DNA from: Niabella soli DSM 19437
GTDB lineage: Bacteria > Bacteroidota > Bacteroidia > Chitinophagales > Chitinophagaceae
Assembly: GCF_000243115.2 (NCBI RefSeq)
Contig: NZ_CP007035.1
Location: forward strand, 1,984,001 to 2,048,000
DNA length: 64,000 nucleotides
Reading direction: 5' to 3'
The notes beneath the pieces are model-generated. The model did no database searches, had not been told where the DNA came from, and saw nothing but the letters and a program-made list of their open reading frames with translations. The stretch's first letter is position 1, and every line of letters starts with the position of its first letter. This document shows, piece after piece, positions 1-64,000 of the stretch. The position numbers and the translations under genes are program-made.

Positions 1-231
1 GTGCGGACTTGGCTTGCGGGAGTGTTCGGAAACACAACCCTGCCCGCTGCATAATAAATTTAAAAAGATCAGGAAGGGAACACACCAAATGCTGACGCAG
101 GCAAAGCTCAGCACATTTGTGGACCAACCCAAAACAGCCAGAACATTTTTAAAACGCTAACCTTTTTTTTAAAACATAAAAGACAAAAAGGTATTTATTT
201 ATTTTTTCTATATACTACAAAAAACAATATC

Positions 232-942
232 ATGAATATTACCCCACAAACCATTATTGGAGCATTGGTAGCACAAGACTACCGTACCGCCCCGGTTTTT
301 AAAAATTACGGAATTGATTTTTGCTGCAAGGGCAATCGCACCATCGCGGAGGCTTGTGAAAAAAAACGTATTGCTTTAGACCCGTTAATTGACACACTGA
401 ACAATGCCGCACAAACCGTTAGTGCCTCCACACCAGATTTCAATGCGTGGCCACCGGATCTGCTGGCAGACTATATTGAAAAAAAACATCATCGCTATAT
501 TTCCTCCCGTACCCCGGAAATTATACCTTTTCTGAATAAGCTCGCCCGTGTACATGGAGACCTGCATCCGGAACTTATTGAACTGGACCAGTTATTCAAC
601 GAGTCTGCATGGGATCTTGCCGCGCACTTAAAAAACGAAGAACAGATCCTGTTCCCTTACATCCGGAAAATGGTGGAGAGCGGGCGCGCCACAGCTCCCT
701 TCGGAACGGTTCAACACCCCATTGAAGTAATGCTTTACGAGCACAACAACGAAGGCGAGCGGTTCCGCAAAATGGCTGCACTTACAAATAATTATACGCC
801 GCCTGAAGGCGCCTGTAATACTTATAAAGCAACTTTTTCCCTGTTAAAAGAATTCGAAGAGGACCTGCACCTCCATATTCATTTGGAAAATAATATCCTG
901 TTCCCAAAAGCATTGTTGTTGGAACAAAGTCTTTGTAACTGA
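232..942 (+). CDS. ric: Iron-sulfur cluster repair di-iron protein (RIC/ScdA)
   Basis: The 236-residue protein has the two-part RIC architecture. An N-terminal ScdA_N (DUF542) domain of about 60 residues carries the Cys31-Cys32 pair in DFCCKG. A hemerythrin-like domain follows from about residue 78, with the expected spaced His and Glu ligands (HGDLHPE, HLKNEEQILFPY, HPIEVMLYEH, HLHIHLENNILFP). Family members repair Fe-S clusters damaged by NO or oxidants in the cytoplasm. It is the first gene of a tight run with a Crp/Fnr regulator 21 bp downstream, and it lies in the same region as NO and N2O reductase genes, which fits a nitrosative-stress role. No clear promoter was found in the 231 bases before it. 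Confidence 0.95.
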   Translation: MNITPQTIIGALVAQDYRTAPVFKNYGIDFCCKGNRTIAEACEKKRIALDPLIDTLNNAAQTVSASTPDFNAWPPDLLADYIEKKHHRYISSRTPEIIPFLNKLARVHGDLHPELIELDQLFNESAWDLAAHLKNEEQILFPYIRKMVESGRATAPFGTVQHPIEVMLYEHNNEGERFRKMAALTNNYTPPEGACNTYKATFSLLKEFEEDLHLHIHLENNILFPKALLLEQSLCN

Positions 943-963
943 TTTTAAAACTCATCCCCAATC

Positions 964-1554
964 ATGCAAATAGCGTATTCGATCCTGGCTGGTTATGGAG
1001 CAATAACTCAAAAGATCAACAAAGGTGAATTTGTTTTTTTAGAAGGCGCCCAACCCTTTTTCTTTTACCAGGTACTGGAAGGAGAAATAAGATTATACAG
1101 CAGCAGTTCAGAAGACCGGGAGTTGACACAGGGGATCTTCCGTGACGGCGAGACATTCGGGGAACCGCCCCTGTTGCTGGGCAAACGGTACCCAAGCACA
1201 GCCGAAGCCAGTAAGAACAGCACGATCATAAAAATCAGGAAAGAAAATTTTTTAGCCCTTTTAAAGGATCACCCGGGTTTATATGAACGGATGTTGTACC
1301 ATTTTGCAGGACGAATTTATAATAAGGCAACCACTGCGCAAATATGGGTGAACCAAAGACCGGAAGAAAAAATTCTTCGCCTGCTGAAAAAAATAAAAGG
1401 GAAGAGCTCCTGCCCACAACAATGGTGCGTTCCTTATACACGCCAACAAATAGCCGACCATACCGGCTTAGCCGTTGAAACGGTTATCCGAACACTGTCG
1501 CGCATGAATAAAGAAGGAAAGATCAAAATCTTTAAGCACAAACTTTATTATTGA
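964..1554 (+). CDS. Crp/Fnr-family transcriptional regulator
   Basis: The 196-residue protein has an N-terminal cyclic-nucleotide-binding-type beta barrel (about residues 10-110, with GEIRLYSSSSEDRELTQG and GETFGEPPLLLG), a dimerisation helix, and a C-terminal winged helix (recognition region RQQIADHTGLAVETVIRTLS). It lacks the N-terminal cysteine cluster of Fnr; its only cysteines are in SSCPQQWC. A [4Fe-4S] oxygen sensor is therefore unlikely, and a DNR-like haem/NO sensor or a ligand-free regulator is more plausible. It sits between ric and a membrane protein with 21- and 6-bp gaps, so the three probably form one operon. It is a candidate to bind the palindromes found before the cytochrome c-nosZ, ccoI, norB and usp genes; this link is inference. 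Confidence 0.93.
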   Translation: MQIAYSILAGYGAITQKINKGEFVFLEGAQPFFFYQVLEGEIRLYSSSSEDRELTQGIFRDGETFGEPPLLLGKRYPSTAEASKNSTIIKIRKENFLALLKDHPGLYERMLYHFAGRIYNKATTAQIWVNQRPEEKILRLLKKIKGKSSCPQQWCVPYTRQQIADHTGLAVETVIRTLSRMNKEGKIKIFKHKLYY

Positions 1555-1560
1555 TTTTTT

Positions 1561-2811
1561 ATGATTCCCTTTACCTTAAAAAGCTGGTTCAGGACTGGCC
1601 TGGTAAGCCTGAGCCTTGTGGCGCTCTATGGAGCCCTGATGCGCTGCAAAATAGCATTTGCCCTTCCGTTGCTGCAGCAAAAGAACCTGTTGCATGCACA
1701 TTCGCATTTTGCCTTTACGGGATGGATAAGTCATTGCCTGTACTGCGGCCTGGCGCTGTTACTGGCCCCCTATTTGCCAGGCAATCAGCAAAAAAAATAC
1801 CGCCTGCTTATTTCTCTCAATATGCTATTTGGCATGGGCATGCTGGTGGCGTTCACCCTTGAGGGCTATAAAGCCATATCCATAGTATTTTCAACGCTGA
1901 CCATTTTTACAGCCATGGCATTTGCGGTTTGCTTTATAAAGGATGCCGGGAAATTGCCGCCGGAACATGCCGCAAAACCCTGGGCGATTACAGGGTTATT
2001 GCTGAATGTTCTTTCCTCAGCCGGACCTTTTTCGCTGGCATATATGATGGCCGGCAAAAATATCAATACCGATTTTTACCTGGGATCTATTTACTACTAT
2101 CTCCATTTCCAATATAACGGGTGGTTTTTCTTTGGCACTATGGCGCTGGCAGCGCCCTGGTTAAAACAACGGATCCCTTCATTAAACTACTATTACAAAA
2201 TCTTTTGCTTCACGATTATTCCCACCCTGTTCTTATCGCTTCTGTGGATAAAACTTCCTCTTTGGCTGTATGGTATTACGGTTGCGGCAGCAATAGCGCA
2301 ACTCACTGCCTGGGTGCTGCTGCTGATAAAAGGGTGGCCCATCATCCGGCAACAATTCAGTAGAAGCTCCGGCACCTGGGTCACTATCTTTTTTTACACG
2401 GCAACCCTGGCAATCACCCTGAAAATCCTATTGCAGGCAGTGTCTGCTATCCCAAGCCTGAGCCAGTTGGTATTTGGTTTTCGTCCGGTCGTAATTGCCT
2501 ACCTGCATTTGGTGCTCTTAGGTGCCTATAGTTTATTTTATATTGGGTTTCTATTTTCCAATGGTTTGCTGATCATAACAAAAACCGCCAGGTGCTGTGC
2601 GCTGCTTTTCCTATCCGGTGTTGTACTCAATGAACTTTGCTTAACCCTACAGGGAATTGCCGCGTTTATTTACAGGCCCGTTCCGTATATTAATGAACTT
2701 TTATTCGTGGCTGCCTTAGTTCTTTTGACTAGTATAGTGCTTCTTACCGGAACTCAACTAATCAAAAATAGTCCACGCAAAATGAGCAATCCAGTTCAAA
2801 CAGGTTTTTGA
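1561..2811 (+). CDS. Polytopic membrane protein, possibly distantly related to haem-copper oxidase subunit I
   Basis: This 416-residue protein has about 11-12 hydrophobic segments and no obvious soluble domain. Near the N-terminus is a histidine cluster, H45-x-H47-x-H49 in LLHAHSHFAFTGWISH. Later segments contain HFQYNGWFFFGTMAL and AYLHLVLLGAYSLFYIGF. Histidines followed by aromatic/Gly-rich helices resemble subunit I of haem-copper oxidases and NO reductases, but the canonical copper-site motif is not visible, so catalysis cannot be claimed. It starts 6 bp after the Crp/Fnr regulator and ends the ric operon. It could be a sensor, haem/copper-handling protein or degenerate oxidase-like protein in nitrosative defence. 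The exact function is not recognised. Confidence 0.75.
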   Translation: MIPFTLKSWFRTGLVSLSLVALYGALMRCKIAFALPLLQQKNLLHAHSHFAFTGWISHCLYCGLALLLAPYLPGNQQKKYRLLISLNMLFGMGMLVAFTLEGYKAISIVFSTLTIFTAMAFAVCFIKDAGKLPPEHAAKPWAITGLLLNVLSSAGPFSLAYMMAGKNINTDFYLGSIYYYLHFQYNGWFFFGTMALAAPWLKQRIPSLNYYYKIFCFTIIPTLFLSLLWIKLPLWLYGITVAAAIAQLTAWVLLLIKGWPIIRQQFSRSSGTWVTIFFYTATLAITLKILLQAVSAIPSLSQLVFGFRPVVIAYLHLVLLGAYSLFYIGFLFSNGLLIITKTARCCALLFLSGVVLNELCLTLQGIAAFIYRPVPYINELLFVAALVLLTSIVLLTGTQLIKNSPRKMSNPVQTGF

Positions 2812-2837
2812 AAAATACACAGGCAGCCTTTTTCAAA
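2807..2837. terminator. AT-rich hairpin between convergent genes
   Basis: A perfect 9-bp inverted repeat (TTTGAAAAA / TTTTTCAAA, 13-nt loop) overlaps the stop codon of the 1561..2811 gene and precedes the convergent CopD-like gene end. Its A/T-rich arms would give U-runs in both directions, so it could act as a weak bidirectional terminator. Confidence 0.4.
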
Positions 2838-2901
2838 TTATTGTGGGGATATAACGTATCGAGGTTTTACCGCTATCTGTTCAAACTCAAATTGCGTTGT
2901 A

Positions 2902-3351
2902 TCAGATCCCCCCATATCGAATAAATGATCCCAGTACCAGCATCGCCAACGCAATTAGTGTTACCAAAACTACGTGAACGGCCATTTCATTGAGCCGGGC
3001 AGCGGATTGTTTCAATGTTGGGATCACGCGCAACTGAGCGCTGAGCGCTAATACCACTGTCAACAACAACAACAGCAATTTTACGGAAACAACCCGCTCC
3101 AACGGCGATGCAAAAGAAAACCATTGGCTCGGGTATACACCAAATTGCAGCGCCATCCAAATACCCGTACCTACCAGCAGCACTAAAGCAGGCATTCCCA
3201 GCGGCTCAAAACTTTTTTCAAACCGCAACAGCGGGCCGGCATCCTTACTTTTTAATACGCCGGGCAATACACAAAGGCAAACATATAAATGGCCGCCCAC
3301 CCAGATGGTTGCCGCCACCAGATGTATAATTAACAATAAATGATGGTTCAT
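2902..3351 (-). CDS. CopD-like copper-resistance/transport membrane protein
   Basis: The 149-residue protein has four hydrophobic segments. It opens with HLLLIIHLVAATIWVGGHLY, the His-rich first helix typical of the CopD family (putative copper import/export, PF05425), and ends in a hydrophobic helix. It is the last gene of the nosL-nosD-nosF-nosY run, 12 bp after nosY. N2O reductase needs many copper ions, so a copper-handling membrane protein fits this position. The family assignment is good; transport direction and substrate are inference. Confidence 0.8.
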   Translation of the reverse strand: MNHHLLLIIHLVAATIWVGGHLYVCLCVLPGVLKSKDAGPLLRFEKSFEPLGMPALVLLVGTGIWMALQFGVYPSQWFSFASPLERVVSVKLLLLLLTVVLALSAQLRVIPTLKQSAARLNEMAVHVVLVTLIALAMLVLGSFIRYGGI

Positions 3352-3363
3352 ATCAGCAAATTT

Positions 3364-4131
3364 TTACAGATCCTTTTTCTTAAACCTTCGTAACGAAAAA
3401 TAAAAAGGCATCACGACCCAAAAGAGCAGCAACAAAAACGAAACGCCCAACCCTCCGCTACTTCCAAAAAAATTTTTAAACACGGCCCCGGTATAGCCCA
3501 TCATAGCCGACACATCCAGGCGCAATAAAATCAGGATCCTGCACAGATCTATGGGACTTAAGGCACTTAATAATACAACCATTTTTTCTATCGGGTAATC
3601 GGCGAATTGAAAGAATAAGAACAATACCAGGCCATCAAATAACAATGCAAAATACAGCCACAACAATATAGATACACCAATACCTTTGGCCTTATCGCGG
3701 GCAATAACAGCACTCAAAAAGGCGATCGCCACAAAAATCACCGAAAGCAAGGAGCCCGACAATAACATAATCAATGCCGTACCAACATCGGCATACACCA
3801 GCAGCGGAATGCCCACCCCGGTCAAAAAGGCCATCACCATGCTTAGCGACAGCCCGGAAAACAGCGCCCGCCAGATAGCACTGCGCCGAACCGGCTGACT
3901 TACCAGCAGCTCAATAAACTCCCCGCTGTTGTATACGTAAATAGTAGCAAACAACACCGACATTAGCGGCACCGTTAACAACACCAGGTTCAAAACCGTA
4001 AGCACCCCCTTCGCCGCATTATCTTCCAGTCCAAATGCGCTCCAGGAAAACAGGGCCAGCATAAGCGTATAGGCGATGATGATCTTATTCTTTAAAATGT
4101 CGATCACCACATATTTCAATATTCGTATCAT
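3364..4131 (-). CDS. nosY: NosY-type ABC transporter permease
   Basis: This 255-residue protein has six or so transmembrane segments (for example IIIAYTLMLALFSWSAFGL near the N-terminus and FLLLLFWVVMPFYFSL at the C-terminus), the pattern of the ABC-2 type permease of the NosDFY complex. Its start overlaps the nosF stop by 4 bp, indicating translational coupling. NosDFY is required for assembling the Cu-sulfide centre (CuZ) of N2O reductase in the periplasm. The length matches the family (about 250-275). Confidence 0.9.
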   Translation of the reverse strand: MIRILKYVVIDILKNKIIIAYTLMLALFSWSAFGLEDNAAKGVLTVLNLVLLTVPLMSVLFATIYVYNSGEFIELLVSQPVRRSAIWRALFSGLSLSMVMAFLTGVGIPLLVYADVGTALIMLLSGSLLSVIFVAIAFLSAVIARDKAKGIGVSILLWLYFALLFDGLVLFLFFQFADYPIEKMVVLLSALSPIDLCRILILLRLDVSAMMGYTGAVFKNFFGSSGGLGVSFLLLLFWVVMPFYFSLRRFKKKDL

Positions 4132-4838
4132 GTCGCTACATTTTTCAATAAATGAACGATAGACTGCGCGAGACTGTTGGCTCCTGTATCGCTTTTCAGA
4201 GCTGGCGCGCTCTTATGCAGTATTAGCTTCCCTTCCTGTAAAAACACCACATGACTTACGAGATCCTCCAACTCGCTTAAGATATGCGAGGTGATCAGGA
4301 TTAAGCGCCCGGCATTCCGCTCCTTAATTATTTTTTCTTTTAACAGGTCAGCGGCAACCGGATCCAGTCCCGCTGTGGGTTCATCCAGGATCAACACCCG
4401 CGGGCGAAACAGAAAAGCCAGGAGGGCACTTACTTTTTGGGTAGTGCCCCCGCTCAGCGTCCGCATTTTCTTTTGCAAGATCCCTTCGATTTCAAATTGG
4501 TCATAAAGCTCCAGGTCCAACGCCGTTTCATCGCTACGGATCCCTTTGATCATATTGAGTACCTGACCAACAGTCATATGTTCAGGATAACGCCCTATTT
4601 GCGGCATATAGCCAATTTGCCTGCGGTAAGCATCTTCGTTACGCACATCTTTTCCTTTAAATAAAACAGTGCCCGCATCCGGTCGCACCATACCCAGTAT
4701 GGTTTTTATCAATGTTGTTTTGCCACAACCATTCGGGCCAATGAGCGCTATACATTCACCCGCGCGCAGTTGCAGGTTCACCTTATCCAGGGCCTGCAGT
4801 TTTCCAAACCGTTTACTGATATCTTTTATGGTTATCAT
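4128..4838 (-). CDS. nosF: NosF-type ABC transporter ATP-binding protein
   Basis: The 236-residue ATPase shows Walker A GPNGCGKTT (about residues 34-42), the signature LSGGTTQKVSALLAF and Walker B with D-loop LILDEPTAGLD. It powers the NosDFY transporter that matures the CuZ site of N2O reductase. It overlaps nosD upstream by 4 bp and nosY downstream by 4 bp, a tightly coupled trio. The signature motif is LSGGTTQ rather than LSGGQ, as is common in NosF proteins. Confidence 0.93.
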   Translation of the reverse strand: MITIKDISKRFGKLQALDKVNLQLRAGECIALIGPNGCGKTTLIKTILGMVRPDAGTVLFKGKDVRNEDAYRRQIGYMPQIGRYPEHMTVGQVLNMIKGIRSDETALDLELYDQFEIEGILQKKMRTLSGGTTQKVSALLAFLFRPRVLILDEPTAGLDPVAADLLKEKIIKERNAGRLILITSHILSELEDLVSHVVFLQEGKLILHKSAPALKSDTGANSLAQSIVHLLKNVAT

Positions 4839-6088
4839 AATATATAAGGGCGCATCTTTGGCCTTTTATCAACAAAATTATCCGGCGTCAGGCTAGGTAT
4901 TATTTTTTCCGTTTTGTCCAGCAGGCTGATCATAAAACTGCGGTATAATAACATTGCCGGCGGGTTCTTTTCAACAATAACCGAATACAGGCTAAGCGGA
5001 TGACAGGGCACATCGCCCAGTCCATCCTTGTTTAGATCGTACCCTTCATATTTATCCCAGTAATTCCCCCAAAACTGATTCAGTACCAGGGAGCCGTTGG
5101 TAGCTACATCAAAAGTATTTCCCTGGAAATTATTGTGCCTGATAGTATTATCCGTACAGTTTGCCTGTAACCGCATTCCCCAGCCATTGTTCCTTAAATT
5201 GTTTTGTTCGATCATAATGCGGCTGCAGCCGTCAAAAAAAATGCCGGTGGTATTGCGCACAAAATTATTCCCCTGCAAATAGCAATCCGACAATTCCTTA
5301 AACAGTACCCCGTAAGCGGCATCGCCCCAGTTCGCCTCAAAAGTATTATTGATCATCACCACTTTTTTCGTAAACATTACTGCCACGCCAGCCCCGTTGT
5401 TTTTAAAGTAATTGGTGATATAGGCGTTCTCATGGGAAAACATAAAATGCAGTCCATAACGCAGGTTGTCCTGCGCTATATTCCGCCAGATGACCGAATG
5501 GGTCACAAATTCAAAATAAATACCATCCCGGTGCCCGGACACCTGGTTGCCGATGATCCGGAGACTATCACTCTTCCAGCAATGAATGCCGTTGCCCGAT
5601 TGACTTTCCTGTACCTGCGAAGCCTGAATACGATTATTCCGGACCTCACAATTAGTTGCATATTGCAAGTAAATTCCAAAATAATTATCCAGCAACGTGT
5701 TATTTTCTATTAACACCTGCGCCGCATCATATACTTTAATGGCGCCCGGATCGCTCATAGCGGCGCGGCCAGACCGTTGAAGCGTGAGCCCCCGGATCAC
5801 AACATGGCTACTCTTAACAGACAGGATCTCATACTTTAATTCGCCGTCCAGCACCGGCTGCCCTTCGCCTGTAAGGCATATGGCCTTATCAATTATAATA
5901 TTTCCCTCTTTATAAATACCCTTATATACTTTTATAGTATCTCCATTATGGCTTGCTACAAGCGCCGGTTTTATCCCCGAATAAGGCTTGCCCGCACCCA
6001 CTTCCAGTACCGTAGCCGCTATATTCGTGTATACCAGCATAGACAGCATGTACCAGCAAATGATCCGTAGATATTTATTAGTGTTCAT
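4835..6088 (-). CDS. nosD: NosD periplasmic copper-maturation protein
   Basis: A predicted 417-residue exported protein: after a hydrophobic signal (residues about 6-27), the body is a right-handed parallel beta-helix with repeated N-x-I/L turns (GNGIHCW, RNNRIQAS, HENAYITNYF, RNTTGIFFDGC), the carbohydrate-binding/sugar-hydrolase repeat fold (CASH) of NosD. It works with NosF and NosY in CuZ assembly. The ATG at 6088 is chosen because a purine-rich AAAGAG lies just upstream; a GTG five codons earlier is possible. The start overlaps the end of nosL by 11 bp. Confidence 0.93.
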   Translation of the reverse strand: MNTNKYLRIICWYMLSMLVYTNIAATVLEVGAGKPYSGIKPALVASHNGDTIKVYKGIYKEGNIIIDKAICLTGEGQPVLDGELKYEILSVKSSHVVIRGLTLQRSGRAAMSDPGAIKVYDAAQVLIENNTLLDNYFGIYLQYATNCEVRNNRIQASQVQESQSGNGIHCWKSDSLRIIGNQVSGHRDGIYFEFVTHSVIWRNIAQDNLRYGLHFMFSHENAYITNYFKNNGAGVAVMFTKKVVMINNTFEANWGDAAYGVLFKELSDCYLQGNNFVRNTTGIFFDGCSRIMIEQNNLRNNGWGMRLQANCTDNTIRHNNFQGNTFDVATNGSLVLNQFWGNYWDKYEGYDLNKDGLGDVPCHPLSLYSVIVEKNPPAMLLYRSFMISLLDKTEKIIPSLTPDNFVDKRPKMRPYIL

Positions 6089-7109
6089 GATTCTCTTTGG
6101 CACTTGCCATTTGTTTCAATTGCTCCCAATCCAACACGGCAGCCTGATAGCCTGCAGCTTCCTTTACCGCGTCGTCTTTCACCGGAAATGCCGCTATATT
6201 GCCTCCCATGGGGCTTTTCAGCGCCTCATTTTGAATAAACCAGGCGGTTGTTGCGTCTGCTAACACGTTATTCTTTTTAAAATCAGCCACATAAAATTTC
6301 CGGATATTTTCATCTCCTTTTTCCTTTACATAATGCAGCATGCAGCCCATATCATCAAACTTATACACCCTGCCATTCCTGGTAATAAGTTCTGCCACAA
6401 AGCGCCCGTCGGATATCGTCATTTTACAAAAATCGCAGGCATCTTTATTTAGGAGAACCGGCTGCGGAGTAGTATTCGTGCAGGAAGAAAACAAAACGGC
6501 TATTGCAAGAATGGACATCGCAGGCGTATAGAACTTTTTCTGTTTCCGTCCCCGGCCTTCTTTCAAAATGGCAATCAACAATAAAATACCCGCTCCCACA
6601 AACAGCCAGCCACCAATATCAGGAACGGAATAAGCGCCAAAATTGAGCAACTGTTTAAACCCAATCAACGGCGGCTGATAGGTCATGCCCGGCACTTTAA
6701 TAGCTGCATTAGTATCCAGGTTATGCCCGTAATCGTATTCCCATTTCCAAAAATCAGCCATAGCAATCACGCCAAATAAAACAAAGGCGCCAAATACAAT
6801 ATTCAATACTTTTCTTTTACCGGTAACAGCCGCCCACGCAAACAGCAGGATATAAAAACAAATAATATAGGGCAACAGTGTAAACTCTATAAAGTCCTTG
6901 CTGTGCAATGTTTTCATGCCTATGTAGTGGTTCAGTCCATTGATAATATCGATATCCCCCGCGATCTTATTTGCCCATATCTGCAGCCGGAGCCCTTCCG
7001 GGTATTGCGGGGCATCCAGGTAAATGCTCCAGATTGGTACAAATAATGACAGCAGCAAAGCAACGGCCGCTGCAATGATTAACACTCTTGAAAGAAATGC
7101 GATTTTCAT
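6078..7109 (-). CDS. nosL: Membrane protein fused to NosL copper-chaperone domain
   Basis: This 343-residue protein joins two parts. Residues 1-185 are a membrane module with about four transmembrane helices (7-28, 77-95, 101-120, 164-182). From about residue 215 there is a NosL domain with the Cu(I)-binding CDFCKM motif (Cys225, Cys228, Met230) and DDMGCMLHYV (Cys256). Between them, a fifth hydrophobic stretch ends in a lipobox-like LFSSC at Cys210, as if the signal of a lipoprotein NosL had been retained inside the fusion. NosL delivers Cu(I) to N2O reductase. It leads the nosLDFY-copD run and is separated from nosZ by a terminator. Confidence 0.9.
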   Translation of the reverse strand: MKIAFLSRVLIIAAAVALLLSLFVPIWSIYLDAPQYPEGLRLQIWANKIAGDIDIINGLNHYIGMKTLHSKDFIEFTLLPYIICFYILLFAWAAVTGKRKVLNIVFGAFVLFGVIAMADFWKWEYDYGHNLDTNAAIKVPGMTYQPPLIGFKQLLNFGAYSVPDIGGWLFVGAGILLLIAILKEGRGRKQKKFYTPAMSILAIAVLFSSCTNTTPQPVLLNKDACDFCKMTISDGRFVAELITRNGRVYKFDDMGCMLHYVKEKGDENIRKFYVADFKKNNVLADATTAWFIQNEALKSPMGGNIAAFPVKDDAVKEAAGYQAAVLDWEQLKQMASAKENHEH

Positions 7110-7114
7110 GATTT

Positions 7115-7242
7115 GTTTTTTGCTCTCACAGATTACCCAGATTTACACAGATTAAAAAACCTTCTGTAAGAATCCGTGGCATCTGTGAGCCATATATTAA
7201 TGCGCTCCTATTGTTCCTCTCGTTTTTTTGCTCTCACAGATT
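7115..7242. repeat. Direct and inverted repeats upstream of nosL
   Basis: A near-identical string around TTTTTTGCTCTCACAGATT occurs at 7116..7134 and 7223..7242. CTCACAGAT at 7125..7133 is also inverted as ATCTGTGAG at 7181..7189, so a hairpin can form. This resembles the CACAGATTA-type intergenic repeats scattered through many Bacteroidota genomes. No TAnnTTTG promoter element for nosL was found in this 283-bp gap. Confidence 0.6.
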
Positions 7243-7325
7243 TTTTTGCGCCAAGCACGGTAAATCATAAACGACTCACATATAATCTTTCCCGCCTTTC
7301 CGTTTTTCCGGCAAACATTCCATGA

Positions 7326-7364
7326 GCAAATAAAAGGCAACCAGTTTTCTCAAACGGCTGCCTT
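7326..7364 (-). terminator. Rho-independent terminator after nosZ
   Basis: On the minus strand, AAGGCAGCCGTTT pairs with AAACTGGTTGCCTT (about 13 pairs, one mismatch, two G-T wobbles; + strand 7334..7364), followed by TTTATTT. It ends the cytochrome c-nosZ transcript, so nosL downstream probably needs its own promoter or readthrough. Confidence 0.8.
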
Positions 7365-7392
7365 GATATATGGAAATTTGGCTGACGATGTT

Positions 7393-9381
7393 CTATTGGA
7401 CAGCAGGCGCCGCGGGTTTATTCTTATTACCCAGGCTATAGGAAATGGGCACATTGCTTCCCTTGGGAGAAACGCGCACATACCCCGACATTTCCTGGTG
7501 CAGCGCCGAACAGAAATCAGTACAATAGATCGGGAAGATCCCGGTGCGATCAGGGGTCCATTTCAATGTTAATGTTTCGCCCGGCATGATCAATAATTCC
7601 CCGTTTGCAGCACCTTTCACTCCAAAACCATGCGGCACATCCCAATCCTGTTCCAGGTTGGTTACATGAAAAAATACTTCATCGCCCATTTGCACCCCTT
7701 CAATATTATCCGGGGCAAAATGCGAGCGCACCGCGGTCATATACACATGCACCTGGTTGCCCTGTCGCACCACCTTTGATTCCGCCTCGCCCTTAGTTAC
7801 ATAAGGATTTTTATTGGCGTTGATATCAAAGATCTTCAATTGCTTTTCCCTGATCAACGCTGCCGGCACCGCCTGTGCATAGTGCGGCTCGCCAATAGTC
7901 GGGTAGTCGAGGATCAACTGCATTTTATCGCCGCTGATATCAAACAACTGTGCACTTTGTGACAGCTCCGGCCCAGTTGGCAGGTAGCGGTCTTTTGTAA
8001 TTTTATTATAGGCCACTAGGTACTTTCCAAAAGGTTTTTTACTGTCGCCGCCCGGTATCATCAGGTGCCCCACAGAATAATAAGTGGGCTGCCGGTCCAG
8101 CACTTTCAGGTCTTTAATATTCCATTTAACTACTTCGGAGGATACAAAGAAGGACGTATACGCATTTCCTTTGCCGTCAAACTCAGTATGCAAGGGCCCC
8201 AGGCCGGGTTTCTGTACTTCACCATATAATGCTGCCTCATATTTTATTACGGGTATCCCCGAATATTTTTCCGGCTCAAAGGCTTTATCCGCTATAGCTT
8301 TTTGAATTTTATCAAAGCTAAATACCGGCAGCAGGGCGGCCAGCTTGCCACTGCCCACAATATATTCACCGGAGGGATCCACATCGCAGCCATGCGGCGA
8401 TTTTGGACAGGGAATAAAATAAACCAGGTCAGGGAACTCCGTAATATCCAACACGGTTACCTCATTTTCCATTTCGGATTTTGCGGTATGGGTGGTCTCA
8501 TCATACTTGTTATGTGCATATTTCACTGATTGCTTTTTGCCCTTTCCTGCTTTTACATATTCCTCTGCTTTCTTCCAGTTCACCGCCATGATGAAATCTT
8601 TATCCCGCTGCGAGGCGTTTACTTCCAACAGGGTGTTGGCCTGTTCTGTATTATAAGTACTGAAGAAAAACCAGTCGTGCGACTTTCCCTTACCCGCATG
8701 GGAAAGGTCAAAGTTCACCCCCGGTGTTTTTAGCTGAAACGCAATTTTCATCTCGCCATTTGTTTTGTCGACGCTCACAAAGCTGATATGGCCTTTAAAA
8801 TTTTCTTTATAGGAGCTGATCGGCACATCCCCATTGACATCATCCGGCGGTACGCTGAAACGGGTGCCTGCTACTATGTACTCGGAGTTTTCGGTACTAA
8901 AAGGTGAACTGTGATTGCCGGCGCTGTTGGGCAGTTCCAGAATTTCCGCAGTGCGAAAGGTCTTCAGGTCCACACGCGCCAGGCGGGGAGTGTTGTTACC
9001 GTTTACAAACACCCATTTCCCATCCGCTGTACCATCCGTCATCGACATTTCCACATGGTGCAGATCATCCCAGGGCACAAAGCCGTGCGACGTATTGAGC
9101 ATGGGTTTCGTTTCTTCACTATACCCCCACCCTTTTTCCGGGTCAACAGAAAATACGGGGATCACCCGCAGTAAACGACCGCTGGGTAAGCCATATACAC
9201 TTAGTTGTCCGCTGAACCCTCCCGATACAAAATTGTAAAACTCATCGTATTTGCCGGGCGCCACATAAACTTTTGATGCTGCATCGGCACTTACTGCATT
9301 GCCTACTCCTCTGGGTTTACAGGACGCGGCAAGCAATACGGCCACAGTCAATACGCCGGCCATTAATTTTTTAGTAATCAT
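7393..9381 (-). CDS. nosZ: Nitrous-oxide reductase, clade II lipoprotein type
   Basis: The 662-residue protein reduces N2O to N2. It has an N-terminal beta-propeller with CuZ-type histidine motifs (DDLHHVEMSMTDG, CPKSPHGCDVDPSGEY, GPLHTEFDGKG, GEPHYAQA) and a C-terminal cupredoxin domain holding CuA: VPHGFGV (His about 584) and CTDFCSALHQEM (Cys620, Cys624, His628, Met631). Instead of a twin-arginine signal it has a Sec lipoprotein signal ending LAASC at Cys21, which identifies the clade II form found in many non-canonical N2O reducers. It is preceded by a lipoprotein cytochrome c in the same operon and followed by a strong terminator. Confidence 0.97.
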   Translation of the reverse strand: MITKKLMAGVLTVAVLLAASCKPRGVGNAVSADAASKVYVAPGKYDEFYNFVSGGFSGQLSVYGLPSGRLLRVIPVFSVDPEKGWGYSEETKPMLNTSHGFVPWDDLHHVEMSMTDGTADGKWVFVNGNNTPRLARVDLKTFRTAEILELPNSAGNHSSPFSTENSEYIVAGTRFSVPPDDVNGDVPISSYKENFKGHISFVSVDKTNGEMKIAFQLKTPGVNFDLSHAGKGKSHDWFFFSTYNTEQANTLLEVNASQRDKDFIMAVNWKKAEEYVKAGKGKKQSVKYAHNKYDETTHTAKSEMENEVTVLDITEFPDLVYFIPCPKSPHGCDVDPSGEYIVGSGKLAALLPVFSFDKIQKAIADKAFEPEKYSGIPVIKYEAALYGEVQKPGLGPLHTEFDGKGNAYTSFFVSSEVVKWNIKDLKVLDRQPTYYSVGHLMIPGGDSKKPFGKYLVAYNKITKDRYLPTGPELSQSAQLFDISGDKMQLILDYPTIGEPHYAQAVPAALIREKQLKIFDINANKNPYVTKGEAESKVVRQGNQVHVYMTAVRSHFAPDNIEGVQMGDEVFFHVTNLEQDWDVPHGFGVKGAANGELLIMPGETLTLKWTPDRTGIFPIYCTDFCSALHQEMSGYVRVSPKGSNVPISYSLGNKNKPAAPAVQ

Positions 9382-9428
9382 AAATAATCAGTTATGATGT
9401 GCATTGAAATTGATTTACCAACGGCCCT

Positions 9429-9923
9429 TTATTTGGCACCATCGTTCTGCCGCATAAATTCTACGATATTGCGGGCATCCTCATCTGTAAGATTCTGATT
9501 GGGCATTCGCACCAGGCATATTTCCAGTTGCGCCTGCACTTTAGGATCTTTATCGATCATCGGATCCGGATTGGTAATAAAGTTCATGATCCAATAAGGC
9601 TTATGTCTTTCGGTAACGCCTTTCCAGCCGGGCCCTACTAATTTTTCCCCTGTTGTTTTATGACAGGAAAAACATTTTGTCTCCGCAATGGCTTTTCCTT
9701 TGCCGGCCATTGCCGCATCTAGTGCACCAATGGTAACATTGCTTTCACTGAATTTTCCTTCCCCGCGGTTCGGATCATAAGAACCCGTCGCCGGTGCTGC
9801 AGGTGTTTCCGTTTGCGGAGCGGCGGAAGTAGCTGATTTAGTATCGGGGCTTTCTCCACCGCCACAGGCAGTTATCAATAAAGCTCCTACAATGCTCATG
9901 GCTGCGATGATTTTTTTATTCAT
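9429..9923 (-). CDS. Monohaem c-type cytochrome lipoprotein of the nos operon
   Basis: The 164-residue protein has a lipoprotein signal (LLITAC, Cys20), a Thr/Ala/Pro-rich linker of about 35 residues, and a single cytochrome c domain with CFSCH (Cys84, Cys87, His88) and a likely axial Met in CLVRMPNQNLT. It lies 47 bp upstream of nosZ on the same strand and is the probable electron donor to NosZ or a carrier between the quinol-oxidising chain and NosZ. Lipid anchoring of both partners would keep them at the membrane. The donor role is inferred from gene order. Confidence 0.9.
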   Translation of the reverse strand: MNKKIIAAMSIVGALLITACGGGESPDTKSATSAAPQTETPAAPATGSYDPNRGEGKFSESNVTIGALDAAMAGKGKAIAETKCFSCHKTTGEKLVGPGWKGVTERHKPYWIMNFITNPDPMIDKDPKVQAQLEICLVRMPNQNLTDEDARNIVEFMRQNDGAK

Positions 9924-9944
9924 ATTCGTTCAGTTTGATTTGAC

Positions 9945-10004
9945 CAAAGGTAGTGTGGTACACAAGTCCGGTTTTATGACTGAGATCATAAGGAATCATG
10001 ATCT
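9945..10004 (-). promoter_or_regulatory. Promoter and Crp/Fnr-type operators of the cytochrome c-nosZ operon
   Basis: On the minus strand a perfect Bacteroidota -7 element TACCTTTG lies at 9945..9952, 22 bp before the start codon. There is no TTTG at the -33 position. Instead an 18-bp palindrome, TTATGA-N6-TCATAA (9974..9991), is centred 30.5 bp upstream of the -7 element, close to -42 from the likely start of transcription: class II activator geometry. A second overlapping inverted repeat, AGATCAT-N8-ATGATCT, spans 9983..10004. Confidence 0.7.
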
Positions 10005-10019
10005 TTACTGTAATAAACA

Positions 10020-11396
10020 TCAAATGGCCTTGCTAAATAATTCATTATTATCTGAAAGAGTACGCCGCTGCAGATAGAGGTCGAAGGCGCTACAGATCGT
10101 ACGGATAAAATAATGTCCCATTGGCGTTACCTTAACTCCTTTCCGGTCATAAATAATCAGCCCATCGTTCTGCAATTGAGAGAGCAACGGAAAAGAAGAC
10201 TGTTCCAGTATTTCAAGATCTTTTACATCAAAGAGCGTACCTGCCTTACAGGAAATGTCTTTAATATAGCGCCTGAAGGACAAATCTTCCTCACTAAGAA
10301 AATAACCTTTTTTTACGGCTGGTTGATTCGTGTTGATAGCATTATAATAATCATGCAGGTTCTTTTCATTCTGCGCAAAGGCATTCCCTATATCGCTTAT
10401 AGCTGATACGCCCAAACCAAGAAGGAAGGAACTGTTCTGAATAGTATACCCCATAAAATTACGATGAAGCGTGCCTGCTTCCCGCGCCAGGAATAATTCA
10501 TCATGCGGCAACGCGAAGTGATCCATACCAATATCCTGGTAACCGCCTTCCAGCAACAATTTTTTGCCTTCCAGGTAAAGCTGCATTTTCTCCTCCGGCG
10601 CAGGCAATTGTGTTTCGTCAAACAGCCGTTGCATGCGGCTGGTCCAGGGCACATGTGCATAGCTGTAAAAAGCAACCCTGTCTGGTTGCAACGCCAGCAC
10701 CTGTTCAAAAGTGGTTTGTATCCCTGCCAGCCGCTGCAGGGGTAATCCATAGATAAGATCAAAATTAACAGAAGTAAAGCCCTTTTTTCTTGCTTCGTCT
10801 GTTGCCCGCTGCACATTAGTTAAAGGCTGTATGCGGTTGATCACCCGTTGTACTTCGGGATCCATATCCTGCACACCATAACTGATACGCCGGAACCCCA
10901 GGGATGCCAATACCTCCAGGTGTGCCGGCGTGGTGTTATTGGGATGCCCTTCAATACTAAATTCATAGTCCGGGTGCGGGGTGCAGTCTCCAAGTATTGT
11001 TCTCACCAGCCGTTCAAGGTTTTGCGGGGAGAAGAACGTAGGAGTGCCGCCCCCTAAATGGAGTTCCCGGATTACCGGTGTTTGCTGCATCAGGCTCCGG
11101 TATTGTTTCCATTCTTTGGCGATAGCCAGTAAATACGGTTCTTCTACGGTATGATTGGTTGTAATTTTTTTGTTGCACCCACAATAAGTACACAAAGATT
11201 CGCAAAAAGGAAGGTGAATATAAAGGCTGATGCCGTTATGGTTATTTTCAGCAGCAAATTGTTCTCTAAATTGCTCCATCCATTGGCCCGGCGAAATATG
11301 GTCCTGCCAAAACGGAACGGTGGGGTAACTCGTATAACGGGGTACGGGCTGATCATATTTTTTTATTAAAGAGGGGTCTATTATTATTTGGTTCAT
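10020..11396 (-). CDS. hemN: Oxygen-independent coproporphyrinogen III oxidase
   Basis: The 458-residue radical-SAM enzyme carries the cluster motif CESLCTYCGC (CxxxCxxC plus an extra Cys) near residue 65, the GGGTPTF segment, and the HemN C-terminal domain. It oxidatively decarboxylates coproporphyrinogen III to protoporphyrinogen IX without O2, supplying haem under low oxygen. The N-terminal QPVPRYTSYPTVPFW is typical of true HemN rather than the haem chaperone HemW. It lies between the nos and cco loci, matching a need for haem under micro-oxic conditions. Confidence 0.95.
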   Translation of the reverse strand: MNQIIIDPSLIKKYDQPVPRYTSYPTVPFWQDHISPGQWMEQFREQFAAENNHNGISLYIHLPFCESLCTYCGCNKKITTNHTVEEPYLLAIAKEWKQYRSLMQQTPVIRELHLGGGTPTFFSPQNLERLVRTILGDCTPHPDYEFSIEGHPNNTTPAHLEVLASLGFRRISYGVQDMDPEVQRVINRIQPLTNVQRATDEARKKGFTSVNFDLIYGLPLQRLAGIQTTFEQVLALQPDRVAFYSYAHVPWTSRMQRLFDETQLPAPEEKMQLYLEGKKLLLEGGYQDIGMDHFALPHDELFLAREAGTLHRNFMGYTIQNSSFLLGLGVSAISDIGNAFAQNEKNLHDYYNAINTNQPAVKKGYFLSEEDLSFRRYIKDISCKAGTLFDVKDLEILEQSSFPLLSQLQNDGLIIYDRKGVKVTPMGHYFIRTICSAFDLYLQRRTLSDNNELFSKAI

Positions 11397-11403
11397 GATG
11401 ACC

Positions 11404-11448
11404 CAAAGCTACCACTTGCATAGCGCGAGAGCCATGATTGCGATTAGT
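11404..11448 (-). promoter_or_regulatory. Probable hemN promoter with a half-conserved operator
   Basis: The minus-strand element TAGCTTTG (11404..11411) matches TAnnTTTG exactly and lies 7 bp before the start codon, giving an almost leaderless transcript. No -33 TTTG is present. At 11433..11448 the plus strand reads CATGA-N6-TTAGT, one half matching the TATGA-N6-TCATA box of nos and norB, 1 bp off the expected centre. The operator is weak evidence; the -7 element is good. Confidence 0.45.
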
Positions 11449-11587
11449 GGCGATGGAGACCTTCATCAGGCAACCAATGATATTTACTTAAATAGAGGTG
11501 TAAACATCATAGGGATCAACCTGAATGGATTACAAACACGCCGCTCCGGCCGGAGTCAAAAAGATAAATAGCACCTAGTATTAAGAA

Positions 11588-12292
11588 TCAGGGATGGCAC
11601 ATAATTTTCTCAGCAAGCGGACGCCCCGAAAAAGCAGGACTTACATAAGGGATCCCGAGATTCAATCCCCGCAGGATCATCAGGCAGGCAATAAAGGCTG
11701 TAAACCAGGGCAGCCCCCTTTTCAATTTGTTTCGGAGCGGGAAGGATAGCTTATGCCCGGCGAGCATTAACAAGCCCATCAGCGGAACCGTTCCCAAACC
11801 AAAAGCCGCCATTAATAAACCGGATTGCAAAGGGTTTCCAATGACCAATGCTGTGGCTATTGCCATATAAACCATTCCACAAGGCAAGAGACCATTCAAC
11901 ATCCCAATTACAAAAAAAGTAACCGGGCGTTTTTCGCCCAAAAGAAAATAAGACAATGCCCTTTTTATCCGTTGCTGAAAAAAAGCCCCCGGGCCGGTAG
12001 GAGGCATATACTTTGCTCCCAGTAACAGTAACAACATTATTGTACCAACGGCGATTGAAAGCCATTGCTGATAGCCGGTTATGCTGATACCCCGCCCCAG
12101 CAACCCCAGCAATACACCCAGACTGACATAGGTAGTTACCCTTCCTGTGTTATACAGCAATGCACCCTTAACGCGTGCGAACCTGCCCGGGCCATTTATT
12201 GGCAGGGAAAGCGCCAGCGGGCCGCACATGCCAATGCAATGCAAACCGGCAGCCATGCCCATTCCTAACCCTATAATGATTGCGGCTATCAT
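11588..12292 (-). CDS. TauE/SafE- or DsbD_2-type membrane protein of the cco locus
   Basis: The 234-residue protein has about six transmembrane helices and begins with GLGMGMAAGLHCIGMCGPLA, the His-Cys-x-x-Met-Cys motif of the DsbD_2/UreH-like family often annotated as sulfite exporter TauE/SafE. Members encoded beside cbb3 oxidase genes are thought to help metal (copper) or redox handling during oxidase assembly. It starts 4 bp after ccoH and appears to be the last gene of the cco locus. Substrate is not known from sequence. Confidence 0.8.
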   Translation of the reverse strand: MIAAIIIGLGMGMAAGLHCIGMCGPLALSLPINGPGRFARVKGALLYNTGRVTTYVSLGVLLGLLGRGISITGYQQWLSIAVGTIMLLLLLGAKYMPPTGPGAFFQQRIKRALSYFLLGEKRPVTFFVIGMLNGLLPCGMVYMAIATALVIGNPLQSGLLMAAFGLGTVPLMGLLMLAGHKLSFPLRNKLKRGLPWFTAFIACLMILRGLNLGIPYVSPAFSGRPLAEKIMCHP

Positions 12293-12296
12293 TCAT

Positions 12297-12734
12297 CTAA
12301 TGAACCAAAAAACTTTCTTCCTGATAATACGTTAGCCCTTTATTCACCCATTGTACCCGTACTTTGTACCACCCTTTTTGCATGCCTTTAACCGGCAAGG
12401 CATGAACAGCAACTTTGGTATGATCCAGGCTAATGTTCCGGTCGCTTTTGCTATCCGATAATTTTAAGAACGAAATGGTTCCCTTGTTAATATCGCCGGA
12501 CAGGGCTGGAGGGAAAAGGACCCGCAGGCTATCAGCCGTTTCCACAATAGTAACGCTGCTACCGATAGCATGGAGGCGTTGCTTTGCATCGATGATGCTT
12601 TGATACGCCAGTTCTTTTTCGTAGTAATTCGTGTCAATCATTTCATTGGTTTGCAGTATTGCTATATAGACCATAGTGGTCATACCTGCTAAAAAGATCC
12701 CCATTACTATTATTATCCTGTATCCCCAGCTCAT
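12297..12734 (-). CDS. ccoH: CcoH/FixH cbb3 oxidase assembly protein
   Basis: The 145-residue protein has one N-terminal transmembrane helix (about residues 5-25, YRIIIVMGIFLAGMTTMVYI) and a periplasmic beta-rich domain, the FixH/CcoH pattern. The motif DTNYYEKELAYQSIID just after the helix is typical of Bacteroidota FixH proteins. It stabilises the assembling cbb3 oxidase. The ATG giving MSWGYRII is chosen; an upstream extension reads through AT-rich intergenic sequence. A 366-bp gap separates it from ccoG. Confidence 0.88.
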   Translation of the reverse strand: MSWGYRIIIVMGIFLAGMTTMVYIAILQTNEMIDTNYYEKELAYQSIIDAKQRLHAIGSSVTIVETADSLRVLFPPALSGDINKGTISFLKLSDSKSDRNISLDHTKVAVHALPVKGMQKGWYKVRVQWVNKGLTYYQEESFLVH

Positions 12735-13100
12735 GGTACGAAAGTTTTTAGTTATTAGTGTTATGTTAATTGCAAAATGGCATGTAATATCGGAAAACGA
12801 TAAATGTGCGCTATTCACTATTCAATGTTGTTTTCTTAAGCGCTTGATTCCGGAGAATGTAGAATAAGGAATATTAAATACAAAATGTAAACGGGCATTC
12901 TTTTAGTAACATTCAATGTTCGTGTTTTTTGATATTTTTTTTATCGTGGTAAAAACACCTGAACCTACAGCCCTTGGATATTTTATATTACTTCACTATT
13001 CACCTCTCACTTTTCACCTTTCACTATTGACTTAACACTAGTTATTCGCTATCAGTTCTTCGTAATAACGAAGCTTCTCATCAACTGATTTCATTCTTAC
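12735..13100. other. Intergenic gap between ccoG and ccoH
   Basis: No gene is seen in these 366 bases. They hold a small palindrome AACATTCAATGTT near 12908..12920 and a pyrimidine-rich stretch (about 12990..13030) of degenerate TTCACT/TTCACC units, a common low-complexity spacer in this group. No TAnnTTTG element was recognised on the minus strand, so it is unclear whether ccoH has its own promoter. Confidence 0.6.
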
Positions 13101-14519
13101 TTATATAAACGGCCCCAGAAATGTCGATTGCACTTTCGTCATTTTTGCTCCATTAATATATACCCCAACATTGATATTGGAAGACCTTGACCGGATGGCT
13201 GTTTTTGGAATAATGATAAAGAACGTAACCGTATTGATGCTTTCCGGTTTTAAACGGTCATGGCCGGTATCTACCATCTTAATCGTTCCCGGAATGGCGC
13301 CTTCTACTTTTAACTGATACTGTACTTCTTTTTTTGTTTTGTTGATCATTTTTGCCTGGAACAGGTTTGATAACGAATCGGCGCCTACCTCCTGGTACAA
13401 CTGACCTTTCACCCGGGAAACAGTAGTATCTATACTTTTACGTGAAAAAACAAGGGTACTGATAATCCCCATTAAAAGCACCAGTACAACAGAATAAAAT
13501 TTCATTTTACCGTTGAAATGGAAGGGCAATTTTTTGGAGATCTGGTTTTCTGATGCCATGCGGATCAGCCCCAGGGGGCGATTAATTTTCAGCATTACAG
13601 AATTGCAGGCATCAATACAGGCCGTGCATCCCACACATTCCATCTGCACTCCGTCGCGAATATCAATACCCGTAGGGCATACGCTTACACAAAGTTTACA
13701 ATCCACACAATCGCCTAAATCCTGCTGGCTGTTTTTCTTCAGTTTACCCCTCGGCTCCCCCCGGTTATAGTCGTAGGACACCTGCATGGTATCCTTATCG
13801 AATAAAACGCCCTGCAGTCTGCCATAAGGACAAATAGTGGTGCATACAATATCCCTTACAAATGCAAAAACAAAATAGAACAGCAGCGTAAAGAACAGCA
13901 GCCCGGCTAAAATGCTCCAGCTTTCGGCAATGGGTCCGCGGATCAGGCGCCACACTTCCTGTACGCCCAATATATAAGAAAGAAAAGCATGCGCTACCAG
14001 AAACGATACCAACAGGAACACCGCATGTTTTAACGCCTTCCTGGCAAATTTATTTGCATTCATTGGCGCTGCGTTCAGCTTTTTCTGCTGGGCCGGCGTT
14101 CCTTCGATCCACCATTCAATTTTACGGAAAACGAATTCCATAAAGATAGTTTGCGGGCATATCCAGCCGCAAAAAACACGACCATAGATAACGGTGAAGA
14201 AAGCGATGAAGACGATCAGCACGATCATCGCCACAGCGAAAATGATAAAATCATCCGGCCAGAAGATCTGGCCCAATAAAACAAACTTCGCTTCGGGAAA
14301 ATTTAACTGCACTGCGGGAAGCCCGCTGATGGTAATAAAAGGAAGTGCAAAGAATAACCCCAGGTACACAAAAGCCAGCCATTGCCGGTATTGATACAAT
14401 TTCCCCCCGGGTTTTAAAGCATACACCCATTTACGTTTGCCCGTTTCAGTAGTATTACTGTGCCGGTCGCGAAAACTATCTCCTGCTTTAGCAGGACCAA
14501 TAGGCTCTGTTTCCATCAT
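13101..14519 (-). CDS. ccoG: CcoG/RdxA polyferredoxin, cbb3 oxidase copper assembly
   Basis: The 472-residue membrane protein has about five transmembrane helices, a NapH/CcoG-type FCGWICPQTIF motif, TTICPYGRLQGVLFD, two [4Fe-4S] ferredoxin motifs (CVDCKLCVSVCPTG and CVGCTACIDACNS), and a C-terminal periplasmic Ig-like domain. CcoG is a cupric reductase that supplies Cu(I) for the CuB centre of cbb3 oxidase. Its start overlaps the ccoP stop by 4 bp, so the two are coupled. Confidence 0.95.
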   Translation of the reverse strand: MMETEPIGPAKAGDSFRDRHSNTTETGKRKWVYALKPGGKLYQYRQWLAFVYLGLFFALPFITISGLPAVQLNFPEAKFVLLGQIFWPDDFIIFAVAMIVLIVFIAFFTVIYGRVFCGWICPQTIFMEFVFRKIEWWIEGTPAQQKKLNAAPMNANKFARKALKHAVFLLVSFLVAHAFLSYILGVQEVWRLIRGPIAESWSILAGLLFFTLLFYFVFAFVRDIVCTTICPYGRLQGVLFDKDTMQVSYDYNRGEPRGKLKKNSQQDLGDCVDCKLCVSVCPTGIDIRDGVQMECVGCTACIDACNSVMLKINRPLGLIRMASENQISKKLPFHFNGKMKFYSVVLVLLMGIISTLVFSRKSIDTTVSRVKGQLYQEVGADSLSNLFQAKMINKTKKEVQYQLKVEGAIPGTIKMVDTGHDRLKPESINTVTFFIIIPKTAIRSRSSNINVGVYINGAKMTKVQSTFLGPFI

Positions 14520-15637
14520 TTTACTTTTTGTGCTGTGCTGTCTTTATTCCCGGCTGCCGCTACAGGGGCATCCTTGTATAGCTCACCCTGTGGCGCCTTA
14601 GCTCCTGCCGGGTTGGTACCGTGAATAGATTTGATATAGCTGGCGATCTGGGCGATCTGTTCTGCTGAGAAAATATCTTTCCAGCTCATCATTCCTTTTT
14701 CCACCACACCGAACTTGACGGTATGAAAAACATTCCCGATAGAGCCCCCATGCAGCCAGTAATCATCTGTCAGGTTAGGCCCCACACCCCCCTGCCCCGC
14801 ATTGCCATGACAGGCCGTACAGTTGTTCATAAAAAATTTCTTACCCGCCTCAATTCCCGCTGCGTCAAGCATGGTAACCGTGTTTTCATTAACAGCATCT
14901 CCTTTGGTCTTCATATAGGCTGCCACCTGGAGGTTGCCTTTGGTTACCGCAGCTTCATATTCTTCATATTGGTTCAGTCCGGAATGGACTACCTCATAGC
15001 GCCAGAGATAGGCAAGCCCAAACAGGATGGAAGCAATAAAAGCGATGGAAAACCAGGCTGGTACGGGGTTATCCAGCTCCCGGATGCCGTCATAACTATG
15101 GCCCACATCCAGTGTATGCTCCTCCTCTATCGGCTTAAATTTATTAACACGGCCCCACCACGATGAAGCGCCTTTAAACAGTTTTTTCTTTGCCTCGGCT
15201 TTTTCCTGCTGCAGTTCCTCGATACCGGTAAAAAAACGGATCCAGTAAATGAGCACAAACATTACAATAAACTCCAGCGTTACTACTCCTATCAGAAAAT
15301 AACGCAATAAGCTTGCATCCGAAAAAGGATTCGCGGCCGGCGGCGCCGCCTCTTGTCCAAATACCTGTAAGGCCCCGGCTGAAGCCATGATCAGCAGCAG
15401 GGATTTCAGTATTCTTTCACCGGGCTTTTTCAGCCCTTTACGTTTCCGGTAAACATCAGTGGAAGCTATCAGAATATATCCAAGTATCCCTATTACCAGT
15501 AACAGCAGCACAGCAATAATAATCAGCAAGGTGTTTACATCCAGGGTAAACGATGCAGCACCCGGAGGCTGACCTTGCGCCAGAAGCGGAATAGTGGTCA
15601 TTAGCAGCGATTGATTTTTTAAGTCAGGTCGTTTCAT
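14516..15637 (-). CDS. ccoP: Cytochrome c oxidase cbb3 subunit III, monohaem form
   Basis: This 373-residue protein has hydrophobic segments at about 38-58, 75-94, 113-133 and 195-213, then a single cytochrome c domain with CTACH (Cys273, Cys276, His277) and a likely axial Met in EKGMMSWKD. Proteobacterial CcoP has two haems; only one CxxCH is present here, as seen in Bacteroidota. The extra N-terminal helices before the CcoP_N-type segment are unusual and may represent a fused small subunit. It lies between ccoQ and ccoG. Confidence 0.92.
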   Translation of the reverse strand: MKRPDLKNQSLLMTTIPLLAQGQPPGAASFTLDVNTLLIIIAVLLLLVIGILGYILIASTDVYRKRKGLKKPGERILKSLLLIMASAGALQVFGQEAAPPAANPFSDASLLRYFLIGVVTLEFIVMFVLIYWIRFFTGIEELQQEKAEAKKKLFKGASSWWGRVNKFKPIEEEHTLDVGHSYDGIRELDNPVPAWFSIAFIASILFGLAYLWRYEVVHSGLNQYEEYEAAVTKGNLQVAAYMKTKGDAVNENTVTMLDAAGIEAGKKFFMNNCTACHGNAGQGGVGPNLTDDYWLHGGSIGNVFHTVKFGVVEKGMMSWKDIFSAEQIAQIASYIKSIHGTNPAGAKAPQGELYKDAPVAAAGNKDSTAQKVK

Positions 15638-15673
15638 TTAAATTTCTTTAGTTGTGATCAGATAGCATTCAGA

Positions 15674-15838
15674 TCATTCATCGTCCAGCGGCAATTGTTC
15701 CATCCGGGAGATCGTTTCCCTGCTTACTTTTAGTGCATAGACCACTACAGACGTGAACAGCACGGTAAACAACACTAGGGATATCATTGGGTAAACCCCA
15801 ACGCCGCTTATTTTTTCCAAGTAATTAACAAATTTCAT
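15674..15838 (-). CDS. ccoQ: CcoQ-like small subunit of cbb3 oxidase
   Basis: A 54-residue ORF reads from the ATG at 15838 to TGA at 15674..15676. It has one transmembrane helix (about residues 17-37, PMISLVLFTVLFTSVVVYAL) and a charged C-terminus ending EQLPLDDE. Position between ccoNO (18 bp upstream) and ccoP (36 bp downstream), size and topology match the CcoQ subunit that stabilises the oxidase. Confidence 0.85.
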   Translation of the reverse strand: MKFVNYLEKISGVGVYPMISLVLFTVLFTSVVVYALKVSRETISRMEQLPLDDE

Positions 15839-15856
15839 AATCGGGGTATTTATTTA

Positions 15857-17986
15857 TCAGGGTTGTTGCTGCGCACTGCCTTCCGCCTTGATATCAGTGC
15901 CGAGGCGCTGCAGGTAGGCAATAAGTGCAATGATCTCCTTATTACCGGGGATGCTTATTTTCTCCTTTTTTAGCCGGCCGCTTATTTCATTGGCCTGGCG
16001 TTTCAGATCCTCCACAGCTACTGCTTCATAGCCCTCTTTGTAGGGAACTCCCAATTTGCGCATGGCATATATCTTTGAATTGGTAGAAGCCTCGTCTAGC
16101 GCGTCATCGAACAACCAGGGATAAGAAGGCATTACAGAACCGGGCGCCATCGATCGGGGGTCCAGCATATGATTAAAATGCCAGCTATCAGGATATTTTC
16201 CGCCGATACGGGCCAGGTCTGGCCCGGTGCGCTTACTGCCCCATAAGTGCGGATGATCATATACATATTCTCCCGCTTTGGAATATTCGCCATAACGCGC
16301 CACTTCATAACGGAAAGGGCGGATCATCTGGGTATGACAATTATTACACCCCTCTCTTACATAAATATCGCGCCCCTGTAATTCAAGCGGTGTGTAGGGC
16401 TTTACGCTTGCAATAGTGGGAACATTTTCTTTCACCAGGAACGTAGGTACCATTTCAACAAATCCGCCAATAGCCACCACAACAAGGCTTAAGCTCAGCA
16501 ATAACAACGGCCGGCGCTCGATCCGAGCATGCCAGTGCGATTGCGCCGGGGCCCTGTAGCTCTTTTCCAACGGTGCGGCACTGGCTTCCTCACTTGCAAC
16601 GAATGTACCTTGCCTTGCGGTCTTGACCAGGTTATACACCATCAGCACAACGCCGGTAAGATAAAGCGAGCCTCCGATCGCCCGGAGTATATAAAAAGGC
16701 ACTATGGATTGTACCACATCTATAAACTGGTATTGCAACTGCCCTTCCGGTGTAAAGGCAGACATCATAAAATAACTTCTAAAGGCTGCCCAGTACATGG
16801 GCACGGCGTACAGGATCATACCAAAAGTGCCGATCAGGAAATGCGTGCCCGCCAGTTTGGTAGAATGCAGTTTGGTGTTGAATAATCTTGGGAAAAGCCA
16901 GTATAACATACCGAAGGTAAGAAAGCCGTTCCAGCCCAATGCGCCGATATGCACATGCGCAATGGTCCAGTCGCTGTAATGCGAGATGGCATTTACATTT
17001 TTCAGCGAAAGCATAGGGCCTTCAAAAGTGGCCATTCCATAGCAGATAACGGCCACCACAAAAAATTTCAGCACGGGGTCCTCCCGAACCTTATCCCAGG
17101 CGCCCCTTAACGTAAAGAGCCCGTTCAGCATACCTCCCCAGCTCGGCAACAGCAGCATCAGGGAAAGGGCCGTGCCCAGTGACTGAGCCCATTCGGGCAA
17201 TGCAGTATTTAAAAGGTGGTGCGGGCCAGCCCATATATAAATAAAGATCAGGCTCCAGAAATGGATGATGCTTAACCGATAGGAATAAATAGGCCGGTTA
17301 GCGGCTTTGGGAAGAAAATAATACATGATCCCTAAAAATGGGGTGGTTAAAAAGAAGGCCACCGCATTATGTCCGTACCACCACTGTACCAGCGCATCCT
17401 GGACCCCTGCGTACCAGGAGTAGCTTTTCATAAATGAAACAGGCAGCTCCAAAGAATTTACAATATGCAGCATGGCTATCGTAACCCAGGAGCCGATAAA
17501 GAACCATATGGCTACATACAGGTGCCGCTCCCGCCGGGTAAGGATGGTGCCCATCATATTAATACCGAACAGTACCCACACGATGGTTATAGCCACATCT
17601 ATTGGCCATTCCAGTTCTGCATATTCTTTTGAAGAAGTATAGCCCAACAATAATGTGATGGCGCCGGATACAATGATGAGCTGCCAACCCCAAAAGTGTA
17701 TCTTGCTGAGCAGGTTGCTCCACATAGGTGTTTTTAACAGGCGGGGCATCGAATAATACACGGCGGTGAAAATCGCATTTCCCACAAAGGCAAAAACCAC
17801 CGCGTTGGTATGCACCGGCCGGATCCGGCCAAACGTGGTATAGGGCAAGCCCATATTCAATGCCGGAAAGGCCAGTTGAAATGCAGCAAAAACACCCGCC
17901 ATCATACCTATAACGCCCCAGGTGATCGTGGCAATGGCAAACAGTTTTGGAATCCGGTTATCGTAACTAAATTGCTGTAGTTCCAT
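15857..17986 (-). CDS. ccoNO: Fused cbb3 oxidase subunits I and II (CcoN-CcoO)
   Basis: The 709-residue protein joins the catalytic subunit CcoN (about 1-470) to the monohaem subunit CcoO (about 500-709). CcoN shows the haem and CuB ligands in HTNAVVFAFVGN, WYGHNAVAFFLTTPF, AGPHHLLNTALPEWAQ and DWTIAHVHIGALGWNGF. CcoO shows CNNCHTQMIRPFRYE and a later Met-containing segment APGSVMPSYPWLF. It reduces O2 to water with high affinity and pumps protons. The fusion is typical of Bacteroidota. It starts 9 bp after ccoS. Confidence 0.97.
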   Translation of the reverse strand: MELQQFSYDNRIPKLFAIATITWGVIGMMAGVFAAFQLAFPALNMGLPYTTFGRIRPVHTNAVVFAFVGNAIFTAVYYSMPRLLKTPMWSNLLSKIHFWGWQLIIVSGAITLLLGYTSSKEYAELEWPIDVAITIVWVLFGINMMGTILTRRERHLYVAIWFFIGSWVTIAMLHIVNSLELPVSFMKSYSWYAGVQDALVQWWYGHNAVAFFLTTPFLGIMYYFLPKAANRPIYSYRLSIIHFWSLIFIYIWAGPHHLLNTALPEWAQSLGTALSLMLLLPSWGGMLNGLFTLRGAWDKVREDPVLKFFVVAVICYGMATFEGPMLSLKNVNAISHYSDWTIAHVHIGALGWNGFLTFGMLYWLFPRLFNTKLHSTKLAGTHFLIGTFGMILYAVPMYWAAFRSYFMMSAFTPEGQLQYQFIDVVQSIVPFYILRAIGGSLYLTGVVLMVYNLVKTARQGTFVASEEASAAPLEKSYRAPAQSHWHARIERRPLLLLSLSLVVVAIGGFVEMVPTFLVKENVPTIASVKPYTPLELQGRDIYVREGCNNCHTQMIRPFRYEVARYGEYSKAGEYVYDHPHLWGSKRTGPDLARIGGKYPDSWHFNHMLDPRSMAPGSVMPSYPWLFDDALDEASTNSKIYAMRKLGVPYKEGYEAVAVEDLKRQANEISGRLKKEKISIPGNKEIIALIAYLQRLGTDIKAEGSAQQQP

Positions 17987-17995
17987 ACATTCTGG

Positions 17996-18151
17996 TTATT
18001 TATTTTTTTGTTTTTTCTCGTCAAATAAAATACGGTGGGGCGGTGAGTACTCATCTTCATACTGTCCATCTTTTATGCTCCACAGCAATCCTGCCAGGAA
18101 CAGAAGGGCAATCAACAAGCTGCCAATGGCGGTTATGATAATAATGCTCAT
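17996..18151 (-). CDS. ccoS: CcoS cbb3 oxidase maturation protein
   Basis: The 51-residue protein has a single transmembrane helix and the family signature LLWSIKDGQYEDEYSPPHRILF (key residues W, G-Q-Y/F-D/E-D, P-R-I-L). CcoS is needed for cofactor insertion into the cbb3 oxidase. The ATG giving MSIIIITAIG is chosen because it matches the usual family start; a longer reading begins 15 codons upstream. It lies between ccoI and ccoNO. Confidence 0.93.
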   Translation of the reverse strand: MSIIIITAIGSLLIALLFLAGLLWSIKDGQYEDEYSPPHRILFDEKKQKNK

Positions 18152-18221
18152 TATAAAAACAAAGGTCCGCGGAAGCCACCGCCTGTAGGATGACAACCGG
18201 CAGTGGCCCTACTGATATCGA

Positions 18222-20636
18222 TCATGCGTTAACAGGCTTTAATTTTCTCCCATACCATTCGGAAAGAAAAAGGGTAAGCAGTATAATACTTACCGAGCTC
18301 AGCGGCATCAGCAGCGCTGCAACAACCGGCGAAAGCTGCCCCTGCAGCGCAAAATATAAACCCACGATATTATACACTATAGATACCAGGAAGGCGACAC
18401 GCACCACGTTCCCGGATTTTTTTGCCAGGTACAATATCTGGTCCAATTGCGTTACAGCAGCGCCGTCCAGGATAGCATCTGAGGCGGGGGTAAAGGTTTT
18501 AGCGCTTTCCGAAACGGCGATCCCCACATCGCTCTGTTGCAATGCACCGGCATCGTTCAGGCCATCGCCCACCATTAATACTTTTTTCTGGTTACGTTGT
18601 TGCAAGAAACAAACGGCTTCATATTTATCGTCTGGCGACTGGTAAAAACGGATGTCGGCATCAGCGCCCAGCAGCTCCTGCAGCCGGGTCAGCTCCGCAT
18701 TATTATCCCCCGAAAGTATAGATACGGTGCCCTTTTGCTGCAATCGTTTCAAAAAGGAAGCCATATCCCCCCGGTAGCTGTTCTGCAACTCAAAAAACCC
18801 GATCGTAGCGCCATCAATTTTAAGAAAGACCCGCGTGGCATTCATCGCTTCCGTGTCTGGCTTGCCTAAAACAAAAGAGCGACTGCCGATCTTCAAATGC
18901 CGTTCTGCAATCCAGCCTTCAATCCCTTTGCCCGGCTGGTTCTTAAAATGCTTTACGGGAGTGCTATTCCGGGTGCCCAGATAAGCAGCCACTGCCCTGC
19001 TTAGCGGATGGGTGGCATGTTTAAGCAACGAAGCCGCCCAGCAGCATTCTTCGTCTGTTAGCGGGCGGCCCTGGTACATTACAGTAAACCCATTACTATT
19101 GGTAATAGTTCCTGTTTTATCCAGGATAATGTGGTTAATATCCGCCAGCGAGCGGATAACACTGGCATTTTTTAAATAGAGGCCTGCTTTTTTATACATC
19201 CGCAGCACATGGCCATTCGTAAAAGTAGCGGCGAGCAACAGGGCACAGGGGCAGGCAACAATGAGGGTTGTGGTAAGCACGCGCCATCCGGCGCCGGCAT
19301 TACCATTTAAAAACCAGTAAAGCGCGCTGCCGGCCGTCAGCAGCAATACCGCCAGGGTAAAATAGTTGCTGGTTTTATGCAACCGCTCGTGCTGCTTTTT
19401 TTCTTTATCCGGAGCCTCTTTATTCCAGAGGTTTGCAAGGTATCCCTGGTTGGAGGGCTTTAAGACCATTAATTCGAGACGCTCCCCTATTTGCCTGCCT
19501 CCTGCATACAAAACAGCGCCCTGTTCTACAGGTTTGGCAAGGGTTTCACCGGTTACAAAACTATAATCAACCATTGCCTTCCCCTGCAACAACAGGCTGT
19601 CGGCAGGAATGATCTCCTGATCGTACACCTCGATAATATCGTTCTTTTTCAGCGCACTGATCGGTGTCGGCATTATCCTTTCCCCTTTTATCAGGTTTAC
19701 AGATATCGGAAAAAAGGAACTATAGTCCCTGTTGAACACCAAGGATCGCTGTGTTTTTTCCTGGGCCCAGCGCCCGATCAGCATAAAAAAAACAATGCCG
19801 CTTAAACTGTCAAAATAGGTGGCCCCATCCAGAAAAAACAAATTATAGCAACTCCTGGAAAAAGTAAGCAGCAAGGCCAGGGCGATCGAAAAGTCGATAT
19901 TCAAGCGGGCTGTCCTGAGACCGGCCCAGGCATTTATAAAGAATTCCCGCGCCGAATAAAAAAACACCGGCAGTACCAGCAACAAACTAATATACCGGAA
20001 AACATGTCCTATTCTTTCTTCCAGGTAGCCACCCAGGGAAAAATATTCGGGCAGGCTTAACATCATGAGGTTGGCAAAACAAAAACCGGCGACGCTGATG
20101 GCCAGCGTGCGCTTGTTTTTTATTGGCCGGGGTTTGTCTTTTGGGTGGGTATTCAGATCCAGGCAGGGCTCATAACCAATCATCGTCAGCGTTTCCACTA
20201 CGTTCCGGAGTGAACATTTTTTATTATCAAAAATGATAAAAACCGTTTTTTCAGAAAAATTCACCCGGGAAGTAAGAATACCGGGCTGCATTTTCCCTAT
20301 ATTCTCCAACAGCCACAAACAACTGCTGCAATGCATATACGGGATACTGAAAGTGGCGTGTGTTTGCTGTTCGTCGGAGAAAGACACCAGGCTATTTATT
20401 ATTTCCTCCTTTTCAAGAAAAGCAAACCGGTCTTTCCGCGGCAGCCGGCCCTGCGGTTTTCCCGGATATTGGTTCAGATCGTAATAAGCGCAAAGATCTT
20501 TTTCGCTTAAAACCTCAAATACCATCCGGCAGCCGTTGCAGCAAAAAAAATTGCCCTCGGCCTGTATCCCTTCATCGGGACAAAGGTCTCCGCAATGATG
20601 ACAGTATATTTTAGTATGGACTTCTTTTTCAATCAA
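18222..20636 (-). CDS. ccoI: CcoI/FixI copper-transporting P-type ATPase
   Basis: The 804-residue ATPase has an N-terminal cysteine-rich module (CHHCGDLC near residue 12, FFCCNGC near 32), a heavy-metal-associated domain with HCSSC (Cys103/Cys106), about eight transmembrane helices with the CPC motif in VACPCALLLA, the phosphorylation site DKTGT and the hinge GDGLNDAGAL. It exports Cu for assembly of the cbb3 CuB site. The start codon is TTG (20634..20636), 8 bp after an AAGG sequence. It heads the cco locus and is divergent from a histidine kinase. Confidence 0.95.
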   Translation of the reverse strand: MIEKEVHTKIYCHHCGDLCPDEGIQAEGNFFCCNGCRMVFEVLSEKDLCAYYDLNQYPGKPQGRLPRKDRFAFLEKEEIINSLVSFSDEQQTHATFSIPYMHCSSCLWLLENIGKMQPGILTSRVNFSEKTVFIIFDNKKCSLRNVVETLTMIGYEPCLDLNTHPKDKPRPIKNKRTLAISVAGFCFANLMMLSLPEYFSLGGYLEERIGHVFRYISLLLVLPVFFYSAREFFINAWAGLRTARLNIDFSIALALLLTFSRSCYNLFFLDGATYFDSLSGIVFFMLIGRWAQEKTQRSLVFNRDYSSFFPISVNLIKGERIMPTPISALKKNDIIEVYDQEIIPADSLLLQGKAMVDYSFVTGETLAKPVEQGAVLYAGGRQIGERLELMVLKPSNQGYLANLWNKEAPDKEKKQHERLHKTSNYFTLAVLLLTAGSALYWFLNGNAGAGWRVLTTTLIVACPCALLLAATFTNGHVLRMYKKAGLYLKNASVIRSLADINHIILDKTGTITNSNGFTVMYQGRPLTDEECCWAASLLKHATHPLSRAVAAYLGTRNSTPVKHFKNQPGKGIEGWIAERHLKIGSRSFVLGKPDTEAMNATRVFLKIDGATIGFFELQNSYRGDMASFLKRLQQKGTVSILSGDNNAELTRLQELLGADADIRFYQSPDDKYEAVCFLQQRNQKKVLMVGDGLNDAGALQQSDVGIAVSESAKTFTPASDAILDGAAVTQLDQILYLAKKSGNVVRVAFLVSIVYNIVGLYFALQGQLSPVVAALLMPLSSVSIILLTLFLSEWYGRKLKPVNA

Positions 20637-20661
20637 AAGTTACCTTGCTTTATAGAATGCC

Positions 20662-20721
20662 CAAAACTCGGGCTGTTTGCATTTTTACAAAAGGGATTCA
20701 ATCATATGGCAACATGATTGA
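20662..20721. promoter_or_regulatory. 24-bp palindromic operator between ccoI and the PAS kinase
   Basis: TCAATCAT-N8-ATGATTGA (20698..20721) is a perfect inverted repeat with 8-bp arms. Its 18-bp core ATCATATGGCAACATGAT matches 15 of 18 bases with the nos promoter core at 9985..10002, in the same orientation and at nearly the same distance from the start codon (65 versus 62 bp). A -7-like element GAGTTTTG (one mismatch to TAnnTTTG) lies at 20662..20669 for ccoI. A shared regulator is inferred. Confidence 0.65.
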
Positions 20722-20926
20722 CATCAGGACCGGGGGGGAACATAATACCAGATACTCGATTAGAGGTACCCGATCCTGATATTTAATATCCGGGATCCTC
20801 TGTTGCGCCAAACGACAAACGGCACCCGCGGAACCAGTAACCTGTAACTTGCAGCCAGCATCCGTATCCTGCAAACATTTGCTCGTAATTTCCATTTGTT
20901 CTATATTTAAAACCTATTAGACATGT

Positions 20927-22147
20927 ATGAGTACTGCAGCACAAAAAGGCCAGGACAGTTATCGCTATGAAGCGTTTTTTAATCAGGCTTCCGTTGGCAT
21001 TATTATAGTAAACAGTAAGGCAGCCATTCAATCGGCCAACCCGTTTGCCTTAAACCTGTTCGGGTATACCTTGAATGAACTGCTGCAACAGTCGATCGAA
21101 GTTTTGATCCCGATGCGGTACCATACCAAACATGTTACCCACCGTACTACCTATGCGCATCACCCCAAAAGCAGGCCCATGGGTGTAGGCATGGATCTGT
21201 ATGCCATAAAAAAAGATGGCAGCGAATTCCCGGTGGAGGTTAGCTTAAGCAACTACAATGACGCCGGGGAAGAGTTTGTGATCGCGTTTGTCAACGATAT
21301 ATCCATACGAAAGAAAGCCGAGGAAGAGATCGAAGAATTGAATAACAAACTGGAATTTACGGTAGAGCAGCGTACGAAGGAACTGAAGGTGGCTATGGAC
21401 GAATTGAAAGAATCAAAAGATGAGCTTTCGGGCTTGCTGGAACGGGAAAAAGAATTGGGGGAACTGAAATCGAAGTTCGTATCCATCGCCTCACATGAAT
21501 TCAGAACCCCGTTGAGTACTATTTTATCCTCGGCCTACCTTATAGAAAAGTATACAGGCGCCGGCGCAGATGACCTTTCCAAGCGGGAACGCCATCTGCA
21601 ACGGATTGTATCTTCCGTACAATTGCTTACCGATATTCTGAACGATTTCTTAAGCGTTGGCAAAATAGAAGAAGGAAAAATACAGGTCCGGCTTTCTGAT
21701 TTCAATATCCGGGAGGTGATCCTGGGCGTTGCCCGCGAGATGGAGATCAATTTAAAAAAAGAGCAACGGTTTGTTTACAACCATGAAGGACGGGAGGAAG
21801 TGCACCTCGACCCTTCCCTGTTAAAACATATCCTTATAAACCTGCTGTCCAATGCCAGTAAATTTTCTCCGGACAATGGGTTGATCACGATACGAAGTAC
21901 TGTGGATGACAGTTCCGTATTGCTCTCCATTGCTGATAAGGGTATTGGCATTTCACGCGAAGACCAGCGGCATTTAACAGAGCGCTTTTTCCGCGCCGCC
22001 AATGCAGGAAACATCCAGGGCACCGGGTTAGGTCTGCATATTATTTCAAAGTACACAGAGCTCATGAACGGTTCTATACAATGTATAAGTGAACTGGATA
22101 TGGGCACGGAGTTTATCATCAGGTTTCCCAACAATACCACAGTATAA
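20927..22147 (+). CDS. PAS-domain sensor histidine kinase
   Basis: The 406-residue soluble kinase has a PAS domain (about 13-130), a coiled linker (about 128-182), HisKA with SHEFRTPLSTI (His190) and HATPase_c with NLLSNASKFS, DKGIGI and GTGLGLHI. The PAS core is of the FixL-like class: His69 in HTKHVTH aligns with the haem-ligating His200 of Bradyrhizobium FixL, but the distal Arg220 position is Met89. Haem binding is therefore possible but unproven, since this His also occurs in non-haem relatives. It is followed 11 bp later by its probable partner, a receiver-Crp fusion, and is divergent from the cco operon. Confidence 0.93.
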   Translation: MSTAAQKGQDSYRYEAFFNQASVGIIIVNSKAAIQSANPFALNLFGYTLNELLQQSIEVLIPMRYHTKHVTHRTTYAHHPKSRPMGVGMDLYAIKKDGSEFPVEVSLSNYNDAGEEFVIAFVNDISIRKKAEEEIEELNNKLEFTVEQRTKELKVAMDELKESKDELSGLLEREKELGELKSKFVSIASHEFRTPLSTILSSAYLIEKYTGAGADDLSKRERHLQRIVSSVQLLTDILNDFLSVGKIEEGKIQVRLSDFNIREVILGVAREMEINLKKEQRFVYNHEGREEVHLDPSLLKHILINLLSNASKFSPDNGLITIRSTVDDSSVLLSIADKGIGISREDQRHLTERFFRAANAGNIQGTGLGLHIISKYTELMNGSIQCISELDMGTEFIIRFPNNTTV

Positions 22148-22158
22148 AAGCATAAATA

Positions 22159-23217
22159 ATGAAAACGATTTTATTGATTGAAGACAATGACGACATCCGG
22201 AATAATACGGCTGAAATTCTCGAGTTATCCAATTACAACGTCATTGCTGCGGAAAATGGGAAAACAGGCGTGGAAAAAGCCATCGAGCACACCCCGGATC
22301 TGATCATCTGTGATATTATGATGCCCGTTCTCGATGGCTATGGGGTGTTGCATGCACTGCATAGAAATGAGACCACCAAGAATATTCCTTTTATTTTTCT
22401 AACAGCAAAAACAGAGCGCAGTGACTTACGGAAGGGAATGGAACTGGGCGCAGATGATTATATCACCAAACCTTTTACCGGAACGGAACTACTGAATGCC
22501 GTGGACGGCAGGTTAAAAAAAATGGACCTGCTCAAACAGGACTTTGCTGCCGGGCTGGAGGGGTTGCAGCAATTGCTGAAAGCATCTGACAGCAAAGCGG
22601 CTTTAATTTCTTTAACCGAAGATCGCAATATTAATAGATACCGGAAAAAACAGGTTATCTATTCCGAGGGCAACCATCCCAGCCGGTTGTATTATGTTTT
22701 AAAAGGAAAAGTAAAAGCCTATCGGACCAACGACGATGGCAAAGAATTGATAACCGAACTATTTAATACAGGCGATTTTTTAGGATATGTAGCGTTACTT
22801 GAAGGAACTGCCTATAAGGATACAACGGAAACACTGGAGGATACAGAATTAGCCGTTGTGCCTAAAGAAGATTTTGCGGAATTAATTAGCAACAACAGTG
22901 CTGTGGCACAAAAATTTATCCAGATGCTTGCGAAAAATGTATCGGCGAAAGAAGAGCAACTGCTGCGACTGGCCTATAATTCTCTCCGTAAAAAAGTAGC
23001 AGATGCGCTGCTGCTGCTTGAAAAAAAGTATCGACAAAACAATGAAGAGCATTTTGTTATTATCATCAGCCGGGAAGGCCTTGCTTCTATTGCCGGAACG
23101 GCGACCGAATCCCTGATACGTACACTGAGTGATTTCCGCAGCGAGAAACTGATCGACATTAAATCCGGGGGCATTGAAATTCTCAATCATAAAAAACTGG
23201 AAAACCTGCTCAACTAA
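22159..23217 (+). CDS. Response regulator with Crp/Fnr output module
   Basis: The 352-residue protein starts with a receiver domain (MKTILLIEDNDD; phosphoacceptor Asp in ICDIMMPVLDG; Lys in YITKPF), then a cyclic-nucleotide-binding-type barrel (about 145-255, LYYVLKGKVKAYRTNDDGKEL) and a Crp winged helix (SREGLASIAGTATESLIRTL). It thus couples phosphorylation by the adjacent kinase to a Crp/Fnr-type DNA-binding output. It is a second candidate, besides the regulator at 964..1554, for binding the palindromes before nos, cco, norB and usp. The DNA target is inference. Confidence 0.94.
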   Translation: MKTILLIEDNDDIRNNTAEILELSNYNVIAAENGKTGVEKAIEHTPDLIICDIMMPVLDGYGVLHALHRNETTKNIPFIFLTAKTERSDLRKGMELGADDYITKPFTGTELLNAVDGRLKKMDLLKQDFAAGLEGLQQLLKASDSKAALISLTEDRNINRYRKKQVIYSEGNHPSRLYYVLKGKVKAYRTNDDGKELITELFNTGDFLGYVALLEGTAYKDTTETLEDTELAVVPKEDFAELISNNSAVAQKFIQMLAKNVSAKEEQLLRLAYNSLRKKVADALLLLEKKYRQNNEEHFVIIISREGLASIAGTATESLIRTLSDFRSEKLIDIKSGGIEILNHKKLENLLN

Positions 23218-23255
23218 CACTGACCCTTGGTTCGCGCAACCGGGCGGTATTGCAA

Positions 23256-23468
23256 CTAATTGTCCTGATTACTGCGGTTCATTTTCCGCACCCATAAATA
23301 AAGCGTCCATATAACAGAAATAACAAATAGTACAAAGAGCGGAATATAATAATGCTGTACAAAATTGCTGAAATAAGCGCCTGCTATAAGATAGATGCTT
23401 GCAATACAAAGCTTGAATGGTATAAATTCAGCATTGGTCCAGGTCATTTTTTTATTAAGAAAGCTCAT
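23256..23468 (-). CDS. Small two-helix membrane protein of unknown function
   Basis: A 70-residue ORF starting at MSFLNKKMTW contains two hydrophobic helices (about 17-34, LCIASIYLIAGAYF, and 40-60, YIPLFVLFVISVIWTLYLWV) and a basic/Asn-rich tail. It belongs to no family I recognise. It lies convergent to the receiver-Crp regulator and shares a strand with the coiled-coil protein and universal stress protein upstream. A longer reading to the left runs through an inverted-repeat element and is rejected. Confidence 0.6.
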   Translation of the reverse strand: MSFLNKKMTWTNAEFIPFKLCIASIYLIAGAYFSNFVQHYYIPLFVLFVISVIWTLYLWVRKMNRSNQDN

Positions 23469-23530
23469 AAAAAATATTTTTAAATTATCAGCCCACGCAA
23501 ACCCCGATGTGCAATTCAAATTTTCGCTAT

Positions 23531-23600
23531 CGTCATGTTGACCGCAAGGGAGACATCTCATCAAAACGGCGGAGACTTCTCGTTTGCCTTCGAAGTGACG
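23531..23600. repeat. Imperfect inverted-repeat element
   Basis: CGTCA..., GGGAGACATCTC at 23531..23559 is inverted as GGAGACTTCTCG...TGACG at 23571..23600, arms of about 28 bp at roughly 70 per cent match. The units resemble GTCATTTCGA/GAGATTTCTC palindromes scattered between genes in Bacteroidota. Confidence 0.55.
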
Positions 23601-23689
23601 TGCGAAAACGATCACCGCTTCCGGCGAAAAGTTGAATCGTACCCCCATCTATTCCGCAACAATCCGGAAAAATCCGCCGCAAGAGGCAA

Positions 23690-24085
23690 TCAGTTCCGTA
23701 TCGTATGCCCCATATTACTCCTAAGGTAATTATTAAATTCCGATTTTAATTTACTGAAGTGTTTTTCCAGGTATAACAGGTTATGTTGCAGGCGATCAAT
23801 TTTGATATCAAACTCCTTTTCCAATTGTGCCGGTATTGCCGCTTCGGTTTGAATAAAACTGTTAATATCGGTAAGGTCATCCCGAAAAACCCCTATCAGC
23901 TCATCATTCCTTATCAACTTATTTTGCAGCCGTTCAACGCCCTCTACCAGTTGTTCATTCAGACTAAGCTTCAAAATCTCCGAAAGCCGGATCTTCATAA
24001 TGACCGATTCTTCCATTATGAAATTCACGCCTCTTTTCCATGCGTTGCATTCGTATCGTATTTGATCTAATTTCAGTTTCTTCAT
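23690..24085 (-). CDS. Hypothetical coiled-coil protein next to universal stress protein
   Basis: This 131-residue protein starts at MKKLKLDQIRY. It is rich in charged and Leu/Ile residues with heptad-like spacing (LSEILKLSLNEQLVEGVERL; FDIKIDRLQHNLLYLEKHF), predicting long helices. It has no membrane segment and no family I recognise. It lies 134 bp downstream of the universal stress protein on the same strand and may be cotranscribed from the usp promoter. A role in stress or anaerobic survival is a guess from context only. Confidence 0.65.
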   Translation of the reverse strand: MKKLKLDQIRYECNAWKRGVNFIMEESVIMKIRLSEILKLSLNEQLVEGVERLQNKLIRNDELIGVFRDDLTDINSFIQTEAAIPAQLEKEFDIKIDRLQHNLLYLEKHFSKLKSEFNNYLRSNMGHTIRN

Positions 24086-24219
24086 AATCGATAGTAACAA
24101 CTGTGCCAAGCGTTTTCCTGATGTATCGTTTAGCTCTTTTATACGGCCATAAGCCATAAAATACTACAGGCAACAGATAGTGATAACAACGGAAACGCGG
24201 ACTTAATTTTATTTTTTCA

Positions 24220-25035
24220 TTAATGAGCAATAAATACCCGTGCAGCCTGTTCACGAATAACCTGCGCGGCAAAGCTTTTCTGCAGCAGGTTTGACAAGGC
24301 AGACCGGCCAAACGCGCCGGTAACTACCAGTGCATTTTTATAACAGCCCAACCAGGTAGTAAAAAGTTTTTGATGATCCCAATGCAATTTCAGGATCTCT
24401 GCTTCTTTAAAGTGTAAACTCACATACTCCTTCAATAATCTTCGATCCGGTATTTTTTTATTGTGTTCGTTTTTAACATATACAAACTTTGCAGGAAGCG
24501 CACTGTATTGGGGAAACATTTTGCAAAATTGCGTCAGCGCATGCATACTTTCTGCAGAACCATCAGTGGCCCCTATAATATGTTCCGGGGGCAGCGCTGT
24601 TTCAGGAACAGTTAGCACCGGGCAATCGGCCCAGCGCAACAGTTCCAGCATGTGGGTGTTGGGCTGAAGGGAATTTAGATTGGCGCCTAAAAGCTCCTGG
24701 CTGATAACCATCAGATCGGCATACCGCGTCTCTTTTTCCCAAAAATCCTTATTCCAGGATGCCGCATCTTTTTTCACCTCAAGGCATTGTATATTGTGAG
24801 TCTTGCACTGGTTGATAAATTGCTCAATGCCCTTTCGCTCTGCTTCCTGCCTGCTCTCCAGCAACTCGTCATAAACACCCGGAGCATAACTATCATAAGA
24901 TAGAGAGGCCTTTTTCATTGTTGGGAAAAAAAGTCCTTTTACGTATACCGGTTCGTGCAGGTGTATCAATTTAATAAACTCGAATGAGCCGTAAGAATAG
25001 TTCTCCCCATCACAAACAAAAAGAATTTTTTTCAT
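24220..25035 (-). CDS. Tandem universal stress protein
   Basis: The 271-residue protein has two Usp domains. The N-terminal half opens with MKKILFVCDGENYSY. The second half has HIIGATDGSAESMHAL and the nucleotide-binding-like GAFGRSALSNLLQKSFA near the C-terminus. Tandem Usp proteins of about 270-280 residues are common in Bacteroidota and are often controlled by oxygen-responsive regulators. The start giving MKKILFV is chosen over an extension 17 codons upstream. It is divergent from norB, and its own promoter has the same operator geometry. Confidence 0.9.
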   Translation of the reverse strand: MKKILFVCDGENYSYGSFEFIKLIHLHEPVYVKGLFFPTMKKASLSYDSYAPGVYDELLESRQEAERKGIEQFINQCKTHNIQCLEVKKDAASWNKDFWEKETRYADLMVISQELLGANLNSLQPNTHMLELLRWADCPVLTVPETALPPEHIIGATDGSAESMHALTQFCKMFPQYSALPAKFVYVKNEHNKKIPDRRLLKEYVSLHFKEAEILKLHWDHQKLFTTWLGCYKNALVVTGAFGRSALSNLLQKSFAAQVIREQAARVFIAH

Positions 25036-25142
25036 ACATTTACTATTTATTGATTGCCCGATGACCCATTGGAGTTTGCCTAGCATTTCCCTCTAACTGG
25101 TTTGCAGTAACCCATTGCCTTCTTATCTACTGTATTTGGGGG

Positions 25143-25188
25143 CTAAGCTACTCTACAGGCAGCACATATAGCAATGACAGTGATCAGT
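25143..25188 (-). promoter_or_regulatory. Predicted usp promoter with Crp/Fnr-type box
   Basis: On the minus strand TAGCTTAG (25143..25150) matches TAnnTTTG at all but one base. ACTGA-N6-TCATT (25173..25188) is centred 30.5 bp upstream of it, the same spacing as in the nos and norB promoters. The leader to the start codon at 25035 would be about 100 nt. Confidence 0.5.
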
Positions 25189-25243
25189 GCCATTTGTGAC
25201 CCACATCAACAATGCCTGATTATCAATCAACATCAGCAGGTAA

Positions 25244-25289
25244 TATGACGCCTGTCATTGCTGTTGCTTTATCCTGGAGAATAAATTTG
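25244..25289 (+). promoter_or_regulatory. norB promoter with Crp/Fnr-type operator
   Basis: A perfect -7 element TAAATTTG lies at 25282..25289. No -33 TTTG is present; instead TATGA-N6-TCATT occupies 25244..25259, centred 30.5 bp upstream of the -7 element, identical spacing to the nos promoter. This is class II activator architecture (about -42). The leader is about 38 nt. Confidence 0.7.
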
Positions 25290-25331
25290 ACGCCTTTAAC
25301 AGGAAAAAGAAATAAATAAAATAAGACCATT

Positions 25332-27575
25332 ATGAAACCAGAAAAATTATGGACCTGGCTGACAGTCGTTATCATTGCGTCTTTTGCGGTGCTCTTATAC
25401 TTTGGAGTAGATATTTACCGTAAGATCCCCCCGATCCCGGATAAGGTAATGACCACTGATGGCGAAGTGCTGAGCACCGGACAGGATATAAAAGACGGGC
25501 AGAATGTGTGGCAGTCCATCGGAGGACAAACCGTTGGAAGTATATGGGGGCATGGGGCTTATATTGCGCCGGACTGGACAGCAGACTATCTGCATCGGGA
25601 AGCATCCTTATTACTGGAAGAACTGGCAAAAAAAGATGGCAAAACCTATAGCGAACTACCCGACGAAGAACAGGCCCGGTATGAGATCTTATTAAAAAAA
25701 GAACTGCGCACCAATACTTTTGATGAAAAAGCCAATGCTATTATCATTTCACCTGAACGGGCCAAGGTGCATAAGCAATTGAGGGAATATTACGCCAAAC
25801 TCTTTATGGGCGATCCTTCAATGGCAAAATTACGGGACGCATATGCCATTCCCGTTAATACTATTAAGGATAGTAGTCGCATGAATCAAATGACGGCTTT
25901 CTTTTCATGGAGTACCTGGGTTTGTGTTACCGATCGCCCCGGCAGTGACATATCGTACACAAATAACTGGCCGCATGAGCCACTGGTAGGCAATACCCCC
26001 TCGGGTTCGTTGTTCCTGTGGTCCGGGTTCAGCGTGTTGATGCTTTTAACCTGTTTAGGGATCCTGGTACTATACCATGCCCGGAACAAGGACGAAGAAA
26101 TGAGCGAAAAGCTTCCATTGGAGGACCCCCTGCGCGATATGAAGCCCACCCCTTCTATGAAAGCCACTCTTAAATATATCTGGATCGTTGCGCTGTTAAT
26201 CCTGGTGCAAATGTTATCAGGAGTTATTACGGCGCATTACGGTGTGGAAGGAAGCGCTTTTTATGGTATACCGCTGGATCGTTTTCTGCCGCAATCTGTA
26301 TCGCGAAGCTGGCATGTGCAGTTGGCTATTTTCTGGATCGCTACTTCCTGGCTTGCCACCGGCTTGTACATTGCGCCTGCCGTTTCCGGCTATGAGCCCA
26401 AATATCAAAAATTAGGGGTAAACATATTATTCGGGGCCTTATTGGTTGTTGTACTGGGATCGCTTGCCGGAGAATGGCTGGGTATTATGCAAAAGCTGGG
26501 CCTTGTGGATAATTTCCTCTGGGGTCATCAGGGATACGAATATATTGAACTGGGAAGGATCTGGCAGATTTTGCTGTTGATCGGGTTAGTGCTTTGGCTG
26601 GTGCTGATGTTGCGGGCCCTGCTTCCGGCATTAAGAAGAAAAGATGAAAGCCGGCACCTGCTGACCCTCTTTGTTGTGGCTTCAGTAGCCATCGCATTAT
26701 TTTATGGAGCCGGGCTCATGTACGGTCGGCAAACACATTTGGCTATTGCTGAATACTGGAGATGGTGGGTCGTGCATCTTTGGGTAGAAGGGTTCTTCGA
26801 GGTCTTTGCTACTGTAGTGGCCGGTTTCCTGTTTACACGATTGGGGCTGCTGCGACTAAAATCAGCTACCAGCGCCGTGTTGTTCTCAACCATCATATTT
26901 CTTGCGGGTGGTATCCTGGGCACCTTTCACCACCTGTATTTCTCCGCAACACCAACAGCCGTTCTGGCATTGGGCGCTACGTTCAGTGCATTGGAAATTG
27001 TTCCATTGGTGCTGATTGGCTATGAGGCGTATCACAACTATCAGCTCAGCAAATCAACCAAATGGATCAAAGCCTACAAATGGCCTATCTACTGTTTTAT
27101 TGCGATGTGTTTCTGGAACTTCCTGGGAGCGGGGATTTTTGGTTTTGCCATTAACCCGCCGATTGCATTGTATTATATCCAGGGATTGAACACCACTGCA
27201 GTGCACGGTCATGCTGCATTATTTGGTGTATACGGCATCCTGGGAATAGGATTAATGTTGTTCGTATTAAGAGGTCTATACCCCGAACGACAATGGAACG
27301 ACAAGTTGATAGGATGGGCGTTCTGGCTCACCAACATTGGATTGCTGGTTATGGTAACCATCAGTCTTTTGCCCATTGGTATTATGCAATCGGCGGCATC
27401 GATTAAAAACGGGTATTGGTATGCCCGCTCGGCGGAATTTATGCAGACGGACATTATGCATTTTCTGCGCTGGATGCGGGTACCGGGCGATATCCTGCTG
27501 GCAATAGGAGAACTATTACTCGTGATATTCATCATCGGGCTAAAGTTCGGCTGGTCGCTAAAAGAAAAGCGGTAA
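25332..27575 (+). CDS. norB: Quinol-dependent nitric oxide reductase (qNOR)
   Basis: The 747-residue membrane protein reduces NO to N2O using quinol. It has the single-chain qNOR layout: TM1 (about 9-27), a hydrophilic periplasmic domain of about 200 residues that replaces NorC, then about 12-13 helices. Metal ligands appear in WHVQLAIFWIATSW, WWVVHLWVEGFFEVF (His and the conserved Glu), LGTFHHLYFSATP and NTTAVHGHAALFGVYG. FSALEIVPL carries a second conserved Glu. It stands alone, divergent from usp, and its operator resembles that of nos, so NO and N2O removal may be co-regulated. Confidence 0.97.
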   Translation: MKPEKLWTWLTVVIIASFAVLLYFGVDIYRKIPPIPDKVMTTDGEVLSTGQDIKDGQNVWQSIGGQTVGSIWGHGAYIAPDWTADYLHREASLLLEELAKKDGKTYSELPDEEQARYEILLKKELRTNTFDEKANAIIISPERAKVHKQLREYYAKLFMGDPSMAKLRDAYAIPVNTIKDSSRMNQMTAFFSWSTWVCVTDRPGSDISYTNNWPHEPLVGNTPSGSLFLWSGFSVLMLLTCLGILVLYHARNKDEEMSEKLPLEDPLRDMKPTPSMKATLKYIWIVALLILVQMLSGVITAHYGVEGSAFYGIPLDRFLPQSVSRSWHVQLAIFWIATSWLATGLYIAPAVSGYEPKYQKLGVNILFGALLVVVLGSLAGEWLGIMQKLGLVDNFLWGHQGYEYIELGRIWQILLLIGLVLWLVLMLRALLPALRRKDESRHLLTLFVVASVAIALFYGAGLMYGRQTHLAIAEYWRWWVVHLWVEGFFEVFATVVAGFLFTRLGLLRLKSATSAVLFSTIIFLAGGILGTFHHLYFSATPTAVLALGATFSALEIVPLVLIGYEAYHNYQLSKSTKWIKAYKWPIYCFIAMCFWNFLGAGIFGFAINPPIALYYIQGLNTTAVHGHAALFGVYGILGIGLMLFVLRGLYPERQWNDKLIGWAFWLTNIGLLVMVTISLLPIGIMQSAASIKNGYWYARSAEFMQTDIMHFLRWMRVPGDILLAIGELLLVIFIIGLKFGWSLKEKR

Positions 27576-28012
27576 GGCTTTCTGCTTCAACGGTGATTAT
27601 TGAAAATTCATTTTCAATCAGACCACTGTGCTTACAAATGCCGCAGCCATTTTTAAGAAGGAGGCGGTATCCAAATTCGTTTTACAACGGAATGTCGTTC
27701 TGAACTTGTCTCAGAATCTATTAATAACCATACGTTATTTTTAGATACCGGATCATCCCGATGACTATCGGGGTATGACAATGGAGACTTTTGATACAGC
27801 CTCAATTTGTTTTTATCCCGGCAATATAAAGGCTCTTGTATGTCACCTGCCATCTGCTTGCTTTTATCTTTATGATTAATGTACGAAACAATTGATTTTT
27901 TCGCCCTAATCAACTAGCTTTATTGGATGGAACACGACGCCGGACGATTAATAGGTTGCGATGCTTTAAAAGCGATCCGTTATTAAAACCCGGTAACAAT
28001 AAAATATCTGAT
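27576..28012. other. Intergenic gap between norB and the fucosidase gene
   Basis: No gene is seen in these 437 bases. Just after norB an 18-bp perfect palindrome, TTGAAAATTCATTTTCAA (27600..27617), could form a hairpin but lacks a U-tract. A larger imperfect palindrome lies at 27693..27780. No promoter matching TAnnTTTG was recognised for the fucosidase. Confidence 0.6.
27693..27780. repeat. Imperfect palindromic intergenic element
   Basis: The element begins TGTCGTTCTGAA and ends GGGGTATGACA, with an inner AGAATCT / AGATACC pair and a hairpin CCCGAT-gact-ATCGGG (27757..27772). The CCCGAT...ATCGGG unit also occurs in variant form (CCCGATACCCTTCGGG) before ilvE near 52533..52548. It looks like a dispersed Bacteroidota intergenic repeat. 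Confidence 0.5.
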
Positions 28013-29491
28013 ATGCGAAAATTACTTACGTTGCTGCTGACTATTGCTTGTTGTTACCCAGTGGCTGCCCAAAAGTTTCAACCCAACTGGGCATCGTTAA
28101 ATACCCGTAAAATGCCGGAATGGTTTCACCAGGACAAGTTTGGTATTTTTATTCATTGGGGTGTATACGCTGTTCCTTCCTACGCACCGGTGATCCCTAA
28201 CAGCGGCTACAGTTATGCAGAATGGTACTGGCGGCGCATAGTCCCCGGTACCGGTAAAGAAGAAAATGAAGCCTACCGGCAAAAATTTGTAGATTTTCAT
28301 AATAAGAACTATGGGGCCAATTTTAAATATGAACAATTTGAACCGCTGTTTAAGGCCGAAATGTTTAACCCCGACCAATGGGCCGATGTATTGAAAAAAT
28401 CGGGCGCAAAATATGTGGTGCTTACTTCCAAACATCATGAGGGATATGCCTTGTGGAACAGCGCCGAGGCCGACCGCGACTGGGGCCATCCCTGGAATGC
28501 CGTAACAGGAACTCCCAAGCGCGATCTGCTGGGTGATCTTACCCAATCCGTCCGCAATGCGGGTTTGAAGATGGGCTATTACTATTCGTTGTACGAGTGG
28601 TTTAACCCGCTTTGGCTAAGCAACAAAGAACGCTATGTGAAAGAACACATGATCCCTCAATTAAAAGACCTGGTCAATAAATATAAACCTTCGCTCATCT
28701 TTGCCGATGGCGAATGGGATCTGCCGGACACCGGCTGGCATAGTCCCGAAATTCTTGCCTGGCTGTTTAATGAATCTCCCGTTAAGGATGAGGTGGTGGT
28801 CGACGACCGCTGGGGCAGCAATACGCGCAATCAGAATAAGGGTGCGCTGTACGTAACATCCGAATACGGCAGCGGTATGGATAAAAACGTGGTTTGGGAA
28901 GAATGCCAGGGCGTAGGGCATTCATTCGGCTATAACCGCAATGAACAATTAAATGATTATAAAACAAGTAACGATCTTATTTTAATGCTGGTGGATATTG
29001 TATCGCGCGGGGGCAACCTGCTGCTGGATATTGGCCCCACGGCTGACGGGCGTATCCCCATCATCATGCAACAGCGCCTCGCAGACATCGGCATCTGGCT
29101 CAACAAAAACGGGGAAGCCATTTACGGAACGGAAGCATACACCCATTCCTACCAATGGAGCGCAGGCATGGTACCCTCCAAAACCGGGAAAAATGCCTTT
29201 GCTAATTACAGTGTAACCGAACTGATAAAACCCCGGAAAGATACGGCGCATATTGAAGCCTTTTTTACCACAAAGGGCAAGGACCTCTATTGCATATTGC
29301 CTGCTTACAAACAGGAAATACGCATTAAGGATCTTAAGGTGCCCGCCGGCTCCACAGCAACGCTGCTGGGCAGTAACAAGCGCCTGAGCCTGAAGAATAC
29401 CGGTAAGGATTGCCTGATCAATCTTGCATCTTTAAAGCCGGGCGAAGCCTCCGAAGTGATGCTGGTATTAAAATTAAAAAACGCATTATAA
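28013..29491 (+). CDS. Exported alpha-L-fucosidase, GH29
   Basis: The 492-residue protein has a Sec signal (MRKLLTLLLTIACCYPVAAQ) and a GH29 catalytic barrel: FGIFIHWGVYAVPSY, AKYVVLTSKHHEGYALW, MGYYYSLYEW, LIFADGEWDLPD (candidate nucleophile Asp), and GNLLLDIGPTADGRIP. It releases alpha-L-fucose from glycans in the periplasm or outside. The start at MRKLL is chosen for the signal peptide; a longer reading would add 30 basic residues. It stands near an acyltransferase on the same strand but without other glycan-use genes, so it is not part of a polysaccharide-utilisation locus here. Confidence 0.95.
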   Translation: MRKLLTLLLTIACCYPVAAQKFQPNWASLNTRKMPEWFHQDKFGIFIHWGVYAVPSYAPVIPNSGYSYAEWYWRRIVPGTGKEENEAYRQKFVDFHNKNYGANFKYEQFEPLFKAEMFNPDQWADVLKKSGAKYVVLTSKHHEGYALWNSAEADRDWGHPWNAVTGTPKRDLLGDLTQSVRNAGLKMGYYYSLYEWFNPLWLSNKERYVKEHMIPQLKDLVNKYKPSLIFADGEWDLPDTGWHSPEILAWLFNESPVKDEVVVDDRWGSNTRNQNKGALYVTSEYGSGMDKNVVWEECQGVGHSFGYNRNEQLNDYKTSNDLILMLVDIVSRGGNLLLDIGPTADGRIPIIMQQRLADIGIWLNKNGEAIYGTEAYTHSYQWSAGMVPSKTGKNAFANYSVTELIKPRKDTAHIEAFFTTKGKDLYCILPAYKQEIRIKDLKVPAGSTATLLGSNKRLSLKNTGKDCLINLASLKPGEASEVMLVLKLKNAL

Positions 29492-29545
29492 GCCGGGGCC
29501 GTCATCCATCCATTGAAATTCATTAACAACTGCAACAAAAAAACT

Positions 29546-30682
29546 ATGACGCCACAACGATACTATCGCCCCGAGTTGGACGTATTGCGCCTGTGCGCCT
29601 TTCTTTTTGTCTTCTTTGTACACCGGATGGACCTGGCACCCGTTGATGCGAAACACTATTATTGGGGATACCACCTGAGTTTGGTAGGCAACTATGGGGT
29701 TCCCTTATTCTTTTTTCTGAGCGCTTTTTTAATTACAGAATTGCTTATAAGAGAACAGGACAGTTTTGGGAAGATCAACGTCAGATCTTTTTATATCAGG
29801 AGGATCCTGCGCATCTGGCCCTTATACCTCACTTTCTTTTTTTTAATTGTTTTGTTAACCTCCGTCACCTCTCATTTTGGCGGAAACATACCGCCAAAAG
29901 CACAACTGGCGTTCACGCTATTTTCGGGCAACTGGTACATAACATTTAATGAATGGCAGTCCTATTGCATAAACCCGTTATGGAGCGTATCAGTAGAAGA
30001 GCAGCTTTATATTTTATTACCGCTGGTCTTGTTCTTCACCGGAAAAAAAGGATTAAAGATCTTTTCCTTTTTTGCAATTGTACTTTCCTACCTGGTCATC
30101 CTTTATTATGCCCAAAGGCCCACTGAAGGATTCAGTGGCCAGTGGACAAACAGCTTTGTACATTTTCAGTTTTTTGCAGCCGGTATTCTGGTATCCGTTT
30201 TTTTGAAAGGCCGGCAACCGCATTTGAATTTCCTAACGCGGATGGTATTGTTTGCGACGGGATACGCCTGCTGGTTAGCGGCTTCCATAATTTGCGAAGT
30301 GAATGCAGATGCGCCGCACCTCGCCACCATTGCACAGTCTGTCAGCGGCTGGTTCCTGATACTTGCCGGTGTGCTCTCTTTCTTTTTTTCGTTCTTCGGA
30401 TCATCCGAAAAACGCATGCCCGCCGCGCTGGCTTATCTCGGGCGCATATCGTATGGAATGTATGTCTTTCATATCACCATATACTGGATCATCTATCATA
30501 TTTTTAAAGCGGAGCTGGCAACGTTCAGTAATAAAATGGGCCTGGGTGAATGGAAAAACGAAATAGGTTTTGTTATCGTATTTCTTATAACGGTAACGAT
30601 TGCAATGTTATCGTACAATTATTTTGAAAAACCATTTTTACGGTTAAAAACGCGCTTTACATTCATTCCTTCGAGAGACTAA
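29546..30682 (+). CDS. Acyltransferase 3 family membrane protein
   Basis: The 378-residue protein has about ten transmembrane helices and the family opening RPELDVLRLCAFLFVFFVHR with the conserved active-site-like His. Arg-rich SFYIRRILRIWPLYL and NPLWSVSVEEQLYILLPL are also typical. Such enzymes transfer acyl groups (often acetyl) to cell-surface carbohydrates or lipids. The ATG giving MTPQRYYRPELD is chosen; an 11-codon upstream extension is possible. It lies 54 bp after the fucosidase on the same strand. Confidence 0.9.
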   Translation: MTPQRYYRPELDVLRLCAFLFVFFVHRMDLAPVDAKHYYWGYHLSLVGNYGVPLFFFLSAFLITELLIREQDSFGKINVRSFYIRRILRIWPLYLTFFFLIVLLTSVTSHFGGNIPPKAQLAFTLFSGNWYITFNEWQSYCINPLWSVSVEEQLYILLPLVLFFTGKKGLKIFSFFAIVLSYLVILYYAQRPTEGFSGQWTNSFVHFQFFAAGILVSVFLKGRQPHLNFLTRMVLFATGYACWLAASIICEVNADAPHLATIAQSVSGWFLILAGVLSFFFSFFGSSEKRMPAALAYLGRISYGMYVFHITIYWIIYHIFKAELATFSNKMGLGEWKNEIGFVIVFLITVTIAMLSYNYFEKPFLRLKTRFTFIPSRD

Positions 30683-30724
30683 CGACGCCACCATAACAAA
30701 GCGCCGGCCCTTTTTGGATGGTCG

Positions 30725-31246
30725 TTACGCAACAATTTCTTTTATCCGTAAATAATGAGGAATGGTGTCGGAAAGCAAATGAATTTCGAGCAAAGAACCC
30801 GCTTTCAGTTGCACAAACGCAACCTCGTTCTTTAAAATGGTATCCAGCATGGAGTTAATCACCAGCGATTCGGTTACGACACGGTATACCTTTTTTTTCT
30901 CAAGAATGCTTACGGTAATATGTAATACCCGCGCGTGTATGATGGTCTTTTTGCGTACAAAAAGATAGCGCAATACCATGCGGTGCTGCAAATATAAAAG
31001 CCTCCAGATACAGCCCAATGCTGCCAACAACAACAGCAATAAAAGATAAACAAGCATTTTTGACTGCCCGTCAATCTCGGCAATTGTTTCCAGCAAAAAA
31101 AACAATACGAGCAGGGGTAAGCATACGGAAAGAAAAAAGCCGGGGAATATCCTTTTAACAAACGTCTTCCAAAGCAGCCATTTGTCGTTAGCGGACAACA
31201 AATGACTGGACTCCTGCTTGTTATTCTTCACACCGGCATTACTCAT
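30725..31246 (-). CDS. Hypothetical two-helix membrane protein
   Basis: This 173-residue protein starts at MSNAGVKNNKQ. It has two hydrophobic helices (about 39-57, FFLSVCLPLLVLFFLLETI, and 65-82, MLVYLLLLLLLAALGCIW) followed by a basic, beta-rich cytoplasmic C-terminal domain of about 80 residues that may be PH-like. The layout resembles YcxB- or DUF304-type proteins, but I do not recognise a family. A GTG 53 codons upstream keeps the frame open, so the N-terminus is uncertain. It is convergent with the acyltransferase and divergent from the sterol-desaturase-like gene. Confidence 0.6.
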   Translation of the reverse strand: MSNAGVKNNKQESSHLLSANDKWLLWKTFVKRIFPGFFLSVCLPLLVLFFLLETIAEIDGQSKMLVYLLLLLLLAALGCIWRLLYLQHRMVLRYLFVRKKTIIHARVLHITVSILEKKKVYRVVTESLVINSMLDTILKNEVAFVQLKAGSLLEIHLLSDTIPHYLRIKEIVA

Positions 31247-31461
31247 ACCATCAGCACTTAAAAGGTTCAAACTTATCTGCAATGAACTGCAAAACAGCAC
31301 CTGCAGTTTAAAACTCAGTTTAGCAACGGCCCTTACGAATAGATCATTTAACGACTCTCTTGTTAAACGCTGAACTTTCACAGGAGGTTGGTTAAATTGT
31401 AACACAAAACTAATGCACAGTAATAGTTTAAAATATACCGGTTTTCCGGCATTTTTTAATG

Positions 31462-31469
31462 TAAATTTG
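31462..31469 (+). promoter_or_regulatory. -7 promoter element for the sterol-desaturase-like gene
   Basis: TAAATTTG matches TAnnTTTG exactly, 23 bp before the start codon at 31493. No clear TTTG is found 19 bp upstream; the nearest T-rich match is GTTTT at 31441..31445. Confidence 0.5.
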
Positions 31470-31492
31470 AAAAAGACCTTGCTTATTCTTAA

Positions 31493-32743
31493 ATGGAAAC
31501 CTACGGTAAAATATTATTGATCGCCATTCCTGCATTTTTGCTGCTGGTCCTCTTTGAAATGGGTTATTCCTGGCGGAAAGAAAAAAAGACCATGCGAACG
31601 AATGACACCATTAGCAGCCTGCTGAGCGGGGTAACCAATATTACCAAAGATGTGCTGGGGCTCAGTATTATTATTTATTCCTATTCCTGGATGGTGCAAC
31701 ATTGGGCGCTTCTGCATATTAAGGCCTCATGGCTTACGTATGCGATCGCTTTTATCGTATTAGACTTTTCGGGGTATTGCGTGCACCGCATCCAGCACCA
31801 ATTTAATTTTTTCTGGAACGGCCACCTGGTGCACCACAGCAGCGAAGAATTTAACCTGGCCTGCGCCTTGCGGCAAAGCATTTCCGGTTTTGCCAATATT
31901 TTCGTCATCTTCCTCCTCCCCGCAGCATTGCTGGGCGTACCCGAAAAAGTGATTGCCGTGGTTACTCCGCTTCATTTATTTGCACAGTTCTGGTATCATA
32001 CCACTTTCATAAGAAAAATGGGCTGGCTGGAGGCCGTTATTGTAACGCCCTCCCTGCACCGCGTGCATCATGCGATCAACCCTGAGTATCTCGACAAAAA
32101 CTATTCGCAGATATTCATCTTCTGGGATAAATGGCTCGGCACCTACCAGGCGGAAATACCCGAAAAGCCGCCGGTATACGGTATTACAAGACCCGTTCAA
32201 ACCTGGAACCCGGTAAAAATAAACTTCCAACACGTAGGGTTGCTGATAAAAGATGCCTGGCGTACCCGCAGTTGGAAGGACAGGTGCCGCATCTGGCTGA
32301 TGCCCACCGGCTGGCGCCCGGCTGATGTAAGGGAAAAATTCCCTGTTCGTAAAATTGAGAACGTTTACCAATTTGAAAAATATAATCCGCTCCTTAGCAC
32401 CCCGGCAAAAGTTTGGCTGTGGATCCAGTTAACCATCCTGCTCTTTTTTATTTGCTTTCTTTTTGGGAATATAGCGGCGATAGGGTCGCCGGGCATTTTT
32501 TATTACGGACTTTTCATCTTTCTTTTTGTTTATGCATTAGCCGAATTAATGGATGGCAACCGGTTTACCTGGATATGGGAGGGCCTGAAAGCGCTTTGCG
32601 GGGGATGGATTATATACGCCGGGGGCGATTGGTTCACGCTAAAAACTTTTACGCCCTTTGGATGGGCAATCGTGCTGGGGTATTTGATCATTTCACTTAT
32701 CGTCACCAGCATTTTTTCTGCAAATACGAAAGCAGCCTTGTAA
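31493..32743 (+). CDS. Sterol desaturase / fatty-acid hydroxylase family protein
   Basis: The 416-residue membrane protein carries the di-iron histidine boxes of the family: HRIQH (HxxxH), GHLVHHSSEEFN (HxxHH) and SLHRVHHAINPEYLDKNY (HxxHH). There are about seven to eight transmembrane helices, and a C-terminal membrane extension beyond the catalytic domain resembles alkylglycerol monooxygenase-type proteins. These enzymes hydroxylate or desaturate lipids with O2. The lipid substrate cannot be told from sequence. It stands alone with its own -7 element. Confidence 0.9.
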   Translation: METYGKILLIAIPAFLLLVLFEMGYSWRKEKKTMRTNDTISSLLSGVTNITKDVLGLSIIIYSYSWMVQHWALLHIKASWLTYAIAFIVLDFSGYCVHRIQHQFNFFWNGHLVHHSSEEFNLACALRQSISGFANIFVIFLLPAALLGVPEKVIAVVTPLHLFAQFWYHTTFIRKMGWLEAVIVTPSLHRVHHAINPEYLDKNYSQIFIFWDKWLGTYQAEIPEKPPVYGITRPVQTWNPVKINFQHVGLLIKDAWRTRSWKDRCRIWLMPTGWRPADVREKFPVRKIENVYQFEKYNPLLSTPAKVWLWIQLTILLFFICFLFGNIAAIGSPGIFYYGLFIFLFVYALAELMDGNRFTWIWEGLKALCGGWIIYAGGDWFTLKTFTPFGWAIVLGYLIISLIVTSIFSANTKAAL

Positions 32744-32889
32744 ATATGCCGATAAGATCTGGACAGTTTTAAAAACATTCAAAAGGATTTCCGTGTAAAG
32801 CTGTGAGCAAATAAAACAGAATCCGATCTCATCCACCGTGGTACTAAATAAATTAGCAGTATCTTTAGGGATTCAAACAATAGTAGACT

Positions 32890-34143
32890 ATGACCCCATT
32901 AGCTGAACGCTTAAGGCCCATGACTTTAGATGAGCTGGCCGGGCAGGAGCACCTTACCGGGAAAGGCAGTATCCTCCGGAAATCTATTGAAACCGGCACG
33001 GTACCCAGCATGATCCTCTGGGGGCCGCCCGGTGTTGGTAAAACTACTATTGCAACCATTATTGCCAATACCGTCAACCGCCCGTTCATCGCGTTAAGCG
33101 CTATATCATCCGGGGTAAAAGATATAAGAGATGCCATTGCAACGGCCACTGCAAGCAGGGGGGCTATTTTATTTATTGATGAGATCCATCGTTTTAATAA
33201 AAGTCAGCAGGACGCCTTGCTGGGCGCCGTGGAAAAAGGGATCATCACCTTAATTGGCGCTACCACCGAAAATCCTTCTTTTGAAGTGAACAGTGCCTTG
33301 CTGAGCCGGTGCCAGGTTTATGTGCTGAAAGCCCTGGAAGAAAAAGACCTCATCCGGGTGTTGCATACGGCAATGGAGCAGGATGAGAAAATAAAAGCGA
33401 AACAGGTTACCTTAAAGGAAACAGATGCGCTGATCACCATTTCCGGCGGTGATGCCCGTAAGTTGTTAAACCTCTTTGAAATTGTTTGTGAGGCGCAGAA
33501 AGCGCCTGTAGTCATTACGGACGAACGCGTAATGGAAATTGCGCAAAAAAAAATAGCCTTATACGATAAGTCGGGTGAGCAGCATTATGATATTATTTCT
33601 GCCTTCATCAAATCCATCCGCGGCAGCGATCCTAATGCCGCGGTATATTGGCTGGCCCGGATGATCGAAGGGGGTGAAGACCTAAAGTTCATTGCCCGCC
33701 GCATGGTCATTTCCGCAAGTGAAGATATTGGCATGGCCAACGCCAATGCACTGCTTTTAGCCAATGCCACTTTTGATGCCGTAACAAAGATCGGTTATCC
33801 CGAAGCCAACCTGATCTTGTCACAATGCGCCATCTACCTGGCCACCTCTCCTAAAAGTAATGCCGCCTGTATGGCTATTGGCAAGGCATTGTCAACAGTA
33901 AACAATACAGGCGACCTGCCGGTGCCTCTGCACATCCGCAATGCGCCCACCCGGCTGATGAAAGACCTGAATTACGGCAAAGGCTATCAGTATTCACACA
34001 ACTTTGAAAACAATTTCAGCGAACAGGAATACCTTCCCGAGAAAATTGCGGGCACTTCTTTTTACGAACCAGGAGTCAACGCGCGTGAACAGGAACTGCG
34101 CAATTATTTAAAAAAACTGTGGAAAGAAAAATATAACTACTGA
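32890..34143 (+). CDS. rarA: Replication-associated recombination protein A
   Basis: The 417-residue AAA+ ATPase (also called MgsA) begins MTPLAERLRPMTLDELAGQEHL and has Walker A GPPGVGKTT, Walker B LFIDEIHRFNKSQQD, sensor-1 GATTENPSFEVNSALLSRC, and the C-terminal tetramerisation domain (GSDPNAAVYWLARMIEGGED). It acts at stalled replication forks. The stop codon overlaps the start of elaA by one base (TGATG), so the two are translationally coupled. Confidence 0.95.
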   Translation: MTPLAERLRPMTLDELAGQEHLTGKGSILRKSIETGTVPSMILWGPPGVGKTTIATIIANTVNRPFIALSAISSGVKDIRDAIATATASRGAILFIDEIHRFNKSQQDALLGAVEKGIITLIGATTENPSFEVNSALLSRCQVYVLKALEEKDLIRVLHTAMEQDEKIKAKQVTLKETDALITISGGDARKLLNLFEIVCEAQKAPVVITDERVMEIAQKKIALYDKSGEQHYDIISAFIKSIRGSDPNAAVYWLARMIEGGEDLKFIARRMVISASEDIGMANANALLLANATFDAVTKIGYPEANLILSQCAIYLATSPKSNAACMAIGKALSTVNNTGDLPVPLHIRNAPTRLMKDLNYGKGYQYSHNFENNFSEQEYLPEKIAGTSFYEPGVNAREQELRNYLKKLWKEKYNY

Positions 34144-34598
34144 TGCAAGAACCCAATATCGAGTGGACCTGCAAGGCTTTTGCAGACTTGTCAACAATCG
34201 AATTATACCAGATCCTGCAATTACGGGCGGCCGTTTTTGTAGTGGAGCAGCACTGCGTTTACCAGGATCTTGATGGAAAGGATCTGAAGGGGTATCATTT
34301 AATCGGTTGGCATAATGGCGCTGCTGTTGCTTATACGCGGTTACTACCCAAAGACGTTTCTTATCGGGAGCAATCGATCGGACGTGTGGTAACGGCGCAA
34401 ACCTATAGGGCCTTAGGTCTTGGGCGGGTATTAATGGAACAGAGCATTGAAGCCAGCTACCGTTTGTTTGGCAAAAATCCCATCCGCATTGGCGCCCAGC
34501 AACACCTTAAACGCTTTTATGAATCCCTGGGCTTTCAACAAGCAAGCGACGTATATGAAGAGGATGGGATTCCGCATATTGAAATGGTGAAAAGCTAA
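34143..34598 (+). CDS. elaA: ElaA-type GNAT acetyltransferase
   Basis: The 151-residue protein matches ElaA: the opening WTCKAFADLSTIELYQILQLRAAVFVVEQ-like segment with CVYQDLDGKDL, the acetyl-CoA-binding QTYRALGLGRVLMEQSIE loop, and QQHLKRFYESLGFQQASDVYEEDGIPHIEM at the C-terminus. The substrate is unknown. It is coupled to rarA through TGATG. Just past its stop codon begins the REP-like hairpin cluster. Confidence 0.92.
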   Translation: MQEPNIEWTCKAFADLSTIELYQILQLRAAVFVVEQHCVYQDLDGKDLKGYHLIGWHNGAAVAYTRLLPKDVSYREQSIGRVVTAQTYRALGLGRVLMEQSIEASYRLFGKNPIRIGAQQHLKRFYESLGFQQASDVYEEDGIPHIEMVKS

Positions 34599-34610
34599 CC
34601 GCGCCACCTT

Positions 34611-34779
34611 CGTTGGTGTTGAGTCCGGCCATGAGCACAGAAAAAACACCAACGGCTTTCCGCCGCCGGTGTTATCGCCGCTGTAGGTGTTGCGTACAGC
34701 AGCGAGCGAGGGCAAAACACCCACAGCACTATTAGTTGGTGTTCTGCCATCGCCCCAGGCTCCACTCAACACCAACTAA
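34611..34779. repeat. Left triplet of REP-like hairpins
   Basis: Three hairpins: A, CGTTGGTGTT / AACACCAACG (34611..34620, 34645..34654); B, GCTGTAGGTGTT / AACACCCACAGC (34680..34691, 34716..34727; one mismatch); C, TTAGTTGGTGTT / AACACCAACTAA (34732..34743, 34768..34779). Each loop is exactly 24 nt. Loops of A and B share a GAGT/GCGT start and a purine-rich end; C is in the opposite orientation. They flank the transposase gene and match the right triplet. Confidence 0.85.
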
Positions 34780-34804
34780 GGAATAATTTTTCGTATCTTT
34801 CAGT

Positions 34805-35323
34805 ATGCTATCCTTAATCACTGAATACCCGGCTTTTTTCACCGCTACCAACCTGGAATGGAAGGCGCTCCTGAAACCCGACAAATACAAGGACATTATC
34901 ATCAACAGTCTGCGGTTTTTAGTAACTGCTAAACGCGTTAAGATTTTTGCTTTCGTAATCATGCGCAACCATATACATTTGATATGGCAGATGATGCCCG
35001 ATCATTCACCTGATGCAGTGCAACGCGACTTTTTGAAATACACGGCACAGCGGATAAAGAAAGATCTGGAGCGTTTGCATCCAGACACATTGCAGCACTT
35101 TAGGGTTGACGCAAAAGACAGAGCATATCAGTTTTGGGAGCGAAACGCATTAAGCATAGAATTACGTTCACACCCGGTTTTTATGCAAAAACTCAATTAC
35201 ATCCATCAAAACCCAGTAAAAGCGAGAATTTGTAAATTTCCTGAAGCATACAAATATTCATCAGCCGGGTTTTATGAAACGGGGAAAGACTATTGGGGAT
35301 TTTTAACACATTACCACGATTGA
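34805..35323 (+). CDS. REP-associated tyrosine transposase (RAYT)
   Basis: The 172-residue protein belongs to the Y1/IS200-like HUH transposase superfamily: MRNHIHLIWQ supplies the HUH motif as His56-x-His58, and NYIHQNPVKARICKFPEAY supplies the Tyr-helix with likely nucleophile Tyr132. The conserved ending PEAYKYSSAGFY resembles the W/YSS signature of RAYTs. Such proteins process single-stranded REP hairpins and are usually single-copy and domesticated. It is complete and lies between two triplets of REP-like hairpins. A -7-like TATCTTTC lies at 34794..34801, very close to the ATG. Confidence 0.92.
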   Translation: MLSLITEYPAFFTATNLEWKALLKPDKYKDIIINSLRFLVTAKRVKIFAFVIMRNHIHLIWQMMPDHSPDAVQRDFLKYTAQRIKKDLERLHPDTLQHFRVDAKDRAYQFWERNALSIELRSHPVFMQKLNYIHQNPVKARICKFPEAYKYSSAGFYETGKDYWGFLTHYHD

Positions 35324-35334
35324 ATGCAACCGTC

Positions 35335-35496
35335 GCTGTGGGTGTTGAGTGGGGCAGTGAGCAAGGGCAAAACACCCACAGCACTATTCGTCTCCGTTGG
35401 TGTTGCGCGCGGCCATGAACGTAGGAAAACACCAACGGCTTCGCCTTGTTTGTTGGTGTTTTATCCGGCTTCTCTCCCACGCGCAACACCAGCAAA
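35335..35496. repeat. Right triplet of REP-like hairpins
   Basis: Three hairpins: D, GCTGTGGGTGTT / AACACCCACAGC (35335..35346, 35371..35382); E, CCGTTGGTGTT / AACACCAACGG (35394..35404, 35428..35438); F, TTTGTTGGTGTT / AACACCAGCAAA (35449..35460, 35485..35496; one mismatch). Loops are 24, 23 and 24 nt. D and E lie in one orientation, F in the other, repeating the arrangement of the left triplet. F ends 2 bp from the stop codon of the M56 peptidase gene and may also serve as its terminator. Confidence 0.85.
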
Positions 35497-35498
35497 GG

Positions 35499-37637
35499 CT
35501 ACCTGCTCCTGAACACAATTGTATCAGTAACGGCTACTTTCGCCGGTTTCAATGTTGCCGTATAAGCTAAATTGAACTTATAAATTTTGGCAGGTTTCAA
35601 ATTAAGGGCAGCCGGTTTATCGCTTTTTATTGTAGAAGGCGACGCTTTATCGTCCTCCGCCTCCTTTTTATACCCTTTTACTTCAACAGGGATTAATTTT
35701 AAGGTTTGCCCTTCACGGGCAGGTGCAGCCTTCGTTTGTCTGGTTCCATAACCTGTTACTATTACTTCTTGCAGGGGCCTTTTTACACCATAACCCACAA
35801 CCACTACCTCGTCTGGTTTTTTGGCCGGTTGCGGGGCCTTATCGCTCTTCTCATCATTTGTGTGTATTTCTATCACCCCATTTTTCGCTTTTTCGCCATA
35901 TTCCATTTCCCTTGCCTTATCATTCTTAAACACATTTATCGATTTGATCTTCTCGGAATTTATATTTTTAAGAGCAGCCTTGTCCATCATCTTTCCGTCA
36001 AGCAGATACACGCCGTCGAACCTTTCAAAAGCTACCCCGGCAGATTCTGTATGCACCACACCATTGCCATCTGGACTAACCGTTCCATTGGCATTCTTTG
36101 CTGTAATACGCACCCCGGCAACTGCGCCATGTAACCGTAATTCTGGGGTTAGTAAAGTATCATCCGTGTTCTTTAGCCGCAATTGAATATTGCCTCGGTT
36201 ACTAGAATCGACTACCATAACTCCTTCTTTTTTGGTTGTTATAATTACCACACCATTCCTTCCTTTTTCTCCATACAATTTCTCTGCGGTATTGTCTTTC
36301 AAAACTGATATCGATTGGATCGTATTGGCATCAATTTCACTAAGACCTTTTTTGCTGTCAAGCTCCTTTCCATCTACAATGTACAATGGAGGATTTACAG
36401 ATACTGCGGTACGTGGCGACCGGCGCATCACATATACGGAATCAAACCCAAAGTCCCTTTCTCCATCCTGGCTCAAATGCATTTTTGCCGCGGGTGCGTG
36501 TCCATATTCCCGTTCGTATTTTTCCTTATTGGCATCCCATTCAGACCTGCGCATCCTTGTAACAATATCGGCAGGATCTTTTATATTCTTACTGAAGCCT
36601 GCATTCGCTACAACTACGTAATATTTCTTTTGACCCGGTTTGGACGGAGTGGTGTCCTTTGGGATCAATGCCAATTGCAGTTCTTTTTGGATAGTTTCGC
36701 TTAAGCTGCCGGTTGCCTTAGCGGGCAATTCTGTGGTAGCGCTCCCGGCTTCTTTTTTTACTTCGCGCAGTACTTCTTTTCTAAAAGCCAATAGCAGCAC
36801 CGCCACTACGGGCAAGAGGAATAAGAATTTTGCCAGGTGCACCCTCGCCGACCTAAGAGTATTCATCATAGCAATCCTGTTTTTTAAAGAAGAAAAATTA
36901 AAATGATTGGTAAACGCAAATTGTTTATTGCCCATTACCTTCAGCAACAGGTACTGATATTCCTTCTTATCCATCCCGTTTTGGAGCACCTGTTTGTCTG
37001 CCAGAAACTCCAGGTTCTGCTTGATGCTTTTTCGCAACAGCCAAACAAAAGGGTTAAACCAAAGCAGGATGCAAAGCAATTCGCTCCAGATAATATCCAG
37101 CGTATGCTTTTGTTTTACATGCACAAATTCGTGCCGGATAATCTCTTCCAATTCTTCGCCGCTGTGCAATTCAGTATTAATGAAAATAGCGTTACCAAAG
37201 GAAAAAGGCCGCATATCTTCATCCAACTGGTAAATACGCGTACGATCGTCAGATATCAGTTGTGCCTTTCTTTTAATGCGTAGAAAAGAGCAGAACATGA
37301 TCAGGAAACGGGCCAGTAAGATCAATGACCCCAGGGCAGCGATAAGCAGCACCCAGTCCCAGGTAGTTAAGGATTCAAAAAAAGAGGGATCGGTGGCTGC
37401 AGAAGAAAAACCAAATACGGGAATCAGTTGCACCAGGGCATTTCGATCCAGTTCTTTTTTTTGCAACTCAGGCATAATATCAATCAACGGAATGATAAAG
37501 CTCAGCATGCTATACCCCAACAGGTACCAACGGTTCCAGCCATAAAAGGTAAGCCTCCTTAACAGTAGCTGGTAAAACAAATGTACCACCGCAAGACAAA
37601 TACTCAATTTCAGAATATAATCAATAATGACAGGCAT
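35499..37637 (-). CDS. M56/BlaR1-type membrane peptidase with TonB-plug-like repeats
   Basis: The 712-residue protein has four N-terminal transmembrane helices around a zinc peptidase domain with HEFVH (His169, His173) and a downstream Glu near 210 (NLEFLADKQV). A further helix (about 270-285) leads to a periplasmic tail. The tail has two copies of a TonB-receptor plug-like unit, about 418-470 (YIVDGKEL ... GVVIITTKK) and about 543-594 (YLLDGKMM ... GVIEIHTN), followed by VVVVGYG and VIVTGYG boxes. It is encoded downstream of the BlaI repressor, so it probably senses an envelope signal and cleaves BlaI. The signal is unknown. Confidence 0.9.
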   Translation of the reverse strand: MPVIIDYILKLSICLAVVHLFYQLLLRRLTFYGWNRWYLLGYSMLSFIIPLIDIMPELQKKELDRNALVQLIPVFGFSSAATDPSFFESLTTWDWVLLIAALGSLILLARFLIMFCSFLRIKRKAQLISDDRTRIYQLDEDMRPFSFGNAIFINTELHSGEELEEIIRHEFVHVKQKHTLDIIWSELLCILLWFNPFVWLLRKSIKQNLEFLADKQVLQNGMDKKEYQYLLLKVMGNKQFAFTNHFNFSSLKNRIAMMNTLRSARVHLAKFLFLLPVVAVLLLAFRKEVLREVKKEAGSATTELPAKATGSLSETIQKELQLALIPKDTTPSKPGQKKYYVVVANAGFSKNIKDPADIVTRMRRSEWDANKEKYEREYGHAPAAKMHLSQDGERDFGFDSVYVMRRSPRTAVSVNPPLYIVDGKELDSKKGLSEIDANTIQSISVLKDNTAEKLYGEKGRNGVVIITTKKEGVMVVDSSNRGNIQLRLKNTDDTLLTPELRLHGAVAGVRITAKNANGTVSPDGNGVVHTESAGVAFERFDGVYLLDGKMMDKAALKNINSEKIKSINVFKNDKAREMEYGEKAKNGVIEIHTNDEKSDKAPQPAKKPDEVVVVGYGVKRPLQEVIVTGYGTRQTKAAPAREGQTLKLIPVEVKGYKKEAEDDKASPSTIKSDKPAALNLKPAKIYKFNLAYTATLKPAKVAVTDTIVFRSR

Positions 37638-37729
37638 GGGAGGAAATTGAAAATTTAAAATTAAGAATGTAAAATTTAGAACGCAGCGTTTAGCATTGAG
37701 CGTTTCCGGTGATCAGTTTTTTAGCCATC

Positions 37730-37784
37730 AGTTTTCAGTAGTTTACAAAACGAGCTGACTGCTGACCGCTGATAACTGAAAACT
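37730..37784. repeat. Inverted repeat between blaI and the M56 gene
   Basis: AGTTTTCAGT (37730..37739) and ACTGAAAACT (37775..37784) form a perfect 10-bp inverted repeat overlapping the blaI stop codon. The inner sequence has CTGACTGCTGACCGCTGAT-like tandem units, a common spacer type in this group. Confidence 0.5.
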
Positions 37785-38145
37785 ATTTCTTCTTACCCGA
37801 TTCAATCAGCTTTACAATATCTTTCAGTTCCTGGGCCGATAATTTTTTCTGATCTACAAAAAAGTTCACCAGCTCCTTGTACGAATTGCTGAAATAGTCT
37901 TTTACAACATTGCCCATAAATTTCCGTTTATACTCTTCTTCAGAAATAGCCGGCTTGTATACATATACATTGCCAAAAAGGCGCGCCGACACATATCCCT
38001 TTTTCTCCAGGTTCTTAATAGTAGAAGCCACTGTAGTATAAGGCAGTTGTTCAGACATCAGATCCATAAAAGCTTTTACATTCCCTTCGCCTACCTGCCA
38101 TATGGCTAACATTAACTGTTCTTCCTGTGCTGATAAATTTTTCAT
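37783..38145 (-). CDS. BlaI/MecI/CopY-family repressor
   Basis: The 120-residue protein has the winged-helix domain of the Penicillinase_R family: LSAQEEQLMLAIWQVGEGNVKAF, then LPYTTVASTIKNLEKKGYV as recognition helix, and a C-terminal dimerisation region containing the probable M56 cleavage zone. The start at MKNLSAQEEQ is chosen because upstream codons read through the operator region. It lies 145 bp before the M56 peptidase gene, a classic BlaI-BlaR1 pair. The target genes may be these two genes only. Confidence 0.94.
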   Translation of the reverse strand: MKNLSAQEEQLMLAIWQVGEGNVKAFMDLMSEQLPYTTVASTIKNLEKKGYVSARLFGNVYVYKPAISEEEYKRKFMGNVVKDYFSNSYKELVNFFVDQKKLSAQELKDIVKLIESGKKK

Positions 38146-38169
38146 TCTATTACGATTTGAAAATAAAAC

Positions 38170-38184
38170 TACGAAATATTCGTA
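38170..38184. promoter_or_regulatory. Candidate BlaI operator
   Basis: TACGAAATATTCGTA is a perfect 15-bp palindrome (6-bp arms, 3-bp centre) of the TAC...GTA form bound by BlaI/MecI. It lies 25 bp upstream of the blaI start, and a half-site TTACGA follows near 38149..38154. Autoregulation of the BlaI-M56 pair is the natural reading. Confidence 0.65.
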
Positions 38185-38247
38185 ATTAAAAAAATATTTT
38201 TTCCCTTTTTTAAGACAACCCATCCCGTGGATTCTCCATCCTATTAT

Positions 38248-38255
38248 TATCTTTG
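38248..38255 (+). promoter_or_regulatory. -7 element for the thioredoxin-like gene
   Basis: TATCTTTG matches TAnnTTTG exactly, 27 bp before the start codon at 38283. No matching -33 TTTG at 19-bp spacing. The element is about 65 bp from the BlaI palindrome, so BlaI might also affect this divergent gene. Confidence 0.5.
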
Positions 38256-38282
38256 ACGTACATTTTTTATAAAACAAACAAA

Positions 38283-38774
38283 ATGAAGTATTTAGTTTTT
38301 CTTTTTATTGCAATAATAAGTTTTTTGCCCGGTTACAGCCAGGGGCTGCCCCCCTATAAACAATACCGCACCATTCCCGCGGTAAAATTATTGAACCCTG
38401 ACAGCACCGGCTATGAGTTAAAAGCAAAACTCCAGAAAAATAAACCGGTACTGATCATGATATTCAGCCCGGAATGTGACCACTGCAAACATGAAACGGA
38501 GGAAATGCTGAAAAATATCGACAAGTACAAAGATATCCAGATCGTAATGGCCACCCCCCTGCCCCTTAAAGAAATGGCCGGTTTTATTACCCATTACCAA
38601 CTGCAAAAATATCCCAATATTCTTGTAGGCCGTGATTATTCTTATACCTTCCCCGTATACTACAATATCAAGAACCTCCCCTTCCACGCTTTTTATAATG
38701 CCAACAAACAACTCATTACTGCGTTTGAAGGAAGTATGTCCAGCCAGGCCGTATTAAAAATATTCGGTAAATAA
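38283..38774 (+). CDS. Exported thioredoxin-fold protein
   Basis: The 163-residue protein has a signal peptide (MKYLVFLFIAIISFLPGYSQ) and a thioredoxin fold with PECDHCKHET, a CxxC redox motif (CDHC) after beta-strand PVLIMIFS. The cis-Pro segment is NLPFHAFYNAN. It resembles TlpA/ResA-like periplasmic oxidoreductases of Bacteroidota, though smaller. It is divergent from blaI, and its stop codon abuts the stop of the convergent esterase gene with no gap. Confidence 0.85.
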   Translation: MKYLVFLFIAIISFLPGYSQGLPPYKQYRTIPAVKLLNPDSTGYELKAKLQKNKPVLIMIFSPECDHCKHETEEMLKNIDKYKDIQIVMATPLPLKEMAGFITHYQLQKYPNILVGRDYSYTFPVYYNIKNLPFHAFYNANKQLITAFEGSMSSQAVLKIFGK

Positions 38775-39911
38775 TTATTCTTTTTTTGAAACGGCAGCCT
38801 GGTAGAAAAGCGGAAACTCTTTTCTCCAGGCTGCTTCATTATGATGCCCCCCGCTTCGTATTACAACAGTGACACGGGATTTTGAAACCGCCGTAAGCCC
38901 TTGCGCAGCCTTTAACAGATCATTGGGCATCGTATCTCCTTCCTGCATACCCACATAAAAATAAACGAACGCATTCAGAGCCGGCCCGAGCTTTTTTATA
39001 TCACCATAGATCTTATCATCCGTTACCCAGAAAGACGGAGAAAAAACACCAACATTGCCGAACAGCTTTGGATATTTTAATGCGGTATAAAAAGAGATCA
39101 GTCCGCCCATAGAACTGCCGGCTATAAAAGTATTTGTTTTGCTTTTTAACGTGCGATAATGTTTATCAATATAAGGTTTTAGGGTTTCCCCCAGGAAAGA
39201 AGCATACAAGTCTCCTTCCGCGCCGGGAATCTTTTTTACACCATAAGGGCAATACTCATTCAGCCGCTTATCGCCGCCATTATCAATGGCTACAACAATA
39301 GCGCGCGGAAGAGCGGTCTGGTCCATAAACCCATCCACATCCCATTCCCCTGCAAACGAGGTATAAGCGTCAAAAATATTTTGCCCATCCTGAAGGTATA
39401 CCACCGGGTACCGCTTTTGATTCTTGTTATAGCCCGGAGGCAGGTAAATTCTTAAAGTACGGTAGCGCTTTAACTGCGGTAGATAAAACCGGTCCAGTAT
39501 CGTTACATTTTTACTTGCCGTATGCATTTTTTCACTTTTTGTAAAATGATCCTGCCATCCTTTAACAACAATATGAATAACGGTATCGGAGTTTAATTGC
39601 AGGCTTCGATTACCGGCGCGCTCCCCGCCGGGACCCGCTTCACCCTGCTCCCAGCTTCCCCCGGTAAGTTTAAACTCAATAGCGCCCTTCTTTACCGGAA
39701 CAGAAAGCGCATAGCTGCCTGCTTGTTTTTGAAACTGGTAATTACTGGCATTTGGATTCCATCCGTTCATAGTGCCTGCAAGAAAAATCGTTGCATTTGC
39801 AGGGGTATAAGATGGGAAAGAATCCAGGACAACAGAAAGTTGGTACGATTGCGCCGTAGCTACCGTATAACTCAGCAGCATCATGCTTGCCAGGAAAAAA
39901 TGTGTTTTCAC
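38775..39911 (-). CDS. Exported esterase, enterochelin-esterase-like family
   Basis: The 378-residue protein has a signal peptide (MKTHFFLASMMLLSYTVATAQ), an N-terminal Ig-like/CBM48-like domain (about 25-120, with IFLAGTMNGWNP), and an alpha/beta hydrolase domain of the Esterase PF00756 family: YPVVYLQDGQNIFD, nucleophile GSSMGG, and GGHHNEAAWRKEFP with the catalytic His. Substrates may be siderophore esters, acyl-sugars or trehalose-type esters; sequence does not decide. It ends exactly where the convergent thioredoxin-like gene ends. Confidence 0.9.
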   Translation of the reverse strand: MKTHFFLASMMLLSYTVATAQSYQLSVVLDSFPSYTPANATIFLAGTMNGWNPNASNYQFQKQAGSYALSVPVKKGAIEFKLTGGSWEQGEAGPGGERAGNRSLQLNSDTVIHIVVKGWQDHFTKSEKMHTASKNVTILDRFYLPQLKRYRTLRIYLPPGYNKNQKRYPVVYLQDGQNIFDAYTSFAGEWDVDGFMDQTALPRAIVVAIDNGGDKRLNEYCPYGVKKIPGAEGDLYASFLGETLKPYIDKHYRTLKSKTNTFIAGSSMGGLISFYTALKYPKLFGNVGVFSPSFWVTDDKIYGDIKKLGPALNAFVYFYVGMQEGDTMPNDLLKAAQGLTAVSKSRVTVVIRSGGHHNEAAWRKEFPLFYQAAVSKKE

Positions 39912-39985
39912 CTGCTGAAATTACGACTGTTTGTTTTAAAAAAGATTCTTTACCCAAACGGAAACCATAATCGGATGGCTTTCAT

Positions 39986-39993
39986 TATTTTTG
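39986..39993 (+). promoter_or_regulatory. -7 element for the pafA-like gene
   Basis: TATTTTTG matches TAnnTTTG exactly, 15 bp before the ATG at 40009, giving a leader of about 11 nt. No -33 TTTG at standard spacing. Confidence 0.45.
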
Positions 39994-40008
39994 ACCAAAT
40001 TGATCCTA

Positions 40009-41640
40009 ATGATAAAAAAGCTTCCCCTGCTGCTGCTTGTCCTTTTGACCTCCTTTTCAGGCAGTGCACAGCATGTTGTAAAACGTCCAAAATTAGTAGT
40101 AGGCATTGTAGTAGACCAAATGCGCTGGGATTACCTGTATCGTTATGCCGACCGATACGGCAAAGGCGGTTTTAACCGGCTGCTGAATGATGGGTTTTCC
40201 TGCGAAAATACCTTTATCAGTCACTTGCCTTCGTTTACGGCTGTAGGGCACACCACCATTTTTACCGGGTCCGTTCCCGCAATACATGGCATTGCCGGTA
40301 ACGACTGGATCGATGAGGCCACCGGAAAATCGGTTTACTGTACCGATGATTCCACCGTACAGGGAGTAGGAAGCACTTCAAAAGCGGGAAAAATGTCTCC
40401 CAGAAATAACCTGGCTAGCACCATTACAGATGAATTGAAACTGGCGACCAACTTCCGCTCAAAAGTGGTGGGTGTTTCCCTGAAAGACAGGGCTTCGATT
40501 TTGCCCGCCGGGCATACCGCCGATGGCGCTTTCTGGTTCGACGATGAAAGCCGCCGGTTTATTTCCAGCACCTGGTATATGAAAGAACTGCCGCAATGGA
40601 CAAACGAATTTAACGGCAAAAAAGAACCGGAAGCCCTGGCGGCAAAACCCTGGACCACTTTATATCCTATTAATACCTACACACAAAGCACTGCTGACGA
40701 TGTTCCCTGGGAAGGAAAATTCAAAGGGGAAAAAACGACTGCCTTTCCGCATGATATAAGCGAACCTTTCAAAACGGATCCGGATGTGATCCGGAGCTCC
40801 CCTTACGGTAATACCCTGACGCTGGACTTTGCAAAAGCCGCCTTAGACGGTTACAAATTAGGAACAGGTTCTTTTACTGATTTTCTTACGATCAATTGCG
40901 CTTCCACTGATTATGTGGGCCACAAGTACGGACCTAACTCGATTGAAGTAGAAGACGTTTATTTACGGCTGGATAAAGATCTGGAAGCTTTTTTTAATTA
41001 CCTCGATCAAAAAATAGGCAAAGGCAAATACCTCGTTTTCCTGACAGCAGATCACGGCGCGGCACATTCGATCGGCTTTATGCAAAACCACAAAATACCT
41101 GCAGATTTTTTGCAGGATGGAAAAATGGTAACGGCATTGAACGAGCTATTGAAAAAGCAATTCGGGGCAGATAAGCTGATACTGTCCGGCGCAAACTACC
41201 AGATCCATTTTGACAATAAACAGATAGCTGAAAAAAAATTAGATTACGCCGCCATTAAAAAAACAGCAGTGTCTTTTTTGCAAAAACAGCATGGCGTGCA
41301 ATTTGTGGCCGACCTGGGTAATATTGGAAGCGAATCCATTCCGGAACCCATTAAAACGATGATCATAAACGGGTATAATTATAAACGTTCCGGCCCAATC
41401 GAGATCATTCCCGACCCTGCCTGGTTTAGCGGAAAACCCGGAGGCACCGGAACCACACATGGTACCTGGAGCCCGCATGATACGCATATTCCATTACTCT
41501 GGTACGGCTGGGGCATTCAGCCTGGTAAATTAACCCGGGAAGTGCATATGACCGATATTGCGCCTACGCTTGCGGCCCTGTTACATATTCAGCGGCCCAA
41601 CGGATGCGTGGGTGCGGTGATACCTGAAGTAGCAAAATAA
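40009..41640 (+). CDS. pafA: PafA-like alkaline phosphatase
   Basis: The 543-residue exported enzyme has a signal peptide (MIKKLPLLLLVLLTSFSGSAQ) and the alkaline phosphatase superfamily active site: metal ligand Asp36 in VGIVVDQMRW, nucleophile Thr82 in AVGHTTIFTG, and AGNDW, as in phosphate-insensitive PafA of Flavobacteriia. Metal ligands appear again in TADHGAAHSIG and GTTHGTWSPHDTHIPLL. It hydrolyses phosphate monoesters in the periplasm. The ATG giving MIKKLPLL is chosen for its signal peptide and RNA start. Confidence 0.92.
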   Translation: MIKKLPLLLLVLLTSFSGSAQHVVKRPKLVVGIVVDQMRWDYLYRYADRYGKGGFNRLLNDGFSCENTFISHLPSFTAVGHTTIFTGSVPAIHGIAGNDWIDEATGKSVYCTDDSTVQGVGSTSKAGKMSPRNNLASTITDELKLATNFRSKVVGVSLKDRASILPAGHTADGAFWFDDESRRFISSTWYMKELPQWTNEFNGKKEPEALAAKPWTTLYPINTYTQSTADDVPWEGKFKGEKTTAFPHDISEPFKTDPDVIRSSPYGNTLTLDFAKAALDGYKLGTGSFTDFLTINCASTDYVGHKYGPNSIEVEDVYLRLDKDLEAFFNYLDQKIGKGKYLVFLTADHGAAHSIGFMQNHKIPADFLQDGKMVTALNELLKKQFGADKLILSGANYQIHFDNKQIAEKKLDYAAIKKTAVSFLQKQHGVQFVADLGNIGSESIPEPIKTMIINGYNYKRSGPIEIIPDPAWFSGKPGGTGTTHGTWSPHDTHIPLLWYGWGIQPGKLTREVHMTDIAPTLAALLHIQRPNGCVGAVIPEVAK

Positions 41641-41787
41641 AAACTTTTGGAAGCGGAAAGTCCAAAACAATGTCTTTCCGGCAATGTCCATAGCGATTCG
41701 GGGCGTCCTTCGCCTCAAACTTTTATTTTATACGAAACTGAGTCATATTTCAGACCAGTTCTTTCCCATGTTAGTCACTGCTTTTCT

Positions 41788-42507
41788 CTATTTCTTTCGT
41801 CTTACCGTTATTTGATTTTCAAAGATTTCTAAAACACCTTCTACTTCTTGATTTTTAAATAAAACAACCATTTGTCCGTTATTTTTCAAAAAAACTTCTG
41901 GATTGTATGTCCAAATGCTTTTGTCAGAAACAGTATCAATGGTTAGGAATCTATTATTTTCAATCTTGGTTAGGAATGTTTTTTTAAAGTCAGTAACAAT
42001 ATGATACAATTGTCCATTGTATGGAAATGAAGCAAGTATCAATACGCCAATGCTGTCAACTAACTGTTTCGTCCCATTTGTTGATGTTGACTCGTCATCA
42101 CCAACATACTTAACAATTGCTTTTCTGTTTCTTGGCTTAGGCAGTTCAAAAACGACCATTAACTCAGGATTGCTAATTTCAAGAATTTCCGAAAATCCTC
42201 TCATATGAGCCAATGTGTTTGTTATGTAATATTTTCCGTTCAGTTTGTTAACTACTACAGCACAAGTTGAAGCAGCAGAATATTCAATGCCCGTCTTTTT
42301 GTTTTTGAATTTTATTGTCCCGCCCCATTCACCGTTACAAGTCTTTGATACAATATATAAACTGTCTTCAAAAATATTATTTGAATTTATTCTGAAGTCG
42401 TTTTTGCTAAACCCGTCTTGTCCTACAATATCCTTGATGACAAACTTGTCTTGTCCGAAACAGTTCATTGTCAAAAAAAGTGTCAATAATATGATTGGTC
42501 TATTCAT
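41788..42507 (-). CDS. Hypothetical exported protein in AT-rich islet
   Basis: The 239-residue protein has a signal peptide (MNRPIILLTLFLTMNCFGQ) that may be lipoprotein-like, then a beta-rich body with no motif I recognise (CNGEWGGTIKFKNKKTG; HIVTDFKKTFLTKIENN). Base composition is visibly more AT-rich than neighbouring genes, and codon use favours TTT, AAT and ATT. It is 105 bp downstream of the rhomboid gene on the same strand, and both may have been acquired together. Confidence 0.65.
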   Translation of the reverse strand: MNRPIILLTLFLTMNCFGQDKFVIKDIVGQDGFSKNDFRINSNNIFEDSLYIVSKTCNGEWGGTIKFKNKKTGIEYSAASTCAVVVNKLNGKYYITNTLAHMRGFSEILEISNPELMVVFELPKPRNRKAIVKYVGDDESTSTNGTKQLVDSIGVLILASFPYNGQLYHIVTDFKKTFLTKIENNRFLTIDTVSDKSIWTYNPEVFLKNNGQMVVLFKNQEVEGVLEIFENQITVRRKK

Positions 42508-42612
42508 CTTGCGGTTGCGTTAAAATAGTCGAAATGTGTCAACCAATTTTTCTTTTAGATAGATCTGTCTAACCAATGCAATTGCAAGTCCCAATGGACA
42601 GTTGCTTTTTGC

Positions 42613-44085
42613 TCATCGCCCACCGCCAAGTTCTTTAATTTTTGCTTCTATTTGTTTGTTGTAATCTTCTATTTGTGCTTCGTATTGGTTTGTTTCCTCT
42701 GAAACCCCTTTGTAAAGCAATTCGTAACTCTTAATTCTAAGTTCGCAATACTCCTTTAAAAGTTTGTTCCTGGTTCTGATTTCAAGAGGCAATTCTAAAT
42801 CATCAAAACTTTCAATAAGGTTTATGTTTTGGTTCCAGTAATAAATTCCTCTATCCTTAATTCCGTAAAGTATTTTGCCCCTCGGCGTATTTTGTGGCAT
42901 GTTGTAAACTTCTAACGCCTTTGATTCTATTGAAACGAATTCTTTCATTTTCGCATCGTATGTTCCAATGTTGTTAGGCATTTTCTTGTAAACAACAAAA
43001 GAAGAAACAAGTATTAAAATTGTCAACAACCCAATTGTTCCAAATTTCAACTTGTCTTCGCCAGGCTTTTTCAGGCTTGGAATAAAAGCATAACCAATAA
43101 TGAGCCCGCCAAGCAAACCACCAATGTGCGCTGCGTTGTCAATACCACCCTTAAGTCCATAGATTAAATTATAACCAACAAAAACAGCAATACTTGTAAG
43201 TAATGGTTTCCTCGCCGTTTTCTCAATCAAATTTGTTGTCAGCATTGCAAGAAAAACGCCATACATACCAAATATTGCGCCCGAAGCACCTGCGCTAATT
43301 GTCAGGTCGTGCCACCATAAACTTGTAATACTTGCCGTAATTCCTGTAAGCAGGTAAGCAGAAATAAATCTTGTTCTGCCTAAAAGTGGTTCTAACAAAA
43401 CACCGATGTAAAGCAACGCATACATATTCAGTAAAAGGTGGAAAATGCCAACATGCAAAAAACAATTTGTCAACAGTCGCCACCATTGCCCTTCCAATGT
43501 TATTGGCCGGAAGTTCGCTCCCCAATTCAATAAACTTTCATTGTCTGGCATCAATATGTTTACACCGCTAATTGTCATTAAAATGAAAACTAGAATGTTC
43601 AGGTCTATTAGAATTGGCGTAATGAAAAATCCTTGTGTTGGTTTGAAAATTGAAAAGAAATTTTTGATTTGTTCTGCCGTTGTTGCTGGTGGCAACTTTA
43701 ATATATCTTCTTCTTGTGAAACAAGCTGTTCTTTTAGTTCTTGATATTTTGAATCAAGTTGTTCTTTCGTTAAGGTCGGTTTTAGTTCTTCAAAACAGGA
43801 AATGAATTTAGCAATGTTTTTTTTATTTTTTCCCCAATCCATCATTTCGTTTCCCGTTGATGTACTTTGAATATTCGAAATTCCGTCTTCGATTTTGATT
43901 TTAATTTCTGCGTTCCAGGAAAGCATTCCATTGTCGGTGTATGCGATAAGTCCATCGTCGCTGATGTAACCAACTTTCCAACTTAATTTTGCTGCCGTTT
44001 CATTTGCAAGAGCAAGAAATTGCTGTTGTGTCAAATCGTTTAGAGGAAAATCCTCAACATGTTTTGGTGTAAATCCTACTGCCAT
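42613..44085 (-). CDS. Rhomboid-family intramembrane serine protease
   Basis: The 490-residue protein has an N-terminal soluble domain (about 1-145, resembling a small alpha/beta fold, with a coiled stretch KEQLDSKYQELKEQLVSQEE), a rhomboid core of about six to seven helices with WWRLLTNCFLHVGIFHLLLNMYAL, catalytic Ser in SAGASGAIFGMYGVFLA, and His in NAAHIGGLLGGLIIG, then a cytosolic helical C-terminus. It cleaves membrane proteins; its substrate is unknown. The gene is AT-rich relative to flanking genes, as is the hypothetical gene downstream. Confidence 0.92.
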   Translation of the reverse strand: MAVGFTPKHVEDFPLNDLTQQQFLALANETAAKLSWKVGYISDDGLIAYTDNGMLSWNAEIKIKIEDGISNIQSTSTGNEMMDWGKNKKNIAKFISCFEELKPTLTKEQLDSKYQELKEQLVSQEEDILKLPPATTAEQIKNFFSIFKPTQGFFITPILIDLNILVFILMTISGVNILMPDNESLLNWGANFRPITLEGQWWRLLTNCFLHVGIFHLLLNMYALLYIGVLLEPLLGRTRFISAYLLTGITASITSLWWHDLTISAGASGAIFGMYGVFLAMLTTNLIEKTARKPLLTSIAVFVGYNLIYGLKGGIDNAAHIGGLLGGLIIGYAFIPSLKKPGEDKLKFGTIGLLTILILVSSFVVYKKMPNNIGTYDAKMKEFVSIESKALEVYNMPQNTPRGKILYGIKDRGIYYWNQNINLIESFDDLELPLEIRTRNKLLKEYCELRIKSYELLYKGVSEETNQYEAQIEDYNKQIEAKIKELGGGR

Positions 44086-44612
44086 AATCTTTGTTTGTCT
44101 GTTAGTTGCTGTGTCGGGCTACAATTGCCCATAACTAATTTACTACCGAATATAATTACTTTTCTTTATTTGCCGAACAGTCGTTTAATTATCTTATTTA
44201 TCAATAAACTGGAGTGATAAAATCTTTTAATCCCTGCCACCCCACATCAATGCGAGTCGCACAGGTCCCACAAATAAACAACCTACACATCCCGCTTTTC
44301 GGCGTTTCGTAATTCTATTTCACTATCATTCAACAAAAATTTGGTTCAAAATAGCTATAATACATACCGGGCAAGCATTACAGCCGGACAACATATTGTT
44401 TCAAATTGAAGAGCATCTCTTCTTTATTTCAGCTTCTCCCGCTTCCCGGCAGATTCACTGCTGTTCGATCCTAACTTTTATTTTATCGTCCATCTTTGCC
44501 GGGCAGGCATCCGGCGATTTTTATAATCCGATCATCGCCCGCTCTTGATCACAAACAAGAAAACTACAGGATGCTTCCCGAAGCCGTATTTTAGCGTCTA
44601 CAATCAAAAACA
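44086..44612. other. Intergenic gap before the acyl-CoA-binding gene
   Basis: No gene or RNA is recognised in these 527 bases. The first part is AT-rich and matches the acquired-looking islet on its left; the later part is mixed in composition. A -7-like TATTTTAG (one mismatch to TAnnTTTG) at 44586..44593 lies 20 bp before the acyl-CoA-binding gene. Confidence 0.6.
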
Positions 44613-44873
44613 ATGGAATTAATGAACCAATTTGAGCAGGCGGTAGCCGACAGCAAGGGCTTATCCGAAAAGCCTTCCAACGAAACGCTGCTGCAACTGT
44701 ACTCCTTATACAAACAGGCAACAGAAGGAGATATAAATACAGACCCGCCGGCCAACCCCTTTGATTTTGTAGCTAAGGCCAAATACAATGCGTGGGAGGA
44801 TCAAAAGGGAAAAACCAGGGAAGCGGCCATGGCAGCATATATTGCATTGGTATCAAAGCTGAAAGATAACTAG
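44613..44873 (+). CDS. Acyl-CoA-binding protein
   Basis: The 86-residue protein is a full-length ACBP: FEQAVADSKGLSEKPSNETLL, the acyl-CoA-binding YSLYKQATEGDI, and KAKYNAWEDQKGKTREAA with the conserved Lys and Tyr. It binds long-chain acyl-CoA esters in the cytoplasm. It stands alone and is convergent with the LytTR regulator gene. ACBP is mainly eukaryotic but common in Bacteroidota. Confidence 0.94.
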   Translation: MELMNQFEQAVADSKGLSEKPSNETLLQLYSLYKQATEGDINTDPPANPFDFVAKAKYNAWEDQKGKTREAAMAAYIALVSKLKDN

Positions 44874-44915
44874 TGCCGTGTAACCGTTCGGGTTTGATAG
44901 TTCATTGGCACTGTC

Positions 44916-45653
44916 TCATTTCCCGCCAAATTGTTTCTCCTTAAGTATGGTATGCAATGCATCCCGGTAGGTATCCCCGATCGGAATGACCTGTGCCCCT
45001 ATAAAGATCCGGTTTCTTTCAATAACATCAATCTTTTCAAGCGCCACTACAAAAGATTTATGCACCCGTACAAATTGATTTTTGGATAACGCCTCCCCTA
45101 TCGTTTTAAGATTATCCAGGGCAACCAGTTTTTCACCGGCAGTATGTACCGCTATATAATCTTTTAATCCTTCTACAAATAAAATATCCTTTACAAATAC
45201 CTTTACAAAACGGCTGTCTGTTTTGATAAAAATAAATGGTTCAGAAGCAACTATTCCGGGAGTCTGTATGGAGCCTGGCGTGCTTATTTCCGGTTTAAGT
45301 TGCAGTAATGTTCTGGCCTTTAAGGCCGCCGTATAAAAACGTTCAAAGGAAATCGGCTTTAGCAGGTAATCTGCCACATTATATTCATAACTATCCAGTG
45401 CATATTCGCCGTATGCAGTCGTTAAAATAACCTGCGCAGCATTGCCCATGATCTTCATAAACTGGATGCCCGTCAGTTCCGGCATCTGGATATCCAGAAA
45501 AACCAGGCCCACGGGGTGATCCTTCAGGTATTGCAAGGCTTCCAGGGGATTCGTAAATTCACCAGCCAATGAAAGAAAAGGTGTTTTCTCTATATAATCC
45601 TTTACCAGCGCCGCCGCCCAGGGCTCATCATCTACTACAATACATGAAATCAT
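44916..45653 (-). CDS. LytTR-family response regulator
   Basis: The 245-residue regulator has a receiver domain (MISCIVVDDEPWAA; phosphoacceptor Asp in LVFLDIQMPELTG; YLLKPISFERF) and a C-terminal LytTR DNA-binding domain (FIFIKTDSRFVKVFVKDILFV and KNQFVRVHKSFVVAL). It starts 3 bp after the kinase stop. LytTR regulators bind direct repeats about two helical turns apart, and three such repeats lie upstream of this operon at 46696..46747. Confidence 0.95.
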   Translation of the reverse strand: MISCIVVDDEPWAAALVKDYIEKTPFLSLAGEFTNPLEALQYLKDHPVGLVFLDIQMPELTGIQFMKIMGNAAQVILTTAYGEYALDSYEYNVADYLLKPISFERFYTAALKARTLLQLKPEISTPGSIQTPGIVASEPFIFIKTDSRFVKVFVKDILFVEGLKDYIAVHTAGEKLVALDNLKTIGEALSKNQFVRVHKSFVVALEKIDVIERNRIFIGAQVIPIGDTYRDALHTILKEKQFGGK

Positions 45654-45656
45654 CTG

Positions 45657-46652
45657 CTATACTAATTTTAAGGTCATCTCGCAATTAAAACAGTCCCCGG
45701 TACTGGTGATCGTTAATATATGTTTGGCCGGGAACAAAAGCTCCAGGCGTTTTTTCAGGTTATGCAGGCCGATGCCGCTGACTGCATCCTTCTGATGCCT
45801 GTTGATTTTGTTATGGGTACGAAAGTACAGTATTGTTCCGTTTAAGGAAACTTCAATGGTGAAAGGCTGTTCCGGCAGGGTAACCACCCCATGTTTGAAC
45901 CCGTTTTCAACAAACGGGATCAGCAAAAGTGGTGGTATTTCAGGATCGTAAGGCAATACCCCAGCAACCAGTACCACATGGGAAGTGCCGGAAACCCGCA
46001 ACGAATGCAATGCTATATAATCCCGGATATACTGTAATTCCTGGCTTAACAGCACATGATCGGCTTTTGCACCCTTTGTAAGATAACGCATCATTTCGCT
46101 TAGCCGTTGAATAGCCGGCAGGGCTTTATCCGAACCATGATAAACCAATGAATAAATATTATTTAGGTTGTTAAACAAAAAATGAGGGCTCACCTGCGAT
46201 TTTAGAAAATTTATTTCCGCTTTTGCTTTCTCCGTTTTAAGATCGGCATTCTCTTTTACACTTTTTATAAAACTGATCAGCAACCAGATCATAATGCTGG
46301 AGATAATGACAACACCTGCATAATTCAGATTATCTTTTATATAAAACTGCAACGTAACCCCCCGGTAGTAGTTATGAATGCCCAACCAGGCAGGATAGAT
46401 TATTTCCTCAATAAGATACCTGGAAAAAATAAAGAAAAACAGCAATACTACCCAGGCAACAGCGGCCCACCCATATTTTTTCTTTTGAAAAAACCAGGGC
46501 ATAATAAAAAGATAATTGATGTAAAAGGTAACGGCAGCCACTGCATTAAACGATACGCTTAGCAGGGGACTGGAACGCCCTCCCGGGAAATAAGGAGCCA
46601 GGCGTATCAGCCAGAATGCAATATGGATCAGTATAATATTTCCTTTCTTCAT
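45657..46652 (-). CDS. LytS-type sensor histidine kinase
   Basis: The 331-residue kinase starts at MKKGNIILIH. It has four transmembrane helices (about 5-145) followed by a His_kinase domain with FLKSQVSPHFLFNNLNNIYS (phosphoacceptor His) and a HATPase region (IPPLLLIPFVENGFKHGV). It belongs to the YehU/LytS class that pairs with LytTR regulators. The regulator gene follows 3 bp later. A reading from an upstream codon would translate the direct-repeat region and is rejected. The stimulus is unknown. Confidence 0.93.
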   Translation of the reverse strand: MKKGNIILIHIAFWLIRLAPYFPGGRSSPLLSVSFNAVAAVTFYINYLFIMPWFFQKKKYGWAAVAWVVLLFFFIFSRYLIEEIIYPAWLGIHNYYRGVTLQFYIKDNLNYAGVVIISSIMIWLLISFIKSVKENADLKTEKAKAEINFLKSQVSPHFLFNNLNNIYSLVYHGSDKALPAIQRLSEMMRYLTKGAKADHVLLSQELQYIRDYIALHSLRVSGTSHVVLVAGVLPYDPEIPPLLLIPFVENGFKHGVVTLPEQPFTIEVSLNGTILYFRTHNKINRHQKDAVSGIGLHNLKKRLELLFPAKHILTITSTGDCFNCEMTLKLV

Positions 46653-46695
46653 AATTGCTGTAAAGTAAACAATATACTGTAAGAGCGCTTTACCC

Positions 46696-46747
46696 ATCTG
46701 CAAACAGCCTTGCCAGATCTGCAAACAAGCCTTTTTAATCTGCAAAC
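46696..46747 (-). promoter_or_regulatory. Three direct repeats, probable LytTR binding sites
   Basis: ATCTGCAAAC occurs at 46696..46705, 46717..46726 and 46738..46747, exactly 21 bp apart (GTTTGCAGAT on the minus strand). This is the phasing of LytTR/AgrA sites. They lie 44-95 bp upstream of the kinase gene and between it and the divergent outer-membrane receptor gene. A further half-site GTTTGCAGA appears in the opposite orientation at 46790..46798, and CCGAC/GTCGG (46762..46777) makes a small hairpin between. Confidence 0.75.
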
Positions 46748-46882
46748 GCAATTTGTCTTTACCGACTCGTTTGTCGGATCCATAACGGTGTTTGCAGAAA
46801 TACAAAAAATAAGTTGTAACAGTTTCTCATTTTGCGCGTGTAAAAATAAAGACCGCATACCAGTAACAAACACACAGCTCAT

Positions 46883-49294
46883 ATGAAACTATTTTTCACT
46901 TTCCTTTTAAGCACGCTTGCAACCGCATTAACCGCACAAAATAACACGATCCTGAAAGGGAGGATCGTCAATTCAGAAAAACAGGCCCTGCCTTTGGCTA
47001 CAGTGCAACTGCTGAATATTGACGGAGCGTTGATCAATACGGTCGTTTCGGATAGTACCGGAGCCTATCATTTTTCAGCTAAAGCCGGTAGCAGCTACTA
47101 TTTACAAGCTTCATTTACGGGTTATAAAACGCAAAAATCGGCAATAGTAAAGTTACAGCATGAGGAAGTATATCTTACCCCGGACCTGGTGCTGCCACCT
47201 CTTGCAAAAAATCTGACCGCTGTAACGGTTTCCACAACAAAAAAGCTATATGAAATAAGAGCCGATAAACTGGTAATGAATATTGAAAACAACCCCGTTG
47301 CTGCAGGCAATTCGGTTTTCGAGGTGGTGAAGCTGGCGCCTGCGGTTACTGTAGACAAAGACGATAACCTCCTGCTTAAGGGAGCCGGTACCCAAATTTA
47401 TATCGATGGCAGGCCAGCCTATCTCTCCGGCCAGCAATTGACAGAATATCTAAAGAGTCTTCCTGCAGACATTGTTGCCACCATTGAGATCATCACCAAC
47501 CCTTCCAGCAAGTACGATGCGGCCGGCAGTTCAGGTATCATCAATATCAATCTAAAGAAAAATAAATTATACGGCATAAATGGCATGGCCACGCTTGGAG
47601 GCGGTATAGGCAGCTACTCAAAGGCCAATGGTGGGTTAGGCCTCAATTACCGGAAGGGAAAGATCAATATTTACGGGAACAGCTATCTTGGTTATAGTGA
47701 AACGTATAATGAGCTAAACCTGAATAGTATTATGCGAGGCACTACCGATACCATTTATCAAAACAGGAACAATTACTGGCATCCCAGGGGAAAGTGGTGG
47801 AACTATACCCTGGGTATGGATTATGCAATTAACAATAAAACCACGTTCGGTATTTTATTTAATGGCAGCCTTTATAATGCACCAACAAGAACAGACAACA
47901 CCACCAACTTCCTGAACGCAATGCAACAGCGATACCAGTCCATTCAAAGTGTAAAAAAGGAGCATTCCAACACCAACAATAATGCGCTGAACCTCTATTT
48001 CAAAAAAACACTGGACAGCCTGGGAAGTGAAGTGGTGGTGAATGCGGACTACGGCAACTATGCACGCAATGAAACGGATATAAATAATAACAACTTTTAC
48101 AATGAACAGGATCAGGTATTTCAGGATCCGTATATTTTTCGCAACAACCAGCCTGCTGCGGTGCAATTATTTTCCGCTAAACTGGATTACACCAAATACT
48201 TTTCACCAAAAACAAGGTTGGAAGCAGGCGCTAAATACAGCCTGGTAACCAATGATAATAATTTGATCGCAGACTCGCTTGAAAGCCAACAATGGGTAAA
48301 TGATAATTCCCGCTCGAATCATTTTATTTATAGGGAACAGATTGCCGCCGCCTATACCAGCTTTATGAAAGACTGGGGAGCAATCTCCGCGCAAGTCGGA
48401 TTAAGGGCAGAGCAGACCATCGGAAGCGGTGAATCGAAAACCCTGAACCAGACAGATGAACGGAATTATCTAAATCTTTTTCCAACTGTTTTTCTTTCAC
48501 AAAAATTAGATTCGGTAAATACCCTGCAACTCAATTATGCGCGTCGTATCAGCCGCCCTTCCTACCAGAGTCTGAATCCCTTTGTAATGTATGTAGACCC
48601 TTATACTGTATTTAAGGGAAATCCTTACCTAAGGCCTTCTTACTCCAATTCTTTTGAATTAAAGCATATTTATAAACAATTACTGTTTACGACCCTTTCT
48701 TACAGGTTCTCCAACAAAAATCAGGTACAAACCATTCAGCAAGATGCAGGTACCGGGCGCGTAACAACCATTAATGAAAACGCGGGAAGGACCGATTATG
48801 TGCGCCTGGATGTTTCCATCCAGTTACAACCGGTCAAATGGTGGTCTGCTCAAAATAATATCGGCATTAACTGGTCAAGAAGCTTGTCGGATATACCGGG
48901 CTTCAGCTATGATACAAAAGCCTTTTCAGGCGATTTAAGCTCCAATCATAGCTTTACTCTGAATAAAAACCTGAAACTGACGACCAATTTTTATTATTCG
49001 GCCCCCGGAAAGTCGGGCATTGCAAAACTGTTAAGCAGTTATGCCTGGTCAGTGGGCGCGCAGCAGCAATTATGGAACCAGAAAGCCAGTATCCGCTTTA
49101 ATATCTATAACCTGCTCTCCACACATACCTACCGTGCGCACTACCTGGGCGAGGGCATTGATATTGTATGGCGGAATGAATGGGAAGGGCGCCGGTTTAA
49201 CCTGAGCTTTGTATATAAATTCGGCAACCAGAAAATAAAGGCCGCCAGGGAGCGCAATACTTCCTCAGAAGAAAAGAACAGGATCAGCTTATAA
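46883..49294 (+). CDS. Outer-membrane receptor, CarboxypepD_reg plus OMP beta-barrel
   Basis: The 803-residue protein has a signal peptide (MKLFFTFLLSTLATALTAQ), an N-terminal CarboxypepD_reg-like domain (about 20-105, ILKGRIVNSEKQALPLATVQL), a TonB plug-like domain (about 125-225, VFEVVKLAPAVTVDKDDNL) and a long beta-barrel region rich in alternating aromatic strands (OMP_b-brl_3 type). It is divergent from a LytS/LytTR pair, which may regulate it. No SusD partner or transport genes are near, so the ligand is unknown. Confidence 0.88.
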   Translation: MKLFFTFLLSTLATALTAQNNTILKGRIVNSEKQALPLATVQLLNIDGALINTVVSDSTGAYHFSAKAGSSYYLQASFTGYKTQKSAIVKLQHEEVYLTPDLVLPPLAKNLTAVTVSTTKKLYEIRADKLVMNIENNPVAAGNSVFEVVKLAPAVTVDKDDNLLLKGAGTQIYIDGRPAYLSGQQLTEYLKSLPADIVATIEIITNPSSKYDAAGSSGIININLKKNKLYGINGMATLGGGIGSYSKANGGLGLNYRKGKINIYGNSYLGYSETYNELNLNSIMRGTTDTIYQNRNNYWHPRGKWWNYTLGMDYAINNKTTFGILFNGSLYNAPTRTDNTTNFLNAMQQRYQSIQSVKKEHSNTNNNALNLYFKKTLDSLGSEVVVNADYGNYARNETDINNNNFYNEQDQVFQDPYIFRNNQPAAVQLFSAKLDYTKYFSPKTRLEAGAKYSLVTNDNNLIADSLESQQWVNDNSRSNHFIYREQIAAAYTSFMKDWGAISAQVGLRAEQTIGSGESKTLNQTDERNYLNLFPTVFLSQKLDSVNTLQLNYARRISRPSYQSLNPFVMYVDPYTVFKGNPYLRPSYSNSFELKHIYKQLLFTTLSYRFSNKNQVQTIQQDAGTGRVTTINENAGRTDYVRLDVSIQLQPVKWWSAQNNIGINWSRSLSDIPGFSYDTKAFSGDLSSNHSFTLNKNLKLTTNFYYSAPGKSGIAKLLSSYAWSVGAQQQLWNQKASIRFNIYNLLSTHTYRAHYLGEGIDIVWRNEWEGRRFNLSFVYKFGNQKIKAARERNTSSEEKNRISL

Positions 49295-49329
49295 CTCCGG
49301 CAGCATTGTATATAGGGCAGGAACAACGG

Positions 49330-49848
49330 CTATGCCTGATCATGCCTGGTTCGCAGCACTTTAACCGTTACCAGCAATTGCCCCAGGTGCCGCATGGTAT
49401 GCTCGGCCGCATGAAAACAAAGTCCAAAAACAGTGGCTGGCAACCCCGCACGCCCCACCTTCCTTTCTTCGGTTAAAGTGCCCGCTTCAAATTTTTTATA
49501 GCGGTCGATCGCTGTATCAATAGCATTTTCCAGCACTTCCAGCAACTCTTTAATAGTGCTGTTGTCAACAACTGTTTCACTTTTCAAATATATAAATTGT
49601 GCTTCCGAAAGCATCGCTCCTTCCGCATAGGTCAGCAGCCGGTCCAGCACGCCCGCAATATGTTTTAAGTGAAACCCCACAGCGGCTAAGCCCGCCGGAC
49701 GCTCCCAAAGCAGCGCTTCCGGAAACCCCTCCAATATACTTCTGATCTCTTCTTTTGTCTGTAATAATGCATCTGCTGCGGGCTGCAACTGTGGCGCCAG
49801 GCCCGGTGTTTTACTCCCGCGCAGCCATACTTCCGTTTTTGTTTCCAT
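49330..49848 (-). CDS. DinB-family protein
   Basis: The 172-residue protein matches the DinB/YfiT-like four-helix bundle: AVGFHLKHIAGVLDRLLTY (first His ligand), and FHAAEHTMRHLGQLLVTVKVL near the C-terminus with the paired metal His residues. Members are metal-binding and often act as thiol- or bacillithiol-type S-transferases or damage-inducible proteins. It is convergent with the outer-membrane receptor and not in an operon. Confidence 0.85.
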   Translation of the reverse strand: METKTEVWLRGSKTPGLAPQLQPAADALLQTKEEIRSILEGFPEALLWERPAGLAAVGFHLKHIAGVLDRLLTYAEGAMLSEAQFIYLKSETVVDNSTIKELLEVLENAIDTAIDRYKKFEAGTLTEERKVGRAGLPATVFGLCFHAAEHTMRHLGQLLVTVKVLRTRHDQA

Positions 49849-50150
49849 GCACTAAAAGTTTCGGCTAAAGGTATAACAAAAGCGTAACGAAAGCCACTGA
49901 AACACTGAAGGAGCAGTTATTCCAGCGCCGTGAACACTCAAACCGAAGCCTTATTAACCATACAGCTATTACAGTCCACGTGTTCTTGCCTCATTGCGTC
50001 GTTGTGCGAATAAACGCCACTGAATACACGGAAAGAATAATCACTGCGAAGCCGTGAAGCTAAGACCCCTCGCGCCTTCGCCCCTTTGCCATCGCGTGAA
50101 ATAACCGCTGCATCTTTGCTCCATTGCGCCGCCGTGTGAAACCTCCCGCA
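49849..50150. other. Intergenic gap upstream of DinB, downstream of rpsG
   Basis: No gene is recognised. From about 49980 to 50140 the sequence is built of degenerate units around CATTGCGTCG/GCGTGAA (for example CCATCGCGTGAA, CCATTGCGCCGCCGTGTGAA), a common Bacteroidota spacer repeat of no known function. Confidence 0.55.
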
Positions 50151-50183
50151 CCAAAACAAAAAACCCCGCCATCCGGCAGGGTT
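50151..50183 (-). terminator. Rho-independent terminator after rpsG
   Basis: On the minus strand AACCCTGCC pairs with GGCGGGGTT (nine pairs including one G-T, 4-nt loop; + strand 50162..50183), followed by TTTTTTGTTTTGG. It closes the rpsL-rpsG transcript 22 bp after the rpsG stop codon. Confidence 0.88.
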
Positions 50184-50204
50184 CCTATAATCAATAAGTT
50201 CAGG

Positions 50205-50672
50205 TTATACTCTGAAGTGTGCAAACGCCTTGTTTGCTTCAGCCATACGGTGGGTATCTTCTTTCTTTTTGAAAGCGGCACCTTCACCCTTGCTGGCAGC
50301 AACAATTTCGTTAGCCAGTTTATCAGCCATGCTGCGGCCGTTACGGTCGCGGCTGTAGCGGATCAGCCATTTGATGCTCAATGAAATTTTACGATCGGGG
50401 CGTACTTCAGAAGGAATCTGGAAAGTTGCACCACCAATACGACGGCTGCGTACTTCTACAGCAGGCGTTACATTAGCCAACGCTTTTTTCCAAACCTCGT
50501 ACCCGTCATCATTGGTTTGTTTTGCCACCTTATCCAGCGCATCGTAAAAAATAGTGAACGCGCCACTTTTTTTACCTTCCCACATCAGGTTGTTTACAAA
50601 ACGGGTAACCAGTTTATCGTTGAACTTAGGATCCGGTGCTAACGGAAGTTTCTTGGCTTGTGCTTTACGCAT
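50205..50672 (-). CDS. rpsG: 30S ribosomal protein S7
   Basis: The 155-residue protein matches S7 over its length: [65 protein letters not shown] and the [13 protein letters not shown] region. It binds the 3' domain of 16S rRNA and starts head assembly of the 30S subunit. It is 51 bp downstream of rpsL and directly followed by a strong terminator, so fusA and the S10 operon are not linked here. Confidence 0.98.
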
Positions 50673-50723
50673 CTCTTATAGTTTATTTCTAATATCTAAA
50701 ATCTAATGTCTGATCGCTGAGAA

Positions 50724-51098
50724 TTACTTCTTAGCTTTTTTCGTTCCGTATTTGGAGCGGCTCTGCTTACGGTCTTTTACACCGGCAGTATCCAGGCTAC
50801 CCCGTACAATGTGGTAACGTACACCCGGTAAATCCTTCACACGACCTCCTCTGATCAAAACGATCGAGTGCTCCTGCAGGTTATGCCCCTCACCCGGAAT
50901 GTAGGCGATCACCTCTACCTTATTTGTCAAACGCACTTTCGCAACTTTGCGCAGCGCAGAGTTTGGCTTTTTAGGAGTAGTAGTGTACACACGGGTACAA
51001 ACGCCACGGCGCTGCGGACATTGGTCCAAAGCCCTGGATTTGCTTTTTGCTTTTATAATTTCTCTTCCTTTACGAACTAACTGATTAATAGTAGGCAT
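50724..51098 (-). CDS. rpsL: 30S ribosomal protein S12
   Basis: The 124-residue protein is S12: [36 protein letters not shown] with the Lys that is mutated in streptomycin resistance (the TTPKKPNS loop), and [22 protein letters not shown]. It sits at the decoding centre. It is the first gene of a two-gene operon with rpsG and has a consensus promoter. Confidence 0.98.
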
Positions 51099-51124
51099 TC
51101 TTTAATGCTTTAATTTTAGGACGG

Positions 51125-51155
51125 CAAAGGTAACATTTGTACCTGAACTTTCAAA
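51125..51155 (-). promoter_or_regulatory. Consensus promoter of rpsL-rpsG
   Basis: On the minus strand a -33 TTTG (51152..51155) is followed after exactly 19 bp by -7 TACCTTTG (51125..51132), the textbook Bacteroidota vegetative promoter. The start codon is 26 bp downstream of the -7 element. It serves as an internal reference for other promoters in this window. Confidence 0.85.
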
Positions 51156-51447
51156 AATAATTCTCACTTTTTCTGCACGGCCCCATTTTTTTGAACCGGC
51201 TGCAGTAATCCTGCTCAACTTTCTTGTGTTACTCACTTGTGCTGCAGAATATATAATCATCTGTTTTTCATATAATTACAAAAACAGACCGGGCTTTTAT
51301 ACCAGATCTGTTTCATTATGAGCTGCTTAATCAAATTACTGCGTGGAACGGGAACGTCAAACTATAAATCTGAAATGCCGAAGGCCGAACGCCCCATGTC
51401 AAACGGGAAACGAGAAACATCAAACATCAAACCCCGAACCTGAAACG
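51156..51447. other. Intergenic spacer between rpsL and ilvE
   Basis: No gene seen. The portion next to ilvE (about 51360..51445) consists of short AAACATCAAAC/GAACGTCAAAC-like units, related to the inverted repeat near 58988..59043. It may include the ilvE 3' end signals, but no convincing hairpin plus U-tract was found. Confidence 0.5.
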
Positions 51448-52500
51448 CTAAACCTTCTCCAGCCATCCGTGCGGATCGCCATGCAGATTTTCTTTATAAT
51501 CCAGCAAATATTTTTTCATATCTGCAGATACCTTCATGCTATCCACATCAAATTCCATTACGAGATCTTTGTATTTCAGTTCCTTAACATGGGAAATAGT
51601 AGCTGCCGTACCGCAACCGAACACTTCCTTCAACTGGCCGGTTCTGTAGGCTTCCACCAGTTCATCAATAGAAACCTTACGTTCTTCCACCTTATAGCCC
51701 TTCTCCTCAAAAGCTTCTATCAAACTCATGCGGGTAATACCATTTAAAATAGTGCCATCGGTCAGGTCGGGCGTAACAATAGTATCACCAATCATAAACA
51801 TAATGTTCATGGCGCCCACTTCCTGTACATATTTATGTTCCAGCGCGTCCATCCACAATACCTGGTCGTATCCTTGTTTTTTTGCTTCTGCAGAAGACAA
51901 TAAAGAAGCGGCATAGTTACCGCCGGTCTTGGCAGCGCCGGTACCGCCGGGAGCCGCACGGGTATATTTTTCTTCCACATAGATGCGGGCCGGCGCAGAA
52001 AAATAGGAGCCAACCGGTCCGGTAATGATCAGGAATTTATAAGAAGAAGACTCTTTAACCCCCAGGGTTTCTTCTGTTGCAAAAAGAAAGGGCCGGATGT
52101 ACAGGGATTCATCATAGCCGGAAGGGATAAAATCCTTGTCGAGTTCGATGAGTTGCTTCATCCCGTCAATAAAGATCTCCTCGGGCACCTGTGGCATCGC
52201 CAGGCGCTCAGCCGAGCGGTTCATCCGCTTCCAGTTTTCATGCGGACGAAAAATATGGATATTGCCCTTTTCATCCTTATGGGCCTTCTGTCCTTCAAAA
52301 ATAGTTTGGGAGTAATGCAGCACAGACAGCGCCGGGAGAAAACCGAGCGCCTGGTATGGGCGGATATTGACATTGGTCCATTCACCATTGACATAATCCG
52401 CTTCCAGCATATGATCCGAAAAATACTTGCCAAAACCCAGGTGCTTAAAATCCACCTTGTCCAGATTACTGTGACCGGTTTTTGTTACCGGTATACTCAT
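51448..52500 (-). CDS. ilvE: Branched-chain amino-acid aminotransferase
   Basis: The 350-residue PLP enzyme of fold type IV carries YVNGEWTNVNIRPYQALGFLP, the catalytic Lys region GGTGAAKTGGNYAASL, the VGAMNIMFMIGD segment and EVFGCGTAATISHV. It is the long, class IIb-type BCAT, which performs the last step of Val, Leu and Ile synthesis and the first of their breakdown. The ATG giving MSIPVTK is chosen since a GGTGGA sequence precedes it; another ATG lies four codons upstream. Confidence 0.95.
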   Translation of the reverse strand: MSIPVTKTGHSNLDKVDFKHLGFGKYFSDHMLEADYVNGEWTNVNIRPYQALGFLPALSVLHYSQTIFEGQKAHKDEKGNIHIFRPHENWKRMNRSAERLAMPQVPEEIFIDGMKQLIELDKDFIPSGYDESLYIRPFLFATEETLGVKESSSYKFLIITGPVGSYFSAPARIYVEEKYTRAAPGGTGAAKTGGNYAASLLSSAEAKKQGYDQVLWMDALEHKYVQEVGAMNIMFMIGDTIVTPDLTDGTILNGITRMSLIEAFEEKGYKVEERKVSIDELVEAYRTGQLKEVFGCGTAATISHVKELKYKDLVMEFDVDSMKVSADMKKYLLDYKENLHGDPHGWLEKV

Positions 52501-52683
52501 CGCTTCCACCATAAAATATTATTTTTGATCCCGATACCCTTCGGGATTCTTGTAGCGAAGATACGAAAACCCGGAAAGTATTTGAACCACATAGGCACAT
52601 AGAATTATTTAAATGATAACAAAAACATATCTTAAAGAACGCTCCTATGAAGTAGTAGGATGTGCTATTGGGTTCAACAAAAA

Positions 52684-53262
52684 ATGAATGATAACATGAG
52701 TTTAAATAAAATTGACCTATCTGCGTCATTAGTGGCCCGGCTCTACCCCAGGTCTCTGTCCCTTAGTACGGACGGGATTGAAACGGCAGCGCCGCAGGTA
52801 TCACAACCGCTGATGGAGGACACAGGGGTCATTGAAGAAAGCAGTGCTCCTCTTCTACAAAAGACCTCCCCCGACTGGAAATCATTAGGCGGCAATAATA
52901 AAAACATTACCGTGGTAGTGGATTATGCCACCGACCTCCATTTGCCCGATGTGGCTTTTGAGTTTTTATCGCAAATGCTGAATGCCTGCAAATTGGGACC
53001 CAACGATGTTGCTATTATTAACCGGAGTAATTACCGGGAAACGGGATACCAGGAATTGTTGGAACATTTTGAAAGCAAAACCGTGCTCTTATTTGGTGTA
53101 ACGGCTTCCGGCTTTGGGTTTCCTTTTGAAACGCCTTTTTACCAGGTGCAAAATTTTTCCGGATATACGGTTATGCACGCTCCCACCCTTGATGCGCTAA
53201 AAGACGACAAGCCGGCTAAAATGCAGCTTTGGACCGCCTTTAAAAAAATATTCAATTTATGA
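52684..53262 (+). CDS. Conserved hypothetical protein coupled to rdgB
   Basis: The 192-residue protein has no signal or membrane segment. Its first about 75 residues look disordered; the rest is an alpha/beta domain (ITVVVDYATDLHLPDVAFEFLSQML, VLLFGVTASGFGFP, YTVMHAPTLDALK). The C-terminal pattern P-T-L-D-x-L-x-x-D then KMQLWTAFKKIF resembles the end of DNA polymerase III psi (HolD), which has a uracil-DNA-glycosylase-like fold. That relation is a low-confidence inference. It overlaps the rdgB start by 4 bp (ATGA), so the two are translationally coupled. Confidence 0.7.
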   Translation: MNDNMSLNKIDLSASLVARLYPRSLSLSTDGIETAAPQVSQPLMEDTGVIEESSAPLLQKTSPDWKSLGGNNKNITVVVDYATDLHLPDVAFEFLSQMLNACKLGPNDVAIINRSNYRETGYQELLEHFESKTVLLFGVTASGFGFPFETPFYQVQNFSGYTVMHAPTLDALKDDKPAKMQLWTAFKKIFNL

Positions 53263-53861
53263 TCACACTCATTTTTGCCACCAATAACGAAAATAAGGTC
53301 CGGGAGATCCGCCAGGCATTACCGGAAGCGTTTGAAATCATTAGTCTTAAAGAAGCCGGGATTTTGAAAGACATCCCGGAGCCTTTTGATACCCTGGAAG
53401 AAAATGCGACGGAAAAATCCACGGTCATTCATAAAATGACCGGGAAAAATTGCTTCAGCGAAGACAGTGGTTTGATGGTAACGGCATTAGATGGCGCGCC
53501 GGGGGTAAAAAGCGCGCGTTTTGCGGATGGCGAGCCGGAGTATGCTTCCAATACAGATAAATTGCTGCACCTGCTCAAAGACACCCAGCAGCGAACGGCT
53601 CATTTCAAAACCGTTATATCGCTCATTATCAATGCAAAAGAACTGCAATTTGAAGGCATTTGCACCGGCCGGATCGCCACAGAAGCACAGGGAACCAATG
53701 GATTTGGTTACGACCCGGTATTTATTCCCGATGGCAGCGATAAAACTTTCGGACAAATGTCTTTAGAAGAAAAACAGGAATTTAGCCACCGGAAGAAAGC
53801 CGTTAAAAAACTGGTGGTATATTTGAAAGAAAGTATGCAGGTTGATAGGTTGACAAGTTAA
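53259..53861 (+). CDS. rdgB: XTP/dITP diphosphatase (HAM1/RdgB)
   Basis: The 200-residue protein has the Ham1 signature: FATNNENKVREIRQALP at the N-terminus, FSEDSGLMVTALDGAPGVKSARF, GFGYDPVFIPDG and FSHRKKAVKKL. It hydrolyses non-canonical purine nucleoside triphosphates (ITP, XTP, dITP) to monophosphates. Length and motifs are full. It overlaps the upstream hypothetical gene by 4 bp. Confidence 0.96.
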   Translation: MITLIFATNNENKVREIRQALPEAFEIISLKEAGILKDIPEPFDTLEENATEKSTVIHKMTGKNCFSEDSGLMVTALDGAPGVKSARFADGEPEYASNTDKLLHLLKDTQQRTAHFKTVISLIINAKELQFEGICTGRIATEAQGTNGFGYDPVFIPDGSDKTFGQMSLEEKQEFSHRKKAVKKLVVYLKESMQVDRLTS

Positions 53862-53939
53862 CAAGGACGTCCTTATCAACCTTTAAATTTGTAAACCTGT
53901 TAACGTTAAAACCCCGACTTAATAAAAAATTTAAAAACT

Positions 53940-54533
53940 TTGAGCACTGAAAGCAACCATAATATATCAGACAGCGACTTAATTAAAGGGTGCATTGATG
54001 GCGACCGGAGAATGCAGGAAGAGTTGTACCGTCGTTTTTCCCCAAAGATGTATGCCGTATGCTTGCGTTACGCTTCAAATACTGATGAAGCTCAGGATAT
54101 TTTGCAGGACGCATTCATAAAGGTTTACAAAAAGCTGGACAGTTTCAGGGGTGACGGGTCCTTTGAAGGATGGGTACGCCGCATTTTTGTAAATACGGCT
54201 ATTGAACATTTCCGGAGAAAGAAATACCTGCAGCCGGTTACAGAAAGGGAAGAAAATACAATTGAAGGAAAATATATTTCCGTACTGGATGAATTAGCTG
54301 AAAAGGATATATTACAACTGATCACCCAATTGTCGCCCGGCTACCGCACGGTATTTAATATGTATGTAGTAGAGGGCTACTCCCACAAGGAGATCGGTGA
54401 TATGCTGGGCATTAGTGAAGGCACAAGCAAATCGCAGCTATCCCGGGCAAAAGCCATTTTACAGGATCTGGTTAAAAAATATATTGAGAACAAGGATAAA
54501 ACAGAAACATTAAACAATGAACAGGCAACATAA
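53940..54533 (+). CDS. ECF-type RNA polymerase sigma factor
   Basis: The 197-residue sigma-70 family protein has region 2 (EELYRRFSPKMYAVCLRYAS, DEAQDILQDAFIKVYKKLDSF, EGWVRRIFVNTAIEHFRRKK) and region 4 (YRTVFNMYVVEGYSHKEIGDMLGISEGTSKSQLSRAK). The start is TTG at 53940. The stop overlaps the downstream probable anti-sigma gene by 17 bp, which points to coupled expression. Its regulon is unknown. Confidence 0.94.
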   Translation: MSTESNHNISDSDLIKGCIDGDRRMQEELYRRFSPKMYAVCLRYASNTDEAQDILQDAFIKVYKKLDSFRGDGSFEGWVRRIFVNTAIEHFRRKKYLQPVTEREENTIEGKYISVLDELAEKDILQLITQLSPGYRTVFNMYVVEGYSHKEIGDMLGISEGTSKSQLSRAKAILQDLVKKYIENKDKTETLNNEQAT

Positions 54534-55461
54534 ACTATATGACTACCAGGTAACGCCGCCGGCTGACGCCTGGGAACGCATTGCCGGTTCGTTGGAAGAA
54601 CAGCAACAGTTTTCCGCCGTTGCCCGGAAGCTGCAGGAAGCTGCAGTTACTCCGCCGGCTACAGCCTGGAAGGATATAGCCGGCGAACTGGATGACTTGC
54701 AGCAACTGGCACCTGTGGCCCGGAAGCTGGAAAGCATTGATGTGCCACCGCCCCCCGCTGTGTGGAATGCCATCCTTGATGAGCTTGACGCACATAATGA
54801 TTTTGACCAGCTTTCAGAAAAATTAAACCAAATGGCCGTAGTGCCGCCGGCGGCTGTTTGGTCAAAAATTGAACCGGCGTTGCCCGGTAAAGTAGCTGCC
54901 GCCAAACCGGCTCCTGTAAAAACGGGTTCTTTTAAATGGGCACGTTATGCCGTAGCAGCCAGCGTTGTAGGCCTGCTTTGTTTTGCCACCATTCATCTGC
55001 TGGAAAAATCAGCAAAAAACAGGACAGCCGGCCTGGCCATTTTGAACAGCGGCAAAAAAGATAGCGGACCGGCAGCCATTACTCCTAAAGGCACCAGCAC
55101 AACACCGCAAAATGAAGCCGGAACAGATTCGTCTGAGGAAGATGCCCCGTTATTTGCTCAACGTGAAAAAACACCTGGCCAGCCCACGCAGATCATGACG
55201 GCTACCGGGCACACCTATCATACTACCATCGAAAAAAACAAAGCCATCCAGGGACGGTATATCATGCTGATGACGGAGGACGGAAATGTGGTCCGGATGT
55301 CGAAAAATTTGGGAAATATAGCCGATTGTGTTTCCGGGGAAACTGCCGGTTCAGAATGTACCACCCAAATACAGGAATGGCAAAAGGAAGTGGCCAATGC
55401 GCCGGTAACGGTAACCCCCGATACCTTTCTTGACCTGCTGGATCTGGCAAATGCCGATTAG
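54517..55461 (+). CDS. Probable anti-sigma factor with four 32-residue repeats
   Basis: The 314-residue protein overlaps the sigma factor gene by 17 bp. Its cytoplasmic N-terminus contains four tandem units of about 32 residues, each with PP-x3-W (near 14-19, 46-51, 78-83, 110-115), followed by helix-like I-A-x-x-L and an E/Q-rich linker. One transmembrane helix (about 144-161, VAASVVGLLCFATIHLL) leads to a periplasmic Thr/Ser/Lys-rich region. Position and topology fit an anti-sigma factor, but no standard zinc or RsiW-type motif is seen, so the role is inferred from context. Confidence 0.75.
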   Translation: MNRQHKLYDYQVTPPADAWERIAGSLEEQQQFSAVARKLQEAAVTPPATAWKDIAGELDDLQQLAPVARKLESIDVPPPPAVWNAILDELDAHNDFDQLSEKLNQMAVVPPAAVWSKIEPALPGKVAAAKPAPVKTGSFKWARYAVAASVVGLLCFATIHLLEKSAKNRTAGLAILNSGKKDSGPAAITPKGTSTTPQNEAGTDSSEEDAPLFAQREKTPGQPTQIMTATGHTYHTTIEKNKAIQGRYIMLMTEDGNVVRMSKNLGNIADCVSGETAGSECTTQIQEWQKEVANAPVTVTPDTFLDLLDLANAD

Positions 55462-55585
55462 AAAAAGGTTATAGCAACATTGAACTCATTTTCGGAAAGG
55501 AACCAAAAAGCCAGGCTTTATTGTGCTGCTGAAGCGTGCGACGCAAGGCTGCTGATAGTACCGCAACAGCCGACCTCATAAAAAT

Positions 55586-56017
55586 ATGGCAAGAATAAAA
55601 GTAGCGTTACCGCAAATCTTTTCTTTTGTCTGCACCATTCCGGTGCGGGTTACCGATATTAATTATGGCGGACATGCCGGTAACGACAGTTTGCTGGGCA
55701 TGATCCATGAAGCACGGGTGCAGTTCCTGGATCAGTTGGGTTATACTGAATTTGCTATTGAAGGTGCTGGGTTGATTATGACCGATGTGGCCATCGAATT
55801 TAAAAACGAAGTGTTCAGGGGCGATACGATTTTTGCGTCGGTAGCCGCGGGTGATTTTCACCGCGCAGGGTTTGACCTGTACTATTTGCTTGAAAAGGAA
55901 GCGGACGGGAAAAGAATTCCCGTCGTTTATGCGAAAACGGGGATGATCTGTTTTGATTATACACTTCGAAAAGTGATGGCCGTGCCCCAAGCTGCGGTGA
56001 AACGATTGCAGGAATAA
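55586..56017 (+). CDS. Hot-dog fold acyl-CoA thioesterase
   Basis: The 143-residue protein fits the 4HBT/YbgC-like class: PVRVTDINYGGHAGNDSLLGMIHEARVQFL, containing the Asp/Asn and His-helix active-site region, and GLIMTDVAIEFKNEVFRGDTI. It hydrolyses acyl-CoA thioesters. Substrate is unknown. It stands alone, between the anti-sigma gene and convergent parE. Confidence 0.88.
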   Translation: MARIKVALPQIFSFVCTIPVRVTDINYGGHAGNDSLLGMIHEARVQFLDQLGYTEFAIEGAGLIMTDVAIEFKNEVFRGDTIFASVAAGDFHRAGFDLYYLLEKEADGKRIPVVYAKTGMICFDYTLRKVMAVPQAAVKRLQE

Positions 56018-56273
56018 ACGTCAAATCGGGTAGCGATAATAATGAGCCGGAATCAATTTTATTAAGATGCGTAATCGTAAGTGGTTTGTGAGGACACAAA
56101 CCATTGCCACCCCGCGGGCAGTGTCTTCACTGACCGGCAAGAGGAATATTTTTGATGCCGGTTCATTATAAGATGAAATTTCCGCGGATGGCGCAGATTA
56201 ATGGCAGAAAAGAGAAACATTGCGAAGAAGCTCCGCGAATCAGCATGTTTGCATTTATTGAGTTGATTCCTGA

Positions 56274-58181
56274 TTATGCAACTGCTTCTTCCTCTGCCTG
56301 ATCGATTTCCACCACCAGGTTATCAATGATAAACTCCTGCCGGTCCATAGTGTTTTTCCCCATATAATATTCCAGCAATTGCTGAATATGGTCGCCCTGC
56401 TCTACCCGCATCAATTGTTTGCGCATATCGCCGGCAATAAACTGCGAAAACTCATCGGGACTGATTTCACCCAACCCTTTAAAACGGGTCACTTCCGGCT
56501 TGCCGGATAATTTTTTTATCGCCGCCTTTTTTTCGGCCTCACTGTAACAATAGATCGTTTCTTTTTTATCCCGCACCCGGAACAAAGGCGTTTCCAGCAC
56601 ATATACTTTTTCCTGTTTTACCAGCTCCGGAAAGAACTGCAGAAAGAAGGTCATAATCAGCAACCGGATGTGCATGCCGTCCACATCGGCATCGGTGGCA
56701 ATAACAATATTATTAAAACGCAGCCCTTCCATTCCCTCCTCAATATTCAGGGCGTGCTGCAGCAAATTAAACTCTTCATTTTCGTATACTACTTTTTTGG
56801 TCAGGCCAAAACTATTCAACGGCTTCCCCCGCAGGCTAAACACCGCCTGGGTTTCCACGTTCCGTGCCTTGGTAATGGAACCACTGGCGCTATCCCCCTC
56901 CGTAATAAAAATGGTGGTTTCATTTTGTTTGGCAATAAACTCCTCTTTATTTTTTGCAGGCGGTTCCTCATTTAAATGAAACCGGCAATCCCGCAATTTG
57001 CGGTTGTGCAGGTTGGCTTTTTTAGCCCGTTCATTCGCCAGTTTTTTAATGCCCGCCAGGTCTTTCCGTTCCCGCTCACTTTGTTCAATTCTTTTCTTCA
57101 GGGCATCAGCGGTAGACGGGTTTTTATGTAAAAAATCATCCAGCGCTTTTGACAGGAAATCACCCACAAATTGTTTCATGCTTGGGCCGTTGATATCCAC
57201 ATTTTGTGAGCCCAGCTTGGTTTTGGTCTGGCTTTCAAAAACCGGCTCTACTACACGCACCGCTACAGCCGCCACGATGGCGCCACGGATATCAGAGGCT
57301 TCATAATCTTTCTTGTAAAAATCACGGACGGTTTTTACAAACGCCTCGCGGAAGGCCTGCTGATGCGTGCCCCCCTGGGTGGTATGCTGACCGTTAACAA
57401 AGCTGTAGAGTTCCTCGCCATAATCATTGCCATGGGTAATGGCCACTTCAATATCTTCTCCTTTCAGGTGAATGATCGGGTAGCGTATTTCATCCTCATT
57501 GGTCTTGCGCTGCAGCAGGTCCAGCAGGCCGTTACGGCTTACATAGCTTTTCCCGTTAAAGATAATTTTAAGTCCTGCGTTCAGGAAGCAATAGTTCCAG
57601 ATCAGGTTTTCCAGGAACTCCGGGTAAAATTTAAAATTCTTAAAAATGGTATTATCGGGTGTAAAGGTGACCAGCGTGCCGTTGTCGCCTGTGGTCTTTA
57701 ATTCTTTGCTTTCGTTGGTGAGCACGCCTCTTTCAAACTCCGCTCCTTTTTCCTTACCGTCGCGGAAAGCCGTTACTTTAAAATAAGTGCTCAAGGCGTT
57801 TACCGCCTTGGTACCCACCCCATTCAAACCTACCGATTTTTGAAAAGCGCGGCTATCGTATTTAGCCCCGGTATTGATCTTGCTCACCACATCCACCACT
57901 TTTCCCAATGGAATGCCCCGGCCATAATCCCGAACGGTAACCGTATGATCTTTTATAGAAAGCTCAACGGTTTTCCCATAGCCCATCATATATTCATCAA
58001 TACAGTTATCCATTACTTCTTTCACCAGCACATAAATACCATCATCCGGGCTGTTGCCATCGCCTAATTTTCCAATATACATCCCCGGACGCAGGCGAAT
58101 ATGCTCTTTCCAGTCGAGGCTTTTAATACTGTCTTCATTATATTCAGCTCCTGTCTTCGGTGCTAGTGTTTCTTTTGCCAT
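56274..58181 (-). CDS. parE: DNA topoisomerase IV subunit B
   Basis: The 635-residue protein has GHKL ATPase motifs ([35 protein letters not shown]), the transducer domain and the TOPRIM domain ([35 protein letters not shown]). Topoisomerase IV decatenates daughter chromosomes. ParE is chosen over GyrB because of the N-terminus [22 protein letters not shown] and its short length; both share the fold. A stretch of 256 bp without a gene follows before the convergent thioesterase. Confidence 0.9.
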
Positions 58182-58390
58182 TGATCAAATCCTTTTATAT
58201 AAAGCCGCTCAGCCGATAGTGAGCGAACCGATCAAATGTAAAAAGATTTCAGGAGATGGAAAAGATGAGTTATCCAGAGGTGGATAACATTTCAGTACTG
58301 ACAGATTTCGCGGACCTGTTTTACCGGGGCCGAAAATGACTACCAGCGAAAAACGTACAGACCTTGCCAGTCAAGTCATCCATTTATACA

Positions 58391-58420
58391 ACAAAAGCGC
58401 GAAAGGAACTCCCGCGCTTT
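58391..58420 (-). terminator. Hairpin after pyrR
   Basis: On the minus strand AAAGCGCG pairs with CGCGCTTT (8 bp, 11-nt loop; + strand 58394..58401 and 58413..58420), followed by TGTTGTATAAA. The U-tract is poor, so termination strength is uncertain. Confidence 0.5.
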
Positions 58421-58447
58421 AGCTTTACATTCAGCAACCAGACTATT

Positions 58448-58972
58448 CTATCCTTCCGTCATCGTCACCTGGTCCTTATCGTTGTTCTCTTTCCATCGCA
58501 CCAGTACTTTTTGGGTTTCAAAGGAGTCGATGTATTTACCCACATAATCGGCCTGAATGGGGAATTCGCGGGTGAACCTGCGGTCGATCAGTACGCATAA
58601 CTCTACTTTTTTGGGGCGGCCATAATCCAGCAACGCGTCAAAAGCCGCACGCGTGGTACGGCCGGTATACAACACGTCATCAATCAGGATCACCTCTTTC
58701 CCTTCTATTGAAAAAAGAATATCGGTCTTATTGGCCGTATGCAACTCGTTGCGTACATCATCCCGGTAAAAGGTAATATCCAGCCGGCCATAATCAATTT
58801 TTCCTTTTACCAGTTTGCAAACCTCATTATAAATACGGTCCGACAAATAAACACCCCGGGGCTGCAGCCCGATAAGCGCCACCTTTGAAAAATCAGCATG
58901 ATTTTCCGTGATCTGCTGCGCCAGCCGCTTGATGGTGATGGCTATTTCTTCGGGTTTTAGAATCTGTTTCAA
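58448..58972 (-). CDS. pyrR: PyrR bifunctional regulator / uracil phosphoribosyltransferase
   Basis: The 174-residue protein has the PRPP-binding motif VILIDDVLYTGRTTRAALD-like (VILIDDVLYTGRTTRAA) and the PyrR opening ILKPEEIAITIKRLAQQI with LIGLQPRGVYLSDRI. PyrR regulates pyrimidine genes by mRNA binding in Firmicutes and shows UPRTase activity; RNA regulation in Bacteroidota is not established. No attenuator-like structure was found here and no pyr genes are adjacent. Confidence 0.93.
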   Translation of the reverse strand: MKQILKPEEIAITIKRLAQQITENHADFSKVALIGLQPRGVYLSDRIYNEVCKLVKGKIDYGRLDITFYRDDVRNELHTANKTDILFSIEGKEVILIDDVLYTGRTTRAAFDALLDYGRPKKVELCVLIDRRFTREFPIQADYVGKYIDSFETQKVLVRWKENNDKDQVTMTEG

Positions 58973-58987
58973 TTAGAAAGATTTAAC

Positions 58988-59043
58988 GTTCAAAGTTCAA
59001 AGTTTAAGGTTTAACGTGCATTGAACTTTGAACATTAAACCTT
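58988..59043. repeat. Nested inverted repeats between pruA and pyrR
   Basis: GTTCAAAGTTCAA (58988..59000) is inverted perfectly as TTGAACTTTGAAC (59021..59033), and AAGGTTTAA (59006..59014) as TTAAACCTT (59035..59043), giving interleaved arms. The units resemble the AACGTTCAA/CATTAAACC spacers common between genes in this group. Confidence 0.7.
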
Positions 59044-59051
59044 GAACAAAA

Positions 59052-60683
59052 TTACTCTTCCGACATAAACGGATACCGGTAATCCACCGGCGGATTATAC
59101 GTTTCCTTGATGGTCCGCACACTCAACCAGCGATACAGGTTCAGAATAGAGCCCGCTTTATCATTGGTTCCCGACGCACGGGCGCCGCCAAAGGGTTGCT
59201 GGCCCACTACCGCACCGGTCGGCTTATCATTAATATAAAAATTGCCCGCCGCATTGGAAAGACGTTTGGTAGCTAATTCAATCGCCGCACGATCGGTAGC
59301 AATAATTGATCCCGTAAGTGCATAAGGAGATGTACTATCCACCAGTTCCAATGTTTTTTCAAACTGGTTAGCGGGGTACACATACACCGTAAGTACCGGC
59401 CCAAAGATCTCCTCACACATCGTCACATACTTCGGGTCTTTTGTTTCAATAACCGTGGGCTGAATAAAATAACCTTCTTTTTTATTACAAACACCACCCG
59501 CTACAATCGATGCTTTGGGGTCTTTCTTTGCTTTCTCGATATAAGCCCTGATCTTGTCAAAGCTTTTTTCATCGATCACGGCATTGATGAAATTGCTAAA
59601 ATCCTCTACCGTTCCCATTTTGAAAGAATTAATTCCTTCCACTAATTTTTGCTTCACTTCTTTCCAAAGGTTAGAAGGGATATACGCCCTTGAGGCAGCG
59701 GAACATTTTTGCCCCTGGAACTCAAAAGCCCCTCTTAACAACGCAGTGGCCACTACATCGGCATCGGCACTTTTATGAGCAATTACAAAATCCTTGCCTC
59801 CTGTTTCTCCTACAATGCGCGGATAAGATCTGTACTTAGGGATATTTTTACCGATGGTTTCCCACATATGATTGAACACGCCTGTAGAGCCGGTGAAATG
59901 TACGCCGGCAAAGTCTCTGTGATTGAAACAAACATCTCCTACTATGGGACCGTCTACATAAATAAGATTGATCACCCCGTCCGGCAAGCCTGCTTCTTTT
60001 AAAATGCGCATGAAAAACTGAGCAGAATAGATCTGCGTATGCGCCGGTTTCCAAACCACTACATTACCGCACATAGCGGCCGAAGTAGGAAGATTGCCTC
60101 CGATAGCAGTAAAGTTAAAGGGGGTAATGGCCAGCACAAACCCTTCCAGCGGCCGGTATTCCGCACGGTTGTGCATACCCGGACTGCTTACCGGCTGTTG
60201 TTTATAAATCTCGCTCAGGAAATGCACATTGAAACGCAAAAAATCGATCAGCTCGCAAGCGCTGTCAATCTCTGCCTGGTACGCATTTTTACTTTGCCCC
60301 AGCATAGTAGCGGCGTTCATGTGCCCGCGGTATTTGGTAGCAATCAGATCTGCAGCTTTTAAAAAGATAGCAGCGCGGCTTTCCCAGGTCATTTGCTCCC
60401 ACCCTTTTTTTGCCGTCAAAGCCGCATCCACGGCTTGTTGCACATGTTTTTTCTCACCAATGGAAAAATGGCCCAGTACAAATTTATGTTCGTGTGGTGG
60501 GCGCAAAGCTTCTTTTTTTGAAGTGCGCACTTCTTCACTGCCGATATACATGGGTACATCCGTTTTTTCGCTTTTTAGCAAAGCAATCGCGGCTTTTAAA
60601 TTTTCCCGCTCTTTACTTCCGGTTGCATAATTCAGTACCGGTTCGTTAGCAGGTAAAGGATAAGAAAATGATCCCTGGTGCAT
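59052..60683 (-). CDS. pruA: 1-pyrroline-5-carboxylate (glutamate semialdehyde) dehydrogenase
   Basis: The 543-residue aldehyde dehydrogenase has the catalytic Cys in FEFQGQKCSAASRAYIP, GSTGVFNHMW for cofactor binding, the general-base Glu region VGETGGKDFVIAH, and EEIFGPVLTVYVYP. It oxidises glutamate-5-semialdehyde to glutamate with NAD+, the second step of proline breakdown. It is the stand-alone form without a proline dehydrogenase domain. Upstream are about 67 bp and prfB on the same strand. Confidence 0.95.
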   Translation of the reverse strand: MHQGSFSYPLPANEPVLNYATGSKERENLKAAIALLKSEKTDVPMYIGSEEVRTSKKEALRPPHEHKFVLGHFSIGEKKHVQQAVDAALTAKKGWEQMTWESRAAIFLKAADLIATKYRGHMNAATMLGQSKNAYQAEIDSACELIDFLRFNVHFLSEIYKQQPVSSPGMHNRAEYRPLEGFVLAITPFNFTAIGGNLPTSAAMCGNVVVWKPAHTQIYSAQFFMRILKEAGLPDGVINLIYVDGPIVGDVCFNHRDFAGVHFTGSTGVFNHMWETIGKNIPKYRSYPRIVGETGGKDFVIAHKSADADVVATALLRGAFEFQGQKCSAASRAYIPSNLWKEVKQKLVEGINSFKMGTVEDFSNFINAVIDEKSFDKIRAYIEKAKKDPKASIVAGGVCNKKEGYFIQPTVIETKDPKYVTMCEEIFGPVLTVYVYPANQFEKTLELVDSTSPYALTGSIIATDRAAIELATKRLSNAAGNFYINDKPTGAVVGQQPFGGARASGTNDKAGSILNLYRWLSVRTIKETYNPPVDYRYPFMSEE

Positions 60684-60750
60684 GTTATTTTAATTTGAAG
60701 ATTTGAAATTTTTTTAATTTGAAAATGTGGCGCCTTGACACTTTAGATTA

Positions 60751-61840
60751 TTAAACGGTTTCTTTACTCTGCATCAGATACGCCTTTATAAAACCATCCA
60801 GCTCCCCGTCCATCACCGGCTGCACATTGCCTACTTCATAATCCGTACGGTGGTCCTTGATCATTTTATACGGATGAAACACATAACTGCGGATCTGGCT
60901 GCCCCACTCGATCTTTTTCTTATTGGCATTGGCGGCGTTCTTCAGCTCTTCCCGTTTACGCAGCTCCTCTTCATACAGGCGGCTTTTCAGCATCTGCATG
61001 GCTTTTTCGCGGTTGCCCATCTGAGTGCGTTCGGTTTGGCAAACTACCACGATGCCGGTAGGAATATGCGTCAGGAATACTTTCGTTTCCACCTTGTTCA
61101 CGTTCTGTCCGCCGGCGCCGCCGCTACGGGCTGTTTCCATTCTTACCTCGGAATCTTTTATTTCGATGTCGATGGTATCATCCACCAGCGGATATACAAA
61201 TACAGACGCAAAAGAAGTGTGCCTGCGGGCGTTACTATCGAAGGGCGAAATGCGCACCAGGCGATGCACGCCGCTTTCCGCTTTTAAAAATCCATAGGCA
61301 AAGGGCCCCTCAAACTGAAGGGTGGCCGTTTTAATACCAGCTCCATCTCCCCACTGCCAGTCCAGCTCGGTTATTTTCCAGCCTTGCTTCTCACCGTACA
61401 TCCGGTACATCCGGGCAATCATTTCGGCCCAGTCCTGGCTTTCGGTTCCACCGGCACCTGAATTGATCTGCAACACCGCCGGCAATTCATCTTCCGGTTC
61501 GTTCAATGTGCTCTTAAATTCCACATCGTCCAAAATACCCAACGCTGCGTCGTATGCCTCCTGGGTTTCTTCTTCGGTAGCATCGCCCGCCTTCCAGAAA
61601 TCAAATAACACAGCAAAATCTTCTACCGCTGCATCTGCTTTATGAAACAGATCCATCCAATATTCATTCGTCTTAAGTGTTTTTAAAATTTCTGTGGCAC
61701 GCTGATTATCGTCCCAGAAACCGGGACTTAGAGAAAGCTGTTTATCTTCATTTATTTTCTGCTGACGATTCTCGACGTCAAAGAAACCTCCTTACCCCGA
61801 GAACGCGGGACCGCATATCCTGTAATTTTTCCTGTGTCAT
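60751..61840 (-). CDS. prfB: Peptide chain release factor 2 with programmed +1 frameshift
   Basis: RF2 is encoded in two frames. Frame 1 starts at ATG 61840 ([20 protein letters not shown]) and reaches an in-frame TGA at 61778..61780. Frame 2 continues from GAC (61779..61777) to the stop at 60751, giving about 362 residues in all. Motifs include [17 protein letters not shown] [14 protein letters not shown] (catalytic GGQ) in the domain that catalyses peptidyl-tRNA hydrolysis, and the anticodon-like region [17 protein letters not shown]2 recognises UGA and UAA and regulates its own level through this frameshift. Confidence 0.95.
61777..61792 (-). promoter_or_regulatory. RF2 +1 recoding site
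   Basis: On the minus strand AGGAGG-TTT-CTT-TGA-C: a perfect Shine-Dalgarno-like AGGAGG (61787..61792), the slippery CTT (61781..61783) and the UGA stop with the following C (61777..61780). Same layout as the classic E. coli prfB site (AGGGGG-TAT-CTT-TGA-C). Confidence 0.95.
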
Positions 61841-62006
61841 AGTTTGCAAAGATACGGCGTATTTCTGATTTATGATCTATTATTGGCCCAACTCCGGTAC
61901 TTCTATTAAGCTCTCTTGCGTCGCTCCGTTCAACTGCTGTGCTTCTATTTTCCAACGGGACATGGGGGACCTGTGCGACCAGAAAACATTCCCCCAATTT
62001 GTCCGA

Positions 62007-62037
62007 TTGGTTTCATGACATGGTTGAACTATCTTTG
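62007..62037 (+). promoter_or_regulatory. cydAB promoter
   Basis: A -7 element TATCTTTG (62030..62037) matches TAnnTTTG exactly, with TTGG at 62007..62010 as a -33 element at 19-bp spacing (one mismatch to TTTG). The leader to the ATG is about 42 nt. No TATGA-N6-TCATA box is present, so this operon seems outside the nos/norB-type control. Confidence 0.6.
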
Positions 62038-62083
62038 CAAGTACCGTTGACCTACGGTTCATTTTTAAACCAATCCATATATT

Positions 62084-63394
62084 ATGGATGACTTTATTGC
62101 AGCACGGTCCCAGATGGCACTTTCGCTGGGTTTCCACATAATTTTTTCCTGCATCGGCATGATCATGCCGTTCTTTATGGCGGTTTCGCATTACAAATGG
62201 CTGAAAAACGGCGATCCGGTTTACCGGAATGTAACCCGCGCCTGGAGCCGGGGCGTCGCCATTTTTTTTGCAACGGGAGCCGTTTCCGGCACCGTGCTTT
62301 CGTTTGAACTGGGGCTATTGTGGCCGGAATTTATGAAGCACGCCGGTCCTATTTTCGGCATGCCTTTTTCCCTCGAAGGCACCGCCTTTTTTATTGAAGC
62401 TATCGCACTGGGATTTTATTTGTATGGATGGAACCGTTTTAATAAATGGTTTCACTGGTGGACAGGTGTCGTGGTGGGCGTCAGTGGATTGCTATCCGGG
62501 ATCCTGGTGGTAGCCGCCAACGCCTGGATGAATAGCCCGGCAGGATTTGATTATGTAAACGGGCAGTATATTAATATCGACCCCATTGCAGCTATGTTCA
62601 ACAAAGCCTGGTTCTCTCAGGCGCTACATATGATCCTGGCGGCGCTTACGGCTACCGGTTTTGCTGTTGCGGGGGTGCATGCTTTCATGATCCTAAAAAG
62701 AAAAAATATCCGTTTTCACAGAAAGGCCTTCCGCATTGCTGCTGTTTTTGCATGCGTAGGTGCTGTGCTGCAACCGCTAAGCGGGGATATTTCCGCCAAA
62801 AATGTGGGCGCACGGCAACCTGAAAAGCTGGCGGCCATGGAAGCCCATTTCAAAACAGAAGCAAAAGCCGGTTTAATTATTGGCGGCATCCCGGATGTAA
62901 AAAATGAAACGGTGCGTTACGCGATAAAAATTCCCGGCGCGCTCAGCTTTCTGGCGCATGGTGACTTTAGCACGCCGGTTACCGGACTGGATGCATTTCC
63001 AAAAGACTCCCGGCCGCCCGTAGCCATCACCCACTATGCCTTTCAGACCATGGTGGCCATTGGCATGCTGATGCTCCTGATCGCTGTGTTTTATTTTTTC
63101 ACCTTGTGGAAACGGAAAAAATGGCTGGAGAAACGGTGGCTGCTGAAATTATTTGCGCTGGCCACACCCGCGGGTTTTTTGGCGGTTGAAGCGGGATGGA
63201 CGGTAACAGAAGTAGGCCGGCAACCCTGGATCATTTACGGCATTATGCGTACCCGTGATGCGGTTACTCCGATGCCGGGAATCGTTTATTCTTTTTACAT
63301 CTTTACGGCGGTTTATTTTTCATTAAGTATAATAGTCGTGTTTTTATTATACCGGCAGGTAAAGATGGTGGGGCAATTGTATGATGTATCATAA
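62084..63394 (+). CDS. cydA: Cytochrome bd-type quinol oxidase subunit I
   Basis: The 436-residue protein has about nine helices and typical CydA motifs: RSQMALSLGFHIIFSCIGM (axial His18), ATGAVSGTVLSFELGLLWPEFM, GTAFFIEAIALGFYLYGWN, ANAWMNSPAG and a later WTVTEVGRQPWIIYG with the axial Met-containing region. At 436 residues it is shorter than the E. coli form (522), which points to the short Q-loop, CIO-like class. It oxidises quinol and reduces O2 with high affinity and without proton pumping. cydB follows on the same strand. Confidence 0.95.
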   Translation: MDDFIAARSQMALSLGFHIIFSCIGMIMPFFMAVSHYKWLKNGDPVYRNVTRAWSRGVAIFFATGAVSGTVLSFELGLLWPEFMKHAGPIFGMPFSLEGTAFFIEAIALGFYLYGWNRFNKWFHWWTGVVVGVSGLLSGILVVAANAWMNSPAGFDYVNGQYINIDPIAAMFNKAWFSQALHMILAALTATGFAVAGVHAFMILKRKNIRFHRKAFRIAAVFACVGAVLQPLSGDISAKNVGARQPEKLAAMEAHFKTEAKAGLIIGGIPDVKNETVRYAIKIPGALSFLAHGDFSTPVTGLDAFPKDSRPPVAITHYAFQTMVAIGMLMLLIAVFYFFTLWKRKKWLEKRWLLKLFALATPAGFLAVEAGWTVTEVGRQPWIIYGIMRTRDAVTPMPGIVYSFYIFTAVYFSLSIIVVFLLYRQVKMVGQLYDVS

Positions 63395-63457
63395 AAATTT
63401 GATGTTTGACGTCCGAAGTCAGCAACAAACCAAAAACAATAAACAATAAATAATGAA

Positions 63458-64000
63458 ATGCTCTATATCGTAATGGCCTATTTGTGGGCAGCGGTGCTGC
63501 TGTATGTTTTGATGGGCGGCGCTGATTTTGGTGCCGGGATCCTCGAATTTTTTTCCACGCAAAAAAGCAAGGATAAAACACGGACGGTCATGTACCGCGC
63601 CATCGGTCCGATCTGGGAAGCGAACCATATGTGGCTGATCATTGCCATAGTGGTATTGTTTGTAGGCTTCCCGGTTATTTATTCAACCCTATCTGTTTAT
63701 CTCCATATTCCTTTAGCCATCATGCTGCTGGGTATCGTTGCCCGTGGCACGGCTTTCAGCTTCCGGAATTATGATGCGGTAAAAGACCGTATGCAGGGCA
63801 TCTATTCAAAAACATTTATGTATTCCAGCGTGATAACGCCTTTGTTCCTGGGCATTATTGCAGGCAGTGCCGTTTCCGGAAAGATCAACTTGCAGGCAAC
63901 TAGCTTTGTAGAGGCCTATATCTTCAGTTGGCTGGGATTTTTCCAGGTGGCTGTTGGCGTATTCACGGTAACCATATGCGGCTTCCTTGCCGCGATCTTT
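63458..64000 (+). CDS. cydB: Cytochrome bd-type quinol oxidase subunit II, truncated by window end
   Basis: The ATG at 63458 opens MLYIVMAYLWAAVLLYVLMG, and the frame stays open for 181 codons to the window edge. Motifs GADFGAGILEFFST, IGPIWEANHMWLIIAIVVLF and LGIVARGTAFSFRNYDAV are typical of CydB, which forms the heterodimer with CydA. About half of the gene is missing. A nearby ATG at 63453 stops after six codons and is rejected. The gap to cydA is 63 bp, so they form one operon. Confidence 0.94.
   Translation, partial: MLYIVMAYLWAAVLLYVLMGGADFGAGILEFFSTQKSKDKTRTVMYRAIGPIWEANHMWLIIAIVVLFVGFPVIYSTLSVYLHIPLAIMLLGIVARGTAFSFRNYDAVKDRMQGIYSKTFMYSSVITPLFLGIIAGSAVSGKINLQATSFVEAYIFSWLGFFQVAVGVFTVTICGFLAAIF

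Follow-up and report, generated by a model that had tools for sequence, protein, structure and literature searches.

RAYTs of subclass 2.6 occur mostly in Bacteroidetes, are tabulated with the motifs NH[LIV]H, WQ and YIH[QN]NP, and are already known to be flanked by "atypical secondary structures" that have copies elsewhere in the genome (PMC6006769). As one published account has it, recognition of REPs has been studied on REPs with a GTAG foot and a short loop (PMC8266576). The window, by which we mean the whole stretch of 64,000 nucleotides that was analysed, corresponds to C1:1984001-2048000 of a 4.70-Mb, single-contig genome (labelled G000) and contains one RAYT gene surrounded by six long-loop hairpins. 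The locus is very probably a REPtron comprised of a subclass 2.6 RAYT and its cognate REPs, in which hairpins recur as inverted pairs (REPINs).

The RAYT gene and its flanking hairpins

The features of the locus are listed below, with the matches of a covariance model in brackets.

34612-34653, + strand: hairpin A, 9-bp core stem, 24-nt loop beginning GAG (34604-34661, 58.3 bits)
34659-34682: perhaps part of another inverted hairpin, lying between A and B; read by eye and without a model match
34675-34784: REPIN B-C
34677-34679: exact GCC foot of hairpin B
34683-34724, + strand: hairpin B, 24-nt loop beginning GCG, one stem mismatch (34675-34732, 64.8 bits)
34735-34776, - strand: hairpin C, inverted partner of B (34727-34784, 59.4 bits)
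34805-35323, + strand: RAYT (TnpA-REP), 172 aa, intact frame, motifs NHIH, WQ and YIHQNP
35338-35379, + strand: hairpin D, which over the model length is 84% identical to B (35330-35387, 64.4 bits)
35388-35501: REPIN E-F
35396-35436, + strand: hairpin E, 23-nt loop, 77% identical to A (35388-35444, 59.1 bits)
35452-35493, - strand: hairpin F, inverted partner of E (56.6 bits)
35499-35497, on the strand of F: exact GCC foot of hairpin F

All three subclass 2.6 motifs are present in the predicted protein. Pfam Y1_Tnp scores above its cut-off on this ORF, and the NCBIfam model for REP-associated tyrosine transposases (NF047646, REP_Tyr_transpos) gives 79.8 bits, 0.2 bits under its curated cut-off of 80. 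The structure predicted from a 16-row alignment (A5) has a pLDDT of 92.4, and its best match by fold is 4er8, a complex of RAYT and REP (E 2.4e-8, TMq 0.62). By motifs and fold the gene belongs to RAYT (TnpA-REP) subclass 2.6, which is typical of Bacteroidetes. The genome contains one close copy of the RAYT and two distant paralogues (41% and 27%). The 41% paralogue, at C1:4159 kb (L056:1864-2550), is flanked by different hairpins with 3-nt loops. The RAYT is preceded by a RarA-like and a GNAT gene and followed, on the opposite strand, by an M56 peptidase gene (35499-37637). The product of the latter carries a Plug domain and a SusC/RagA signature and is only 52% identical in G016, the nearest relative found, compared with 94% for RarA.

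The preliminary description had placed three hairpins on each side of a single RAYT, with the first two in one orientation and the third inverted. Both points were borne out, the strand order being + + - on either side when judged from the asymmetric loop, which has GAG or GCG at one end and an AAA-like sequence at the other. The loop is 24 nt in A, B, C, D and F, so that a fixed length of 24 nt holds for five of the six window hairpins and fails genome-wide. An exact GCC foot is found in only two of the six; the GTAG of hairpin B sits within the stem and not as a foot. Of the stem correspondences that had been proposed, A with E and B with D stand, and C with F (55% identical) does not. We therefore rejected the further proposal of a duplicated three-hairpin module, since the order is A-B-C upstream but B-like, A-like and other downstream, C and F disagree, and the unit found elsewhere is an inverted pair. 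Each side of the RAYT is best read as one inverted pair (B-C or E-F) with one extra + hairpin (A or D). B and D are more alike than either is to its own G016 counterpart (71% and 76%), and the gC and gG hairpins of G016 are 93% alike, which suggests that sequence has been exchanged between the two flanks of the gene.

Copies, structure and pairing of the hairpins

A search for GTTGGTGTT-N20-28-AACACC found 10 matches per strand genome-wide and none for the reversed control, confirming the further copies that had been anticipated; the looser pattern GGTGTT-N14-40-AACACC gave 27 matches compared with 7 for the control. The covariance model, trained on 25 hairpins (19 from the same genome and six from L037), returned 32 matches at E <= 0.0015. 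These represent 31 distinct places, six at the window locus and 25 elsewhere; 19 of the 31 belonged to the model's own alignment and 12 did not. The arrangement of six hairpins around a RAYT gene is thus confirmed and lies well beyond chance expectation. The REP unit is 58 nt long and a REPIN is approximately 110-130 bp.

We aligned 80 hairpins from G000, G016 and G011 (85 before antisense duplicates were removed; G016 and G011 sampled from 10 stretches each). The loop is 23-27 nt across this alignment, with conserved ends, in agreement with the unusually long loop first described. The outer stem covaries and the inner stem (GTGTT/AACAC) is nearly invariant, with 94.3% of stem cells paired. 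Stem covariation was 0.291 compared with a mean of 0.171 for shuffled alignments (none of 500 reached the observed value) and did not exceed 0.131 when the stem was slid; six of the 11 stem pairs had changed on both sides, a number reached by 58 of 500 shuffles. The foot columns are G in 55, C in 73 and C in 67 of 79 rows. Pairing inside the loop was unsupported: among the best 40 column pairs, those within the loop showed low excess covariation or were paired in 42-67% of rows, and single folds of A-F showed no common inner stem.

Neighbouring hairpins in the G000, G016 and G011 stretches were arranged as + then -, with feet outward, in 27 of 35 pairs (the rest being four --, three ++ and one -+), and hairpins without a detected partner were found in L070, L080, L082 and L083. 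Loop position 2 is A or C in both hairpins for 25 of the 27 +- pairs, and the two hairpins differ there in 21 of the 25 (p 4e-4), or in 16 of 20 (p 0.005) after removal of five G016 pairs at presumed orthologous sites. This position is an imperfect mark of subtype because its label differs between genomes at two orthologous sites (window E-F/L135 and L084/L142) and because B and D, although 84% alike, differ there.

Twenty-six of the 32 hairpins share at most 10 nt with any greedily chosen ORF. Sixteen lie between convergent ORFs and none between divergent ORFs, as would be expected if they were mainly RNA elements, such as terminators or mRNA 3'-end structures, maintained by selection and the RAYT merely one adjoining gene. 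The covarying stem, the presence of hairpins in G011, which has no close RAYT, and the position of both terminator-like sites of our scan in the 3' arm of hairpin A (34645-34673) also fit this explanation. However, two such sites is what shuffled sequence would give (2.5 expected), no Rfam family reached threshold, and RNA elements would not be expected to pair in inverted orientation, to carry a foot beyond the stem or to have short-loop homologues beside other RAYTs. We consider this explanation improbable.

Relatives, loop length and gene content

At E <= 0.01 the model matched 20 of 59 genomes, G000 included, and among the matches listed the highest counts were at least 42 in G016, at least 32 in G000 and at least 19 in G011. 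Many of the matches listed in other genomes cover only 33-35 nt; in the stretches examined, these are GTTGGTG-type stems with loops of 4-5 nt. In three genomes of the same genus (G003, G004 and G012) short-loop hairpins surround RAYTs that are 66% identical to that of the window, and in G004 and G012 a strict caller also reported imperfect hairpins with 7-14 nt loops alongside those with 5-nt loops. No short-loop GTTGG hairpin was found within 300,023 bases of G000 stretches (overlaps counted twice). In a tree of 25 RAYT rows (L039 omitted as broken, loop classes assigned by eye), the window RAYT and its five nearest rows, all long-loop, form a cluster (93/87), and two further long-loop rows (L098 and L033) are placed among short-loop rows. 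Loop class requires three changes on this tree, as few as in 0-1 of 500 shuffles, and a single clade of all eight long-loop rows was disfavoured (p-AU 0.04).

That loop length differs between RAYT lineages, being long in the window clade and mostly 4-5 nt beside the 66%-identical RAYTs of its congeners, looks new; among the open-licence papers searched by title and abstract, none was found to describe long-loop REPs or a GCC foot in this group. Related RAYTs of one genus whose hairpins share stem and foot and have loops of either 4-5 or about 24 nt form a natural pair, with which one can ask which hairpin features are recognised by the enzyme and how the RAYT and its REPs change jointly.

The preliminary description took identical hairpins present in all relatives irrespective of the RAYT as evidence against a RAYT-REP system, and this is seen in part. 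In G011 (a single contig, 99% complete), the window order recurs for RarA, GNAT, one model match (L175:2452-2509, between GNAT and M56) and M56, and the RAYT is absent; the only RAYT-like protein found in this genome is 26% identical. Either the RAYT left and the hairpin stayed, or the RAYT arrived where a hairpin already stood. Because G011 has 19 matches and no close RAYT, REP copies can exist without a resident enzyme, and G011 is a natural case of hairpins outlasting, or preceding, theirs.

Differences in gene content between G000 and G016 cluster at REPINs. Across nine pairs of loci, length differences of 250 bp or more were found in six of 13 spacers with hairpins compared with five of 58 without (p 0.003), or in five of 13 compared with five of 58 (p 0.014) without the doubtful case L208/L192, where matches overlap in repeats; these counts are rough, being based on whole loci, ORFs of at least 100 aa and hairpin-bearing loci only. 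At C1:1470.3-1472.0 kb of G000 (L206:6259-7955), a DUF1801 gene and an AHSA1/ArsR-type pair are set apart by three same-direction REPINs or parts of them. Here G016 is without one 608-bp unit of gene plus REPIN, and the DUF1801 gene between two same-direction REPINs is missing from it. At C1:2521.6-2523.1 kb (L053:2559-4145), three REPINs are interspersed with a methyltransferase gene and a gene of 172 aa that matches no Pfam family, and in G016 C60 (L180:501-6563) a type III restriction-modification gene pair has hairpins on either side. An HTH gene beside the REPIN at 1812 kb was set aside as a signal, its presence meaning little because the family occurs in 14 of 17 genomes of the genus.

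Age and activity of the locus

The preliminary description spoke of an active or recent RAYT-REP system. A RAYT with an intact frame beside its REPs agrees with this, but insertions are shared with G016, whose RAYT is split, and recent activity is no more than possible. An old REPtron that is now inactive, whose hairpins are fossils and whose RAYT is dying or domesticated, is compatible with our preferred reading and is possible, though we lean against it. Several REPIN insertions are common to G000 and G016, with flanks approximately 78-91% identical, and the RAYT is in two overlapping pieces in G016 and also in two pieces in G003. At G016 C191 (L195:6883-7440), a REPIN and approximately 445 bp of further sequence are missing from G000. 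No clean empty site for this REPIN was found; a 58-nt spacer in G000 keeps, as read by eye, an apparent remnant of half a hairpin, which would also be expected of an inactive system. By contrast, the frame of the window RAYT is intact, the hairpin stems still covary, and hairpins at 2522372 and 2523033, 661 bp apart in the L053 array, are near-identical.

REPINs might also act as cassette ends, such that a gene enclosed by two in the same direction would be excised and reinserted by the RAYT, giving REPIN-gene-REPIN-gene-REPIN arrays as at 1470-1472 kb and 2521-2523 kb, with the RAYT itself as one cassette. We regard this as unlikely. At 1470 kb, the best-resolved case, insertion of REPINs and later deletion between repeats is simpler because in G011 degraded AHSA1 (SRPBCC-type) and DUF1801-like genes adjoin each other and the model has no match between the two.

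The reading of the locus as a REPtron is directly supported by the conserved hairpin structure, the copies, their pairing, their position mostly outside predicted genes, and the link between loop length and RAYT lineage. At one spacer G011 has no REPIN where G000 carries one, and the short-loop relatives retain both stem and foot. Points against it are the exact GCC foot in just two window hairpins, the G011 matches in a genome lacking a close RAYT, the NF047646 score below its cut-off, the hairpins that have no detected partner, and the number of two-sided stem changes, which some shuffles also reached. We infer binding, cleavage and mobilisation, and roles for the foot and loop. By analogy with TnpA-REP of E. 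coli, the RAYT would recognise the folded single strand at the foot and inner stem and would cut the REP strand using Tyr132. The cut strand would then be joined at another site, and spacers would in this way be seeded with REPINs.

It is highly improbable that the locus is an ordinary IS200/IS605 element whose ends are hairpins: its TnpA has the HUH/Y1 fold in common with the window protein, but the genome has one close copy of the window gene and two distant paralogues with no multicopy unit of gene plus ends, inverted pairs occur without the gene, and the neighbouring genes scanned are not tnpB. Judged by eye, the hairpin arms do not fit the attC core site of integrons.

The closest described system is TnpA-REP/RAYT subclass 2.6 (Bertels group 5), with which the locus shares its motifs, its occurrence in Bacteroidetes, a similar protein length (median 179 aa there, 172 aa here), the lack of a GT[AG]G foot, and flanking structures that recur in the genome (PMC6006769). 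Those structures are called atypical and weaker, and the passages that describe them mention no long loops, GCC foot or two loop classes, although Table S1 of that work may (PMC6006769). Like the E. coli REPtron and its BIMEs, the locus has one gene with flanking REPs, pairs of a REP and an inverted REP, and a foot 5' of the hairpin, whereas the E. coli REPs have a GTAG foot and a bulged stem in place of the GCC-like foot, 11-pair stem and 23-27 nt loop found here (PMC8266576). Dimers are also common in GTAG REP families, where heterodimers are often preferred (PMC3733652). Loops in those families are 2-20 bp in Table 1 of that study, with inner regions of up to 27 bp only where these consist of complementary residues (PMC3733652), whereas we found no covariation inside the window-type loop.
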